Assembly: GCA_029238215.1 (NCBI GenBank)
Contig: JAQWGN010000001.1
Span: 48,411 to 112,410 of the forward strand
Length of the DNA stretch: 64,000 bases
DNA from: Flavobacteriaceae bacterium
GTDB taxonomy: Bacteria; Bacteroidota; Bacteroidia; Flavobacteriales; Flavobacteriaceae
Direction of reading: 5' to 3'
Positions 1 through 64,000 of the stretch are shown one piece after another. The position numbers and the translations under genes were made by a program. The notes beneath the pieces are model-generated. The model did no database searches, was not told the DNA's origin, and saw only the letters and a program-made list of their open reading frames with translations. Position 1 is the stretch's first letter. Every line of letters starts with the position of its first letter.

Positions 1-1635
1 AACTTTGTGGACACACAAGGTGCAGATGTAGTTACTGGTAAAGTAATACATATGACCGACCGCGAGGCTATCATTGACATTAATGCAAAGTCTGAAGGTG
101 TTATTTCATTAAATGAATTCCGTTACAACCCAGATCTTAAAGTGGGCGATTCGGTTGAAGTGATGATTGATACTAGAGAAGATAAAACAGGTCAATTGGT
201 ATTATCGCACCGTAAGGCGCGTACCATTATGGCTTGGGATCGTGTAAATGGTGCTCACGATAATCAAGAAGTCGTTACAGGATTTGTTAAATGTCGTACT
301 AAAGGTGGAATGATTGTAGATGTGTTTGGCATTGAAGCATTCTTACCAGGGTCACAAATCGATGTGAAGCCTATTCGTGATTACGATCAGTATGTAAACA
401 AAAACATGGAATTCAAGATTGTAAAAATCAACCACGAATTCAAAAATGTTGTTGTATCACATAAAGCACTTATTGAAGCGGATATTGAAGAACAGAAAAA
501 AGAAATCATTGCACAACTTGAAAAAGGTCAAGTACTTGAAGGTACTGTGAAAAATATCACATCTTATGGTGTGTTTATTGACTTAGGTGGTGTTGATGGA
601 TTGGTGCATATTACAGACCTTTCTTGGAACCGTATTAGTCACCCAAGTGAAATCCTTGAAGTTGAGCAAAAACTTAATGTTGTTATCCTTGACTTTGATG
701 ATAATAAATCAAGAATTCAACTTGGTGTTAAGCAACTTACACAACACCCGTGGGAGTCTATTGGTGACACCATGAAAGAAGCAGATACAATTAAGGGTAA
801 AGTAACCGTTATTGCGGATTACGGAGCTTTTGTTGAAGTAGCTCCTGGCGTTGAAGGTTTAGTTCACGTTTCTGAAATGTCTTGGAGTACGCACTTACGC
901 TCTGCTCAAGATTTTGTGAAAGTTGGCGATGAGGTAGAAGCAGTTATCTTAAACTTGGATCGCGAAGAGCGAAAAATGTCATTAGGTATCAAACAACTTT
1001 CTCAAGACCCTTGGACTGATATCACGATCAAGTATCCATTAGGTTCTAAACATACTGGGATTGTTCGTAATTACACCAACTTTGGTGTTTTTGTAGAACT
1101 TGAAGAAGGTATTGATGGACTTATTTATATATCTGATTTATCTTGGACTAAGAAAGTTAAGCACCCATCAGAAATCGTTACAGTTGGTCAAGAGCTTGAT
1201 GTAATTGTTCTTGAGCTTGATGTTGAAGGACGTAAGTTAAGTCTTGGACATAAACAAACGACTGACAACCCATGGGAAAAGTATGCAAAAACCTATGGTG
1301 AAGGTTCAGTTCATGAACTGGCAGTAACTGAAATGGTTGACAAAGGCGCTACTATTTTCTTGAACGATGACATCACAGCATTTGTACCTGGACGTCATTT
1401 GGATAAGCAAGATGGAAGCAAGCTAGGTAAAGGAGAAACAGCCGAGTTTAAAGTAATTGAATTTAATAAAGACTTTAAGCGAGTTGTTATGTCTCATGCA
1501 GCTATTTACAAAGGTATTGAAGCTGATAATGTAAAAACGGCACGCCGTAAATCATCTGATAATAATGAAAAATCTACCCTCGGTGATTTGGACGCATTGG
1601 CAGATTTAAAACGTAAGATGGACGGCGAAGCCTAA
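1..1635 (+). CDS. rpsA: 30S ribosomal protein S1 (5' truncated by window edge)
   Basis: Repeated S1 RNA-binding motifs (e.g. GTVKNITSYGVFIDLGGVDGLVHITDLSW; GKVTVIADYGAFVEVAPGVEGLVHVSEMSW). The frame is open to the left edge; the GTG at 7 is probably not the real start. Confidence 0.95.
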   Translation, partial: NFVDTQGADVVTGKVIHMTDREAIIDINAKSEGVISLNEFRYNPDLKVGDSVEVMIDTREDKTGQLVLSHRKARTIMAWDRVNGAHDNQEVVTGFVKCRTKGGMIVDVFGIEAFLPGSQIDVKPIRDYDQYVNKNMEFKIVKINHEFKNVVVSHKALIEADIEEQKKEIIAQLEKGQVLEGTVKNITSYGVFIDLGGVDGLVHITDLSWNRISHPSEILEVEQKLNVVILDFDDNKSRIQLGVKQLTQHPWESIGDTMKEADTIKGKVTVIADYGAFVEVAPGVEGLVHVSEMSWSTHLRSAQDFVKVGDEVEAVILNLDREERKMSLGIKQLSQDPWTDITIKYPLGSKHTGIVRNYTNFGVFVELEEGIDGLIYISDLSWTKKVKHPSEIVTVGQELDVIVLELDVEGRKLSLGHKQTTDNPWEKYAKTYGEGSVHELAVTEMVDKGATIFLNDDITAFVPGRHLDKQDGSKLGKGETAEFKVIEFNKDFKRVVMSHAAIYKGIEADNVKTARRKSSDNNEKSTLGDLDALADLKRKMDGEA

Positions 1636-1655
1636 ATCGAGAAGTTTAGAAAAAT

Positions 1656-1680
1656 AAAAAGGGCCATTCGGCCCTTTTTT
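1656..1680. terminator. Bidirectional intrinsic terminator between convergent rpsA and leuB
   Basis: aaaaagggccattcggcccttttttt: GC-rich stem with A-tract and T-tract on either side; the T-tract runs into the leuB stop codon. Confidence 0.85.
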
Positions 1681-2738
1681 TATGCAATATTGTTTGCTAT
1701 AAAGTCTCCTACATCGCTAGTGTTAAGCGTTGATTCTGGGAAAACATCTGCCGTACACATATGTTTTTCAAGAGCCAAGTCCACAGCTTTTGTGATGGCT
1801 TTTGCCTCTTTGTCTAAATCGAAGTGTGTAAGCATCATGGCAGCAGAAAGTATCATGGCTATTGGATTAGCAATGCCTTTACCAGCACCTTGCGGAAACG
1901 ATCCGTGGATAGGCTCAAACAACGCATGTTTTTCACCAATTGATGAAGATGGCAACAAGCCAATCGAACCACCAATCACACTACCCTCATCAGAAATGAT
2001 ATCTCCAAAGAGATTACTAGTAAGCATTACATCAAATTGATTCGGCGCCAAGATCATTTGCATTGCTGCATTGTCTACAAATAAAAAGTGGAGTTCTACA
2101 TCATCGTATTCAGCTTTATGAAGTTCTGTCACTACTCTACGCCACAGCCGTGAAGATTCTAAAACATTTGCTTTATCTACAAGAGTAAGTACATTTCTAC
2201 GTTTACGTGCTGCAGCAAAAGCCTTGTGGGCAATACGTTCAATCTCAGTACGTGTATACTGGCATAGATCTGAAGCGGTGTTTTTATCCTCAGATAGTTT
2301 TTTTTCTCCAAAATAAATACCGCCAGTAAGTTCTCGATACATGACAAAATCTGTTCCTTTAACACGATCTTCTTTTAACGGAGATTGATGTAAAAGCGAA
2401 TCAAAAGTTTTTACTGGACGCACATTACAAAACAGTCCAAGTGCCTTACGAATGGCAAGCAGCCCTTGTTCTGGTCGAACCTTAGCATTAGGGTCATTGT
2501 CGTATTTTGGATCGCCAATGGCGCCAAACAATACAGCATCACTTGCTAAACTTATTTTAAGGGTATCCTTAGGTAGGGGATTGCCAGTTTTGTCAATGGC
2601 AATTGCACCCATATCAGCGTAAGTATATTTAAATTCATGCGAATAAACATTTGCGACTTTATCCAATACTTTTATAGCCTCTTGAATGATTTCTGGTCCA
2701 ATTCCATCTCCTGGAAGTACAGCAATATGCTTTTTCAT
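1680..2738 (-). CDS. leuB: 3-isopropylmalate dehydrogenase
   Basis: [17 protein letters not shown]...; TSNLFGDIISDEGSVIGGSIGLLPSSS; in a leu gene cluster. Confidence 0.97.
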   Translation of the reverse strand: MKKHIAVLPGDGIGPEIIQEAIKVLDKVANVYSHEFKYTYADMGAIAIDKTGNPLPKDTLKISLASDAVLFGAIGDPKYDNDPNAKVRPEQGLLAIRKALGLFCNVRPVKTFDSLLHQSPLKEDRVKGTDFVMYRELTGGIYFGEKKLSEDKNTASDLCQYTRTEIERIAHKAFAAARKRRNVLTLVDKANVLESSRLWRRVVTELHKAEYDDVELHFLFVDNAAMQMILAPNQFDVMLTSNLFGDIISDEGSVIGGSIGLLPSSSIGEKHALFEPIHGSFPQGAGKGIANPIAMILSAAMMLTHFDLDKEAKAITKAVDLALEKHMCTADVFPESTLNTSDVGDFIANNIA

Positions 2739-3322
2739 TAGCGGTTTTGTTCAAATGATTTAATAGCGTCTTTTTGACTTAATAGATAATCGATATCATC
2801 ATACCCATTGATTAGGCACATTTTTTTATAAGGATTAAGCTCAAAATCAACTTCAATGCCTGCCTTTTCGACAAGTAGCTTTTGTGTTTCTAGATTTACA
2901 TTAGCTTTCACAGCATTATCTTCCTCTATAGCGTGAAATAACTTCTTTAACACTTCAGGGCTTACTTGGATAGGTAGTATTCCATTGTTAAGTGCATTTC
3001 CTTTAAAAATGTCTGCAAAAAAGCTGGAGATTACTACACGAAATCCATAATCGGCTAGTGACCAAGCAGCATGCTCCCGACTAGATCCACATCCAAAATT
3101 ATTTCCCGCAACCAAAATAGCACCAGAATAGGTAGGGTTGTTAAGAACAAAATCTTTTTTGGGTGTATTGTCGTTATTGTAGCGCCAATCTTTAAAAAGA
3201 TTTTCACCAAATCCATTTCGATCAGTTGCTTTTAAAAATCGCGCAGGAATGATTTGATCGGTATCTACATTTTCTATTGTCAGTGGCACCATACCACTTG
3301 TTAAAACTTTAAATTTTTCCAT
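2738..3322 (-). CDS. leuD: 3-isopropylmalate dehydratase small subunit
   Basis: [29 protein letters not shown] motif; adjacent to leuC. Confidence 0.97.
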
Positions 3323-4698
3323 TAGTTTTGACTTACATCAACTATTTTTCCAGCTACTGCTGCAGCTGCTGCAGTAACAGGACTCGCTAATAAGGTACGG
3401 GCGCCCTGTCCTTGTCTACCTTCAAAATTTCGATTTGACGTAGAAACGCAATAGGCACCAGCTGGGATTTTATCATCATTCATAGCCAAGCATGCAGAAC
3501 ATCCTGGTTGTCGAAGGATAAATCCAGCTTTTTCAAAAATTTGATCCAAGCCTTCTGAAACAATTTGTTTGGCTACTTGTTGTGATCCGGGAACAATTAG
3601 TGCTGAAACAGCAGCTGACTTTTGTTTTCCTGCCACATAGGCGGCGGCAGCTCTGAAATCTTCAATTCTAGAATTAGTACAACTGCCAATAAAAACATGA
3701 CTGATAGGCATATCAAGAAGTTTACTTCCTGCTTTAAGCCCCATATAGTTTAACGACTTGATAAAGCTAGCGTCATTAGATTCAGGAATATTATCGGTTA
3801 TTTTAATTCCCATTCCTGGGTTTGTCCCGTAAGTAATCATGGGTCGGATGTCTTCTGCAGGAAACGAGTGTTCTAAATCAAATGTTGCACCTTCATCTGT
3901 AGGTAAGGTTTTCCAATGGGCAATTTTTGATTCGAGTTCAGCTCCTTTAGGAGCAAATTCACGCCCTGAAACATAGTTAAAGGTTGTTTGATCTGGGGCA
4001 ATCATGCCACCACGAGCGCCCATTTCAATACTCATATTGCATACGGTCATGCGGCCTTCCATGCTCATTTCTTCAAATACAGACCCTGCAAATTCAACAA
4101 AGTATCCAGTTCCAGCATCTGTGCCTAATTTTGCAATAACATAGAGGATAACGTCTTTTGGTTGTACATCCGGATGTAAAGTTCCATCAACAACAACACG
4201 CATACTTTTTGGCTTTGCAACAAGCAAACACTGACTTGCAAATACCTGTGCAACTTGGCTTGTGCCAATACCAAATGCAATGGTACCAAAAGCACCATGC
4301 GTAGAGGTGTGACTATCACCACATACCATAGTCATTCCAGGTTGTGTAATGCCTAATTCAGGTCCGATCACGTGAACAATTCCTTGGTAAGGATGACCTA
4401 AGCCATAAAGCGTTACTCCATGGCGATCACAATTTGTTGTAAGCTGTGTAACTTGCTTACGTGATAATGCATCTTGTATTGGAAGGTGCTGATTTTCAGT
4501 TGGCACGTTATGATCTGCAGTAGCAACTACCTGGCTTGGACGAAAAAGTGAAATGTTCTTATCTTCCAAGACATTAAATGCCTGTGGACTTGTTACTTCA
4601 TGGATAAGATGTTTGTCTATATAAAGGATATCGGGTCCGTTGTCAACAGATGACACGACGTGACTATCCCAGACTTTATCAAAAAGAGTTTTTTTCAT
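3322..4698 (-). CDS. leuC: 3-isopropylmalate dehydratase large subunit
   Basis: Aconitase-family motifs ([40 protein letters not shown]). Confidence 0.97.
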
Positions 4699-4702
4699 AA
4701 CG

Positions 4703-5863
4703 TTATAAGCCGATGCCAGCAGTTTTTATTATTTCAGGTATATCGTTATCGGTAATTTCTTTTTTCTTATCTGCAAAAGTTAAAAAGCTGGCATACGCCA
4801 TGTCTAATTCAATTTTGGTAAGTTCAATCCCGATATTTTTTGCTCTGTAAGCTAATGCAGCCCTTCCACTTCGTGCCGTAAGTACAATAGATGACGTGTC
4901 AACACCAACATCATGTGGATTGATGATTTCATAGGTTTCGCGATTTTTAATCACACCATCTTGGTGGATGCCAGAACTATGCGCAAATGCATTGGCACCA
5001 ACAATGGCTTTATTGGGTTGAACAATCATGCCCATTGCATCAGATACCATCTGACTTGTTTCAGAAAGCATTTTTGATTGTACATGCGTATCTAAGCCCA
5101 AATTAGGATGTTGACGCATTATCATGACAACTTCTTCAAGGGAAGTATTCCCTGCACGTTCACCAATTCCGTTGATAGTACACTCAATTTGCCGCGCTCC
5201 GTTAACAATTCCAGAAATAGAATTGGCAGTAGCCAAGCCTAAATCGTTATGGCAGTGACAGGATAATATGGCTTTGTGTATGGAAGGGACATGCTCCATA
5301 AGATACTTCATCTTGGCTCCATATTCTTCAGGAAGGCAATAGCCTGTAGTGTCTGGAATATTTAAGACAGTTGCCCCTGCCTGTATCATTGCCTCACAGA
5401 CTTGCGCTAAAAAGGCGTTATCAGTCCTTCCTGCGTCTTCCGCATAAAACTCGACATCTTCAACAAATTTCTTGGCATGCTTTACAGCTGCTACGCCACG
5501 CTCAATAATCTTTTCACGTGTGGATCTAAATTTATGATGAATGTGAGAGTCAGAAGTACCAATTCCTGTGTGGATACGAGGGCGATTTGCAGGCTTTAAT
5601 GCTTCTGCAGCAACTTCAATGTCTTTTTGTACAGCACGTGTTAGTCCACAAACCACGGCATTTTTAACCGTTTTTGCTACTTGATAAACAGCATCAAAAT
5701 CTCCAGGAGATGAAATAGGAAAACCTGCTTCAATAATATCTACCCCTAAAACATCTAGACGTTTAGCAAGTATGATTTTTTGTTCTTTGTTTAGCTTACA
5801 CCCAGGGACTTGTTCCCCATCGCGTAAGGTTGTATCAAAAATTTGAACGTATTCTTTATTCAT
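4703..5863 (-). CDS. leuA: 2-isopropylmalate synthase
   Basis: [42 protein letters not shown]; first gene of the leuACDB cluster. Confidence 0.95.
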
Positions 5864-5946
5864 GTTAAAATAACGTTAAAGACAAAAGTAACTAATTTTA
5901 GAAACTAAGCATACAGAATTAACCCCATCCTGTGGTTTTTTTCTTA

Positions 5947-6627
5947 TCATTTTTTAATAGTGCTATTCCATAATGGATCTTCTGGGGTTGGCGCAACAAA
6001 ACTTATGGGCTCTTTCAGCGTAGGATGCACCAGAGATAGCTTTCTTGCGTGTAAATGTATGCTCCCATTTTTATTGGATCGTGGCGCTCCGTACTTAAGA
6101 TCTCCTTTGATAATCATTCCTTCTTTACACAGTTGTGCTCTAATTTGATGATGACGGCCTGTTAATAATTCAACTTCAAGCAGGCTATATCGATCTAAGC
6201 GTTGTTTTTCCTTGTACACGAGTTCAGCAAACTTGCTGTTAGGAACTTCTTTTAAATGTGCAAAAGATTTATTCTGCTTTGGCTTTCTTATCAAGTAATG
6301 TGATAATCGGGTAGGGGTAGGCTTAGGTTTCCCAGAGACCATTGCCCAATAGACCTTTTGTGGAGTTTTATCAGCAAATTGTTGATTTAGTCGTGAAAGG
6401 GCTTTCGATGTTTTGGCTAAAATCATGACACCGCTGGTGGGTCTATCTAGACGATGAACCAATCCCATGAACACATTACCAGGTTTCTGATCTCGATTTT
6501 TGATAAAAACTTTTAGGGCGTCAACAACTGACACATCTCCTGTTTGATCCCCTTGTGACAACATTCCTGCAGGCTTATTGATGACCAAAATGTGGTTATC
6601 CTCAAAAAGGATTTCTGGTGTTGTCAA
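5947..6627 (-). CDS. RluA-family pseudouridine synthase
   Basis: VHRLDRPTSGVMILAKT catalytic motif; LLTGRHHQIRAQ. Confidence 0.92.
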   Translation of the reverse strand: MTTPEILFEDNHILVINKPAGMLSQGDQTGDVSVVDALKVFIKNRDQKPGNVFMGLVHRLDRPTSGVMILAKTSKALSRLNQQFADKTPQKVYWAMVSGKPKPTPTRLSHYLIRKPKQNKSFAHLKEVPNSKFAELVYKEKQRLDRYSLLEVELLTGRHHQIRAQLCKEGMIIKGDLKYGAPRSNKNGSIHLHARKLSLVHPTLKEPISFVAPTPEDPLWNSTIKK

Positions 6628-7461
6628 TTAGTACTGTTCATTTTTGTTAGGAAACTCGTTGGTTTTTACATCTTGTATGTATTGCTGAACGGCAGTTGTC
6701 ATTTGATCGTAAAGGTTCATATAGCGACGTAAAAAGCGAGGGCTAAACTCTGTAGTAAGCCCAAGCATATCGTGAAGTACAAGTACCTGTCCATCGACGT
6801 CACCACCAGCACCAATTCCGATTACAGGAATTTGCACTGTTTTAGCAACTTTTGCAGCCAGCTCTGCTGGAATTTTTTCTAAGACCAAGGCAAAACAACC
6901 TAATTTTTCTAACAATTGGGCATCTTCTAAAAGTTTTGCTGCTTCAGCTTCTTCCCGAGCGCGAACCGTGTAGGTTCCAAACTTATAAATGGATTGAGGT
7001 GTTAATCCAAGGTGTCCCATTACGGGAATACCCGCGTTTAAAATCCGTGTTATGGAGTCTTTTATTTCTGCACCTCCTTCAACTTTAATTGCGTGCGCTC
7101 CTGCTTCTTTCATAATGCGAATTGAAGATCGCAATGCTTCCTTAGGATCAGACTGATATGTTCCAAAGGGTAAATCAACAACAACAAGCGCTCGCTTAAC
7201 AGCCCGTACTACTGCGTCGGCATGATAGATCATTTGATCGATTGTTATTGGTAAGGTTGTTTCATGACCCGACATCACATTTGAAGCAGAGTCGCCTACC
7301 AAAATTACATCAACAGCTGCGGCATCTACTGCTTTTGCCATAGAATAGTCGTAGGCTGTTAGCATTGAGATTTTCTCTCCTGCCTGTTTCATTTCAAATA
7401 ACGAATTGGTGGTTATTCGCTTATATGATTTGCTTGTTGATGACATACATATTTTTTTCAA
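6628..7461 (-). CDS. panB: 3-methyl-2-oxobutanoate hydroxymethyltransferase
   Basis: [65 protein letters not shown]. Confidence 0.96.
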
Positions 7462-7557
7462 AAATACAGTATTGTGAACAATCTATGCAACATGACAAGC
7501 TGTCAGCAAATCGATGTGGCATAAAGATTGACAATACCATAGAAAATATGTAATATA

Positions 7558-9453
7558 ATGAGTAAAATTATAGGTATTGATTTAGGAACAACCAACTCGT
7601 GTGTTTCTGTAATGGAAGGGAATGAACCAGTAGTAATCCCTAATGCTGAAGGAAAACGCACAACCCCGTCGGTTATTGCGTTTGTTGAAGGAGGAGAAAT
7701 TAAAGTAGGTGACCCAGCCAAACGTCAGGCTGTAACAAACCCTACAAAAACGATATCTTCTATTAAACGATTTATGGGAAACAAATTCTCTGAATCCAAA
7801 AAAGAAGTTGAGCGTGTTCCTTATAAAGTAGTTAAAGGTGATAATGACACCCCTCGTGTCGATATTGATGGGCGACTATACAGTGCTCAAGAATTATCTG
7901 CAATGGTACTTCAAAAGATGAAAAAAACAGCTGAGGATTATCTTGGTCAGGCAGTAACTGAGGCTGTGATTACAGTACCTGCTTACTTTAATGACGCACA
8001 ACGACAAGCGACCAAAGAGGCTGGAGAAATTTCAGGCTTAAAAGTGCAACGTATTATAAATGAACCCACTGCTGCTGCCTTGGCCTACGGCATGGATAAG
8101 GGTGGTTCTGACAAAAAAATTGCAGTCTATGATCTTGGAGGTGGAACTTTTGATATCTCTATCCTTGAATTAGGCGATGGTGTCTTTGAAGTTCTTTCAA
8201 CCAATGGGGATACGCATCTTGGTGGCGATGATTTTGATGATGTCATTATTCATTGGCTTGCTTACGAATTTGAAGAAACGGAAGAGATTAATTTGCGTAA
8301 AGATCCTATGGCATTACAGCGCTTAAAAGAAGCCGCTGAAAAGGCAAAAATTGAATTGTCTTCGTCGTCACAAACGGAAATTAATCTTCCATACATTACT
8401 GCAACTGCTTCAGGTCCTAAACACTTAGTAAAAACTCTTACTCGTGCTAAGTTTGAACAACTTGCTGATGAATTGGTAAAGCGTTCCATGAATCCTGTAA
8501 AAAAGGCGTTGGATGACGCAGGTCTTTCAACAGGAGATATTGATGAGGTTATTTTAGTGGGTGGATCTACACGTATTCCTGTGATTCAGGAAGAAGTGGA
8601 GAAGTTTTTCGGTAAGAAACCTTCAAAAGGAGTTAATCCTGATGAAGTCGTTGCTGTTGGTGCTGCCATTCAAGGTGGTGTACTTACAGGAGATGTTAAA
8701 GATGTTCTTTTATTAGACGTTACTCCGCTTTCCCTAGGTATTGAAACTATGGGTGGTGTAATGACAAAACTTATCGAATCAAATACAACAATCCCGACAA
8801 AAAAATCTCAAGTTTTTTCTACTGCTGCTGACAACCAGCCCTCTGTAGAAATTCATGTGATTCAAGGAGAGCGTTCTATGGCTGCTGACAACAAGACTAT
8901 TGGTCGTTTTCACCTAGATGGTATTCCTCCAGCACAACGAGGTGTTCCACAAGTTGAAGTTACTTTTGATATTGACGCTAATGGACTAATTCACGTTACC
9001 GCAATGGATAAGGCTACCAATAAATCTCAGGATATTCGTATCGAAGCTTCTTCTGGTCTTACCGAAGAAGAAATTGAACGCATGCGAAAAGAGGCAGAAG
9101 CTAATGCTGACGCAGATAAAAAGTCTAAAGAACAAGTAGAAGTGCTCAACAATGCGGATCAAATGATTTTCCAAACGGAAAAGCAACTCAAAGAGTTTGG
9201 TGACAAACTTTCTGAAGATAAAAAAGCACCAATTGAAACTGCACTTGAAGGACTTAAGAAAGCTTATGAAGCGAACGATTTAGAGGCGATAAAGCCTGCA
9301 CTTGATACGATTAATGAGGCATGGAAACAAGCTTCTGAAGAAATGTATAAAGCGCAACAAGAAGCGGGTGGAGACACACCTCCAGCTGATGACGCTTCAG
9401 CCCCATCATCTGATGATGATGTTGAAGATGTTGACTTTGAAGAAGTTAAATAA
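7558..9453 (+). CDS. dnaK: Molecular chaperone DnaK (Hsp70)
   Basis: [21 protein letters not shown]; full-length Hsp70 with acidic C-terminus [13 protein letters not shown]. Confidence 0.99.
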
Positions 9454-9464
9454 ATAAAACCTAT

Positions 9465-9494
9465 GCGCCCCGCCAACGGGGCGCTTCTTTTATT
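9465..9494 (+). terminator. Intrinsic terminator after dnaK
   Basis: gcgccccgccaacggggcgcttctttt hairpin plus T-rich tail, ending immediately before the next start codon. Confidence 0.8.
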
Positions 9495-9914
9495 ATGAAT
9501 AATGAAAACGTTTTAGCCGTATTGCAAGAACGCTGTGCAAACACATTAGTGGACACCCTTGGCGTTACTTTTGTTGAACTCGGTGAAGATTATCTTACAG
9601 CCAAAATGCCTGTCACTGCTGCAGTACATCAAGTTGATGGGGTTTTACATGGTGGTGCTACTGCTGCGTTAGCCGAAACGGTCGGTAGTGCTGCATGCGC
9701 TATTTTTTGTAAAACGGATAATGTTATCATGCGTGGAATTGAGGTTTCTGCCAACCATGTCCGTGGTGTCCGCTCGGGGTATGTGTATGCAAAAGCAACA
9801 GCATTACACAAAGGGAACACCATGCAACATTGGCAAATATCAATTACCAATGATGAGGACCAGTTGGTATCTTCTTGTAAGCTAACGACCATTATTCTTC
9901 CCAATAAGAAATAG
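9495..9914 (+). CDS. Hotdog-fold thioesterase (PaaI family)
   Basis: HQVDGVLHGGATAALAETVGSAA motif, ~139 aa. Confidence 0.88.
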   Translation: MNNENVLAVLQERCANTLVDTLGVTFVELGEDYLTAKMPVTAAVHQVDGVLHGGATAALAETVGSAACAIFCKTDNVIMRGIEVSANHVRGVRSGYVYAKATALHKGNTMQHWQISITNDEDQLVSSCKLTTIILPNKK

Positions 9915-9922
9915 TATGTATC

Positions 9923-10858
9923 TTGATACACTTAATTAAGTGTATGCATTTAGAACATATTCGAGCACAACAAGGTGGTTTTTTTGGAAAGTATTTTTTT
10001 GGAATAATCATTATACTTTTTGTGTTTCTTATCGCCAATATTCCACACTTATTAGCAATGGCATCTGAAGTTGGATTTGAGCAACTTGGCAGTATGGATG
10101 CTGCAGAACTGCTCAAAATATTGCCCTCAAATAAAAATTTAGCATTAATGTTATTGCCTTTTGCTGTAATTGCTGGTGTAATTTTATTGCTGGTTCGAAA
10201 ACTTCATAAACTTTCTGTCGTTGAATTTATTACCTCACGTCAAAAGATTGACTGGAAGCGTGTTGGATTTGCCTTTTTTTCCATCACCTTTTTAACATCG
10301 TTATTGTTTGTTGGATCTTATATGTCGAATCCCAATGATTTTCAATTGAATTTTGATGCCCAAGCCTTCGCTGTTTTATTTGTAATTGCTATTGTCATGG
10401 TTCCTTTGCAAGCTAGTGCAGAAGAACTATTTTTTCGTGGGTACCTAATGCAAGGACTTGGTCAAGTTTTTTCTAAACGCCTTATGCCCTTATTGATAAC
10501 TTCTTTACTTTTTGGATATCTTCATTATTCAAATCCTGAGGTTGAAAAATTAGGGTCTTTGTTAATGGTTTCCTATGTTTCTACTGGTTTTTTCTTGGGT
10601 ATAATTACTCTGATGGACGAGGGTCTTGAGCTTGCACTTGGATTTCATGCAGGAAATAATTTACTAATATCATTACTGGTTACAGCAGATTGGACTGCCT
10701 TTCAAACACATTCAATTTTTTTAGATGTATCCGACCCTAATGTATATATGTATGCTTTTATGTCTTTGCCAATGTATGGTTTGTTGCTGTTTGTATACAC
10801 CAAGAAATACGGCTGGAGTAACTGGAAGCAAAAGTTACTAGGAAGTCCTACAGTTTAA
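9923..10858 (+). CDS. CPBP-family intramembrane metalloprotease
   Basis: Multi-TM with EELFFRGYLMQ, FGYLHYSNPE and GFHAGNN motifs. Confidence 0.85.
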   Translation: MIHLIKCMHLEHIRAQQGGFFGKYFFGIIIILFVFLIANIPHLLAMASEVGFEQLGSMDAAELLKILPSNKNLALMLLPFAVIAGVILLLVRKLHKLSVVEFITSRQKIDWKRVGFAFFSITFLTSLLFVGSYMSNPNDFQLNFDAQAFAVLFVIAIVMVPLQASAEELFFRGYLMQGLGQVFSKRLMPLLITSLLFGYLHYSNPEVEKLGSLLMVSYVSTGFFLGIITLMDEGLELALGFHAGNNLLISLLVTADWTAFQTHSIFLDVSDPNVYMYAFMSLPMYGLLLFVYTKKYGWSNWKQKLLGSPTV

Positions 10859-11318
10859 GCAGCATTTTAATATCTCCCCGTGCATAGGGACTATCTTCAT
10901 TTGGCACTTCTTTAAAACCGAATTTAAGATACAAATAAATGGATTTTTCTAGTTTTCTACTGGTGTATAACAACACGTTTCCATAGCCTAGATTTTTAGC
11001 TGTTGTAAGTGAATGTTGGAGCAATTTTTGCCCGTATCCTTTTCCTTGGTAGGCTTCTGTGATTGCCATTTTACCTAATTCTACGCAACCATTTAATGGG
11101 GGTAATAATGCGTAAGTTCCGACGACTTGGTTTTTTATGATGCCAAAGAAAATATATCCGCCGTTATTTATGATTTTATTTTCGCAGTTTTCAAGTAATG
11201 TTGCATCATAGGGTTCTACAACAAAGTATTTTTCTAACCATTCCACGTTTAGTTTTTTGAAGTAAGGTTTTAACGCCTTTTCATACGGAATGATTTTAAA
11301 TTCATTAGTCACGGCCAA
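10848..11318 (-). CDS. GNAT-family N-acetyltransferase
   Basis: [25 protein letters not shown] acetyl-CoA binding motif. Confidence 0.88.
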
Positions 11319-12699
11319 TCATATTTTTGGGTTGCACCCAAGCATCAAACTCATCTGAAGTAAGGTAGCCTGTTTCTAATGCTGCTTGCTTTAAGGTTAG
11401 TTTTTTCTTGTGTGCCAAATTGGCTATTTCTGCGGCCTTATAATACCCAATTTTAGTATTTAGCGCGGTCACTAGCATGAGAGAATTGTTCAAGAGCGAA
11501 TCAATAGTTTCTAGATTTGGTTCAATTCCTTGCGCGCAATTGCTGTCAAAACTCATAGAAGCATCACCCAATAGCCGAGCTGATTCCAATACATTGGCAG
11601 CCATGATGGGTTTATAAACATTGAGCTCAAAATGTCCTTGCGAGCCGGCAAAAGCTACTGCAGCATCATTGCCCATTACCTGCGTACAAACCATGGTTAA
11701 TGCTTCGCATTGCGTAGGGTTTACTTTACCAGGCATTATAGAGCTTCCAGGTTCATTTGCTGGAATAATAAGTTCTCCAATTCCCGACCTAGGACCACTA
11801 GCCATCATCCGGATATCATTGCCGATTTTAAATAATGAGACGGCCAATTGACGTAAGGCACCATGCGTTTCTACTAATGCATCATGTGACGCAAGGGCTT
11901 CAAATTTATTTTCAGCAGTCACAAAAGGAAGCCCCGTAAATGAAGCAATGTATTCAGCCACCTTTTTACTATATCCCTTAGGCGTATTGATACCCGTGCC
12001 AACGGCAGTACCTCCAAGGGCAAGTTGAGCCAAATGGGGTAGGGTGTTTTCTAGTGCTTTTATTCCATTATTGAGTTGTGCCACATACCCTGAAAATTCT
12101 TGACCAAGGCTCAAAGGCGTTGCATCCATAAAGTGTGTACGACCAATCTTAATAACCGCATCAAAGGCAATTGTTTTTTGTTTTAACGTATCTCTAAGAG
12201 TACGTATTCCAGGAAGTGTAGTTTCAACCAAGCGCTTATATATCGCTATGTGCATTGCTGTAGGAAACGTATCATTTGAAGATTGTGATTTATTTACGTC
12301 ATCGTTAGGAGCTAACGTTCGTGTTCCTTTACCTAAAGTATTTCCTTCTAATACATGTGCTCTGTTGGCAATAACTTCGTTTACATTCATGTTGGACTGA
12401 GTTCCAGAGCCAGTCTGCCATATTACTAACGGAAATTGATCATCGAGTTTACCTTGCTCAATTTCATCACAGACCTTTGCAATAAGGTCTCGTTTGTTCG
12501 CATCTAATACACCTAAATCAGTATTTGTATATGCCGCTGCTTTTTTAAGAATCGCAAATCCATAAACAATATCTAGAGGCATGGATGCAGCAGCACCAAT
12601 TTTAAAGTTTTTCCTAGAACGTTCTGTTTGCGCACCCCAATATTTATCAGCGGGGACTTGTACAGTTCCCATCGTGTCTTTTTCTTCCCGTACTTTCAT
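11305..12699 (-). CDS. fumC: Class II fumarate hydratase
   Basis: [15 protein letters not shown]; signature [16 protein letters not shown]. Confidence 0.97.
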
Positions 12700-12767
12700 G
12701 TAGATATTTTGTACAAAAATACAAAAGCAGAAGCATTTAATTTGTTGTAAGGTAAAGAACCAATATG

Positions 12768-12775
12768 TACCTTTG
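12768..12775 (+). promoter_or_regulatory. Bacteroidota-type -7 element (TACCTTTG) with upstream TTG at 12745-12747
   Basis: Matches TAnnTTTG with a TTG 20 nt upstream; lies 15 nt before the ATG of the small ORF at 12790. Confidence 0.55.
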
Positions 12776-12789
12776 TCAAAACTTCAATT

Positions 12790-12951
12790 ATGATTGAATT
12801 TGATCAATACCTAGGTTTCTTAGCATTTTTAACCATTCTTACCATTGGTTTTTGGCTGATGATATTTCTTATCACTTTTGTTGTTCCCTTTTGGTTGACA
12901 GGTAACTTAATGCAATGGCTAAAAGAAAAACGTGAAAAGGCTAAAAGTTAA
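12790..12951 (+). CDS. Small membrane protein (53 aa), hypothetical
   Basis: Read directly from sequence: MIEFDQYLGFLAFLTILTIGFWLMIFLITFVVPFWLTGNLMQWLKEKREKAKS*; one long hydrophobic stretch then a basic tail; absent from the ORF track because of its size. Confidence 0.6.
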   Translation: MIEFDQYLGFLAFLTILTIGFWLMIFLITFVVPFWLTGNLMQWLKEKREKAKS

Positions 12952-15375
12952 TTAAAGTTCAAAGCCTCCGTTCCCTTCGTAGTCACCCCCGCTGCGCTGA
13001 CGCTCTTTGTCTTGCCTAAAACGGTACGTGAAGGTGATTTTATATACGGGTTTTCTTCGTTGATACTCGCCTTGAGTTAGTATTGTTCCAGTGTTTGTTT
13101 CCCATTTGAAGATGCTGGTATTAAACACATCGGAGAAATTAATGTTAATTGTGGCATTATTATCCATAACATCTTTACTTAAACCTAAATTAAGACCTCC
13201 AAATGCTTTCCTTTTGCCAAATGCCGATTGATTAGGCCCTCTAAACCAAACGTTTATTTGTGTGTTTATGTTAGCTGGTAGGCTTAAGTTGTTTCTGAGA
13301 TTCCCCGTCCAACTTCTATTTGTGTTATCAAAACTTCTGCCTTGATAATCTCCAACTTCTGTTCGCTTAAAGAAATTAAAACTCAAATTTGTTCTCCATT
13401 TTGTAGACCAGCGCACCGAACTATTCGCTTCAATACCAAATTGATCACCTCGACCAAGATTGATCGGAAAGCGTTCAACAACTTTAGTTGACACGCCATT
13501 TACTTCTACTACATCGCCTGTTTCTACAGAAATTCTATTCTCGGGCCCCTCTGTGCGTCTAAAGTAAACAGAACCGTTCAAGGTCACTTTTTTAAACTGT
13601 TTTAAATAGCCTACATCTACGCCATTTGAGTAACTCGGTTTTAGATATGGATTTCCTCTAAAAAAACTTGTTTCACTTGATCGGGATTGAAAGGGGTTTA
13701 AACTTCTAGATCGTGGTCGAGAAATCCTTCGGTTATAGCCCAATGTTATATTCTCTGTATCAGATAACTCTAAGCCTATATTTATTGTTGGAAAGAAATC
13801 ACCAAAAGACCTGTTGTTGTCTTCTTGTGTGATTTTTTGAAGAATATCCGTTTTTGTGTGCTCATAGCGCAATCCTGTTAAAATAGATAGGCTATTCCAT
13901 TTCTTTCCAAATTGGGTATATATAGCATGTACTTCTTGGTTAAACTCTAAAAAATTTGTTAATGACTCATTGATTATAATTGACCCTACTTCATCTTTGT
14001 TTTGTACAACAAACGTAGCATCTTGGTTTTCATCTGTAGTGCGGTATCCTGCTTCAAATTGCGTGTTTTTATCTATTGGCCAGACATAATCTAATTGTAC
14101 CAAAAATTGTTTTTGGGTGTCTGCAGTATTATTTTCTTCTAATAATCCAAGAATATTTGTTGGTAGGTATTGTTGCGTTTGTAAATCAGCAAGTTCATCT
14201 TCAATGTTCTTTTCCCTTTGAATGGTAAAATCAAGTTTATGTCCCTTGTCATTAAACTTATGCGTGACAGAAAGACTTAGTTGTTCGTTGATGTCTGTGT
14301 CTTTTTCGATCTCCGATCTCCGAGATTGGGTTACAAAATTTGATACTAAGAAGTGATTTTGAAAATTAATCGTTTGGTCATCTCCATCTCTTTTATTGTG
14401 GACATACGACAAGGTAAACTTAGTTTTATCAGTTGGGTTAAAGTCAGTACCAATATTTATGTTTGTGCCCCGTCTTCTACGGTCAAAGGATCGCGTTTCA
14501 ATAAATTGGTCATAATCGGCGTTGTCGTTATAATAATTGTCTTGAAATGCACCTCCAATATTGGTTTCATCCCTATATCCTGAATTGGTAAAAAAATTAA
14601 ATTTGCCAGATTTGTAATTTAAACTAGCGTTACTACCATAACTATCAAATTTTCCAGCAGTTACATTGAATACACCATTTAGTCCTTTCAAAGTGTTCTT
14701 TGCTAAAATGATATTTATAATTCCTGAGCTTCCTTCTGCTTGATATCGTGCTGAAGGAGCGGTAATTATTTCTACACGATCAATAGATTCTGCGGGTAAA
14801 TCCGCAAGTGCATCAATGCCATTCATTCCTACCAATCCCGATGGTTTCCCATCTATTAAAATCCGAACATTGGTATTTCCTCGAAGTTCTAAATTTCCAT
14901 CTAAGTCAATAGATAATGAAGGGATGTTTTCCAATACATCAGAAACATTCGTTCCCTTCGCATTGAGGTTTTGTCCAATATTATATACACGTTTGTCTAG
15001 TCTGATTTCTACATCACTTCTTCTTCCAACAAGGTCAATACCAGCAAGTTGATTGTCTTTGGGAGTAAGCGCTACTATTCCTAAGGAAGTTTTTTTATTG
15101 AGCACTTTAGTAGTTGTATAAGTTTCGTACCCAATATAGTCCACTTGTACGATAACACTACGAAAATTGCTTTCCACCTTAACAAATCCGTTTTCATCAG
15201 AAACACCACCGCCTGCAAGTTTTTTTGTATCTGTATCCAACAGCGTTAAAGTAGCAAAGGGTAATTTATCTTTGGAGACACCATCAACAATGGTCGCATT
15301 TAAATTAAACTTTGACTGTCCGAGCGCTAAGGAATAATAAAAAACGATTATAACTAGTAGTATGATTCTAGCCAT
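12952..15375 (-). CDS. TonB-dependent receptor / outer-membrane beta-barrel protein
   Basis: N-terminal CarboxypepD_reg-like domain, plug (VSDVLENIPSLSIDLDGNLELRGNTNVRILIDGKPSG) and long beta-rich barrel. Confidence 0.88.
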   Translation of the reverse strand: MARIILLVIIVFYYSLALGQSKFNLNATIVDGVSKDKLPFATLTLLDTDTKKLAGGGVSDENGFVKVESNFRSVIVQVDYIGYETYTTTKVLNKKTSLGIVALTPKDNQLAGIDLVGRRSDVEIRLDKRVYNIGQNLNAKGTNVSDVLENIPSLSIDLDGNLELRGNTNVRILIDGKPSGLVGMNGIDALADLPAESIDRVEIITAPSARYQAEGSSGIINIILAKNTLKGLNGVFNVTAGKFDSYGSNASLNYKSGKFNFFTNSGYRDETNIGGAFQDNYYNDNADYDQFIETRSFDRRRRGTNINIGTDFNPTDKTKFTLSYVHNKRDGDDQTINFQNHFLVSNFVTQSRRSEIEKDTDINEQLSLSVTHKFNDKGHKLDFTIQREKNIEDELADLQTQQYLPTNILGLLEENNTADTQKQFLVQLDYVWPIDKNTQFEAGYRTTDENQDATFVVQNKDEVGSIIINESLTNFLEFNQEVHAIYTQFGKKWNSLSILTGLRYEHTKTDILQKITQEDNNRSFGDFFPTINIGLELSDTENITLGYNRRISRPRSRSLNPFQSRSSETSFFRGNPYLKPSYSNGVDVGYLKQFKKVTLNGSVYFRRTEGPENRISVETGDVVEVNGVSTKVVERFPINLGRGDQFGIEANSSVRWSTKWRTNLSFNFFKRTEVGDYQGRSFDNTNRSWTGNLRNNLSLPANINTQINVWFRGPNQSAFGKRKAFGGLNLGLSKDVMDNNATININFSDVFNTSIFKWETNTGTILTQGEYQRRKPVYKITFTYRFRQDKERQRSGGDYEGNGGFEL

Positions 15376-15440
15376 GATTTTTTTTTTGTGAAATTAGCCT
15401 TTTATTTATTCCAAAATTGCAACAAAATACCTAGTGTGTA

Positions 15441-16055
15441 TTACAAAACACCCAAAGCAATAAGATTCTTTTCTAGCTCTCTTGCAGTAGTATGGTGTAA
15501 GCCGTGTATTTGCTCTTTTAAAGCAGCAGTAATATTTTCTTCTTTATCATCAATAAATACAGCGTTTTCAGCTTGTATGTTGTACCTTTTTAAGGTGAGT
15601 TGATATATTTCTGCATCTGGTTTTTTCATCTTTTCTGTGCCTGAAACCACAATACCTTCAAACCAGGATAAAAAAGGAAAACGTTCAAGAGCAACCGGAA
15701 ATGTTTCATGACTCCAATTGGTAAGCCCTATTAGCCTGTGTTTTCCCTGATTTTTTATTCGTTCTAATAACGCTACAGTTTCTGTATGCTCATAACCAAG
15801 CATGTCCTTCCACCTTCCGTAATACATGCGTATAAGTCTTTCGTGTTCTGGATACAACGCAACTCGTTCTTCAGTAGCTCGTTCCAATGGATATCCCGCA
15901 TCTTGATTTTCATTCCATTTCCAAGAGCAGATAGTATTTAGGAATTCATGCATCTTCTTTTCGTCTCCTCGAAATTCTTTTAAGTATACATATGCAGGAC
16001 TCCAATCTATCAGTACCCCACCAAAATCAAAAATTACAGTATCTATTTTTCCCAT
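15441..16055 (-). CDS. HAD-family hydrolase
   Basis: [14 protein letters not shown] motif [31 protein letters not shown]. Confidence 0.92.
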
Positions 16056-17150
16056 GGGTCTTTACTAGTAGTTTGTTGTGACATTAAAAAAGATTTTAAA
16101 AAGCGATCTAAATCTCCATTAAGTACATCATCTACTGCTGCTGTTTCTTCTTGAGTACGAACGTCTTTAATGAGCTTGTAGGGGTGAAGTACGTAATTTC
16201 TAATTTGTGACCCCCATTCGATTTTCATCTTTCCGGCTTCAATATCTTCACGTGCTTCCATACGTTTTTGCAATTCGATTTCATACAATTGAGAACGTAA
16301 CATTTGCATGGCTCTATCACGGTTGTCGTGTTGCGAACGAGTTTCCGAACATGAGATTTGAATACCCGAGGGTTTGTGAAACAATTGAACCTTAGTTTCA
16401 ACCTTATTAACATTTTGTCCTCCAGCCCCGCTAGAGCGTGCCGTGGTCATTTCAATATCTGCAGGATTTAAATCAATTTCAATGGTGTCATCCACAAGGG
16501 GGTATACATAAACCGACGCAAAACTTGTATGGCGTTTTGCGTTACTATCAAAAGGGGAGATGCGTACAAGTCGGTGTACACCATTTTCTCCTTTTAACCA
16601 ACCAAAGGAATAATCACCATCAATTTCAAGGGTTACTGTTTTAATCCCAGCCACATCTCCTTCTTGATGGTTAAGTTCTTTAATTTTGTAACCACGTTTT
16701 TCTGCCCACATTTGGTACATGCGCATTAGCATAGCAGCCCAGTCGCAACTTTCTGTACCCCCTGCACCAGCAGTAATTTGTATAACAGCACTAAGGCTGT
16801 CTCCTTCTGCAGAAAGCATGTTTCTAAATTCGATGTCTTCAAAGTGGTTAACTGTCGTTTCTTTTAATGCTAGCAGCTCTTGTTCTGAAACGTCACCAGC
16901 TTTATGAAATTCAAAGGTGACTTCAAGTTCTTCGACCAATTGTGCGGCTTTTTCGTAATCGATGACCCATTGTTTTACACTGCGTAACTCACGCATGTAT
17001 TTTTCTGCTGCTTTTGAGTCGTTCCAGAAATCTGGGTCTAATGTCTTTTCTTCTTTATTGGAGACTTCAAACCTTTTATTATCGATGTCAAAGATACCTC
17101 CTCAACGCGCCAAGGCGTTCAATAAGACTTTTCAAATGGTCTTGTGTCAA
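16043..17150 (-). CDS. prfB: Peptide chain release factor 2, expressed via programmed +1 frameshift
   Basis: Main ORF 16043..16996 has the GGQ motif ([18 protein letters not shown]). Upstream on the minus strand: TTG start at 17150, then [23 protein letters not shown]; skipping one nt gives [36 protein letters not shown], in frame with the main ORF. Confidence 0.93.
17087..17102 (-). promoter_or_regulatory. prfB +1 recoding site (AGGAGGTATCTTTGAC)
   Basis: SD-like AGGAGG, 3 nt before CTT TGA C, the classical RF2 frameshift arrangement. Confidence 0.93.
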
Positions 17151-17185
17151 TTTTTAATACATTTAGATTGTAAAAATACATTATT

Positions 17186-19291
17186 ATGAGCTCAAAAGTT
17201 GTCCTAGCTGCTTATTTTTGCTGCCTATTTAGCTGCACTAATATGATACATACTCCTCCAGACGCAAAAATCAACAAAAAAGAGCTTACCGCTCATGGCG
17301 ATACTCGTATTGATCCTTATTACTGGATGAACGATCGGGAAGACCCTGAAGTGATTCAATACCTGGAAGATGAAAACGCATATACCCAAGCAGTTCTTGC
17401 TCCCACAGAAAAACTTCAAAAAGAACTTTTTGCAGAAATGAAGCGAAGGATCAAGGAAGATGACAGTTCGGTTCCTTATTACCTTAACGAGTATTGGTAT
17501 ATCCAACGTTATGAATCAGGTAAAGATTACCCCATATATACTCGTAAACACAAAACCTTAGAGGCAAAAGAGGAGATACTGTTAGATGTAAATGTGCTTG
17601 CTAAAGAGTTGGCATATTGTCAGGTTTCTGGCTTGAGTGTAAGTCCAGATAATACTAAGTTGGCTTTTGGACTTGATACACTTTCTAGGCGTATTTATTC
17701 GATCAAGATAAAAGATCTTCAAACGGGTAAAATGCTTACAGATGAAATAAAAGGAGTAAGTTCTTATGCCACATGGGCAGCCGATAGCAAAACTATGTTT
17801 TACACCGCTAAAAACGAAGAAACTCTAAGAACAGATAGAATATTTAGGCATGAACTTGGTCAAGATCAAGACGATGATATACTGGTTTTTGAAGAAGAAG
17901 ATGAAACCTTTTATACGTTTGTTTATCCATCAAAATCACGAAAATTTATTATGATTGGATCAACAAGCACAATGACTTCGGAGTATCAGTATTTGCCAAG
18001 TAATACACCAAAGGCTTCATTTAAATTTATACAAGAGAGGCAACGTGGTTTAGAATACAGTGTTTCCCATTTTGAAGATGCGTTTTACATTACCACAAAT
18101 GCTGAAGACGCAACAAATTTTAAACTTGTAAAAGCGCCAGTTTCTTCTCCTGGTAAAGAAAATTGGGTTGATGTCCTTCCTCACAGGGCTGATGTATTGT
18201 TGGAAGATGTGGAGCTTTTTAAATCATTTATGGTTGTGTCTGAGCGTAAAAATGGACTGCTTCAACTTCGTGTTTTGCGCTGGGATGGAAAAGAAGATTA
18301 CTATTTAGATTTCAATAGTGAAACCTACACTGCTTCATTGAGCACAAACCTTGACTTTGACGCACATATATTCCGGTATAATTTTTCATCATTAACAACA
18401 CCTTCTAGTGTTATTGATTACAACACAAAAACTCGAGTTAAAGATGTAAAAAAGGAACAAGAAGTGCTCGGCGGTTCTTTTGATAAAGCCAATTACACTG
18501 CAGATCGTTTCTGGGCTACAGCTGATGATGGGACTCAAATTCCTATTTCATTAGTACGCCATATTGACACCAAGCTTGGAGTAACAACCCCTTTATTACA
18601 GTATGCGTATGGGTCGTATGGAAATACGATAGACCCTTATTTTTCATCAGTTCGATTAAGTTTATTAGATCGAGGCTTTGTCTTTGCTATTGCCCATGTT
18701 AGGGGTGGTGAATACTTAGGGCGTTCCTGGTACGAAAAAGGCAGGATGTTACATAAAAAAAATACATTTACCGACTTTATTAGTTGTTCAAAGTTTTTGA
18801 TTGATAAAAAATACACTTCTGCCAATCATTTGTATGCCATGGGGGGTTCAGCTGGTGGATTACTTATGGGTGCTATTATGAATATGGCTCCCGAGTTATA
18901 TAAGGGTGTGGTAGCTGCAGTTCCTTTTGTTGATGTTGTTACAACAATGATGGACGATAGTATCCCACTTACTACTGGTGAATATGATGAATGGGGTAAT
19001 CCGAATGAGAAAGAATATTACGATTATATCAAGTCGTATTCCCCGTATGATAATGTGTTGCCGGTTTCTTACCCCAACACATTAATAACTACTGGTTTAC
19101 ATGATTCACAAGTCCAATACTGGGAGCCTGCCAAGTGGACTGCAAAATTACGTGACATGCATCAGGGGAATAATGTTATTTTACTACACACCAACATGGA
19201 TGCAGGTCATGGAGGAGCTTCAGGTCGTTTTGAAGCCTTAAAGGAAATAGCCATGGAATATGCTTTTCTTATGCATTTAGAAAACAACTAA
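17186..19291 (+). CDS. S9-family prolyl oligopeptidase / oligopeptidase B-like
   Basis: DPYYWMNDREDPEVIQYLEDENAYT; catalytic serine region AMGGSAGGLLMGAIMNMAPELYKG; C-terminal DAGHGG. Confidence 0.92.
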   Translation: MSSKVVLAAYFCCLFSCTNMIHTPPDAKINKKELTAHGDTRIDPYYWMNDREDPEVIQYLEDENAYTQAVLAPTEKLQKELFAEMKRRIKEDDSSVPYYLNEYWYIQRYESGKDYPIYTRKHKTLEAKEEILLDVNVLAKELAYCQVSGLSVSPDNTKLAFGLDTLSRRIYSIKIKDLQTGKMLTDEIKGVSSYATWAADSKTMFYTAKNEETLRTDRIFRHELGQDQDDDILVFEEEDETFYTFVYPSKSRKFIMIGSTSTMTSEYQYLPSNTPKASFKFIQERQRGLEYSVSHFEDAFYITTNAEDATNFKLVKAPVSSPGKENWVDVLPHRADVLLEDVELFKSFMVVSERKNGLLQLRVLRWDGKEDYYLDFNSETYTASLSTNLDFDAHIFRYNFSSLTTPSSVIDYNTKTRVKDVKKEQEVLGGSFDKANYTADRFWATADDGTQIPISLVRHIDTKLGVTTPLLQYAYGSYGNTIDPYFSSVRLSLLDRGFVFAIAHVRGGEYLGRSWYEKGRMLHKKNTFTDFISCSKFLIDKKYTSANHLYAMGGSAGGLLMGAIMNMAPELYKGVVAAVPFVDVVTTMMDDSIPLTTGEYDEWGNPNEKEYYDYIKSYSPYDNVLPVSYPNTLITTGLHDSQVQYWEPAKWTAKLRDMHQGNNVILLHTNMDAGHGGASGRFEALKEIAMEYAFLMHLENN

Positions 19292-19367
19292 CGCTAAGTT
19301 ATATTCATGAAATTATATAATTTTTGTAAATTCGCTTTTAAATTATTTACACCTTGTGTGTTACGGT

Positions 19368-20414
19368 ATGATAACCAATAAGATAACAGCATACAACAGT
19401 GCCCTAGAGTTAATTGGCAATACGCCTCTTGTTAAACTTAACCGAATTACCAATGATTTCAAAGGTAATTATTACGCTAAAGTTGAAGCTTTTAACCCTG
19501 GACATTCCAACAAAGACCGAATTGCGCTGCATATCATTGAACAGGCAGAAAAGAAGGGTATATTAAACCCTGGTGACACTATTATTGAAACAACTTCAGG
19601 GAATACAGGTTACAGCTTAGCAATGGTTAGTATCATAAAAGGATACGATTGTATTTTGGCAGTCACCTCAAAATCATCACCAGATAAAATAGACATGTTG
19701 CGTTCCATGGGAGCCAAGGTGTATGTTTGTCCAGGTCATGTAAGTGCAGATGATCCACGTTCGTATTATCAGGTAGCTAAACGCTTACACGACGAAATTG
19801 AAGGTTCCATTTATATCAATCAATATTTTAACGAGTTAAATACAGACGCACATTACCTTACAACTGGTCCCGAAATTTGGAATCAAACCAACGGTAAAGT
19901 CACACATTTAGTTGCTAGTAGCGGCACAGGAGGAACAATTTCAGGTATCGGCCGTTATCTTAAGGAACAAAACAAGGACATTCAAATTATAGGAGTTGAT
20001 GCCTACGGTTCTGTATTAAAAAAATACCATGAAACTCAAGAGTTTGATGCGAATGAAATATATCCGTATCGAATAGAAGGACTTGGTAAAAACCTTATTC
20101 CATCGGCAACAGACTTCGATGTAATTGACCATTTTGAGAAAGTTACGGATGAAGATAGCGCACATACTGCACGCGATATTGCAAAAACCGAAGGTCTTTT
20201 TGTAGGGTATACTTCTGGAGCAGCACTACAAGCAATTCGTCAGCTCGATGAAGAAGGAACTACTTTTGATGAAAACAGTGTCGTTGTAGTAATCTTTTGT
20301 GATCATGGTTCGCGTTATATGAGTAAAATATACAGCGATAAATGGATGCGTGAGCAAGGGTTTTTTGATTCTAAGAATATCGAAAAGGAAAAGCCCATAG
20401 AGTACATTCGCTAA
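19368..20414 (+). CDS. Fold-type II PLP enzyme of the cysteine synthase/CBS family (candidate cysteate synthase)
   Basis: [46 protein letters not shown]; the lysine region reads NPGHSNKDR rather than the common NPGGSxKDR. The ORF track start is 19356; ATG 19368 is the likelier start. Confidence 0.82.
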
Positions 20415-20445
20415 TCAATTATTGCACGATTCGTGTCTTAATCCT

Positions 20446-20453
20446 TATATTTG
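20446..20453 (+). promoter_or_regulatory. Bacteroidota-type -7 element TATATTTG with TTG at 20422-20424
   Basis: Exact TAnnTTTG, TTG 21 nt upstream, about 22 nt before the proposed TTG start of the next gene. Confidence 0.6.
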
Positions 20454-20475
20454 CAACAAATTAAAAACCAAGACT

Positions 20476-21738
20476 TTGACTACTGATTTGTTTGCCAAAA
20501 TTCGCCAAAATAAAGGACCACTAGGAAAATATGCCTCTGTAGCTGAAGGATACTTTGCTTTTCCAAAGCTTGAAGGGCCTATTGGCAATCACATGAAATT
20601 TCGTGGCAAAGATGTAATCACCTGGAGTGTAAATGATTATTTAGGCCTTGCTAACCACCCACAGGTTAGAAAGGTTGATGCTGAAGCTGCTGCTGAACAC
20701 GGTTCTGCATACCCTATGGGGGCTCGATTAATGTCAGGGCATACATCATATCACGAACAACTTGAAAATGAGCTTGCGGCTTTTGTTGGTAAAGAAGCTG
20801 CTTATGTTCTTAATTTTGGTTATCAAGGTATTTTATCCACCATAGACACGTTAGTTTCAAAAAACGATGTGATCGTTTACGATGTAGATTCACATGCTTG
20901 CATTGTAGACGGAGTCCGTTTGCATTTAGGTAAACGATTTACATTTCGTCATAATGATATTGAAAGCTTAGAAAAAAACTTAGTTCGCGCAACTAAAGTA
21001 GTACAAGAGACTGGTGGTGGTATTTTGGTCATCTCTGAAGGAGTTTTTGGCATGCGTGGAGAGCAAGGACGGTTACGTGAAATTGCAGCATTAAAAGAAC
21101 AATACGGATTCCGATTTTTGGTGGATGATGCACATGGATTTGGAACTCTTGGAGCTACTGGTGCCGGAGCAGGTGAGGAACAAGGAGTGATGGATGACAT
21201 TGATGTATACTTTGCCACTTTTGCAAAGTCTATGGCAAGTACCGGAGCTTTTATTGCTGCAGAAAAAGAAATTATTGACTTCATGAAGTATAATATGCGT
21301 TCGCAAGTTTTTGCCAAATCCTTACAGATAGTTTTGGTTAAGGGAGCGCTTAAACGCTTGGATATGCTTCGTACCATGCCAGAGCTTAAGTCTAAGCTTT
21401 GGGAAAATGTCAATGCGTTACAAGCCGGTTTAAAGACACGAGGATTTGATATTGGAACTACGCAAAGCTGCGTAACCCCCGTTTATCTTAAAGGGAGTGT
21501 TCTTGAAGCCATGGCTTTGGTTAAAGATTTAAGAGAGAATTATGGAATTTTTTGTTCAATTGTTGTCTATCCAGTAATTCCAAAAGGATTAATTCTTTTG
21601 CGTCTTATCCCAACCTCCTCACATACGTTACAGGATGTAGATATTACACTAGCGGCGTTTTCTTCTATACGTGAGAAACTTACATCGGGAGTTTATAAAC
21701 GTCTTTCTGAGAGCTTGGAAACAAGCATAGAGCATTAG
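20476..21738 (+). CDS. Alpha-oxoamine synthase-family aminotransferase class I/II (SPT/KBL-like; candidate cysteate fatty acyltransferase)
   Basis: WSVNDYLGLANHPQV, FLVDDAHGFGTLGATGAGAGEEQG, YFATFAKSMASTGAF (PLP lysine). The track start 20422 lies in the promoter; the in-frame TTG 20476 fits better. Confidence 0.85.
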   Translation: MTTDLFAKIRQNKGPLGKYASVAEGYFAFPKLEGPIGNHMKFRGKDVITWSVNDYLGLANHPQVRKVDAEAAAEHGSAYPMGARLMSGHTSYHEQLENELAAFVGKEAAYVLNFGYQGILSTIDTLVSKNDVIVYDVDSHACIVDGVRLHLGKRFTFRHNDIESLEKNLVRATKVVQETGGGILVISEGVFGMRGEQGRLREIAALKEQYGFRFLVDDAHGFGTLGATGAGAGEEQGVMDDIDVYFATFAKSMASTGAFIAAEKEIIDFMKYNMRSQVFAKSLQIVLVKGALKRLDMLRTMPELKSKLWENVNALQAGLKTRGFDIGTTQSCVTPVYLKGSVLEAMALVKDLRENYGIFCSIVVYPVIPKGLILLRLIPTSSHTLQDVDITLAAFSSIREKLTSGVYKRLSESLETSIEH

Positions 21739-21896
21739 TATCTCCTTACATCGCTATTACAGATTCACCCTATTGGAAAATGCAATAACCTCTGCTGAAA
21801 CTACATAAAGACTTCATTCAGTATATCAGTCACAACCCATAACGCAAATACACAAAACAAAACGATACAAGTGTCGTTTAACTTTGCTTTAATCGT

Positions 21897-22175
21897 TTAA
21901 TTCAATAATTGAAACGCCAATAAGGCGATATTAATTACCAAACTAATTAAAAAAAGCGAACAAACTTTTTTAACATGTAATTGCCCAAGGATGGCTCCTA
22001 GATACGAGGTTGTAGCGACTAAGCAAATCAATAATTGAAACATGTCTCCAAGTGTAGGCTGTCTTTGTAGAAGGAAAAATACAACCATAGAACCAATACA
22101 AGCTTGAATTATAATAGTTAGCGGAATGAGTTGAAAGTAACTTCCCGCAAAATAGCGGTAGAATTTGGTATACAT
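21897..22175 (-). CDS. Small multi-pass membrane protein, hypothetical
   Basis: 92 aa with about 3 hydrophobic segments; no recognised family. Confidence 0.55.
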   Translation of the reverse strand: MYTKFYRYFAGSYFQLIPLTIIIQACIGSMVVFFLLQRQPTLGDMFQLLICLVATTSYLGAILGQLHVKKVCSLFLISLVINIALLAFQLLN

Positions 22176-22272
22176 TGTATTAAGATTTAGGTACTATAAA
22201 TGTAGTAATTTTTTAAAAAAACTAGGGGTACCATAAAACAATCATTTTATTTACCTTTGTAAAAATTTTTGG

Positions 22273-22812
22273 ATGAGCAAAAAGCTACTACTTAGTGCCG
22301 AAGACCTCCGCATCATCCTTCATCGTTTAGCTTGTCAACTAAAAGAAACCCATGGAGATTTCTCCAAAACCTTACTAGTAGGTTTGCAACCAAGGGGTAT
22401 TCGCTTAGCCGAACGCTTGCTTCATTTGCTCCAGGATCATTACCAAGTTAACCAGGCGCAACTTAGCCAGCTGGACATAACCTTTTTTAGAGACGACTTT
22501 AGACGTAGTGACAAAATATTAAATGCCAATTCAAACAACATGGAAGTAGGAGTGGAGAACAAACGTATCGTTTTGATAGACGATGTGTTGTATACAGGGC
22601 GAAGTATACGTGCTGCACTTACAGCAATTGATTCTTACGGACGGCCCGAAGAAATTCAATTACTTACCTTAATTGACCGTCGTTTTTCAAGACACTTACC
22701 TATACAGCCTGATTTTTGTGGCCGACAGGTTGATGCCATTCAAAACGAACGAGTTGTCGTATGTTGGGAAGAAGAAGATAATGAAGATGCCGTTTATCTT
22801 GTAAATAAATGA
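22273..22812 (+). CDS. pyrR: Phosphoribosyltransferase, PyrR-type
   Basis: RIVLIDDVLYTGRSIRAALTAIDSYGRP PRPP-binding motif; directly upstream of pyrB. Confidence 0.88.
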   Translation: MSKKLLLSAEDLRIILHRLACQLKETHGDFSKTLLVGLQPRGIRLAERLLHLLQDHYQVNQAQLSQLDITFFRDDFRRSDKILNANSNNMEVGVENKRIVLIDDVLYTGRSIRAALTAIDSYGRPEEIQLLTLIDRRFSRHLPIQPDFCGRQVDAIQNERVVVCWEEEDNEDAVYLVNK

Positions 22813-22813
22813 T

Positions 22814-23737
22814 ATGAGCGAATTAAGCGTTAAGCACTTACTGGGCATTAAATACCTTAATGAAGCTGACATTCAACTTATTTTTGAAACAGCGACACAA
22901 TTTAAGGAAGTCATTAATAGACCAATCAAAAAAGTCCCTTCCCTTCGCGATATCACAATAGCTAACCTTTTTTTTGAAAATAGCACACGTACGAAGCTTT
23001 CTTTTGAACTTGCTCAAAAAAGATTATCTGCTGATGTAATAAACTTTGCTGCTTCAAATTCCTCACTTAAGAAAGGTGAAAGCTTGATAGATACTGTAAA
23101 TAACATCTTGTCGATGAAAGTAGACATGGTTGTTATACGTCACTCTAGTCCTGGAGCTGCAAGCTTTTTGGCACAACATGTAGATGCAGCCATCATAAAC
23201 GCTGGTGACGGAGCCCATGAACACCCGACTCAAGCCCTTTTAGATACGTTTTCTATAAAAGAGCGTCTTGGTGAGGTGGCTGGTAAAAAAGTTGTCATCG
23301 TTGGAGACGTATTGCATTCAAGAGTCGCTTTGTCTAATATTTTTGCATTACAAAAACTGGGTGCCGAAGTTAAGGTTTGTGGCCCTTCAACGCTTATACC
23401 AAAGCATATTACCAGCTTGGGGGTAACTGTTGAACCTGATATAAGAAAGGCACTTCAATGGTGTGATGTTGCCAATGTGCTTCGAGTACAGTTTGAGCGC
23501 ATGTCGGCGAGTTATTTCCCATCCAACAGAGAATACACTTCTTTTTACGGAATTACCGCTCCTATGCTAAAGTCGCTCGATAAAGAAATTGTAATCATGC
23601 ATCCTGGCCCAATTAATCGAGGTGTTGAACTCTCAAGCGAAGTAGTAGATTCTAATCAAGCAATCATCTTAGACCAAGTAGAAAACGGTATGGCAATTCG
23701 TATGGCTGTACTTTATTTGTTAGCATCAAAAAAATAA
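22814..23737 (+). CDS. pyrB: Aspartate carbamoyltransferase catalytic subunit
   Basis: FFENSTRTKLSFELAQKRL, GDGAHEHPTQALLD, MHPGPINRGVEL. Confidence 0.97.
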   Translation: MSELSVKHLLGIKYLNEADIQLIFETATQFKEVINRPIKKVPSLRDITIANLFFENSTRTKLSFELAQKRLSADVINFAASNSSLKKGESLIDTVNNILSMKVDMVVIRHSSPGAASFLAQHVDAAIINAGDGAHEHPTQALLDTFSIKERLGEVAGKKVVIVGDVLHSRVALSNIFALQKLGAEVKVCGPSTLIPKHITSLGVTVEPDIRKALQWCDVANVLRVQFERMSASYFPSNREYTSFYGITAPMLKSLDKEIVIMHPGPINRGVELSSEVVDSNQAIILDQVENGMAIRMAVLYLLASKK

Positions 23738-23739
23738 TC

Positions 23740-24081
23740 ATGCAAGTAAATCAAGAAGAAAACGCCATGCTATTTTCTTGGGAAAAAACTGATCCCAAAG
23801 GGGTAGATTTTAAAAACAAAATTAAGGGGTATTATAAGAATCTTAGTGATAAGAACGTCATTATTGATTTATCTGCTTTCCCCAAACTTAACCTTGCTGA
23901 CATCTTGAGTTTCAAAGAATTGAGTGATTATCATAAACAAGAAATTAAAAAGTCATTTGTGATTGTTATTGGGACTTTTAATGCAGATGATATACCCAAC
24001 GAAATATCAATTGCTCCTACCATAAACGAAGCGTTAGATATTGTTGATATGGAGGAAATTGAACGTGATCTTGGATTCTAA
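23740..24081 (+). CDS. STAS-like small protein
   Basis: 113 aa; KNVIIDLSAFPKLNLADILSFKELSDYHK resembles a STAS strand-helix pattern; overlaps the rnz start by one nt. Confidence 0.6.
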   Translation: MQVNQEENAMLFSWEKTDPKGVDFKNKIKGYYKNLSDKNVIIDLSAFPKLNLADILSFKELSDYHKQEIKKSFVIVIGTFNADDIPNEISIAPTINEALDIVDMEEIERDLGF

Positions 24082-24983
24082 TGAAACTTACTATTCTAGG
24101 ATGCCACTCTGCAAGTCCGCATAAAAATAAAAACCCTAGCGCACAGCTCCTTGAAATAAAAGGACATCGTTTTCTTATTGATTGTGGTGAAGGTACTCAG
24201 GTTCAGCTTCGGAAAGCTAAAGTTTCATTTGCACACATCAAACATATTTTTATTTCTCACTTACATGGGGATCATTTTTATGGGTTGCCAGGCTTAGTTT
24301 CTTCATTTAGACTCTTGGGTCGTGAAGCACCACTTCACATATATGGTCCTAAAGGAATTAAAGAAGCATTAACCTTGTTGCTTAAGTTAGCCAATTCATG
24401 GACTAATTTCCCGTTGCATTTTCATGAACTAAGCAGCGATTCTTCAGTTTGTATTTTTGAAGATAATGAAGTTTCAGCCCACACAATTCCACTAAATCAC
24501 CGAGTGTATACCAATGGATTTTTATTTGCAGAAAAGAAAGGCTTGCGTCGCGTAAATATTGAAAAAGCTAAGCAAGAGAATGTTGATACAAGTCAGCTTC
24601 GTTTATTACAATTGGGTCAGGATATTACACTTGAATCTGGGATTGTTGTTAAAAATAAGGCAGTTACTTTTGATCCAGAAACGCCTAAAAAATACGCTTA
24701 CTGTAGCGATACCGCCTACCTTCCTGCTATTGTCCCTTTATTAAAAGGAGTAGACTGGTTATATCATGAAGCTACTTTTTTGGAACAGCACGCTTCTCTA
24801 GCCTTACAAACCAAACACAGCACGGCACGTCAAGCTGCTACAATTGCCCATGATGCAAATGTGGGTCGTCTTATTATAGGGCATTATTCGTCTCGATATA
24901 AAGATATTTGTTTGTTTGAAGAAGAAGCAAGTCAAGTTTTTAAGAACGTTACATTAGCATCCGACGGATTAGTTATTTCTTAA
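24081..24983 (+). CDS. rnz: Ribonuclease Z
   Basis: FISHLHGDHFYGLPGL metallo-beta-lactamase motif; DCGEGTQVQL; ATFLEQHASLALQTKHSTARQAA. Confidence 0.95.
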   Translation: MKLTILGCHSASPHKNKNPSAQLLEIKGHRFLIDCGEGTQVQLRKAKVSFAHIKHIFISHLHGDHFYGLPGLVSSFRLLGREAPLHIYGPKGIKEALTLLLKLANSWTNFPLHFHELSSDSSVCIFEDNEVSAHTIPLNHRVYTNGFLFAEKKGLRRVNIEKAKQENVDTSQLRLLQLGQDITLESGIVVKNKAVTFDPETPKKYAYCSDTAYLPAIVPLLKGVDWLYHEATFLEQHASLALQTKHSTARQAATIAHDANVGRLIIGHYSSRYKDICLFEEEASQVFKNVTLASDGLVIS

Positions 24984-25007
24984 CGTTAGGTTTTGTATTT
25001 TTATGGG

Positions 25008-25655
25008 ATGAATAGGTCTCTTTCAGATTTACGTAAATCATATACAGCAAATAGCATTGATGAAGCAAACCTTCCAACTGCCCCCATGCAGTTATTTTCT
25101 CAATGGTTTCAGGAGGTAACTGAGGCTGGAGGAGTAGACGAAGTAAATGCCATGACATTAAGCACGGTTGATGCTAGTGGTAAGGTTTGGGGACGTGTGG
25201 TGTTACTTAAAGATATTATTGACGAGAGTTTTGTTTTTTATACCAATTATGATAGTGCTAAAAGTCTAGCCTTGTTTAACCATCCTAATATTAGTTTATC
25301 TTTTTTTTGGCCAAATCTTGAACGGCAAGTAATAATCTCAGGTATTGCCAAAAAAGCATCTGCATTGATCTCAGACACATATTTTAAGTCACGTCCGAGG
25401 GGAAGTCAATTGGGAGCGCATGTTTCCCCACAAAGCCAACCCATTGCTTCCAGGCAAGTATTAATGGATGCATTGGAATCAATTACTAAAAAATATGACG
25501 GAAATGCAATTCCTCGTCCTGAAAATTGGGGTGGGATTATTGTTGAAGCACAACAAATTGAGTTCTGGCAAGGAAGACCTGATCGACTCCACGATCGTAT
25601 CTTATATTCTAAGGGGAATGATGGTTTATGGTCCTTAACGCGAATAGCGCCATGA
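25008..25655 (+). CDS. pdxH: Pyridoxamine 5'-phosphate oxidase
   Basis: MTLSTVDASGKVWGRVVLLKD, NISLSFFWPNLERQVIISG, FWQGRPDRLHDRI, WSLTRIAP C-terminus. Confidence 0.96.
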   Translation: MNRSLSDLRKSYTANSIDEANLPTAPMQLFSQWFQEVTEAGGVDEVNAMTLSTVDASGKVWGRVVLLKDIIDESFVFYTNYDSAKSLALFNHPNISLSFFWPNLERQVIISGIAKKASALISDTYFKSRPRGSQLGAHVSPQSQPIASRQVLMDALESITKKYDGNAIPRPENWGGIIVEAQQIEFWQGRPDRLHDRILYSKGNDGLWSLTRIAP

Positions 25656-26134
25656 AAACATGGATAATGATGCGGCATGGTAAGTCTTCTTGGGAATCTA
25701 ATGTTGCCGATCTTGATCGTCCTTTAAACATACGAGGTATAGATGACGCCCATCGTATGGGAGTTTTTTTGACATCTAAAAACCTACCTATTGACGCTGC
25801 GTATAGTAGCCCAGCAGTTCGAGCAGCTCACACCGCTCTAATCGTTACTAAAGAATTAGCGCTTCCGTTACATAAGTTGCGTTTCAGTAAGATGTTATAT
25901 GACTTTAGTGGTGATCAAGCCCTTGAGTTTATACGATGCCTTCCCGATGATCAGAATACGGTAATTACTTTTGGACATAATCACGCCTGTACATCACTTG
26001 CGCATGACCTTGGAGGGGTAACTGATGAAAACATTCCTACAGCAGCAGCCGTCCTTTTTCGCTTTAATGTATCTTTGTGGTCATCCATTACAACAGGAAA
26101 AGCACAATGCTATTTCCCTAAAATGATTACATAA
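25628..26134 (+). CDS. SixA-like histidine phosphatase
   Basis: MMRHGKSSWESNVADLDRPLNIRG; ITFGHNHACTSLAHDL. The true ATG is probably 25652. Confidence 0.88.
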   Translation: MVLNANSAMKTWIMMRHGKSSWESNVADLDRPLNIRGIDDAHRMGVFLTSKNLPIDAAYSSPAVRAAHTALIVTKELALPLHKLRFSKMLYDFSGDQALEFIRCLPDDQNTVITFGHNHACTSLAHDLGGVTDENIPTAAAVLFRFNVSLWSSITTGKAQCYFPKMIT

Positions 26135-26136
26135 CG

Positions 26137-28179
26137 ATGGAATTCCCATTTGTAAATCGTGAAATAAGTTGGTTAGACTTCAATAGGCGCGTACTTCAAG
26201 AGGCGCAGGATGCTAGCGTCCCCCTAATTGAACGTATCCGATTTATTGGTATTTTTTCAAATAACATGGATGAGTTTTTTAAAGTGCGTTACGCAACTGT
26301 CAAGCGCATGGCTCAAGTAGAATCAGCTACACAAGGAGAAGACCCGAAAAATAGCGAGGAATTGCTGCAGGAGATCACACAAAAGACAATCGCACTACAA
26401 GAAGAAAGCTTTAAGACGATACAACAAATTACAGAGGCTCTTGAAAAGGAACATATTTTTGTTTTAGACGAAAAATCCATTGATGCAGATCACGCAGAAT
26501 TTGTCCACCAATATTATAATGAAAATGTTAGCTCAGAGCTACTTACCGTGCTTATTAACGAAGAAACTCGAATGCTTAATGGTAAGGGTAACAATGTTTT
26601 TCTTGGTGTAAAGGTTGAACAAGAAGGAGTTCAAGAACCTTTGTTTGCCCTTATTCATATTCCTAGCCATCTTAAACGAATTATCGTTCTACCTTCTAGA
26701 GGGAAGGACCAATATGTTATGTTACTTGATGACTTAATTAGACATCAAATGGAGCATATTTTTAAAATATTTTCTCCTAAAAGCATTAGTGCACACATGG
26801 TTAAATTTACTCGGGATGCAGAATTAGATTTCGATGACGATTTAAATAAAAGCTATGTTGAAAAAATTGCATCTAGTGTTCGTGAGCGCGTAGAAGGAGA
26901 CCCGGTTCGCTTTGTTTATGACAAGAATATTGCGAATGATACGCTTGCTCTTTTACTTGATAAATTTCAAATTGGCTCTCGCGATAGTATTATTCCCGGT
27001 GGGCGCTATCATAACCGCCGCGATTACATGAAGTTTCCAAGTCTTGGGCGTACCGACTTGCTTTACGCTAAGAATGCTCCGTTAAAAATATCGGGCTTTT
27101 CGTTGTCTAAAAGTATATTGGCACAAATCAAAGAAAGAGACTATCTGCAGTATGCTCCATATCACTCTTTTGCTTATGTGGTACAGTTTTTAAGAGAAGC
27201 ATCACTAGACCCCAAGGTTAAAAGTATATATATAACTATTTATCGACTATCTGACGATTCACAAGTCGCTAACGCACTTATTCAAGCTGCTCGAAATGGC
27301 AAACGTGTTACTGTGCAAATTGAGCTTCAAGCACGGTTTGATGAAGCAGCAAACATCCGCTATGCAGAGTTGTTACAAAATGAAGGTGTACACCTTGTTT
27401 TCGGAATACCCAGTCTTAAAGTGCACTCAAAAATTTGTGTAATTGAACGTTATGAACAAGAAAAACTAAAACGATATGGTTTTATAAGTACGGGTAATTT
27501 TAATGAATCTACGGCTAAAATTTACACGGATTACACCTTGTTTACTGCTAACCAACAAATTCTTAAAGAGGTCAATAAAGTATTTACATTTTTAGAAACC
27601 ACATATAAAATACCTTCACACAAGCACTTGCTTATTTCTCCTTTTTCAACTTCAAGTGGATTAAAAGAACGCATCAATCGCGAAGCTAATTTTGCACGTG
27701 CTGGAAAAAATTCCTTAATACGTATTAAGATAAATAATTTAACCAATTATGAAATGGTTGAAAGCTTGTATGCAGCAAGTCAAGCTGGAGTTCAAATCCG
27801 AATGATTGTTCGAGGAATATGTTGCTTAGTTCCTGGAGTAAAAGGCATAAGTGAAAACATTGAGGTCATAAGTGTTATTGACCGATTTTTAGAGCATCCT
27901 AGAATGATTATTTTTGAGAATGATGGTAATAGAGATGTTTTTATTTCTTCAGCTGATTGGATGACACGAAATTTGGATAACCGCGTTGAGGTTTCTTGCC
28001 CCATTTACAATAAAGATATTCAACAAGAACTTATTGATACTTTTGAATTAAGCTGGAATGATAATGTTAAAGCCAGATGGGTCAATGATCCAACAAAACC
28101 AACTTACCGAACAAATGGTGCCGTTTCTTTACGTTCTCAAGAAGCTACGTATGCATACTATAAAAATAAAATCCATTGA
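26137..28179 (+). CDS. ppk1: Polyphosphate kinase 1
   Basis: NREISWLDFNRRVLQEAQD; VHSKICVIER and ISTGNFNESTAKIYTDYTLFT; ISSADWMTRNLDNRVEV. Confidence 0.97.
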   Translation: MEFPFVNREISWLDFNRRVLQEAQDASVPLIERIRFIGIFSNNMDEFFKVRYATVKRMAQVESATQGEDPKNSEELLQEITQKTIALQEESFKTIQQITEALEKEHIFVLDEKSIDADHAEFVHQYYNENVSSELLTVLINEETRMLNGKGNNVFLGVKVEQEGVQEPLFALIHIPSHLKRIIVLPSRGKDQYVMLLDDLIRHQMEHIFKIFSPKSISAHMVKFTRDAELDFDDDLNKSYVEKIASSVRERVEGDPVRFVYDKNIANDTLALLLDKFQIGSRDSIIPGGRYHNRRDYMKFPSLGRTDLLYAKNAPLKISGFSLSKSILAQIKERDYLQYAPYHSFAYVVQFLREASLDPKVKSIYITIYRLSDDSQVANALIQAARNGKRVTVQIELQARFDEAANIRYAELLQNEGVHLVFGIPSLKVHSKICVIERYEQEKLKRYGFISTGNFNESTAKIYTDYTLFTANQQILKEVNKVFTFLETTYKIPSHKHLLISPFSTSSGLKERINREANFARAGKNSLIRIKINNLTNYEMVESLYAASQAGVQIRMIVRGICCLVPGVKGISENIEVISVIDRFLEHPRMIIFENDGNRDVFISSADWMTRNLDNRVEVSCPIYNKDIQQELIDTFELSWNDNVKARWVNDPTKPTYRTNGAVSLRSQEATYAYYKNKIH

Positions 28180-29063
28180 GAATATCAAAATATGCTGCTA
28201 TTGATATCGGGTCTAACGCGGTTCGCTTATTTGTGAGTAACGTTATTGAACAAAAAAACAAGCCTACATTATTTACAAAGAATGCAATGATTAGGGTTCC
28301 TATTCGTTTGGGGCAGGATACTTTTTCTCACGGTTCCATAGGAATGCCAAATCAACAGCGAATGATAGACGCAATGCATTCATTTAAAATGCTTATGAAT
28401 ATTCATGGTGTTTCGCATTATATGGCATGCGCTACTTCCGCCCTTAGAGAGGCTAAAAATGGAAAGCAGCTAATTAAAAAAATCAAAAAGGAAACTGAAG
28501 TTGAGATAGAACTAATTGATGGTAGTCGTGAGGCTGAAATTATAGCAATGACTGACCTTTATGATATAATGGAGCCCCAAAAAGCATATTTATTTGTTGA
28601 TGTTGGAGGTGGTAGTACAGAATTGTCAGTTATTCTTAACGAGAAAACAGTTGCTTCCAAATCATTTAAAATAGGTACAGTTCGTCTACTAAATAAAATG
28701 GTAAAGGATAGCGAGCTAAAGGCCTACAAAAATTGGATTTCAAAACATACTAAATCAATTGATCATATTTCTGTTGTGGGGTCAGGGGGCACTATAAATA
28801 AGGTGTTTAAAATGTCTGGCACGAAAATAGGAAGGCCATTGTCTTATATGTTGCTTTCTGAACAGTATGAGTTTCTTAAAAGACGGTCCCAAAAAGAATT
28901 GCTCATTGATTTGAAGTTAAACCCTGATCGTGCTGATGTAATTGCCCCTGCAGTTCATATTTACCTACTAGCAATGAAGTATAGTGGCGCTAATGAAATT
29001 TTTGTGCCTAAAGTTGGCCTTGCTGATGGTATGATAAAATTGTTGTACAAAGAGCTTCACTAA
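28176..29063 (+). CDS. Ppx/GppA-type exopolyphosphatase
   Basis: AAIDIGSNAVRLFVSN; LFVDVGGGSTELSVI; overlaps the ppk1 stop. Confidence 0.92.
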   Translation: MRISKYAAIDIGSNAVRLFVSNVIEQKNKPTLFTKNAMIRVPIRLGQDTFSHGSIGMPNQQRMIDAMHSFKMLMNIHGVSHYMACATSALREAKNGKQLIKKIKKETEVEIELIDGSREAEIIAMTDLYDIMEPQKAYLFVDVGGGSTELSVILNEKTVASKSFKIGTVRLLNKMVKDSELKAYKNWISKHTKSIDHISVVGSGGTINKVFKMSGTKIGRPLSYMLLSEQYEFLKRRSQKELLIDLKLNPDRADVIAPAVHIYLLAMKYSGANEIFVPKVGLADGMIKLLYKELH

Positions 29064-29075
29064 CGTCAATATCAC

Positions 29076-30830
29076 TTAATATTCGAGATTAAAAGTGGTT
29101 TTGAAGAGCTCAATTATTGGCTTTTTTGCCTTTATTTCTTTGAATTTGTCCTCTGCTGTGTAAACGAATTTTTTATCTTCTTTTTCATCAACATGTATGT
29201 GTATACTGAGATGGTCATTTTTTAGTCGTTCACGAAGTGACCGTAGCAAGATGCTATTTTGCTTTTCGAGTTCCACACGATTTGTGTCGTTAGTTACAGT
29301 AAGATGAATCTCTGTTTGATTTTTTAGGCGTGGTATGTCCAGTTGTAATAAGGCAACCATATTACGTTCTCCTTTTTGAACCATTTCCTCAGTATATATA
29401 TTCCATGAAGCTTCTAGCGCTTCTTGATCAACATCCTCATTACGCATGATACCTTCCGCTGATGTTTCCTCTGTTTTATTCTGATGTTCTTTTTGGACAC
29501 GTAAACTTGAAAGTGACAATCCAGAAACGCTACTTTTTATCTTTAGGTCGAGTTGAATGGGCGCATCTTCACTTTCAATAATTTCGGGTATTGATTGTTC
29601 TGGTTGACTTATTGAAATATTTTCGTCTAAAGTAGGGGAGGTGACAGGTTTTACAACTTCTTCAATAGGTACAGTAATGTCTTTAGATTCAGCATGAGTT
29701 TCTGAAGGAGTTGATTTTGGTGTACTTCCTGGTTGATGTGGCTTTATGTACGATTTAACCTTTTTTTTTTCGCCTTCTTCTAACGAGGCAATTTGCATTA
29801 AACACAGTTCAACCTGTAAATGCTGATTTAAGCTGCTTTTGTATTGCAGTGCATAGGTGTTTGTTAGCGTTAATGCTTGCAATAAAAAAGATGCGGACGC
29901 AGCTTCTGCTTGGGCTAAAAATTTAGCCTCAGTTTCTGGACCTACTTCCAACAATGTTGCTGTTCCTTTATTTTGGCACATTAACAAATCTCTAAAGTGT
30001 TTTGAAAGTCCGTTAATAAAGTGATAGCCATCAAAACCCAAATCAATGATTTCGTTAAAGTTTAATATAGATTGGTGAAGATCACCACTGATTAATAGTG
30101 ATGTGATTTTCAAATAGCTATCATAATCCAATATGTTTAGATTAACTGACACATGTTTTGCTGTAAGGGTAGCGCCAGAATAACTTACCATACGGTCAAA
30201 AATAGAAAGTGCATCACGCATTGCTCCATCTGCCTTTTGCGCAATTAGGTGTAATGCCTCGGCTTCTGCGTCTACTCCTTCACGGCTAGCAATAGTTTTT
30301 AAATATTCCTCAGCGTCTTTTATGCTAATGCGTTTAAAATCAAAAATTTGACAACGCGATAAAATTGTAGGAATAATTTTTTGCTTTTCAGTAGTTGCCA
30401 AAATAAAGATGGCGTGCTGTGGTGGCTCTTCAAGTGTTTTTAAAAAGGCATTAAACGCTGCAGAGCTAAGCATGTGTACTTCATCAATGATATAAACCTT
30501 ATAAATTCCTTTTTGAGGGGGGATGCGAACTTGCTCAATCAGATTTCTAATATCAGCAACAGAGTTATTTGAAGCAGCGTCTAGCTCAAAAACATTGAAG
30601 GCAAAATCTTCGTTTGGATCTACTTCTCCAGTGCCGCTATTTATCTTCTTAGCAAAAATTCGAGCACAAGTCGTTTTTCCAACACCACGGGGTCCACAAA
30701 ATAACATTGCTTTGGCAATTTTCCCCAAATCAATAGCGTTTTGTAAGGTTTGCGTAATGGCCTGTTGGCCCACAACATCCACAAAGTTTTGCGGTCTGTA
30801 TTTTAAGGCCGATACAACAAATTCACCCAT
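29076..30830 (-). CDS. dnaX: DNA polymerase III subunit gamma/tau
   Basis: RPQNFVDVVGQQAITQTLQNAI, CGPRGVGKTTCARI, IDEVHMLSSAAFNAFLKTLEEPP. The ORF track extends to 30878; MGEFVVSALKYRPQ at 30830 is the likely start. Confidence 0.95.
   Translation of the reverse strand: MGEFVVSALKYRPQNFVDVVGQQAITQTLQNAIDLGKIAKAMLFCGPRGVGKTTCARIFAKKINSGTGEVDPNEDFAFNVFELDAASNNSVADIRNLIEQVRIPPQKGIYKVYIIDEVHMLSSAAFNAFLKTLEEPPQHAIFILATTEKQKIIPTILSRCQIFDFKRISIKDAEEYLKTIASREGVDAEAEALHLIAQKADGAMRDALSIFDRMVSYSGATLTAKHVSVNLNILDYDSYLKITSLLISGDLHQSILNFNEIIDLGFDGYHFINGLSKHFRDLLMCQNKGTATLLEVGPETEAKFLAQAEAASASFLLQALTLTNTYALQYKSSLNQHLQVELCLMQIASLEEGEKKKVKSYIKPHQPGSTPKSTPSETHAESKDITVPIEEVVKPVTSPTLDENISISQPEQSIPEIIESEDAPIQLDLKIKSSVSGLSLSSLRVQKEHQNKTEETSAEGIMRNEDVDQEALEASWNIYTEEMVQKGERNMVALLQLDIPRLKNQTEIHLTVTNDTNRVELEKQNSILLRSLRERLKNDHLSIHIHVDEKEDKKFVYTAEDKFKEIKAKKPIIELFKTTFNLEY
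29761..29770 (-). other. A10 slippery run in dnaX (coding strand GAAAAAAAAAAGGTTAA)
   Basis: Ten Ts on the + strand; contains A AAA AAG. The -1 frame reads GGT TAA (immediate stop), the +1 frame TTA AAT CGT ACA TAA. Confidence 0.7.
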
Positions 30831-30906
30831 GAGGTAAATATACATAAACTCATCTTTTGTATGATAAGTAAATGACATTCAAATTGTATAAAAGTGTATT
30901 TTTGCA

Positions 30907-31193
30907 CAGCAGGCCTCCTTATCGCTCCGTTTACGGAGAGGAAAGTCCGGACACCATAGCGCAGCATACCGGGTAACACCCGTCGTTTCGATTTATCGAA
31001 ATAGGACCAGTGCAACAGAAAGCAAGTACAGTTCGGCTGTAGTGAAACCAGGTAAACTCTATGCGGTGAAACGCCATGTAAACCAACGTTTAGGATAGCG
31101 CGTCCAAGTTGGAGGGTAGGCGGATTGAGCGATGCAGTAATGCATCGTCTAGATTAATGATAGGGCACGACAGAATCCGGCTTATGGCCTGCT
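30907..31193 (+). ncRNA. rnpB: RNase P RNA, class A
   Basis: Conserved GAGGAAAGTCCGGACACC near the 5' end and ACAGAATCCGGCTTAT near the 3' end; terminal helix agcaggcc/ggcctgct; T-tract follows. Confidence 0.95.
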
Positions 31194-31196
31194 TTT

Positions 31197-31613
31197 TTAT
31201 TTGTTTGTAGGAATTTTTAACGTATCAAAAAATGATTCTTCAGGCTCCCATAACTCTATAGCATTTCCCTCGGGATCCAAAAGATGTATAAACTTACCGT
31301 ATGGATAGCTCGTTATTGAATCAATAAATTCTATTCCAATAGTTGTCAATTTTTCAACAAGTTTTTCGAGGTGCTGTACCCTGTAATTAATCATAAATGG
31401 TTTAGCCGAAGGCTCAAAATATTCAGTGTCGTTTGAGAACAGAGACCAATGAATGTATTTTATTTTATCTGGAATTTTTGGGTGACGCATTTCAAAAGTA
31501 GCTCCGTAATCATTTAGGATTAGTCCTAAGTGTTTTGCATACCATTGTTGTAATTTTTCAGGTTCTTGAGCTTTAAAGAAAATGCCACCAATACCTGTGA
31601 TTTTTGGTTTCAT
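31197..31613 (-). CDS. VOC-family / glyoxalase-like protein
   Basis: MKPKITGIGGIFFKAQEPEKLQQWYAKHLGL; LLDPEGNAIELWEP. ATG at 31613 preferred over 31664. Confidence 0.88.
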   Translation of the reverse strand: MKPKITGIGGIFFKAQEPEKLQQWYAKHLGLILNDYGATFEMRHPKIPDKIKYIHWSLFSNDTEYFEPSAKPFMINYRVQHLEKLVEKLTTIGIEFIDSITSYPYGKFIHLLDPEGNAIELWEPEESFFDTLKIPTNK

Positions 31614-31648
31614 AAAAATGCGATTTGGAATATTTAATATACGACTTA

Positions 31649-32269
31649 TTATTTGAACGTACATTTTTTAAGTAAACCGATGCTTTCCGGCCCTTGATTA
31701 AAGAGTAAGTCAAGGATAGATAAATCAGTAATGAATCCATTTTTTTCAGTAAAGACTTGGGTATAATGTATTGCGGCAATTTTCGATTTCTTTTTATGAT
31801 TTTGTAGTTCACGCAAATCAGTTTGATTTGGGTTTTTCTCAAACATTGTGGTTAGAATTACTTTGTTAGAGCATCCCAAGAGTTCACGCAATACATTAAA
31901 GTATGCCGTGTTAAAACTGTATAAGTTTGTAAATGAACTATGGTATAAAAAATAAAGTTGATCTTCATAAAACTCAAAATACGGCGATGAACGATATGCA
32001 GATTGAAGCGACTTCCAATGTTGCGATTGCCATGGAAAGCGATTGTCTATTTCTACGTTGTTATACTTTTGGAAACCAGGTTTCCCCAAGTGCATTACGG
32101 GAATTGAAAGCATAAGCTTTCCATTTGCCCCGTGAATATACATGCGGTTGCGTTGTGTTTGTTTTTGGTAATTATCCTGCTGCTCTAAATAAATAGTTTT
32201 TGCTTGAGCCATATACGCCCAAAGAGTAACAGAGCCAGTGTAAGTTAGTGGAGCAACCATAGCGTCCAC
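31649..32269 (-). CDS. WbqC-family protein
   Basis: YLEQQDNYQKQTQRNRMYIHGANGKLMLSIPV; WQSQHWKSLQSAYRSSPYFEFY. Confidence 0.85.
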   Translation of the reverse strand: MDAMVAPLTYTGSVTLWAYMAQAKTIYLEQQDNYQKQTQRNRMYIHGANGKLMLSIPVMHLGKPGFQKYNNVEIDNRFPWQSQHWKSLQSAYRSSPYFEFYEDQLYFLYHSSFTNLYSFNTAYFNVLRELLGCSNKVILTTMFEKNPNQTDLRELQNHKKKSKIAAIHYTQVFTEKNGFITDLSILDLLFNQGPESIGLLKKCTFK

Positions 32270-33970
32270 TTATGATTTTTTAGCATTGCGTTTACGGAAC
32301 CATACAAGTCCTTGCCATAATGCAATAAACCCAGCAAAGTACCAACGGTAAGACACCGGTTCTCCGGGGCCTCCTACGGTTGTGAAAACTCGATCCCAAC
32401 GAAAACGCCAGTTTCGAAGACCATCCATGAATCCATCAATACTCATCCATATAAATACCGGTTTGCCCACAATGTGATCTTGTGGAACAAATCCCCAATA
32501 CCTACTATCCTCCGAGCGGTGACGGTTATCACCCATCATCCAATAATAATCTTGTTTAAAGGTATAGGATGTTGTTACTATACCATTTATATGAATCTCA
32601 TCATCTAGAATAGTTAGGGTATTGTGCTCGTAATCCTGAATAATTTTTTTATACAACGGTAGGCTTTTTCCTGTTAGCGCAACTGTAACTCCTTTTTTTG
32701 GCAAAAGAAGTGGGCCAAACTGGTCTATATTCCAGTTGTAGCGTACGTTGTTCGGAAAGAACTGTTCGTTAGGTGATCTAGTAGAATTAATACTTCTTTT
32801 TAAGCTGTCCAACGAAAATGTTTTTGTTAGCGCTTCAGCTTCTTTAAGGGTTAAAAACAAGGTTTTTTGACGATCAAGCAATTCTTTTGCTTGAATCCGT
32901 TGACTGCGAACAAGTTTGATAGGAATTCCGCTTGCTTTTGTTCTAAAAATATAATTAGGGCCTTCCTTTTGATAAGAACCAACTAAATGAGGCTGGATAG
33001 CGATGTACATGGCTTCTGTCAAGTTGCTAATACTATATTTTCGGATTAAGTCCTTATACCCAAGCTCTATAAGTTTACGAGAAGAAATTCCTTTGCTATT
33101 GTAGGCAGTATATGCATATATCGGTTTTGCACGGTTAGGCATTTTTGATACTTTCCCATTAATATGGATGATTCCATCTACAATTGAAAGTGTGTCACCA
33201 GGAAGTGCAACGCAACGTTTTACGTAATTTGATTTTTTATCTATGGGTTTGTCTACGCGCGCCTCTTTTTTAAAGAACTGCCTTACGGTATCTGCAGGCC
33301 AGCTAAAGACCACAATATCATTGCGTTTGATGTCTTGTATTTTCGGCAATCGGGCATAGGGGAGTTGTGGTTTTTTTAAATAGGAACGGACCCTAAGAAG
33401 GGGGATGGTATCGTGAACCATAGGAAAACTAACGGCAGTTTGCGGAGTTCTAGCACCATAATGAAACTTACTTACAAGAAGAAAATCACCAACCAATAAG
33501 CTTCTTTCTAACGAGCCTGTTGGGATAATATAGGGTTGCATAAAATATGTATGCACTAAAGTTGCAATGACTACAGCAAAAATAGTTGATCCGATAAATT
33601 GTCCAAAACTTGTTTTTGCACGTAATGATCTGTTTGGATGATAGCTGACTTCAGTGGCATAGTTCAAGTAGAACCCATAAAACCCAATACTAGCCCAGGC
33701 AAGAAAAGAATCTAAGAATGAATTACGGCCAAAACTTCGTGCGGTTTCTACCCAAACCACAGGGAGCATAAGTAAATTTATAACAGGTGTATAAAGCAAA
33801 ATAATCCACCACCGTGGTCGCTTAATAATACGTAATAAAATGATGGTATTATAAAAAGGGACTAAGGCTAACCAAGGTGAAAAGCCCGCTTTTTTATAGA
33901 GCTTCCAAAGCTTAACAAATAAGTAAACTTGGCATATAACAATAAAAAGAAGCCATTGTGAAAAGGTCAT
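32270..33970 (-). CDS. lepB: Signal peptidase I (large Bacteroidota form)
   Basis: YIIPTGSLERSLLVGDFLLV (Ser), NYVKRCVALPGDTL (Lys), YWMMGDNRHRSEDSRYWG; long insertion between conserved boxes. Confidence 0.93.
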   Translation of the reverse strand: MTFSQWLLFIVICQVYLFVKLWKLYKKAGFSPWLALVPFYNTIILLRIIKRPRWWIILLYTPVINLLMLPVVWVETARSFGRNSFLDSFLAWASIGFYGFYLNYATEVSYHPNRSLRAKTSFGQFIGSTIFAVVIATLVHTYFMQPYIIPTGSLERSLLVGDFLLVSKFHYGARTPQTAVSFPMVHDTIPLLRVRSYLKKPQLPYARLPKIQDIKRNDIVVFSWPADTVRQFFKKEARVDKPIDKKSNYVKRCVALPGDTLSIVDGIIHINGKVSKMPNRAKPIYAYTAYNSKGISSRKLIELGYKDLIRKYSISNLTEAMYIAIQPHLVGSYQKEGPNYIFRTKASGIPIKLVRSQRIQAKELLDRQKTLFLTLKEAEALTKTFSLDSLKRSINSTRSPNEQFFPNNVRYNWNIDQFGPLLLPKKGVTVALTGKSLPLYKKIIQDYEHNTLTILDDEIHINGIVTTSYTFKQDYYWMMGDNRHRSEDSRYWGFVPQDHIVGKPVFIWMSIDGFMDGLRNWRFRWDRVFTTVGGPGEPVSYRWYFAGFIALWQGLVWFRKRNAKKS

Positions 33971-33982
33971 AGAACTTAAAGA

Positions 33983-34687
33983 TTAGGTTATAGATAATAC
34001 ATCACGCATTGTAAAAATACCATTTTTTCCAGCAATCCATTCTGCAGCGACTACGGCGCCAAGAGCAAACCCATCTCGGTTATGCGCAATGTGTTCGATA
34101 CTTATTTTATCTGTTTCCGAATGATAAGTTACCGTATGTGTTCCAGGGACATTGGGTTCGCGTATTGCTGATATGGAAAGATCGTTTTTAGAGGCTTCCT
34201 CTTCAAGTTTCCAGTTGTTGAAGCTACTGTGTGGTAAAATGCCTTCTGCCAACGTAATTGCAGTTCCACTTGGAGCATCCAATTTTTCGGTATGATGAAT
34301 TTCCTCTATAGCAGGAGAATATTGCGGGTAATTCCCCATCATTTTGCTAAGTCGCTGATTAAGTTCAAAAAATAAATTTACGCCAAGACTAAAGTTAGAC
34401 GCGTATAAAAACGCACCCTTTTTTTCTTCACATAATACTTCAATAGCTTCACGGCTTTCAAGCCAGCCTGTAGTTCCGCATACTACTGGGATCCCTTGAT
34501 TTAGAGCATTGCTAATATTTGCAACAGCAGCTTCAGGAATACTAAAATTAATTGCAACATCAGCCGCTTTAATGGATTCGTTAGGATTGTCTTTGTCAAT
34601 TCTCGCAACGACTTGATGCCCTCGTGCTATTGCAATGGCTTCAATGGCTTTTCCCATTCTTCCGTATCCTAGTAAGGCTAATTTCAT
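33983..34687 (-). CDS. dapB: 4-hydroxy-tetrahydrodipicolinate reductase
   Basis: MKLALLGYGRMGKAIE; EIHHTEKLDAPSGTAITLAE; HNRDGFALGAVVAAEW. Confidence 0.96.
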   Translation of the reverse strand: MKLALLGYGRMGKAIEAIAIARGHQVVARIDKDNPNESIKAADVAINFSIPEAAVANISNALNQGIPVVCGTTGWLESREAIEVLCEEKKGAFLYASNFSLGVNLFFELNQRLSKMMGNYPQYSPAIEEIHHTEKLDAPSGTAITLAEGILPHSSFNNWKLEEEASKNDLSISAIREPNVPGTHTVTYHSETDKISIEHIAHNRDGFALGAVVAAEWIAGKNGIFTMRDVLSIT

Positions 34688-34743
34688 TGTTTTAGTGTTT
34701 TTACAAGCGTTTGTTTGTTCGTTCTTTTTTGAATTATTAAAGC

Positions 34744-35289
34744 TTAAAATGACAAAGCTACACGCATTCCCGCTACAGGAGAACCATCTAATGGTTCATA
34801 GTCTATATAAGGTTTAAAGCTCAAATCAGTATCTACGTTATATTGTTTTAAATGTGCATCTATATTGGCGTCCAAAATATTCAAAAAATAAAAACCAATA
34901 ATAAAAAGCATGGATCTGTCTCTATTCCTTTTATAAAAATCTTGCCCATCTACCAGTCTGTCGGTATTGCTGATTGTATTCTGAAATTCATCATCATTAT
35001 ACCCAGCAAGGCGTCTTTTGTAAGCATTTCGATATCTCAAATAGTTTGTATGATTTTGATCATAAGCATAAACAGAAGTTCCAATGGCTCCATAAACCAA
35101 GGGAAGCTTCCAGTAACGTTTGTTGTATACTTGTCCTAGACCTGGAAAAACAGCAGAAAAAAAAGCTGCTTTTGCAGGGCGAAGCGGGTCTTCATTTTCA
35201 CTTTTTCTAATATCATCAGCAACAATCTTTTGAGCAGATGATAATCCAATGCAACCCATTAGCATCATGATGCAGGCCCAATGTTTCAC
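34744..35289 (-). CDS. DUF5683-family protein
   Basis: RPAKAAFFSAVFPGLGQVYNKRYWKLPLVYGAIG, typical next to parAB in Flavobacteriia. Confidence 0.85.
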   Translation of the reverse strand: MKHWACIMMLMGCIGLSSAQKIVADDIRKSENEDPLRPAKAAFFSAVFPGLGQVYNKRYWKLPLVYGAIGTSVYAYDQNHTNYLRYRNAYKRRLAGYNDDEFQNTISNTDRLVDGQDFYKRNRDRSMLFIIGFYFLNILDANIDAHLKQYNVDTDLSFKPYIDYEPLDGSPVAGMRVALSF

Positions 35290-36140
35290 GAATTGAGTTT
35301 TTTGCGAATGGTGTTAAATTCCTTTTCGGAGCCAAAGGGTATGATGATTTTTCCTCCGCCATTTTTATCTAAGCTGGTATGAACTGAAGCTCCAAAAAAA
35401 TCACTTAATGTATCAATGTGTTTTGCTGTAAAGTCTGATGTTGCATTGGCAGGCGTAGTTGCTTTTGGCTTAACAGCCTGCTCGGTAGCACGCACGGACA
35501 TTCCATTAGCAACAACTTTTTTATACAACGCTAGTTGCTCTTTCGAGTTTTCAAGAGCAAGAAGTGCTCTTCCATGGCCCATACTAATAAATCCATCTCG
35601 AATTCCAGATTGTATAATAGGGTCTAGCTTAAGCAAACGTAAATAATTGGTTACTGTAGATCGTTTTTTACCAACACGTTTACTCATTTCGTCTTGAGTA
35701 AGTGCAACTTCATTGATTAGGCGGTCGTAACTGAGGGCAATTTCAATAGGATCTAAATCATCACGTTGGATGTTTTCTACTAAGGCCATTTCTAGAGACT
35801 CTTGGTCGTTTGCAACACGGATAAACGCAGGAATTGTTTCAAGATCCAAATATTGTGAAGCTCTATAACGACGTTCACCAGAAACCAATTGAAAGCTATT
35901 GGGGGCTAATTTTCTTACGGTAATGGGTTGGATTACTCCCAATTCAGCAATAGAAGCGGCAAGTTCTGAAAGTGTTTCTGGATTAAACTGCGTTCTGGGT
36001 TGAAACGGATTTGTCTCAATTTGGTTTAAGGGCACTTCCAATACGCGACCTGCAACACCCCCTTTTTCGAGGTTTTCTTCTGTTGGAAGAAGTGCTGAAA
36101 GACCACGCCCCATAGCTTGACGTTTTTTTGCTTTTGCCAT
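35286..36140 (-). CDS. parB: ParB/RepB/Spo0J-family partition protein
   Basis: RQAMGRGLSALLPTEEN, NPFQPRTQFN, LVSGERRYRAS, VENIQRDDLDPIEIA. ATG 36140 preferred. Confidence 0.95.
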   Translation of the reverse strand: MAKAKKRQAMGRGLSALLPTEENLEKGGVAGRVLEVPLNQIETNPFQPRTQFNPETLSELAASIAELGVIQPITVRKLAPNSFQLVSGERRYRASQYLDLETIPAFIRVANDQESLEMALVENIQRDDLDPIEIALSYDRLINEVALTQDEMSKRVGKKRSTVTNYLRLLKLDPIIQSGIRDGFISMGHGRALLALENSKEQLALYKKVVANGMSVRATEQAVKPKATTPANATSDFTAKHIDTLSDFFGASVHTSLDKNGGGKIIIPFGSEKEFNTIRKKLNS

Positions 36141-36141
36141 A

Positions 36142-36906
36142 TTACTTGTTTTTGTTGATGAGCTCTTGCGCAAGTTTTAAATAGTTTGAAGCGCCTTTAC
36201 TAGAGGCATCGTAATCGATGATGCTCTCACCGTAACTAGGTGCTTCGCCCAGTTTTATGTTTCGTTGAATAATAGTATTAAATACCATGGTGTTAAAATG
36301 TTTTTTAACTTCTTCTACAACTTGATTCGATAAGCGTAAGCGTGAATCGTACATGGTTAACAACATGCCTTCAATCCCTAGATTACTGTTGTGTATTTTT
36401 TGAACACTTTTAATGGTGTTTAACAACTTCCCAAGTCCTTCAAGTGCAAAATATTCGCATTGTATGGGGATAATTACAGTATCAGCTGCTGTAAGCGCAT
36501 TTAACGTGATTAGTCCAAGCGAAGGCGCGCAGTCAATTAAAATGAAATCGTAATCATCTTTGATGGGTGCAATGGCTTTGCGCAACATGAGCTCTCTGTT
36601 GGGTTTATCAACTAGCTCTATTTCAATGGCGACTAAATCAATATGGGCCGGCAATAAATCAAGGTTTGGCGAGGATGTTTTGACAATTACATCTTTGGCA
36701 ATTGCTGTGTGTTCAAGTACTTGATAGGAACCAAATTCAACACTGTCTACATCAATTCCAAGACCAGAAGTAGCATTGGCTTGTGGATCGGCATCAATAA
36801 GCAATACTTTTTTTTCGAGTACCCCCAGTGATGCAGCTAGATTCACTGAAGTAGTTGTCTTTCCAACACCACCTTTTTGATTCGCTACGGCAATAATTTT
36901 ACCCAT
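36142..36906 (-). CDS. parA: ParA-family ATPase
   Basis: MGKIIAVANQKGGVGKTTTSVNLAASL; LLIDADPQANATSG; FILIDCAPSLGLITLNAL. Confidence 0.97.
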   Translation of the reverse strand: MGKIIAVANQKGGVGKTTTSVNLAASLGVLEKKVLLIDADPQANATSGLGIDVDSVEFGSYQVLEHTAIAKDVIVKTSSPNLDLLPAHIDLVAIEIELVDKPNRELMLRKAIAPIKDDYDFILIDCAPSLGLITLNALTAADTVIIPIQCEYFALEGLGKLLNTIKSVQKIHNSNLGIEGMLLTMYDSRLRLSNQVVEEVKKHFNTMVFNTIIQRNIKLGEAPSYGESIIDYDASSKGASNYLKLAQELINKNK

Positions 36907-36967
36907 TGTTATTACTTAAACGTAAAAATACTATTTATCTGCGTTTTCGAAATCAATTTATTGATAA

Positions 36968-37843
36968 CTATTTTTTTCTTCGAATAGCAAGTTCCAACAT
37001 ATCCCACATGGTTTTGGAAACCTTTTCTAAATTATTGAATTGTCCAGCGCCTTTAAGCCATTCTCCACCATCTAAAGTGATTACTTCTCCATTTAGGTAC
37101 GATCCAAAATCAGAAACCATATACGCTACAAGGTTTGCAAGTTCTTGGTGCTCGCCCACACGCCCAATAGGAATACGTTTTTTAGGGTCAAATTTTTTCT
37201 TAATTGGAGCGGGAAGTAGCCTGTCCCATGCTCCTTTGGTAGGAAATGGACCGGGTGCAACGGCATTAAAGCGCATCCCGTATTTTGCCCACTCAACAGC
37301 CAACGACCGAGTCATGGCTAGCACTCCTGCTTTGGCACAAGCAGAAGGAACCACATATCCAGAACCCGTAAAGGCGTAGGTGGTTACAATGTTTAGCACA
37401 TTCGTATTTGTCTGTTTGGTTTTTATCCAGTGTTTTCCAAAAGTGAGCGTGCAGTTTTTCGTCCCTTTCAACACAATATCTAAAATGGTGTCAAAAGCAT
37501 TAGAAGACAAACGTTCTGTGGGAGCAATAAAGTTTCCGGCTGCATTATTTACAAGAATGTCAACGGGTCCCAGTGTATTGATTACCTGTTGGTGCATAGA
37601 TTCCACCTCTTCGATGTTCCGAACATCACAAGCCACAGGGAAGCATTGCCCACCAGTTTCTTCCTCTAGGGCTTTGGCTGTATCTTCTAGCTTCTCCAAT
37701 TTTCTTGAAGTAATAGCCACTTTTGCACCAAGTTGTAAAAAATAACGTGTCATGGACATGCCAAGGCCGCTTCCTCCTCCAGTGACTACGATGACTTTTC
37801 CTAAAAGTGCATCATCACGTAACATTTGCTCTGCGTATTTCAT
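36968..37843 (-). CDS. SDR-family oxidoreductase (2,4-dienoyl-CoA reductase-like)
   Basis: KVIVVTGGGSGLGMSMTRYFLQLGAKVAITSRK; NNAAGNFIAPTE; AVAPGPFPTKGAWDRL. Confidence 0.9.
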   Translation of the reverse strand: MKYAEQMLRDDALLGKVIVVTGGGSGLGMSMTRYFLQLGAKVAITSRKLEKLEDTAKALEEETGGQCFPVACDVRNIEEVESMHQQVINTLGPVDILVNNAAGNFIAPTERLSSNAFDTILDIVLKGTKNCTLTFGKHWIKTKQTNTNVLNIVTTYAFTGSGYVVPSACAKAGVLAMTRSLAVEWAKYGMRFNAVAPGPFPTKGAWDRLLPAPIKKKFDPKKRIPIGRVGEHQELANLVAYMVSDFGSYLNGEVITLDGGEWLKGAGQFNNLEKVSKTMWDMLELAIRRKK

Positions 37844-37848
37844 ATGAG

Positions 37849-38160
37849 TTAATTTATACTATCTGCATACTCTATAAGGTATACATCTTCATTTTTGCGT
37901 TTCATTAAATAGCGCTCACGGGCATAGCGTTCCATTGCTATAGAGTCGCTTAGTTGTATGAGCGTTTTTTTATCCTTCTCAATATCCTTTTCCAAGGATA
38001 TTTTTTGACGTTCTAGTTCAGATAATTTTTTCTCTAAACTTAGATAAATCATCAATGAGTTTGTATCCAAAAAGACCATCCAAATTACAAAGAATATACC
38101 AATTAAGGCGTATACGTTTGTAGCTAGTTTAAACCAAGGGTTTTCACGTATTTTTTTCAT
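37849..38160 (-). CDS. FtsB/DivIC-family septum formation initiator
   Basis: Single TM followed by coiled coil; ERYARERYLMKRKNEDVYLIE. Confidence 0.85.
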   Translation of the reverse strand: MKKIRENPWFKLATNVYALIGIFFVIWMVFLDTNSLMIYLSLEKKLSELERQKISLEKDIEKDKKTLIQLSDSIAMERYARERYLMKRKNEDVYLIEYADSIN

Positions 38161-38792
38161 GTGTCTATCTTTTTTAGCCAGCCGTCTAATTGTGAAGTAG
38201 CATCAACGAGTTCTTCATTGTTAGTTACAATTAGATCTGCGCGACCTTTGTTAGGTTCAATAAACTGTTTGTGCATGGCATGCAGTGTTGTTTTAAAGCG
38301 TGTTTCAACTTCTTCAACAGTTCTCCCTCTTAGCCGCAGGTCTCGTTCTGTTCTTCGTTGAACTCGTGATTCTTGACGCGCATCAACATACACAGTATAA
38401 TCGAATAAAGAATAAAGGGGGAGGTGTGAAAAAACTAAAATCCCTTCTATTAAAATATATTTTTTAGGAGTACAAACCACATGTTTTTCTTCCCTTAAAT
38501 GTTGCGCAAAAGAATACACAGGACGCGCTATGGATTGCCCTTGCTTTAATTGGTTTAGGTGCACAGTTAGTAGGTCAAAGTCTAAGGCATCGGGATGGTC
38601 AAAATTTAAAGTACAGCGTTCTTCAAAAGTAAGTTCTGGCAAGTACTTGTAATAGTGGTCTTGTTCGATGACAAGCGTATTTTCCCTTCCCAGTGTATTG
38701 GCAGCGTGCGCAACTAGTGTTGATTTCCCAGCTCCTGTACCTCCACAAAATCCTATGACCACCATTATAGTTTTTGTAAAGATAACGTACAA
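38157..38792 (-). CDS. udk: Uridine kinase
   Basis: VIGFCGGTGAGKSTLVAH; EQDHYYKYLPELTFEERCTLNFDHPDALDFDLL. Confidence 0.92.
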   Translation of the reverse strand: MYVIFTKTIMVVIGFCGGTGAGKSTLVAHAANTLGRENTLVIEQDHYYKYLPELTFEERCTLNFDHPDALDFDLLTVHLNQLKQGQSIARPVYSFAQHLREEKHVVCTPKKYILIEGILVFSHLPLYSLFDYTVYVDARQESRVQRRTERDLRLRGRTVEEVETRFKTTLHAMHKQFIEPNKGRADLIVTNNEELVDATSQLDGWLKKIDT

Positions 38793-38850
38793 TTAACAAA
38801 TATATCTTCGATAAAAAAAGCAAGAATAAGAGGCGGCACGAATCAGTACC

Positions 38851-39798
38851 TTATCTAGATCCAAAACAGTGGTTAAGGATATCAAATGCTGTTTCGGCCA
38901 TGAAATTTTTTTTATTGTCTAGTAATGGATTGATTTCTGTAAACTCTGCACAAACTACCTTATTGGTGTTTAAAAACCCTGTGATTAGGACTTTTGCTTC
39001 TTTTGGGTCAAAGCCAAATGGAACAGGAGTACCTGTGCCATAAGAGACATGGTCGCAATCTAAGCTATCAACATCAAAGCTTAAGTAGATGGCATCGCAA
39101 TCCGATAAAGTTGCAACGGCTTCTGCAATGCAAGATTGTATTCCTCTAAACCGAACTTCTTCCACGCTGTAGTTTTTAATGTTGTTTTTTTTCATCAGCA
39201 CTTCTTCAGCTTCCTCAGTATCTCGAACCCCAAAATATATAAGGTCTTGGGGTAATAACTTAGGTTGTTTGGTTTCAATATTTTTTAATGCTTCCCAAGA
39301 ATTTAGCGTTTCTTCATCGGGATGGTTTGATTTCAGTTCTAAATTATCCTCATGTAAGGCTGCAGCCAAAGGCATACCGTGTACATTCCCAGAAGGGGAG
39401 GTGTAGGGTGTGTGTAGGTCGGCATGTGCATCAATCCAAACAACACCTAACCTAGTTTTTGGAAACACCGCCTTTACCCCAGAAATGCTCCCTAGTGCTG
39501 AGGAATGATCACCCGAAAGAATTAGAGGGAACTCATTCTTTACGATCGATTCTTTTACAGCTTGTGACACTCTATTGCATTGCTCTACAACAAAATTGAT
39601 TCGTTTTGCAAACGAATTCCGAACCATGTTGTAAATACTTTCATTGTGAGTTTTCACGTCAACAAATGATGTGCGATTAAAAAAATCATTTTTAGCATTA
39701 ATCGCAGCAATTTCCATCGCATCTATACCCATGTCTGCACCACGAGTTCCAGCCCCAATATCCGAACGGTTTTTAATAATCCTAATTGTTTTTTTCAT
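38851..39798 (-). CDS. Arginase-family protein
   Basis: SGDHSSALGSISG; WIDAHADLHTPYTSPSGNVHGMPLAAAL; LSFDVDSLDCDHVSYGTGTPVP. Confidence 0.9.
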   Translation of the reverse strand: MKKTIRIIKNRSDIGAGTRGADMGIDAMEIAAINAKNDFFNRTSFVDVKTHNESIYNMVRNSFAKRINFVVEQCNRVSQAVKESIVKNEFPLILSGDHSSALGSISGVKAVFPKTRLGVVWIDAHADLHTPYTSPSGNVHGMPLAAALHEDNLELKSNHPDEETLNSWEALKNIETKQPKLLPQDLIYFGVRDTEEAEEVLMKKNNIKNYSVEEVRFRGIQSCIAEAVATLSDCDAIYLSFDVDSLDCDHVSYGTGTPVPFGFDPKEAKVLITGFLNTNKVVCAEFTEINPLLDNKKNFMAETAFDILNHCFGSR

Positions 39799-40343
39799 CC
39801 AAGGGTTTTAACAAGTTAACTCTCTAAGTTATGGGATTAGAAATAAATTTAAGGAAAATAAAATAATTACAAACTAGTGTTATCTAGTAAGGTAAATATC
39901 GGCGGATAGTTTTTTAAAATCAAGTTACCGTGATTACGTAATTTACTTATTTTAAATCAGTTATAATCATAATTTAATCTGAAAATTAATTATTAAATAG
40001 CTGTAATTAAGACCCTTATTCATGTTTTATTTATTCAAAAATTAACAACCAATAAATAAGTTAATTGCTATAAATTTTAGCTTGAACAAATCAATAGAAT
40101 AACACGAGTTGTAGTATTTTTTTTTGTTAACTTAGCATTAAACAAACCCCAAATTTGTCTTTTACATGAAACGCCTACTGCATATTCTATACGGATATTA
40201 CCTGCCTATATTTTATTGGTTTTATAATACAGTTGTACACACGAATCTTACCAGAAATTCGAGGTATCGTACATTTTCAAGTTTAGAAGTCTCATTGGGT
40301 TTTAGGAATTATAATTTAAAAACTACACAACCCCAAATCAAAC

Positions 40344-40808
40344 ATGAATGTATTTAAAACACCAATAATTACCATTTTAACTGTCTTAGTCGTTTTCGGA
40401 ACATTGTTTACATCGTGTGACAATGATGATGTTGAATTACGAGGACCCACATTAGCAGGAACATGGGTGAAAATTTCGGTAAGAAATGAACTATTTACAA
40501 ACGGTGCGTTAACCAGTTTCAATACCGAATATATTGAGAAACTAGACACAACCACTTTTATATTTAAAGACGATAAAACTTTTTTGGAGTCAAATACGCT
40601 TGACTCAATGGAGACAACTGTGGATTCTGGTTCCTATACAATAGATGGGAATAAAATAAGTGCCGTTTATGATGGAAATCCAGAGGCACAAGAATTTGAC
40701 TTTGTTTTTAGCGGTAATTTATTATCCGTAATATTTACAAATGCGTACACTGAAGAAAATGGCGATCAAATCAAACATGTAATTACAGCAATTTATAGGA
40801 GACAGTAA
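40344..40808 (+). CDS. Lipocalin-like lipoprotein, hypothetical
   Basis: Lipobox LFTSCDNDD; LAGTWVKIS...FIFKDDKTFLES...GSYTIDGNKIS pattern typical of Bacteroidota lipocalin-like lipoproteins. Confidence 0.7.
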   Translation: MNVFKTPIITILTVLVVFGTLFTSCDNDDVELRGPTLAGTWVKISVRNELFTNGALTSFNTEYIEKLDTTTFIFKDDKTFLESNTLDSMETTVDSGSYTIDGNKISAVYDGNPEAQEFDFVFSGNLLSVIFTNAYTEENGDQIKHVITAIYRRQ

Positions 40809-40877
40809 TGCTCTTTTACTCAAATTGGATGGTTACTGAAAGGTCTTGTTTATTGAAGGGGTTTAGTTGAGAAATTG

Positions 40878-40951
40878 TCGGGATGACAGGATTTGAACCT
40901 GCGACCCCACGCACCCCATGCGTGTGCGCTACCAGGCTGCGCCACATCCCG
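40878..40951 (-). tRNA. tRNA-Pro (GGG)
   Basis: Folded by eye: acceptor CGGGATG/CATCCCG, D-stem GCGC/GCGC, anticodon arm CACGC-ATGGGGT-GCGTG, T-arm GCAGG-TTCAAAT-CCTGT; CCA not encoded. Confidence 0.93.
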
Positions 40952-41070
40952 TTGGTTAAAAACCAGATGGCTTATTAAAGGAAATACAGCATATATTACT
41001 GCATTTTTACCAATTTTTGTAGAACATCTCGGCAAGGCCAAGCGAACCCAATTGGTTCCAAGTTACTTAG

Positions 41071-41145
41071 TCGGGGTGGCAGGATTCGAACCTGCGACCT
41101 CCTGCTCCCAAAGCAGGCGCGATGACCGGGCTACGCTACACCCCG
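41071..41145 (-). tRNA. tRNA-Pro (TGG)
   Basis: Acceptor CGGGGTG/CACCCCG, anticodon arm CCTGC-TTTGGGA-GCAGG, T-arm GCAGG-TTCGAAT-CCTGC. Confidence 0.94.
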
Positions 41146-41157
41146 TTAAAAGGAATG

Positions 41158-41187
41158 CAAATATAGAATATAAACTAAGCCTGACAA
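41158..41187 (-). promoter_or_regulatory. Consensus Bacteroidota promoter for the tRNA-Pro pair
   Basis: On the minus strand: TTG-N19-TATATTTG (tttgtcaggcttagtttatattctatatttg), about 12 nt before the tRNA. Confidence 0.75.
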
Positions 41188-41267
41188 ACATATTTTTTTA
41201 TCATTTCGTTCTATATTTTGATAATAACTTTTAATAGCCCACTTGCCCACATAAAACCTTAAACCGT

Positions 41268-41275
41268 TACTTTTG
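41268..41275 (+). promoter_or_regulatory. -7 element TACTTTTG for trxB (TTG at 41243-41245)
   Basis: TAnnTTTG match with TTG 22 nt upstream, 20 nt before the trxB ATG. Confidence 0.55.
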
Positions 41276-41294
41276 AAAAGTAAATTAATAATCT

Positions 41295-42245
41295 ATGAGC
41301 AATCAGCCTGAACACATTAAAACCCTTATCATTGGATCAGGACCCGCAGGGTATACAGCAGCCATATACGCTGCCCGTGCCGACTTAAAACCAGTGGTAT
41401 ATACTGGCTTAGAACCTGGGGGACAACTTACTACAACCACAGAAGTAGATAACTTCCCAGGCTACCCTGAAGGCATAGACGGCCCTACCATGATGGTTCA
41501 ATTACAACAACAGGCCGAGCGCTTTGGTACAGACGTGCGTATTGGCATGGCAACAGCGGTTGATTTTGCAACAGAAAAAGGTGGTTTACACCGCGTTACG
41601 ATTGATAGCGAGAAAGAAGTCCTTGCAGAAACTATCATTATTTCAACAGGTGCTACTGCCAAATATTTGGGATTACCAAGTGAACAGCGTTTGCGTGGCG
41701 GTGGTGTCTCAGCATGTGCGGTATGTGACGGATTCTTTTATAAAGGTCAAGATGTAGCCATAGTTGGTGGTGGTGATACTGCCGCAGAAGAGGCTACCTA
41801 TCTAGCCAATATCTGTTCTAAAGTAACTATGTTGGTTCGAAAAGATCAAATGCGAGCATCAAAAGCCATGCAGCATCGAGTTACATCTACACCAAATATT
41901 GATTTGAGATATAACACACAAATCGATGAGGTTTTAGGCGATCAAGTCGTTGAGGGCTTACGTATGGTGAACAACCAAACAGGTGTGAAGGAAGAAATAA
42001 AAATAACAGGGCTGTTTATTGCTATTGGACATAAACCCAATACGGATATATTTAAAGGACAACTTGAAATGGACGATGCGGGTTATTTGATAACTGAAGG
42101 AAAATCTACGAAGACGAACGTGCCAGGTGTTTTTGCTTCGGGAGATGTTCAAGATAAGGAATACCGCCAAGCAGTAACTGCTGCAGGTACAGGCTGTATG
42201 GCAGCACTTGATGCAGAACGTTATTTGGCAACAATCGAAGCTTAA
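41295..42245 (+). CDS. trxB: Thioredoxin-disulfide reductase
   Basis: IIGSGPAGYTAAIYAARADL; CAVCDGFFYKGQDVAIVGGGDTAAEEA; redox CxxC. Confidence 0.97.
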   Translation: MSNQPEHIKTLIIGSGPAGYTAAIYAARADLKPVVYTGLEPGGQLTTTTEVDNFPGYPEGIDGPTMMVQLQQQAERFGTDVRIGMATAVDFATEKGGLHRVTIDSEKEVLAETIIISTGATAKYLGLPSEQRLRGGGVSACAVCDGFFYKGQDVAIVGGGDTAAEEATYLANICSKVTMLVRKDQMRASKAMQHRVTSTPNIDLRYNTQIDEVLGDQVVEGLRMVNNQTGVKEEIKITGLFIAIGHKPNTDIFKGQLEMDDAGYLITEGKSTKTNVPGVFASGDVQDKEYRQAVTAAGTGCMAALDAERYLATIEA

Positions 42246-42254
42246 TTTTTTGAA

Positions 42255-42713
42255 TTGATGAAAGTGACGCCAAAATCAATTAAATGGTACACCTTGTTAA
42301 AGTTGCCTGCTGCATACTTTGCAGGAGTTCGTGTGCATGCTGTTGATGATGCTACATGTTTGGTTCGCGTCCGACTAAAATGGATAAACCAAAATCCGTT
42401 TAAATCTATGTTTTGGGCTGTACAGGGTATGGCTGCTGAACTTGCAACAGGAGCGCTTATAATGCGCTTGTTACAGCGAACAAATATCAAGGCCTCAATG
42501 CTGGTTATAGAAACGAAGGCAACGTTTTCAAAAAAGGCAGTTGGACTGATTTCATTTGAATGTAATCAAGGGGAGGAGTTGAAAAAAGCAATTGTTAAAG
42601 CAGCTACTGACAACGAGCCGCAACAACTTTGGTTGCATGCAAAAGGAATAGATTCCTTAGGTAATGAGGTCTCTTATTTCTCTTTTCTCTGGACGGTAAA
42701 AGTTAAAAATTAA
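42255..42713 (+). CDS. DUF4442-like hotdog-fold protein
   Basis: 152 aa; VRVRLKWINQNPFKSMFWAVQGMAAELATGALIM resembles a thioesterase-like hotdog helix. Confidence 0.7.
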   Translation: MMKVTPKSIKWYTLLKLPAAYFAGVRVHAVDDATCLVRVRLKWINQNPFKSMFWAVQGMAAELATGALIMRLLQRTNIKASMLVIETKATFSKKAVGLISFECNQGEELKKAIVKAATDNEPQQLWLHAKGIDSLGNEVSYFSFLWTVKVKN

Positions 42714-42772
42714 CATTTTTACAACACTTTTTTTGAATAGAATTTGCTTATTTAGTAGGCAAACCAACCAAC

Positions 42773-42949
42773 ATGTCTCCTAAACCAAACATTACGTATT
42801 TCAAGACTGTTTTGTCAAAGGTGTATACGTACCCTTCTGTGTTTAACAAAGAATTAGACAAAGCTAAAGCATACTTAAATGCATATGATTTTAGTAAATT
42901 AAAAGACTGGTTGTCAAAGGATAAAAAGTCTACGCTGGCTTCGGACTAA
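42773..42949 (+). CDS. Small hypothetical protein (58 aa)
   Basis: Read directly: MSPKPNITYFKTVLSKVYTYPSVFNKELDKAKAYLNAYDFSKLKDWLSKDKKSTLASD*; overlaps the oxyR 3' end by about 20 nt tail-to-tail. Confidence 0.5.
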   Translation: MSPKPNITYFKTVLSKVYTYPSVFNKELDKAKAYLNAYDFSKLKDWLSKDKKSTLASD

Positions 42950-43865
42950 TTATTTTAACATCGTCATAAACAATTGCTCCGCGAATAATGGCACGGATCT
43001 TTTCGTGTAAAGCTTCTATAATATGGAGTTTTAACCCTCTTTTGTGGTAAACAACACTTACTTCTCGGGCAGGTTCCGGTACCGTAAACGACTTTAAATG
43101 TTTTTGATGTTCTTGTGTGAGAAGTTTCGCATTCAAATAGGGGAGTAGTGTTATGCCAATTCCTTCGTTGGATAGCTGAACTAAAGTATCAAAACTTCCA
43201 CTTTTTATTTCAAAGTGTTTTGGGGATTTATGTCCCAGCTTACAAATGTTTAAAGCTGATTCTCTAAAGCAGTGTCCATCCTGTAATAGCAAAACTTGCT
43301 CATCCTTTAACATGTCAGGAGTGATTTTATTCTCTTGATTTAATTTAGAATGCGAAGGCGCGTAAACCATAAAAGGCTCATAATACAACGGTTTTTCTAC
43401 AATGTCATCCATGCTAAGAGGAGTTGCAACGATACCCGTATCTAAAGTTCCCTTTTCAAGACGCTCCAAAATTTGTTGTGTGGGAAGCTCTTCAATTTCT
43501 AACTCAAGCTGTGGGTATGCTTTTAGCACGGTTTGTAAAAACATGGGTAATAAGGTTGGCATTACTGTAGGAATAATACCCAATCGAAATACACCACCAA
43601 TAACCCCTTTTTCTTGATGAACAACATCTTGCATTCGATCTGACTCAGCAACAATCAAGCGCGCTTGTTCAATGATTTTTTCACCAACGGACGTAAGTGC
43701 AATCGGTTTTTGAGCACGATCAAATATTTTCAACTCTAATTCCTGTTCTAGCTTTTGAATTTGCATGCTTAGGGTAGGTTGCGTAACAAAAGCATGTTCG
43801 GCAGCGGCGGTGAAGTTTTTGTATTCGGCAACAGCGATACAGTATTTAAGCTGGGTAATGGTCAT
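42930..43865 (-). CDS. oxyR: LysR-family regulator, OxyR-like
   Basis: MTITQLKYCIAVAEYKNFTAAAEHAFVTQPTLSMQIQKLEQELELKIFDR; redox-type cysteines in LLLQDGHCFRESALNICKLG. ATG 43865 preferred. Confidence 0.9.
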   Translation of the reverse strand: MTITQLKYCIAVAEYKNFTAAAEHAFVTQPTLSMQIQKLEQELELKIFDRAQKPIALTSVGEKIIEQARLIVAESDRMQDVVHQEKGVIGGVFRLGIIPTVMPTLLPMFLQTVLKAYPQLELEIEELPTQQILERLEKGTLDTGIVATPLSMDDIVEKPLYYEPFMVYAPSHSKLNQENKITPDMLKDEQVLLLQDGHCFRESALNICKLGHKSPKHFEIKSGSFDTLVQLSNEGIGITLLPYLNAKLLTQEHQKHLKSFTVPEPAREVSVVYHKRGLKLHIIEALHEKIRAIIRGAIVYDDVKIISPKPA

Positions 43866-44572
43866 TTTTTTTGGTTTAATACGGTTACTTGCATACGCAT
43901 ATTGGTTAGCGGCCACTCGCGTTTATCTGTCGGTAAGGCATTTATGGCATCTACAACTTCCATTCCGCGAATAACTTTTCCAAAAACAGTATAGTTTCCG
44001 TCGAGGTGGTAAGCACCTGGATCTTGTTGCACTATAAAAAACTCATAAGGGGAAGCTAGTTTATGCGGGTTTTCAATAGCGCTACTTGGCATAGAAATTA
44101 CCCCACGGTGGTGTTTTAGTCCATTTCGTGTATCAGGTGGCAATAAGTATTTGCCTATACTTCTTCGCTTCTGCCCGGTGTCTGTATTGTCTGAATTCCC
44201 TCCTTGTATAATAAAATCTTTAACCACACGGTGGAAGTAAGTTCCATTAAAGTACTTTTTCCTTGTTAGGAAGATGAAATTTGCTCGATGATAAGGGGTT
44301 TGCTCAAAAAGTAATACATCAAAACTACCTAATGGAGTTTCTATGCGTACTGTATTTTCTGAGTTTTCCTTACCATAATTCTGCAAGAATGGAATTGCTG
44401 TTTCTGCAGTTAGTGGGAAATCACTTTTTTCTTTCGCAACTTCTTTAACAGAACGATTCACTTCTAATACTGGAGTGTTGTTTTGTGGAATTTGAGTAGT
44501 CGCTTTCGTTGTACATGACCAACAAAGCATCAAAGTAAAAATCAAACATAAAAAAAAACAAAGGCGTTGCAT
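43862..44572 (-). CDS. Cyclophilin-type peptidyl-prolyl cis-trans isomerase, lipoprotein
   Basis: Lipobox LMLCWSC; YFNGTYFHRVVKDFIIQGGN; FFIVQQDPGAYHLDGNYTVFGKVIRGMEVVDAI. Confidence 0.92.
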   Translation of the reverse strand: MQRLCFFLCLIFTLMLCWSCTTKATTQIPQNNTPVLEVNRSVKEVAKEKSDFPLTAETAIPFLQNYGKENSENTVRIETPLGSFDVLLFEQTPYHRANFIFLTRKKYFNGTYFHRVVKDFIIQGGNSDNTDTGQKRRSIGKYLLPPDTRNGLKHHRGVISMPSSAIENPHKLASPYEFFIVQQDPGAYHLDGNYTVFGKVIRGMEVVDAINALPTDKREWPLTNMRMQVTVLNQKK

Positions 44573-44662
44573 GATGTAAATGTACGGATTCGTGTTTTTA
44601 GTACCATAATAACAGCCTTCAATTCATCATGCTTTTGTACTTTTGAAATTCAAAATACTATA

Positions 44663-45391
44663 GTGTTTAAACGAAACCCCTTTGGTCATTATTTATTCAT
44701 AAAGCGTTGGCTAATACGCATATTGGGACTTATTACATGGCGTCGTTTTAATGGCTTTAATAACCTTCAAATTCAAGGTTCAGATATTATTCGTGAGCTT
44801 CCTGATACCAATGTGCTTTTTATTTCAAATCATCAAACCTATTTTGCAGATGTAGCTGCTATGTTTCATGTCTTTTTAGCAAGTTTAGCAGGTCGTGATG
44901 ATAACTTAAATTATTTCAGATATTTATTTCGACCCAAATCAAACATCTATTATATAGCAGCCAAAGAAACCATGAAACAGGGTTTGCTACCACGGATATT
45001 GGCCTATGTGGGTTCTATTTCTATTGAACGTACTTGGCGAGAAAAAGGGAAAGCAATTAACCGCCAAGTTAAAATGAGCGATATTTCTAATATAGGAAAG
45101 GCATTAAATGACGGTTGGGTAATTACTTTTCCACAAGGTACTACGAGGCCTTTTAGCCCTGTTAGAAAGGGAACGTTGCACATTATTAAAAATTACAACC
45201 CCACAGTTGTGCCTATTGTTATTGATGGGTTTCGCAGATCATTTGATAAAAAAGGAATTTTTATTAAGAAAAAGGGGATTAAGCAAACAATGCATATTAA
45301 ACCTCCTATTACTTTTGATACGAGTCTACCCAATGAAGATTTAGTGAAACAAATCGCTATAGCGATAGAACAAGCACCTCCTAAAAAATAA
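44663..45391 (+). CDS. 1-acyl-glycerol-3-phosphate acyltransferase-like protein
   Basis: LFISNHQTYFADVAAM (NHxxxxD) and FPQGTTRPFSPVRKG. GTG 44663 preferred over 44567 because a TACTTTTG -7 element lies at 44638-44645. Confidence 0.85.
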   Translation: MFKRNPFGHYLFIKRWLIRILGLITWRRFNGFNNLQIQGSDIIRELPDTNVLFISNHQTYFADVAAMFHVFLASLAGRDDNLNYFRYLFRPKSNIYYIAAKETMKQGLLPRILAYVGSISIERTWREKGKAINRQVKMSDISNIGKALNDGWVITFPQGTTRPFSPVRKGTLHIIKNYNPTVVPIVIDGFRRSFDKKGIFIKKKGIKQTMHIKPPITFDTSLPNEDLVKQIAIAIEQAPPKK

Positions 45392-45898
45392 TTATTCTAA
45401 TATTCCTGCACAACTAATTCGAGTGCCAGCAGCACCAGAAGGTTGAGACACGAAGTCGTCGGCTCCTTGGTGAACAATAATCGCTTTTCCCAATATGTTT
45501 TTAGTAGCATCCTCACATCCGATACACCACTCATTGGTGTTAAAGGCAATTCTGCCAATACCATCTTCTCCAACTTCAAAGTTTCCAATATCGCCTTTGT
45601 GATAGCCGTTTTCACTTCCCCATGCACCGTGTTTTTCGAAAGTCGGGTTCCAATGTCCTCCACTTGATTTTCCATCGTCTGATGAACAATCTGCTTTTTC
45701 ATGTATGTGTATGGCATGGGTACCTGCGTCTAGTCCACGTATGGTTGCACTAAGGTAAACGGTGTTGTTTTTTTCATTAAGCAGTACAAATCCTGTTGCA
45801 GTGGATCCACTTTTAGAATTCAAACTGATTTCGAGTTGACTTTTTTGGCAAGCTGTAACAAGCATTGTGACAACTAACAATAGGAATATCTTTTTCAT
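45392..45898 (-). CDS. sodC: Cu/Zn superoxide dismutase-like lipoprotein
   Basis: Lipobox; HAIHIHEKADCSSDDGKSSGGHWNPTFEKHG; GKAIIVHQGADDF. Confidence 0.92.
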   Translation of the reverse strand: MKKIFLLLVVTMLVTACQKSQLEISLNSKSGSTATGFVLLNEKNNTVYLSATIRGLDAGTHAIHIHEKADCSSDDGKSSGGHWNPTFEKHGAWGSENGYHKGDIGNFEVGEDGIGRIAFNTNEWCIGCEDATKNILGKAIIVHQGADDFVSQPSGAAGTRISCAGILE

Positions 45899-45936
45899 GT
45901 ATACAAAGTACGCAAATTTGATAGTACCGTCATTTA

Positions 45937-46680
45937 TTATTCTAAAAAAGGCACTAAGTTTTCATAATAACGGCCTGCAATAAAACGTGCGCCTTCTAAA
46001 TTATAATGTAGGTTATCTGTCAAAAAACCATCCTTAAACCCTGTAAACATATCAACAGCGATTACTTTCGAAGTAGTTGTTGTTTTGATTCTTGCCAATT
46101 CATCAATTTCAATTTTCATTTGTTCAAATATGTCAGTCAAACCTTCAGACATAAAACTAGATTTTGCAGGAGCCATCTTTTCAATAAGTATGGTCATGTT
46201 GGGATTGTGTAATTGAATTTCATCAATAATTTGGTTGACATTTAGCAGGATATCTTCAATAGGTTTTTCGTCAATAGCATCATTTCCACCAGGAGCGCTA
46301 AAGAGCACGATGTCTACTTCGTCGACTTCGATAAGCCAGTCTGCAATGTTGTTTTTAATTTGTTCTGATGTCCATCCCGATCTTCCTTCATGATCATTGT
46401 CAAAACAATAACCAGCATAATTCTCATACGTAGCTCCATCTTGTTGTGTTCCCACATAATCGACGCGCCAATCCCCATCAATTAATTTTTCCCAAAGGGC
46501 ATATCGATAACTTTCAAAAACAGGGCGAAAACCCTGAACACGAGATGCTCCTAAAGGCATAATTTTCACAGTTCCTGAAATTGTATTACAGTTGGTGACG
46601 CTTTTGTTGTCATCATCCGAACACGACATCACAAGAAAGATAATCATAACATAGGACCAATAAAGTTTTATTTTTTTCAT
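45937..46680 (-). CDS. SGNH/GDSL-type hydrolase, lipoprotein
   Basis: Lipobox FLVMSCSDDD; IMPLGASRVQG block I; DIVLFSAPGGNDAID; DNLHYNLEGARFIAGRY block V. Confidence 0.8.
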   Translation of the reverse strand: MKKIKLYWSYVMIIFLVMSCSDDDNKSVTNCNTISGTVKIMPLGASRVQGFRPVFESYRYALWEKLIDGDWRVDYVGTQQDGATYENYAGYCFDNDHEGRSGWTSEQIKNNIADWLIEVDEVDIVLFSAPGGNDAIDEKPIEDILLNVNQIIDEIQLHNPNMTILIEKMAPAKSSFMSEGLTDIFEQMKIEIDELARIKTTTTSKVIAVDMFTGFKDGFLTDNLHYNLEGARFIAGRYYENLVPFLE

Positions 46681-46755
46681 AATTGAATTTTGAAAATCTT
46701 TAAATGAATGTGATGAATATACGTAAATGTTAACTGTGACTTAAAATGTTGATAT

Positions 46756-47766
46756 TTGAAAAAAATTGAAATGAAATCAATACAAAGTTGTTTTATATGC
46801 GCTTTTACCCTGTTGCTGACTTCTTGTTCTGTTGGGTACAAGACATCTTCATTTATTTCAAAAACACCATCAAAAATTGATTACAGCTCCAAAAAGCATT
46901 GGGCTGTTTTTGATGGAATAGATGCCAATGGCTCTATTATTGGAAACGAAGAAGATCGTTTAACTGCCGATGTGTTTTTTGTATACCCAACCTTGTTAAC
47001 GAATAAAAAAGACATTCGATGGAATGCACCAATAAATGATAGTATTATAAATTCAGATGTATTAAAATGGGTAGTTCCTTATCAAGCTACAGCTTGGGCC
47101 GATGCAGGTAGACTTTATGTCCCTTATTACCGTCAAAACCACTACCGTGCTTTTTTTGAGCCCTACCTAAATGAAGGGGGTCTTGCAGCTCAAAAAGCTG
47201 CCTACAACGATATTAAAGGGGCATTTGAGTATTATTTATCCAATGTAAATAAAGGGCGCCCAATTATTCTAGCCGGACACAGTCAAGGGGCAATTCATCT
47301 AAAAAAACTTTTGCAAGAGTTTTTTGATGGTAAAAAACTCCAAAGCCAATTGGTAGCTGCTTATTTGGTAGGAGCCCGTGTTTTAACAAACGAATTTGAC
47401 TCGTTAAAACCACTTACTTCCCCTACAGAAACAGGGGGTTATGTAAGCTGGAATAGCTTTAAAAAAGGAAAATTCCCAAAATACTATTCTTGGTTTAAAA
47501 ACTCAGTTACTACCAATCCGATAACTTGGGACGATTCAAAAACGACTTTATTGTCACAGCATAAAGGACTTATGTATTATGACAATGAACTCTTCCCTAA
47601 GAGCCTTGACGTTGAGGTTAAAGATGGCTTATTATGGGTAAGTCTTCCCGAAGTACCAAAACGTTTTTGGTTTTCGTTTTTAAAAGATTACCATCGGTTT
47701 GATATTAGTTTGTTTTGGCAGGATATTAATGAAAATGCCATCCAACGCGTAAGGGCTTTTAACTAA
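46756..47766 (+). CDS. DUF3089-family (alpha/beta-hydrolase-like) lipoprotein
   Basis: Lipobox LLTSCSVGY; ADVFFVYPTLL; RPIILAGHSQGAIHLKKLL. Confidence 0.85.
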   Translation: MKKIEMKSIQSCFICAFTLLLTSCSVGYKTSSFISKTPSKIDYSSKKHWAVFDGIDANGSIIGNEEDRLTADVFFVYPTLLTNKKDIRWNAPINDSIINSDVLKWVVPYQATAWADAGRLYVPYYRQNHYRAFFEPYLNEGGLAAQKAAYNDIKGAFEYYLSNVNKGRPIILAGHSQGAIHLKKLLQEFFDGKKLQSQLVAAYLVGARVLTNEFDSLKPLTSPTETGGYVSWNSFKKGKFPKYYSWFKNSVTTNPITWDDSKTTLLSQHKGLMYYDNELFPKSLDVEVKDGLLWVSLPEVPKRFWFSFLKDYHRFDISLFWQDINENAIQRVRAFN

Positions 47767-47772
47767 ATATGT

Positions 47773-48099
47773 TTAGGGAGTCTCTGGAGCTAAGGCTACA
47801 CGAAGTCCATCTAGTTCAGGAGTAATGGGGATTTGACACCCAAGTCTGGAGTTGTCTTCCACATAATACGCTTCATCAAGCATGGCTTCTTCATCGTCAT
47901 TACGACTTCCAAAATGACTTTCTGTAAGTACGTAGACTTGGCATGATGCACACATGGCCATGCCACCACATACACCCTCTACTGGGAGTTCAAAACCCTT
48001 ACACACCTCCATGAGGTTTAGGTTCATGTCAGTGGGTACATTAATTTCATGTTCCGTGCCTTTTCGGTCAACGACAGTAATAGTAATATCTACACTCAA
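47773..48099 (-). CDS. 2Fe-2S ferredoxin (adrenodoxin type)
   Basis: GVCGGMAMCASCQVYV...RLGCQI cysteine pattern. Confidence 0.92.
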   Translation of the reverse strand: MSVDITITVVDRKGTEHEINVPTDMNLNLMEVCKGFELPVEGVCGGMAMCASCQVYVLTESHFGSRNDDEEAMLDEAYYVEDNSRLGCQIPITPELDGLRVALAPETP

Positions 48100-49130
48100 G
48101 ATTTAGCAGTTTCTTTTGGTTGTTGATCTTCAAATCCCTGAACGCCTTGTACGGTAGTGTACTTAAGCGTAAACTTTTTATCAGGATTTATGATTTTATA
48201 AGCGGTTTGAACGGCTAGTGTTGCTTCATGAAAACCACATAAAATTAATTTTAGTTTGCCCGGGTAAGTATTTACATCCCCAATAGCAAATATCCCAGGA
48301 AGGTTTGTCTGATAGTCAAAAGTGTCTACAACAATAGCATTTTTTTCAATGTCAAGACCCCAATCCCCAATAGGACCCAGTTTTGGTGATAAACCAAATA
48401 ACGGAAACCATAAGTCTGTAGTGATGGTTGTTTGATCTTCTTTGGTATGTACAACAATGGCCTCAAGAGAATCATCCCCTACAAGTTCCTTAACTTCAGC
48501 AAAAGCATGAATCTTCATTTTACCTTCATCTTCAAGCGCATAAGCACGAGAGACAGAATCTTTATGAGCTCTAAAACGATCACTTCGGTGTACTAGATGC
48601 ACAAAGCTGCCTTTTTCTGCAAAGTAAATTGCCCAGTCGAGTGCTGAATCACCGCCTCCAGAAATCACCATATCTCGTCCCTCAAACTGATCCGGGTCTT
48701 TAACGATATAGCGGACGCCATTATCTTCAAAATCTTTAATGTTATCAATTAGCGGTCTTCTTGGCTCAAAGCTTCCTAAGCCTCCTGCAATCATCACCAC
48801 AGGGGCATGATGTTGAGTACCTCTATTGGTAGTTACAATAAAACTTCCATCCTCTTGCTTGTCAATACTGTCGGCACGTTCTCCAAGAGTAAATCCAGGT
48901 TTAAAAGGCGCTGCTTGTTCCATAAGATTATCAACCAACTCTCCTGCAAGTACCGTTGGGTATCCTGGGATATCATATATGGGTTTTTTGGGATATATTT
49001 CAGCCAATTGACCTCCAGGTTGTGGTATGGCATCTATAAGGTGACAACGAAGTTTCATTAACCCTGCTTCAAAAATAGCAAATAGCCCAACTGGACCTGC
49101 TCCGATTATGATTATATCTGTTTTAATCAT
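48096..49130 (-). CDS. Ferredoxin--NADP reductase-like flavoprotein (type 2)
   Basis: IIGAGPVGLFAIFEAGLMKLRCHLIDAIPQPGGQLAEIYPKKPIYDIPGYP; overlaps the ferredoxin gene. Confidence 0.9.
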   Translation of the reverse strand: MIKTDIIIIGAGPVGLFAIFEAGLMKLRCHLIDAIPQPGGQLAEIYPKKPIYDIPGYPTVLAGELVDNLMEQAAPFKPGFTLGERADSIDKQEDGSFIVTTNRGTQHHAPVVMIAGGLGSFEPRRPLIDNIKDFEDNGVRYIVKDPDQFEGRDMVISGGGDSALDWAIYFAEKGSFVHLVHRSDRFRAHKDSVSRAYALEDEGKMKIHAFAEVKELVGDDSLEAIVVHTKEDQTTITTDLWFPLFGLSPKLGPIGDWGLDIEKNAIVVDTFDYQTNLPGIFAIGDVNTYPGKLKLILCGFHEATLAVQTAYKIINPDKKFTLKYTTVQGVQGFEDQQPKETAKS

Positions 49131-49728
49131 CTTGTTTAAGTAAATTTTCTGTTAACGTATTCATCGCTTTAACTTTTTCCTCAAAATCCCCTTTAAGCCT
49201 GTTTCGATACGTGTATAACTTATCGAGTAGCGCATCAGTTTCCTCTGGTAAGAATCCTTCTAGCCATTGACGTAAACGTTTTGCTAAAGTAGGAGATTTC
49301 CCGTTTGTTGAAATGGCAATTTTCAAATTTCCTTTTGTAACAATGCCCCCCATGTAAAAATCACAAAGTGGTGGGTTGTCGGCTACATTGACTAAGATGT
49401 TTTTACTACGGCATAAGTCATACACACGCTTGTTTACTTTGGGCGCATCTGTAGTAGCAACTACAATGTGCTTACCTCTTAAAAAACGTCTATGGAATTT
49501 ACTTTTAATAACCCGAACATTTTTGTTTAAAATAAATTCTTGGGTTTCTTCGCGAACCATTGGACTGACTAAAGTTACTTGTGCATTGGGAGATGACTTA
49601 AACAAGAACTGTAATTTTTCTAGCGCAACAAAACCACCACCCACAACAAGAAATTGCAACTGTTCGGTTTTTAAAAAAATAGGGTAGAGGGTATTCATGC
49701 GAAGTTTACTTCCTGTTGTTTTGCCCAT
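49123..49728 (-). CDS. Precorrin-2 dehydrogenase/sirohydrochlorin ferrochelatase (CysG N-terminal-like)
   Basis: YPIFLKTEQLQFLVVGGGFVALEKLQFL; NVADNPPLCDFYMGGIVTKGNLKIAISTNGKSPTLAKRLRQWLE. Confidence 0.92.
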   Translation of the reverse strand: MGKTTGSKLRMNTLYPIFLKTEQLQFLVVGGGFVALEKLQFLFKSSPNAQVTLVSPMVREETQEFILNKNVRVIKSKFHRRFLRGKHIVVATTDAPKVNKRVYDLCRSKNILVNVADNPPLCDFYMGGIVTKGNLKIAISTNGKSPTLAKRLRQWLEGFLPEETDALLDKLYTYRNRLKGDFEEKVKAMNTLTENLLKQDD

Positions 49729-50456
49729 AGTGTCGTTGGGTCATTTACGGCAGGCCCCACAAAAATAGCGGCAGGATTTTGTATTTCTCCTTCTTTCACC
49801 TGTTGTACTATGGTCTCTAAGGTGCCTACAACCGATTTTTCATTTGGCAAAGTTCCGTTTTGCACAACTGCAATAGGATAGTTATTAGGTTTATGAATGT
49901 TAAATAATGAAACAATTTCAGGGAGGTGGGTCATGCCCATTAAAATAACTACAGTAGCAGTTGATTGTGCGGCATGAATGATATCTGGTGATGGCTTTCC
50001 ATCGCAAGTATATCCTGTAGTAACCCAGATACTTTCATATTGACAACGTCTAGTAAGTGGGATGCGGTTATTTGCAGCAATACCAGAAAATGAAGAAATG
50101 CCTGGAATTAGATGTGCTGTAATACCAAAACGCTCGGCATAACTAATTTCTTCTGCTGCACGTGCAAATACAGATACATCTCCTCCTTTTAGACGCACAA
50201 CTTTTTTTCCTTCATTTACAAAGCTTACCAGCATCGTATTTATTTCACTTTGTTTAAATGAATGAGCACCTTTACGTTTTCCAACAAAATAATGCTCAGC
50301 AGTTTTATTATGCTCAAGAAGGATTGGGTTTACCAAAGCATCATACAGGATAACTTCTGCATTTTTTAGGGCATTTACTGCCTTCAGCGTGATTAGTTCA
50401 GGATCACCAGGACCTGCACCAACGATTGTTAATTTACCTTTAGTTTTGTTGCGCAT
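49695..50456 (-). CDS. cobA: Uroporphyrinogen-III C-methyltransferase
   Basis: KLTIVGAGPGDPELITLKAVNALKNAEVILYDALV; VVRLKGGDVSVFARAAEE. Confidence 0.95.
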   Translation of the reverse strand: MRNKTKGKLTIVGAGPGDPELITLKAVNALKNAEVILYDALVNPILLEHNKTAEHYFVGKRKGAHSFKQSEINTMLVSFVNEGKKVVRLKGGDVSVFARAAEEISYAERFGITAHLIPGISSFSGIAANNRIPLTRRCQYESIWVTTGYTCDGKPSPDIIHAAQSTATVVILMGMTHLPEIVSLFNIHKPNNYPIAVVQNGTLPNEKSVVGTLETIVQQVKEGEIQNPAAIFVGPAVNDPTTLWAKQQEVNFA

Positions 50457-52515
50457 TTCTATATTCCTTAATCCAGTTTAATACATGTACTGTTTCGTTA
50501 TAATACCGCTCTGCAAATGCTTTTGATGGTGCTGTGGAATTTAACAAGCGGGTAATCTCTCCAAAAGATTCTCCTTCTAAACTTTGATACGTTGGAAAAT
50601 TATTTTCAAAAGCATCAATAATGGAGTGGTGTGAATTAATTTTGGCTGAACGGGTCGTTAACAAAGCTTTAGCGGCACGTATTCTTCCCGAATAACTGTT
50701 GTAAATACTAGACGCCCACGATTCTGATTCTAATGTCTCCTTTGCTTTTTCAATATACTCTTCAGCATCAAACAATAAGGTCTGTACCAAGTCTATCGTT
50801 ACTCCTGCACATTCCCCTACACCAATAGCTTTTTCATAGGTTACATCTGTCCCCCAATCCATAAAATCTTTAGGGGTAAGGGTTGTTATGTCTGCATATC
50901 CTTTTAAATTTTGATAGAAATAATCAGTTTCTTTTCTAAGATAGTATTTTAAAAATGTTTCTCCATTTTCTGAATTCGTATCAAAATCATCTAGCAACCA
51001 ACGCAAAACCTCGGGTGTGCGTTTTGCAGGCACTTTAAGCGCCTTGTCTGCATATCGACCCTCACCATTACCTAAAACACCTCCGCCCAATAATACTTGA
51101 GTTGCAGGGGCAATATTTCCGTTAGACTTAATCGTCATTCCTTGAAATCCTATGTCTGCAATAGCATGCTGTCCACAGGCATTCATACAGCCGCTAATTT
51201 TAATACTTAATTGGTGGTTTTCAATAACTTCAGCGTATTCATCTTCAATTACACGCTGCAGTTCTTTAGCCAGCCCCATGCTACTTGCAATACCTAAATT
51301 ACAAGTATCTGTTCCTGGGCAAGCTACAATATCATTAACTTTATGATACCCTGGTTTTGCCAATTCTAATGCATGAAGCGCTTCATACAAAGCATCTATG
51401 TTTTGTTCTTTTACACCACGAAGTAAAATGCTTTGCCCTATGGTGAATCGTAAATCGTCTCCACAAAATGCTTCAACAACTTCAGCAAGTGCCCGCGCTT
51501 TGTCAGATGAAATATCTCCTCTATCAACAGCAATACCTACAGCCACATAGCCTTTTTGTTTTTGTGAAAAAACATTGCTTTTTTTCCAACGTTCAAAGCT
51601 TTCGTTTGATGTAAATTCAGCCGTATAGTTTTCTGTTTTTGTAAATGTGAGATCTGCAGTCGGTTCAATTACAATCGTCTTAGGATTGATAGATTGATAC
51701 ACATCTAATACACGATTTAAAAATGTGTCAAAGCCTTGTTCTTTAATAAGAAATTTCATTCTTGCTTTGTTGCGCCTGTTTCGTTCACCATACTGATCAA
51801 AAACTCGTACAACAGCTTCACTAAAAGGAATAAATTCTTCTACAGAAATAAACTCACGAAGTACATCGGCAACTCTTGGTTGTGCTCCAATACCGCCACC
51901 TACAAGCATTTTAAAACCGCGTATACCATCTTTAAGAACTGGGATAAAGCCAATGTCGTGGGTAAAAGTAATGGCATCGTCCTCTAATGAGCTTGAAAAA
52001 GCAATTTTAATCTTACGACCCATATCTTGGCAGATGGGGTTTCTTAAAAAATACTCAAAAAAGGCATGAGCATACGGAGTTACGTCAAAAGGTTCATTAG
52101 GATCTATTCCTGCACTTGGTGATGCCGTAATATTTCTAATGGTGTTTCCACAGGCTTCTCGCATGGTAATATCATCCTTTTCTAAGGTTGCCCAAAGCTC
52201 AGGTGTTCTGTCTAAACACACATAGTGGATTTGAATGTCTTGTCGTGTGGTAATGTGTAAATTTCCGTTAGAATATTCATCAGAAACTTCAGCAATACGA
52301 CGCAATTGCTGCGCTGTACATTTGCCATAAGGTATTTTAATGCGTACCATTTGAACCCCTTCTTGGCGTTGTCCGTATACTCCTCGTGCTAAACGAAGGC
52401 TACGAAATTTTTCTTCATCAATGGTACCCTCTTTAAAAGCAAAAATTTTACGTTCAAGCTCTAAAATATCATGCTCAACAATTGGGTCTTCTAATTCTGT
52501 TCTAAAGCTTTTCAT
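50440..52515 (-). CDS. Ferredoxin-type nitrite/sulfite reductase with C-terminal HEPN-like domain
   Basis: Siroheme/4Fe-4S cysteines CPGTDTCNLGI...SGCMNACGQHAIADIG; helical C-terminal extension EEYIEKAKETLESESWASSIYNSYSGRIRAAKALLTTRSAKINSHHSII. Confidence 0.9.
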   Translation of the reverse strand: MKSFRTELEDPIVEHDILELERKIFAFKEGTIDEEKFRSLRLARGVYGQRQEGVQMVRIKIPYGKCTAQQLRRIAEVSDEYSNGNLHITTRQDIQIHYVCLDRTPELWATLEKDDITMREACGNTIRNITASPSAGIDPNEPFDVTPYAHAFFEYFLRNPICQDMGRKIKIAFSSSLEDDAITFTHDIGFIPVLKDGIRGFKMLVGGGIGAQPRVADVLREFISVEEFIPFSEAVVRVFDQYGERNRRNKARMKFLIKEQGFDTFLNRVLDVYQSINPKTIVIEPTADLTFTKTENYTAEFTSNESFERWKKSNVFSQKQKGYVAVGIAVDRGDISSDKARALAEVVEAFCGDDLRFTIGQSILLRGVKEQNIDALYEALHALELAKPGYHKVNDIVACPGTDTCNLGIASSMGLAKELQRVIEDEYAEVIENHQLSIKISGCMNACGQHAIADIGFQGMTIKSNGNIAPATQVLLGGGVLGNGEGRYADKALKVPAKRTPEVLRWLLDDFDTNSENGETFLKYYLRKETDYFYQNLKGYADITTLTPKDFMDWGTDVTYEKAIGVGECAGVTIDLVQTLLFDAEEYIEKAKETLESESWASSIYNSYSGRIRAAKALLTTRSAKINSHHSIIDAFENNFPTYQSLEGESFGEITRLLNSTAPSKAFAERYYNETVHVLNWIKEYRNAQQN

Positions 52516-53759
52516 GTAGTTTCGATAAAGCCAACTCCGGCTGTGTTATATGTTTGTGGATCGATTAAAATAAACGAACCTAATGCAGGATTTTCAGTGT
52601 ATGGCTTTGTAGTTAATGATTGTGCCAATACTAGTGATCCTTTTCCTATGTCATTTAGCTTTAACTCATTGGCTTGTTCTTGCGCCAATGCCTCCAAGTC
52701 TATTTTAGAGCGTATGCTTTTTACTTTAACTAAACTCCGTTGTACGCCTTGTTGAAGCCAATATTTGTTTCCAGGCGAAAGAGGCGAATCTTGCATCCAG
52801 CAAAAAGTAGCGCTTAAGTTTTTACCCTGATTTATATTTCCTTGCTCGTTTAAAATACTATCACCTCTTGAAGCATCAATTTCATCGACAAGTAAGATTG
52901 TTCCATTTTCACCAGCTTCCAAATCTTTAACATCGCGCCCATATTTTTCAATGCGTTTAATAATACTTTTTCGCCCTGAAGGATGAATTGAAATAGAATC
53001 TCCTACATTGAATTTTCCCGACCGAACATTTCCAGCAAAACCACGGTAATCATGGAAGGCTTCATTTTTTGGACGAATTACATATTGAATTTGGAAAGCT
53101 CCATCATGACTTTCCTTTTTTGTTACAGCTAAGGATTCAATCAAATTAAGCAAAGGTGCACCAGAGTACCAATCCAGCTTATCAGAGTGCTTAACAATGT
53201 TTTCATTGTGGAGTGCAGAAACTGGAGTAAAATGATAATGTACACCCTCGTTCCCATGTTGATCAACTAGCGCGTCTAAGGTGCTTTTGATTTCATCAAA
53301 AACTTCTTTCTTGTAGTCAACTAAATCCATTTTATTAACTGCAAAAATTATTTGCTTAATGCCTAGCAATTGGGTAATAAAAAAGTGTCGTTTTGTTTGT
53401 TCTATGACACCTTTTCTAGCGTCTAATAAAATAATACTTACCTGTGCGGTCGAAGTACCTGTAACCATATTTCTCGTATACTCTACGTGTCCAGGAGAAT
53501 CTGCGATTATAAACCGTCTCTTTGGCGTTGAAAAGAAAATGTGTGAAACATCAATGGTAATACCTTGTTCTCGCTCTGTCAATAATCCGTCTGTGGCAAG
53601 TGATAAGTCTAGGTATCCAAAACCACGAGCAGCACTTCTTTCCTCAATGTGCTGAATTTGATCTGTTTTAAGCGCACCGGTTTCATACAATAAACGCCCA
53701 ATAAGGGTGCTTTTACCGTCGTCTACACTTCCTGCTGTTGCAATTTTAATTAATTCCAT
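52512..53759 (-). CDS. cysN: Sulfate adenylyltransferase subunit 1
   Basis: ATAGSVDDGKSTLIGRLLYETGAL; ADSPGHVEYTRNMVTGTSTA; AVNKMDLVDY. Confidence 0.97.
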   Translation of the reverse strand: MELIKIATAGSVDDGKSTLIGRLLYETGALKTDQIQHIEERSAARGFGYLDLSLATDGLLTEREQGITIDVSHIFFSTPKRRFIIADSPGHVEYTRNMVTGTSTAQVSIILLDARKGVIEQTKRHFFITQLLGIKQIIFAVNKMDLVDYKKEVFDEIKSTLDALVDQHGNEGVHYHFTPVSALHNENIVKHSDKLDWYSGAPLLNLIESLAVTKKESHDGAFQIQYVIRPKNEAFHDYRGFAGNVRSGKFNVGDSISIHPSGRKSIIKRIEKYGRDVKDLEAGENGTILLVDEIDASRGDSILNEQGNINQGKNLSATFCWMQDSPLSPGNKYWLQQGVQRSLVKVKSIRSKIDLEALAQEQANELKLNDIGKGSLVLAQSLTTKPYTENPALGSFILIDPQTYNTAGVGFIETT

Positions 53760-53760
53760 C

Positions 53761-54651
53761 TTAAAAATACCCTACTTTTTTGCGTTCTTCCATAGCTCCT
53801 TCAGATCGTTTGTCGTCCATACGTGCGCCACGTTCTGAAAAATTGGAACCTCCTATTTCTTCAATAATATTATCAAGTTCTGTTGCTTCAGACAATACAG
53901 CCGCTGTACAACTCATATCACCAACCGTACGAAAGCGTACAGAAGCTAATTTTCTTTCGTCCTTTTCTTCAACGTTTATATATTCTGAAACTGGCATCCA
54001 TTGGCTATCACGTAAAAATACTTCACGTTCATGGGCATAATAAATGGAAGGGATTTCAAGTTTTTCTTGACGTATGTAGTGCCAAACGTCAAGTTCTGTC
54101 CAGTTGCTAATAGGAAAAACACGTACATTTTCACCATTATGAATCATGCCGTTAAGCATGTCAAATAATTCTGGACGCTGAAGCTTTTCATTCCATTGAC
54201 CAAAATCATCACGCACCGAAAACACACGTTCTTTTGCTCGAGCTTTTTCTTCATCCCTACGTGCACCGCCCATACAGGCATCAAATTTGTGGGCTTCAAT
54301 TGTACTTAGTAGCGTTGTGGTTTGCAAACTGTTTCTACTGGCATGACGTCCTTTTTCTTCCATCACATTTCCTGCATCAATGTCATCTTGAACACTTCCA
54401 ACAATTAAGCGTAAACCATGTTCGGCAACCAGTTTATCACGAAGTTCAATAGTTTCAGGGAAGTTATGCCCAGTATCGATATGTACCAACGGGAATGGAA
54501 TGCTTGCTGGCGCAAAAGCTTTTTGAGCCAAGTGGAGTAGGGTGATGGAATCCTTTCCACCAGAAAAAAGCAAACACGGATTGTCAAATTGTCCGGCTAC
54601 CTCTCTAATAATATAAATTGACTCTTCTTCTAATTGTTTTAGTATACTCAT
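53761..54651 (-). CDS. cysD: Sulfate adenylyltransferase subunit 2
   Basis: CLLFSGGKDSITLLHLAQKAF; CMGGARRDEEKARAKERVFSVRD; DDKRSEGAMEERKKVGYF C-terminus. Confidence 0.97.
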   Translation of the reverse strand: MSILKQLEEESIYIIREVAGQFDNPCLLFSGGKDSITLLHLAQKAFAPASIPFPLVHIDTGHNFPETIELRDKLVAEHGLRLIVGSVQDDIDAGNVMEEKGRHASRNSLQTTTLLSTIEAHKFDACMGGARRDEEKARAKERVFSVRDDFGQWNEKLQRPELFDMLNGMIHNGENVRVFPISNWTELDVWHYIRQEKLEIPSIYYAHEREVFLRDSQWMPVSEYINVEEKDERKLASVRFRTVGDMSCTAAVLSEATELDNIIEEIGGSNFSERGARMDDKRSEGAMEERKKVGYF

Positions 54652-55358
54652 GATTTAATCGTATGAAGTCCACATTCTTTTTTACTTGATTCCCACCACC
54701 AGCGTCCAGCCCTGATGTCCTCGCCATTTTCAATAGCGCGAGTGCACGGAGCACAACCAATGCTTACAAAACCCTTAGCATGTAAGGAGTTTTGAGGAAC
54801 CTTATTTTCTTTTAAATACGCATTGACATCGGATAATTCCCATTTTGCTAGGGGGTTAAACTTTATAATATCAAAATGTTCATCGTAAGAAAAGTAGTCA
54901 AGCGTTGCACGGTTTTCAGATTGTGCCTGTCTCAATCCAGTAATCCAAAGATCTTTACCCTTAAGAGCTCGTTTTAGAGGAACTATTTTTCTGATCCCAC
55001 AACATTCTTTTCTGTTCTCTACAGATTCGTAAAAACTATTTGGTCCCTTTTTTGTCACTAAATCTTCTAGCGCATTTTGACTAGGAGCAAATACGTCAAT
55101 TGTAATATTGTATTTTTTCTGGGTAATGTCTAGTACATCATAAGTTTCTTGAAAAATACGACCTGTATCTAGAGTAAATATTTTAATTGGAAGTGTGTTA
55201 GAAGCAATGTGGTGTGTAATTACTTGATCTTCTTGACCTAAAGAGGTAGAAAAGACAGGGTTTTTAAAATCTTGGCGCAACAAAAAACCGAAAAGTTCAG
55301 TGAGGGCAGTTAGTTTTTCTGAAGCCCTATTTAAGTCACTCGCGATAGCATGGCTCAT
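54648..55358 (-). CDS. cysH: Adenylyl-sulfate (APS)-type reductase
   Basis: FSTSLGQEDQVI; paired cysteines KECCGIRKIVPLKRAL and CAPCTRAIENGEDIRAGRWWWESSKKECGLH. Confidence 0.93.
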   Translation of the reverse strand: MSHAIASDLNRASEKLTALTELFGFLLRQDFKNPVFSTSLGQEDQVITHHIASNTLPIKIFTLDTGRIFQETYDVLDITQKKYNITIDVFAPSQNALEDLVTKKGPNSFYESVENRKECCGIRKIVPLKRALKGKDLWITGLRQAQSENRATLDYFSYDEHFDIIKFNPLAKWELSDVNAYLKENKVPQNSLHAKGFVSIGCAPCTRAIENGEDIRAGRWWWESSKKECGLHTIKS

Positions 55359-55609
55359 TTTTTACCCCATTTTATGTTGTTCCACAAGCGTTCATGAATG
55401 ACATATAGCACCATTTTAGTAACAAGCTCAATTCCTCCAATAGAAAGCGCAAAAGCGATCTTTCCAGTTATAATATATGATATTAGAATCGTGTCAAGCG
55501 TGCCAATAATCCGCCAACTTATAGACTTTACCAATGATCTAGACAGACGTTCATTGGTGTCAGTACGACTCGTTTTCTTGGTTGAAATAAATAATTGATC
55601 GACAATCAT
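55355..55609 (-). CDS. DUF2061-family membrane protein
   Basis: SLVKSISWRIIGTLDTILISYIITGKIAFALSIGGIELVTKMVLYVIHERLWNNIKWG; overlaps the cysH start. ATG 55609 preferred over 55717, which would overlap the divergent gene. Confidence 0.85.
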   Translation of the reverse strand: MIVDQLFISTKKTSRTDTNERLSRSLVKSISWRIIGTLDTILISYIITGKIAFALSIGGIELVTKMVLYVIHERLWNNIKWGKK

Positions 55610-55688
55610 GGGGTGTATTATGACAGCAAATATAATAAATACTATCAAATAGATAGGATTAATAGAAATAAATTTTTTAATTTTGAAT

Positions 55689-56105
55689 ATGATTTCAAAC
55701 AAATGTAAATACGCCATTAAGGCACTGGTTTATATTGCTAATAATGAGCAAGATGACAAGGCGGTTATGACTGCTGATATTGCTCGAGAACAAAAAATAC
55801 CAAGAAAATTTTTAGAAATCATTCTTCGCGAACTGCGAAATAACCGTATTTTGGATAGTAAGCGCGGTAAAGATGGTGGTTTCCGCATGTTACGTGCGCC
55901 AGAAAATATTAGTTTGACTGAGATTATGCGCATTATTGATGGTCCTATCGCTATGCTTCCTTGTGTTTCTTTGAATTATTACCGTTCCTGTGATGAATGT
56001 GAGGAAGACTCCTGTCAAATTAAAACAGTGTTTGAGCAAGTACGTGATAAAACGTTAGAGGTACTTAACGGTAAAACGATTAAATCATTAACTTCACAGT
56101 TCTAA
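55689..56105 (+). CDS. Rrf2-family transcriptional regulator
   Basis: MISNKCKYAIKALVYIANNEQ; IPRKFLEIILRELRNNRILDSKRGKDGGFRM; Cys cluster CVSLNYYRSCDECEEDSC. Confidence 0.92.
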   Translation: MISNKCKYAIKALVYIANNEQDDKAVMTADIAREQKIPRKFLEIILRELRNNRILDSKRGKDGGFRMLRAPENISLTEIMRIIDGPIAMLPCVSLNYYRSCDECEEDSCQIKTVFEQVRDKTLEVLNGKTIKSLTSQF

Positions 56106-56114
56106 TTTTTTATA

Positions 56115-56504
56115 ATGAAAAGGCGAATAGCTTTTGTATTGGCTCTTTTTACTTTGTTGCTTTCAACAGAGAGCACTTTCATGTTTCATTATTGCCACAG
56201 TCAATTTGTTTCAGCTTCTGTAAATAAAGAATTAGCTACATGTTGTACAAAGACAGCACATAAAGAGCCAGTAGTTCGTGGTATTTGTTGTGAATTAGCC
56301 TCTTTTGAGACCCATCTAAATGATACAATTCTTGATGAAAGTTTAGATTCAATTGAACTTCCTCTTTATGATTTTGTTTTGTCTACAACACCCTTTGTAA
56401 AAACAATTACTTCTTCTGTAGGGTTTCAATTAGTAACTCCTAGGCCTCCACCAAAACCATTTTCAGCAAACCTCCATATCCTTTACGAGCAATATTTAAT
56501 TTGA
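56115..56504 (+). CDS. HYC_CC_PP-family protein
   Basis: 129 aa with FHYCHSQ, ATCCTKTAHK, GICCELAS and RPPPKP motifs. Confidence 0.85.
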   Translation: MKRRIAFVLALFTLLLSTESTFMFHYCHSQFVSASVNKELATCCTKTAHKEPVVRGICCELASFETHLNDTILDESLDSIELPLYDFVLSTTPFVKTITSSVGFQLVTPRPPPKPFSANLHILYEQYLI

Positions 56505-56551
56505 TTTAACAAACACACCCATTCACTGTTTGTTTTATTAAATTAATTATT

Positions 56552-58780
56552 ATGTATAAAAAATATTGTATTCTTTATTTCTTGACTTTTGTGAGTTTTT
56601 TAAACGCACAACACATGGTTTCTGGTTACGTATATGGCCTAGAAAACAACACTGAAACTCCGCTTGTAGGCGCAAGTGTATATTGGGAAAATTCTAGTAC
56701 AGGAGTCATAACTGATGATAAAGGTTTTTTCTCTATAAAACACACAAATGAATCTGCTGTATTAGTGGTTTCATATCTAAGTTTTAGTACGGTTAAGGTT
56801 ACACCAGAATTTGGTGTTATCAATCGTGTAGAATTGACCCCCTCAGAATCCTCTAATTTAGATGAGGTAACAATTACAAAGAAAAGGGCTGCTTTACAAC
56901 GCTCTATATTTAGTTCACGGAACATGACTACTATTGGTAGTGATGAATTGCTAAAAGCAGCATGTTGTAATTTGTCCGAAAGTTTTGAAACCAACCCATC
57001 AATTGATGTTAATTATACGGATGCTTTAACAGGTGCTAAGCAGATACAAATGCTTGGTTTAACGAGTCCATATATTTTATTCACTCTTGAAAACATCCCT
57101 AGTTTAAGAGGAAGTACGCAGACATATGGGTTGAGTTTTACTCCCGGAACTTGGATTGAGAGTATTCAAATCACTAAGGGGACAGGGTCTGTTACAAATG
57201 GATTTGAAAGCCTATCGGGACAGATTAATACCGAATTGGTAAAGCCGCTATTAGCACCAATATTTTTCGCTAATGGATACCGATCTTTAAATGGTAGAAC
57301 GGAATTAAACCTTCAAGGAAAACATACGTTCTCTAAAAAATGGTCTACAGCATTATTTGTTCACGCAAATCAACGTCTTCAAAAAACAGATAACAATAAA
57401 GACGGTTTTCTCGACATGCCACTTTCTAATCAACTAAATATATTTAACCGATGGCAATATATTGATGCCCAAAACGGATGGGTTGGTTTTATGAGTCTTA
57501 GATATTTGACCGATCAAAAACAGCTTGGACAATTGGAGTTTAACCCAGAAAACCATCAAAATGGAACCGATTATTGGGGTGGAGAAATCAAGACAGAATC
57601 CTATGATTTTACCTTAAAAACAGGCTATGTGTTTCCACAACGGCCATACAGTAGTTTTGGTTTTCAAACCGCGCTAAGTCAATACCGTCAAGACACATAT
57701 TTTGGCACTAGAATGTATGATGTGGTGTATCGTAGTTTGTTTAGCCACTTGGTTTATCAATCGATTATCGGAAGTACACAGCATAAATTTAAAACCGGCT
57801 TGCAGTATATGGCAGATCTATATGACGAGCAACTGGAGCTGCTCGATATAAATCGAAGCGAATATAATTTTGGTGGATTTTTCGAATATAGTTACGATAG
57901 CTTGGAACAGTTTAATATGATTTTGGGTCTACGAATTGATCGTCATAATTTACTGGGCACTTTTGTTACTCCAAGGGCGCACTTTCGTTATGCGCTGTTT
58001 GATAACAAAACAATCTTACGGTTATCGGCAGGTGAGGGGAGAAGGGTTTCTAGTATTTTTTCTGAACATCAAAAATTCTTAGGAAGTCAGCGTCAACTCA
58101 ATATTACGCAGCCTCAAAAACCGCTGTATGGACTACTTCCAGAACGTGCCTGGAATTATGGATTTAGTTGGATTCAAAAGACGGTACTTTTTGATAAGCC
58201 CGTTGATTTGGCTATAGATGTTTACCGTACCGAGTTTACCAACCGAGTTGTTGTGGATTGGGAAACTCCAACAGAGTTGTCGTTTTATAATCTAAATGGA
58301 AAAAGTTTTGCCCAAAGTTTTCAGCTTTCAGCCAATGCTGCTCTTAGTGAACGTATCGATTTTAGATTTGCTTTTAAATCATACGATGTAAAAACTACGT
58401 ATAAATCTGGATTAAAGCGGGTCCCTTTGCAGCCTAAAACACGATGGTTTGCAAATTTGGGATACACAAGTGTATTATCTTCTGGACGTTTGTGGCGTGC
58501 CGATGCAACGTTTCATCATATTGGAGCACAGCGACGCGTAGCTTCACTAAGTGCTGCATCTAAAAGTGCTCCGGGGTTTTCGTTATTGAGTACACAACTT
58601 ACGAGGCAGTTTTCCAAAAACCTTTCAGTATACGCTGGAGGGGAAAACCTACTAAATATTAAGCAAAGTGATGCCGTTTTGGGCTCGAATGATCCTTTTG
58701 GACCAACATTTGATACCAGTCGAGTATATGCACCCGTTTTTGGGCGTATGTTTTATATCGGTTTCCGATTTAATTTATAA
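56552..58780 (+). CDS. TonB-dependent receptor
   Basis: N-terminal carboxypeptidase-like domain, plug LKAACCNLSESFETNPSIDVNYTDALTGAKQIQMLGL, C-terminal barrel ending GRMFYIGFRFNL. Confidence 0.93.
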   Translation: MYKKYCILYFLTFVSFLNAQHMVSGYVYGLENNTETPLVGASVYWENSSTGVITDDKGFFSIKHTNESAVLVVSYLSFSTVKVTPEFGVINRVELTPSESSNLDEVTITKKRAALQRSIFSSRNMTTIGSDELLKAACCNLSESFETNPSIDVNYTDALTGAKQIQMLGLTSPYILFTLENIPSLRGSTQTYGLSFTPGTWIESIQITKGTGSVTNGFESLSGQINTELVKPLLAPIFFANGYRSLNGRTELNLQGKHTFSKKWSTALFVHANQRLQKTDNNKDGFLDMPLSNQLNIFNRWQYIDAQNGWVGFMSLRYLTDQKQLGQLEFNPENHQNGTDYWGGEIKTESYDFTLKTGYVFPQRPYSSFGFQTALSQYRQDTYFGTRMYDVVYRSLFSHLVYQSIIGSTQHKFKTGLQYMADLYDEQLELLDINRSEYNFGGFFEYSYDSLEQFNMILGLRIDRHNLLGTFVTPRAHFRYALFDNKTILRLSAGEGRRVSSIFSEHQKFLGSQRQLNITQPQKPLYGLLPERAWNYGFSWIQKTVLFDKPVDLAIDVYRTEFTNRVVVDWETPTELSFYNLNGKSFAQSFQLSANAALSERIDFRFAFKSYDVKTTYKSGLKRVPLQPKTRWFANLGYTSVLSSGRLWRADATFHHIGAQRRVASLSAASKSAPGFSLLSTQLTRQFSKNLSVYAGGENLLNIKQSDAVLGSNDPFGPTFDTSRVYAPVFGRMFYIGFRFNL

Positions 58781-58789
58781 TTTTAGAAA

Positions 58790-59149
58790 ATGATGTACAA
58801 ACTAGTAATATTTATTTTTATTTCTACAGCTGTTTTTGCACAGACTGAGGAAGCTACTCTTGCTGTTCGCGGAAATTGTGGAATGTGTAAGGCACGTATT
58901 GAAAAGGCAGCCATTAAAACAAAAGGCGTTAAATATGCCGTTTGGCAAGCACAAAATGAGGAACTCACAGTGTTGTTAAATCCATCAAAAACTTCTGTAG
59001 CACAACTCGCAGAAAATATTTCTGCAGTAGGGCATGAGGCTAATGGCGTTGTTGTTGATAAAACAATTTATGATGCACTTCCTTTATGTTGTCAATATGT
59101 AATGGGTGAAACTATGGAAAATGACGATCCTAAATGTTCGGTTCACTAG
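58790..59149 (+). CDS. Secreted heavy-metal-associated (HMA) domain protein
   Basis: Signal peptide MMYKLVIFIFISTAVFAQ; RGNCGMCKARIEKAAIKTKGVKYAVW HMA fold; C-terminal PLCCQY. Confidence 0.88.
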   Translation: MMYKLVIFIFISTAVFAQTEEATLAVRGNCGMCKARIEKAAIKTKGVKYAVWQAQNEELTVLLNPSKTSVAQLAENISAVGHEANGVVVDKTIYDALPLCCQYVMGETMENDDPKCSVH

Positions 59150-59153
59150 GATG

Positions 59154-59486
59154 CTATTTTTTATGTAGCTCTTGTTCCAACTGTTCTATTCGAGTATTCA
59201 ATACTTCGATTTGTTTTTTAAGATATTCAACTTCTGTTTTTAAGTCGTTGTTGTCTATGTGTTTTTTAGGCAATAGCATTTCGCCCTCACCATACAGAAG
59301 CCACTTGAAATTTATTTCAGGAAATTTTAATGTTATATTTTGCGCAAGTTTAGTTGAAATATTATTTCTCCCATTCATGATGTGAAATAAAACAGTACCA
59401 TCGTTATAACCAAGTGAAATGCCTAAAGCACGCCTGCTTAATTTCGTGTGATCTAAAACAGCTTTAATCCTTTCTGCTGGTAACAT
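59154..59486 (-). CDS. HTH (XRE/phage-repressor-like) DNA-binding protein with C-terminal coiled coil
   Basis: RIKAVLDHTKLSRRALGISLGYNDGTVLFHIMNGRNNIS; INFKWLLYGEGEML; heptad-like C-terminus. Confidence 0.8.
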   Translation of the reverse strand: MLPAERIKAVLDHTKLSRRALGISLGYNDGTVLFHIMNGRNNISTKLAQNITLKFPEINFKWLLYGEGEMLLPKKHIDNNDLKTEVEYLKKQIEVLNTRIEQLEQELHKK

Positions 59487-59595
59487 TTTTGATTTATAAA
59501 GTACGTTTAAACAAAAATTTAGCTAAATGTTGCTAAATGTTGTTATGATGCTTAATTTTACAAACATAGCATAATAATTAAGAATATAAACAGCT

Positions 59596-60030
59596 ATGAA
59601 ATCAGAGCAACAGTTTAAAGATACAAATCCTAAATCAGGTGAAGAATTAAAATTATTAGAGTATCAATCTAATAAAGACATAAGTACGAAAGTTTTGATG
59701 AATGAAAATAAGTCATTGCTAAAACAGCTTGAAGAAGCACAATCTATTATAGCACAAAAGAATAAGGATATTGATGCTTTGCGTATTAAATTTGCGTCTA
59801 TTGAAAAAGATGTTATCGCACTGGTAGAAAGCATTTCGAGTAAATCCTTTGAAGCCTGTAAAATCACTTCAAAAGACATAATAAAATGTATGAATAATAG
59901 ATTTAAAAATTTAGCAAAAAAATTACCCATAAATTCTCTTAAGTTTTACTTAAAAGACTTAATCCCAATTATATGTGCTTCTATTTTAATCTTACGCAAT
60001 TTTAATGTCTTGACATGGGGTCTTCTGTAA
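59596..60030 (+). CDS. Hypothetical coiled-coil protein with C-terminal membrane anchor
   Basis: 144 aa; long predicted coiled coil, C-terminal hydrophobic DLIPIICASILILRNFNVLTWGLL. Confidence 0.55.
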   Translation: MKSEQQFKDTNPKSGEELKLLEYQSNKDISTKVLMNENKSLLKQLEEAQSIIAQKNKDIDALRIKFASIEKDVIALVESISSKSFEACKITSKDIIKCMNNRFKNLAKKLPINSLKFYLKDLIPIICASILILRNFNVLTWGLL

Positions 60031-60047
60031 ATAGATAAAACATAAGT

Positions 60048-60344
60048 TTAATTTTTTTCACCCATTTTTTGTCTGTAGTCATCAAATGTAGCATCGATAT
60101 CTTTTTTAATAGACTCCAGACAATCTATCATGTTTTGATCTTTGGATCTACCTAAAAGCAGCCAATAAGCTGAAAATAGACCAAAACGTTTATTGACTTT
60201 ATCAAGAATAACATGAGATATTGCACTTTCTTTTCGTAATAACGTTGCGATAGTGTTTTTACCAACACCAATTTCACGTTCAAATTGTGACACGCTAATT
60301 TGCTCTTTTGCGATTAGTTGGCGTAGTCTTGTGTGAATATCCAT
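60048..60344 (-). CDS. HTH DNA-binding protein (repressor-like), related in layout to 59154..59486
   Basis: RLRQLIAKEQISVSQFEREIGVGKNTIATLLRKESAIS; FGLFSAYWLLLGRSKD. Confidence 0.75.
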   Translation of the reverse strand: MDIHTRLRQLIAKEQISVSQFEREIGVGKNTIATLLRKESAISHVILDKVNKRFGLFSAYWLLLGRSKDQNMIDCLESIKKDIDATFDDYRQKMGEKN

Positions 60345-60401
60345 TTATTTAATTTTTAATAAAATTAAACTACTTAATTTTAAAAACGATAGACATATTG
60401 T

Positions 60402-60857
60402 TTGAATAGATACAATATGTTAGCAAATTTTAGTGTATATATTGAGAATGGAGTTTTTTTTGAAAATAAATTCTTAAAATACAAGATGAAATATCCCAAA
60501 AACAGTTTTTACAACTGGCCAAATTTCTCAAAAAAAGATCTATCGCTTCGCCATCAAGTTGCTGTTGAAATCCTTCATGATTTTTTAATCATGTTTGATA
60601 CATTTCATCAAATGAATAGAGTTCTTAATATTGCAAATAAAGATTCTGCTAACTTTTGGTCTGTTGAAACCCATTTCAAAGGAGTAAATAAGCTATTTAC
60701 TTTAGGGGCGATTGAAGATGAAAACCACAAAGAAATATTAATAAATATGGTCTATAAAATGGCAATAGCAGAGATAGGCAATAAGAATTTCGAAGATAGA
60801 GCAGATAAAATTGATGTTGCCATGCGCGCAAAGATTTTAGAGCTGGCAAAATCCTAA
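60402..60857 (+). CDS. Hypothetical protein (151 aa)
   Basis: Open frame, no recognised family; probable start at or near ATG 60417. Confidence 0.5.
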   Translation: MNRYNMLANFSVYIENGVFFENKFLKYKMKYPKNSFYNWPNFSKKDLSLRHQVAVEILHDFLIMFDTFHQMNRVLNIANKDSANFWSVETHFKGVNKLFTLGAIEDENHKEILINMVYKMAIAEIGNKNFEDRADKIDVAMRAKILELAKS

Positions 60858-60859
60858 TA

Positions 60860-62239
60860 TTATTTCGATGAAGTTTTAAAATTACACTTTCGTTCAATTG
60901 ATTGAATCATTAATTGAGCGATATCTTTTTGTGTAGCTGCTTCAATCCCTTCCAATCCAGGAGATGAATTTACCTCAAGGACAAGGGGTCCATTTGCAGA
61001 ACGTATTATGTCAACACCCGCAACGCTTAAGCCCATGGCTTTGGTTGCCTTAATCGCTAATTTTCTTTCTTCATTCGTTGCACGAATTAAAGATGTAGTA
61101 CCGCCTAAATGAACATTCGCCCGAAACTCTCCTGGAGGTGCGGTTCGTTGCATAGAAGCTACAACCTTTCCATCAATCACAAAACAGCGTAAGTCTTTAC
61201 CATCTGCTTCCTTAATAAATTCCTGTACCAATATATTTGCATTTAAACTTTTAAACGCGTTGATAACACTCTCAGCTGCTTTTTTTGTTTCTGCCAATAC
61301 CACACCTTTTCCTTGTGTGCCTTCAAGTAGCTTAACAATAAGTGGCGAACCTCCAACCATTTCAATAAGATCATTGGTATCTAACGGAGAGCTGGCAAAT
61401 CCAGTGGTTGGTATTTGGACGCCTTGACTTAAAAGCAGTTGAAGGGAGAAGAGCTTATCTCTAGATTTGATTATTGCATCCGAGTTATTTAAACAAAAAA
61501 CGCCCAAGCTTTCAAACAAACGCAACAGGGCACATGCATAAAATGTTTGTGCAGGACGAATTCGTGGAATAACAGCGTCTAAAGATTCAATAGCTTTACC
61601 ACCACGGTAGTGAATTTGAGGAGTGGTTGCGTCAAGTTTCATAAAACATTGACGGATATTGTAAAAATACACTTCGTGTCCACGTTGTTCAGCAGCCTCC
61701 ATAATCCGTTTGTTGCTGTACAGATTTTGATTTGAAGCTAATAGCCCGATACGCAGACCCTCATTTGGCTTTTTAAATTGTTGATAAGACTTTAATATGG
61801 TTTCTGCACTTAGATTACCACCCAAAAAACTTTCTGCAGGATCAACAATAACACGTCCTTTCATGGCTTCGCGCCCCAAAAGCATTCGATACCCCATAGA
61901 ATCTCGGTTGGTAAGCGTTAATTCAATATCCCATTTATCTTCATTTAAACTCATGGAAGTTCTAACAACATACCGATGCTCTCTGTCACCACTAGAGCTT
62001 TTTACAACTCGTTTGTCAACAACTAATGCTTTGCAACTCGTTTTTCGTTTACCGTCGTTTTGAATTGGAAACACATCAAAACTAACCCAAGTCTCGTTAT
62101 CTTTCTGGTAGGGTATAATGTTTACCGCATGTAAGCTTGATGTTTTTGCTCCGCTATCAACACGGGCTTTTACATAGGGAATGTTTAGTTCGTTTAGCGT
62201 AATCCATTCTTCCGAACCAATAATAGTTTTTGATGCCAT
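60860..62239 (-). CDS. RimB-like (retropepsin-type) domain fused to RimK-type alpha-L-glutamate ligase (ATP-grasp)
   Basis: N-term [19 protein letters not shown]...[14 protein letters not shown]-term ATP-grasp [23 protein letters not shown]...[17 protein letters not shown]...[13 protein letters not shown]. Confidence 0.9.
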
Positions 62240-62400
62240 TTCTTGAAAATATCGGCAAATGAATAAAAAATTTAGACACCATGAACATCAACAAATAAAA
62301 AAATATTAGCAGTAAATATTTACAAAGGAGCATGTTACACAATAAATTAGAAGCGCATAAAGAATTATTAAAATATTATATTTAAAAAAAAATAAAAAAC

Positions 62401-63897
62401 ATGAATCGGATTTCAGTATTTTCCATACTTCTACTAATGTTTTTAGGTGCTTGTAGTCAAAATGATCAACAAAAAGTAGTAAAAAAACCGAACATACTTT
62501 TTATGTTGGCCGATGATCAAAGAGCCTCAACAATTCACGCTTTGGGGAATAATGAAATTATCACGCCCAACTTAGACAGGCTGGTTAATGAAGGGACGAC
62601 ATTTGAAAATGCCTATATCATGGGAGCTATGAATGGTGCAGTGTGTTCTCCTAGCAGGGCGATGATCATGACAGGACGGGCGCTATTCAATATCGATCCT
62701 ACTGGAAAAACCATTGATAGTACACACATTACCATGCCAAGGGCGCTACAAAACGCGGGGTATAACACTTTCCATGTTGGTAAATGGCACAACGGAAAGC
62801 CGGCTTTTAAAAACAGTTTTTCAGGAGGCTCTAAAATATTTTTTGGAGGAATGTACAGACAATATAACGTGCCCACCCATGAATTTGATAAAAGTGGGAA
62901 CTACACTAAAGAAAAGATAAACCGATTAAAAGACAAGCATTCTTCTGAATTGTATGCAGACGCTGGAGTAGATTTTTTAAAAAACTATGAGTCTGAGGAT
63001 CCGTTCTTTATGTATATAGCTTTTCAGGCGCCTCACGACCCCCGTGAAATGCCACAAGAATATTTAGACATGTACGATGTAGATTCACTGACCTTACCGC
63101 CTAATTTTATGCCACAACATCCATTTGACAATGGGGAAATTGACATTAGAGATGAGTGGTTGGCAGGGTATCCGCGTTCAGCAGCAGAAATCAAAGCTAA
63201 TATTGCAGCATATTATGCAATGATCACACACCTTGATGCGCAGATTGGTAGGGTATTAAAAACATTGAAAGATAAAGGCATGTTGGAAAATACCATCATT
63301 GTGTTTTCTGGAGATAATGGCCTGGCAGTAGGCCAGCATGGACTGATGGGTAAACAAAACCTGTATGAACATAGCATCAATGTACCGCTAGTATTTAGCG
63401 GCCCTGGTATTGCCAAGGGCAAAAAGAAAAGCAATCTTGCTTATCTATTTGATATCTATCCTACGCTTTGCAGTTTTGCAGGATTGAAAGCTCCCGCTAC
63501 CGTTCAGGGACAAGTACTTCCTGTAATGAATACCACCCAAACGCAAGGCAGGGAAAGTATGTTCTTTGCCTACAAACATTTTCAGAGAGCGGTGAGGAAT
63601 GATCGCTACAAAATGATAAAGTACAATGTAGGGGATAACATCACGACACAACTCTTTGACTTGCAAGAAGATCCGTATGAGACCACTAACTTGGTTGATA
63701 ATGCATCCTATAAGACCCAATTGGAAAAGTTAACCAATCTGTTAACACAGCAAATGTCAGATAACAATGATGAGGCCAATATTAATGAAGCTGGATGGGG
63801 TGTAGACCATGTGCCTGCTTGGGTCGACAAAGCAGGCAAGAATGCCGCGTATTATAGGTCTCTTGCCAATGAGGAGAGAAAGATGAGAGGTTTTTAA
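62401..63897 (+). CDS. Type I sulfatase, lipoprotein
   Basis: Lipobox FLGACSQND; KKPNILFMLADDQRAST; formylglycine motif CSPSRAMIMTGR. Confidence 0.93.
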   Translation: MNRISVFSILLLMFLGACSQNDQQKVVKKPNILFMLADDQRASTIHALGNNEIITPNLDRLVNEGTTFENAYIMGAMNGAVCSPSRAMIMTGRALFNIDPTGKTIDSTHITMPRALQNAGYNTFHVGKWHNGKPAFKNSFSGGSKIFFGGMYRQYNVPTHEFDKSGNYTKEKINRLKDKHSSELYADAGVDFLKNYESEDPFFMYIAFQAPHDPREMPQEYLDMYDVDSLTLPPNFMPQHPFDNGEIDIRDEWLAGYPRSAAEIKANIAAYYAMITHLDAQIGRVLKTLKDKGMLENTIIVFSGDNGLAVGQHGLMGKQNLYEHSINVPLVFSGPGIAKGKKKSNLAYLFDIYPTLCSFAGLKAPATVQGQVLPVMNTTQTQGRESMFFAYKHFQRAVRNDRYKMIKYNVGDNITTQLFDLQEDPYETTNLVDNASYKTQLEKLTNLLTQQMSDNNDEANINEAGWGVDHVPAWVDKAGKNAAYYRSLANEERKMRGF

Positions 63898-63950
63898 GTT
63901 GATGTAGATTCAAAAAAGCAGACAAGCACCAATGGCCATGTATATAAAAC

Positions 63951-63979
63951 AAAAAACCCACAACGTTAGTTGTGGGTTT
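63951..63979. terminator. Intrinsic (likely bidirectional) terminator
   Basis: aaaacccacaacgttagttgtgggtttt perfect stem with A/T flanks. Confidence 0.8.
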
Positions 63980-63985
63980 TCATTT

Positions 63986-64000
63986 GCGGAGAAAGAGGGA
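63986..64000 (-). tRNA. 3' end of a tRNA, probably tRNA-Ser, cut by window edge
   Basis: Minus strand reads TCCCTC-TTTCTCC-G, matching a T-arm 3' strand, acceptor 3' strand and G discriminator as in Ser tRNAs. Only about 15 nt visible. Confidence 0.45.

Follow-up and report, generated by a model that had tools for sequence, protein, structure and literature searches.

The dnaX gene of a Flavobacteriaceae bacterium carries, where the clamp-loader core of its product gives way to the linker, an uninterrupted run of ten A residues (A10) that is likely to be a programmed transcriptional-slippage site, from which a single gene would yield a long and a short protein. With less confidence, we favour the broader reading that most Bacteroidota make two DnaX proteins by means of one ancient RNA-polymerase slippage cassette (9–11 A, often with a hairpin flush against its 5′ side), in which the frame of tau drifts freely between encoded, −1 and +1 with neither product lost. 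If this reading is true, slippage in dnaX, an essential gene of replication, is the norm for an entire phylum and is not confined to Thermus and a handful of predictions. The phylum would then offer natural replicates for asking why bacteria retain a short subunit of the clamp loader and in what way a hairpin in the nascent RNA affects slippage by RNA polymerase.

The A10 run and its stops in dnaX

The window analysed here is a stretch of 64,000 nucleotides, and dnaX lies on its minus strand. The gene product matches NCBIfam TIGR02397 above the cutoff, and the profile PRK14971 spans nearly its whole length. Because homologues align with it from about residue 17, we set the true start at 30830 (Met17), 16 codons after the listed ATG at 30878, which probably gives a tau of 584 amino acids. 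The features, in the order in which they are numbered along the window, are as follows.

29076–30878, minus strand: ORF of dnaX (DNA polymerase III gamma/tau), from TIGR02397, PRK14971 and homologue alignment
29079–29426, minus strand: conserved C-terminal domain, in tau only, from an alignment of 38 tails (AlphaFold pLDDT about 95)
about 29430–29760, minus strand: variable tau linker, from the same alignment of 38 tails
29744–29746, minus strand: TAA closing the +1 frame (AGG TTA AAT CGT ACA TAA), reached by a one-base deletion or a two-base insertion
29755–29757, minus strand: TAA closing the −1 frame (GGT TAA), reached by a one-base insertion or a −1 ribosomal shift
29761–29770, minus strand: putative slippage run, A10 in the mRNA and T10 in the template strand, from the sequence and its conservation in relatives
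29771–29790, minus strand: weak predicted hairpin (TGCCT, 10 nt, AGGCG; 5 bp) abutting the run on its 5′ side, from folding against synonymous-codon versions

At the run, the minus strand reads GAA GGC GAA AAA AAA AAG GTT AAA TCG TAC ATA, with the G at 29760 directly after A10. The run is located about 60% of the way through the gene, and tau is encoded in a single ORF with the core, not in another frame. A preliminary description of this DNA had reported A10 followed by G at the core/linker boundary, GGT TAA in the −1 frame and a TAA in the +1 frame; rereading the minus strand confirmed all of these.

Within this genome alone, A10 is not beyond chance, because shuffling the synonymous codons of the window dnaX produces it in 2225 of 5000 permutations (45%). 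The 1.67-Mb assembly contains about 13 runs of at least 10 A, both strands counted, and A10G occurs in it once. Coding sequence across the genome avoids runs of at least 9 A: 319 kb of the genome's own coding sequence holds 5, against 23.6 ± 3.8 expected, and a single T run of at least 9, against 10.0 expected. Baranov et al. take such avoidance to reflect selection against slippage, while noting that slippage during replication also plays a part (PMC1088944). In the same 319 kb, A or T runs of at least 8 are under-represented and runs of 6–7 A are over-represented, a bias that suggests a slippage-prone polymerase or replication machinery. A second coding A10 of this genome lies near the start of a 504-residue ORF (ATT GCC AAA AAA AAA ACC; L389:9730–11242, minus strand).

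Conservation across Bacteroidota

To place the run in its wider context, we compared 303 distinct Bacteroidota dnaX genes, of which 78 came from a named-genome search with one peptide pattern covering the site and are therefore slightly biased; the class and phylum samples are unbiased. A run of at least 9 A (9–13 A) stands at the core/linker border in 244 of the 303. It is present in all 17 genes of the genus, in 30 of 31 from the rest of the family, 18 of 21 from the rest of the order, 92 of 117 in an even sample of the class (the other 25 have no run of at least 9 A) and 21 of 39 from the other classes of the phylum. In 296 kb of upstream core from these genes there are 65 runs of 7 A, 13 of 8 A and none of at least 9 A. 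Conservation of the run at this site is thus far beyond chance. The concern raised in the preliminary description, that the run might be missing or interrupted in close relatives, was not borne out: A10 is uninterrupted in all 17 genus genomes.

The run is retained in genomes of 57–68% GC, in which lysine elsewhere in the gene is mostly encoded by AAG, and it persists while the residues at the site vary (EKKK, EKKN, LKKK, VKKK). Run lengths across the dnaX genes are 7 A in 7, 8 in 1, 9 in 32, 10 in 186 and 11 in 23. Among the genes with in-frame tau (n = 170), the base after the run is G in 62, C in 62 and T in 46.

Close stops accompany the run. Both other frames are closed within 6 codons in 84% of the 170 in-frame genes, against 12–16% for random codons of the same genes, and the median distance is 2 codons to the −1 stop and 5 codons to the +1 stop. 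In the 44 in-frame genes without the run, these medians are 19.5 and 14 codons, respectively, and both stops fall within 6 codons in only one. The nearby stops are missing where the run is missing, and therefore belong to it. The conservation of flanking stops in related Flavobacteriaceae, which the preliminary description had proposed to check, holds throughout the genus: in 17 of 17 genomes the −1 stop lies 2–3 codons and the +1 stop 5 codons after A10. Of these genomes, 11 have AAG and 6 have AAC as the codon behind the run, and the −1 stop is kept in all (AAG CCT AAG versus AAC AGT AAA).

Changes between run and no run number at least 14 on the tree used below to count frame changes. Bacteroidaceae and some other Bacteroidales are without the run; in Bacteroidaceae-like lineages (loci L103, L128 and L137, and other Bacteroidales), the flanking stops as well as the run have been lost. 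Two AT-rich genomes of very reduced size (L059 in G051, 0.34 Mb; L371 in G205, 0.49 Mb) have a dnaX core that ends at the slippage position or just behind it. These two genes have neither the run nor an in-frame tau tail, and apparently encode gamma only.

The frame of tau varies among relatives

The majority of run holders (170 of 244) have tau in frame with the core; 64 have it in the −1 frame and 8 in the +1 frame, so that 72 relatives carry tau in a frame other than that of the core. Counted on a FastTree tree of 264 core proteins, the frame has changed at least 35 times among run holders, and frames are mixed even within single genera (−1 and +1 in Flavobacterium, 0 and −1 in Aquimarina, and likewise in three further genera). 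In dnaX genes that consist of two ORFs, the third frame is also mostly closed at once. Opposite shift directions in one gene are regarded by Antonov et al. as a mark of transcriptional realignment (PMC3711429). Assembly errors are an unlikely source of the split relatives, which are seen repeatedly, in genomes assembled as a single contig and among congeners, and have the stop right behind the run. Many dnaX genes of Flavobacterium and Chryseobacterium that seem frameshifted or split are probably intact.

Two core ends depart from this pattern. One (L055, in G055) is without a long run and reads CCA AAA AAG TAG, and its tau tail continues in the −1 frame; it looks like a switch to ribosomal frameshifting of the E. 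coli type, which would there be needed for tau. The other (L046, in G036) reads GAA AAG TAA without any A run, with the tau tail open in the −1 frame; this gene may have lost the run, make two separate proteins or use another shift mechanism.

Transcriptional slippage as the proposed mechanism

We infer that slippage takes place in the cell as RNA polymerase copies T10, when the RNA–DNA hybrid, nearly all of it A:T pairs, would realign so that A residues are gained or lost. Transcripts with 10 or 13 A would encode full-length tau of 584 or 585 amino acids, and those with 9, 11 or 12 A would reach a stop within 2–5 codons and yield a gamma-like protein of 357–362 amino acids. This predicted short form comprises the clamp-loader core, ending in EKKKG, EKKRLNRT or EKKKRLNRT according to run length, without the linker and the C-terminal domain. 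In E. coli, gamma is a clamp-loader core that takes motor positions without ties to the polymerase or the helicase. The short form may similarly fill motor positions of the clamp loader without tying in either partner.

Because slippage supplies all three frames, it would account for species that carry tau in the 0, −1 or +1 frame. The hybrid within RNA polymerase measures 9–10 bp (PMC5009743), and the jump in gene number from 7–8 A to at least 9 A matches this length, not the 7-nt heptamer of ribosomal frameshifting. Bacterial RNA polymerases are known to slip on runs of at least 9 A (PMC1088944, PMC3711429). In E. coli, cassettes from another gene yielded frameshift product at 63% for 11 A, 40% for 9 A and 10% for 7 A (PMC3711429), values that make a near-equal ratio of tau to short form from A10 plausible.

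The preliminary description had proposed programmed slippage giving a gamma-like short form, and the presence of A10 with both stops throughout the genus, together with the phylum-wide conservation, supports that proposal at the level of sequence. It had also held transcription to be as plausible a stage for the slippage as the ribosome. Transcription stands as a candidate; the equal standing does not, since the frames, the length threshold and the variable next base all favour transcription.

A hairpin on the 5′ side of the run

Across the relatives, the 40 nt that immediately precede the run show more structure than their dinucleotide shuffles (mean z −0.90 ± 0.11). Compared with synonymous-codon versions, the last 36 nt before the run have a mean z of −0.81 ± 0.08 over all 244 genes, −1.30 in the genus and −1.81 in the family; from 30 codons upstream on, the corresponding z is about 0 in most segments, with smaller dips 8–20 codons away. 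The structure predicted for most Flavobacteriaceae has a stem of 8 bp and a loop of 4 nt and directly abuts the run (CTCTATCA-CTTT-TGATGGAG-A10). With the register set this way, 0.77 of cells are paired, against 0.19–0.53 when it is slid, and a letter-shuffle test on 33 distinct sequences, which ignores their relatedness, gave 0.66 paired against 0.58 ± 0.017. Pairing is kept by double changes, as in CTCCATTG/CAATGGAG (L020), CTCCATTA/TAATGGAG (L211) and CTCTGTCA/TGGCGGAG (L029), and the arms in one genus member (L016) are TGGCTTCG/CGAAGCCG.

Strong but unrelated hairpins occupy the same spot in Rufibacter, with arms GACCTCTCTG/CGGAGAGGTC at L133, and in Hymenobacter. In the rest of the order, the 8-4-8 register has a mean score of 6.4, similar to that of shuffles, and the hairpin is absent there on average; we therefore do not claim it for the phylum. 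The hairpin of the window itself reaches a z of only −0.5 against synonymous-codon versions.

In a Roseiflexus insertion sequence, a stem-loop directly 5′ of the slippery stretch enables slippage (PMC5009743). By analogy, the hairpin probably stimulates slippage in Flavobacteriaceae dnaX: forming in the nascent RNA, probably at the RNA exit channel, it would promote realignment in most of the family, and weakly in this genome.

Ribosomal and other explanations

It is unlikely that gamma is made here by −1 ribosomal frameshifting on A_AAA_AAG, as in E. coli, followed by termination at GGT TAA. The window dnaX does have A_AAA_AAG in phase, the −1 stop is the nearest and most conserved of the stops, the only tRNA-Lys found is UUU, a situation like that of E. 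coli, and the L055 gene, with CCA AAA AAG TAG and its tau in the −1 frame, resembles the E. coli type. Yet the heptamer, which the preliminary description had pointed out within the run, turns out not to be the conserved part: only 43 of the 170 in-frame genes have it in phase, and 6 of the 17 genus members have AAC, giving A_AAA_AAC, which is far less shift-prone than A_AAA_AAG in E. coli (PMC5009743). Moreover, tau in the +1 frame (8 genes) is out of reach of a −1 ribosomal shift, which also leaves the threshold length of 9 and the +1 stop unexplained. The stimulatory elements were also sought. A downstream stem-loop, of which the preliminary description had found no convincing example, is indeed not evident: the sequence behind the window's own run has a z of +0.68, and 40-nt segments downstream of the run average −0.1 to −0.4 across genes, which is background level; the hairpin lies instead on the 5′ side. 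A Shine–Dalgarno (SD)-like motif precedes the run in only 9% of genes, and the window shows no evident one; in Bacteroidia, ribosomes make no use of SD pairing (PMC9976891).

A comparably small probability attaches to ribosomes sliding in both directions on the poly-A, with RNA polymerase contributing little or nothing to the short form. Ribosomes slide both ways where AAA codons follow one another, and then terminate at stops in other frames (PMC4363877), and for this reason the frame pattern and run length are compatible with a translational or a mixed mechanism; sliding fits all three tau frames and both stops. The run, however, offers only two or three lysine codons, and sliding predicts neither the sharp threshold at 9 nt nor a hairpin set directly against the run on its 5′ side; slippage by bacterial RNA polymerases is known from runs of at least 9 A (PMC1088944, PMC3711429).

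That there is no programme, and that the run just follows from an EKKK motif and a codon use rich in AAA or serves as a hypermutable contingency tract for phase variation, is very improbable: A10 does arise in 45% of synonymous reshuffles of the window dnaX, and run length and frame do change often between species, but the run is kept in GC-rich, AAG-preferring genomes and despite differing amino acids, coding A runs of at least 9 are otherwise avoided, nearby stops accompany the run and are missing without it, and an essential gene is a poor target for phase variation.

Comparison with known slippage systems

A close precedent for the transcriptional slippage predicted here is dnaX of Thermus thermophilus (Larsen et al. 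2000, cited by PMC1088944 and PMC5009743). The Thermus gene likewise has tau in one ORF, a run of at least 9 A and close stops in both other frames, with a gamma-like product expected. It differs in having A9 where the window has A10, and in placing the site seven-eighths of the way through the gene and not at the end of the core. The 5′ hairpin is described here for Flavobacteriaceae.

The 2013 survey of Antonov et al. lists 17 two-ORF dnaX genes from 12 genera, nine of them with 10 A (PMC3711429). These share with the present genes an A10 at the border of core and tail, for which transcriptional realignment was proposed, and our relatives with −1 or +1 tau belong to this kind. The survey detects only genes whose tau needs a shift (PMC3711429); in the window, by contrast, tau is in frame. 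The Roseiflexus transposase resembles the Flavobacteriaceae genes in the hairpin directly 5′ of the slippery stretch, adjoining the RNA–DNA hybrid, and differs in its U5C5 sequence, one-base deletion and obligatory hairpin, where dnaX has a homopolymer that would be able to slip alone and in both directions (PMC5009743). In E. coli, the same gene has the same outcome, and the window copy shares its A_AAA_AAG and a −1 stop reached at once; the E. coli site, however, consists of A6G only, is flanked by an SD-like element on the 5′ side and a stem-loop on the 3′ side, and has its +1 stop 12 codons away.

Slippage in Thermus dnaX and the two-ORF A10 dnaX genes reported in 2013 are thus already known. 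The phylum-wide breadth, the in-frame majority, the free drift between frames and the 5′ hairpin are new; a search of the literature outside subscription papers found no prior description of any of them.

The tau-specific domain and the neighbourhood of dnaX

The predicted model of the tau-only C-terminal domain shows a weak likeness to DnaA domain I (E 0.075, probability 0.99, TM 0.69 on the target) and a poorer one to DciA. As a lead only, this would fit a protein-binding domain for the helicase or the polymerase. Directly upstream of dnaX and divergently oriented, the window contains an RNase P RNA (RF00010; 30906–31199, plus strand).
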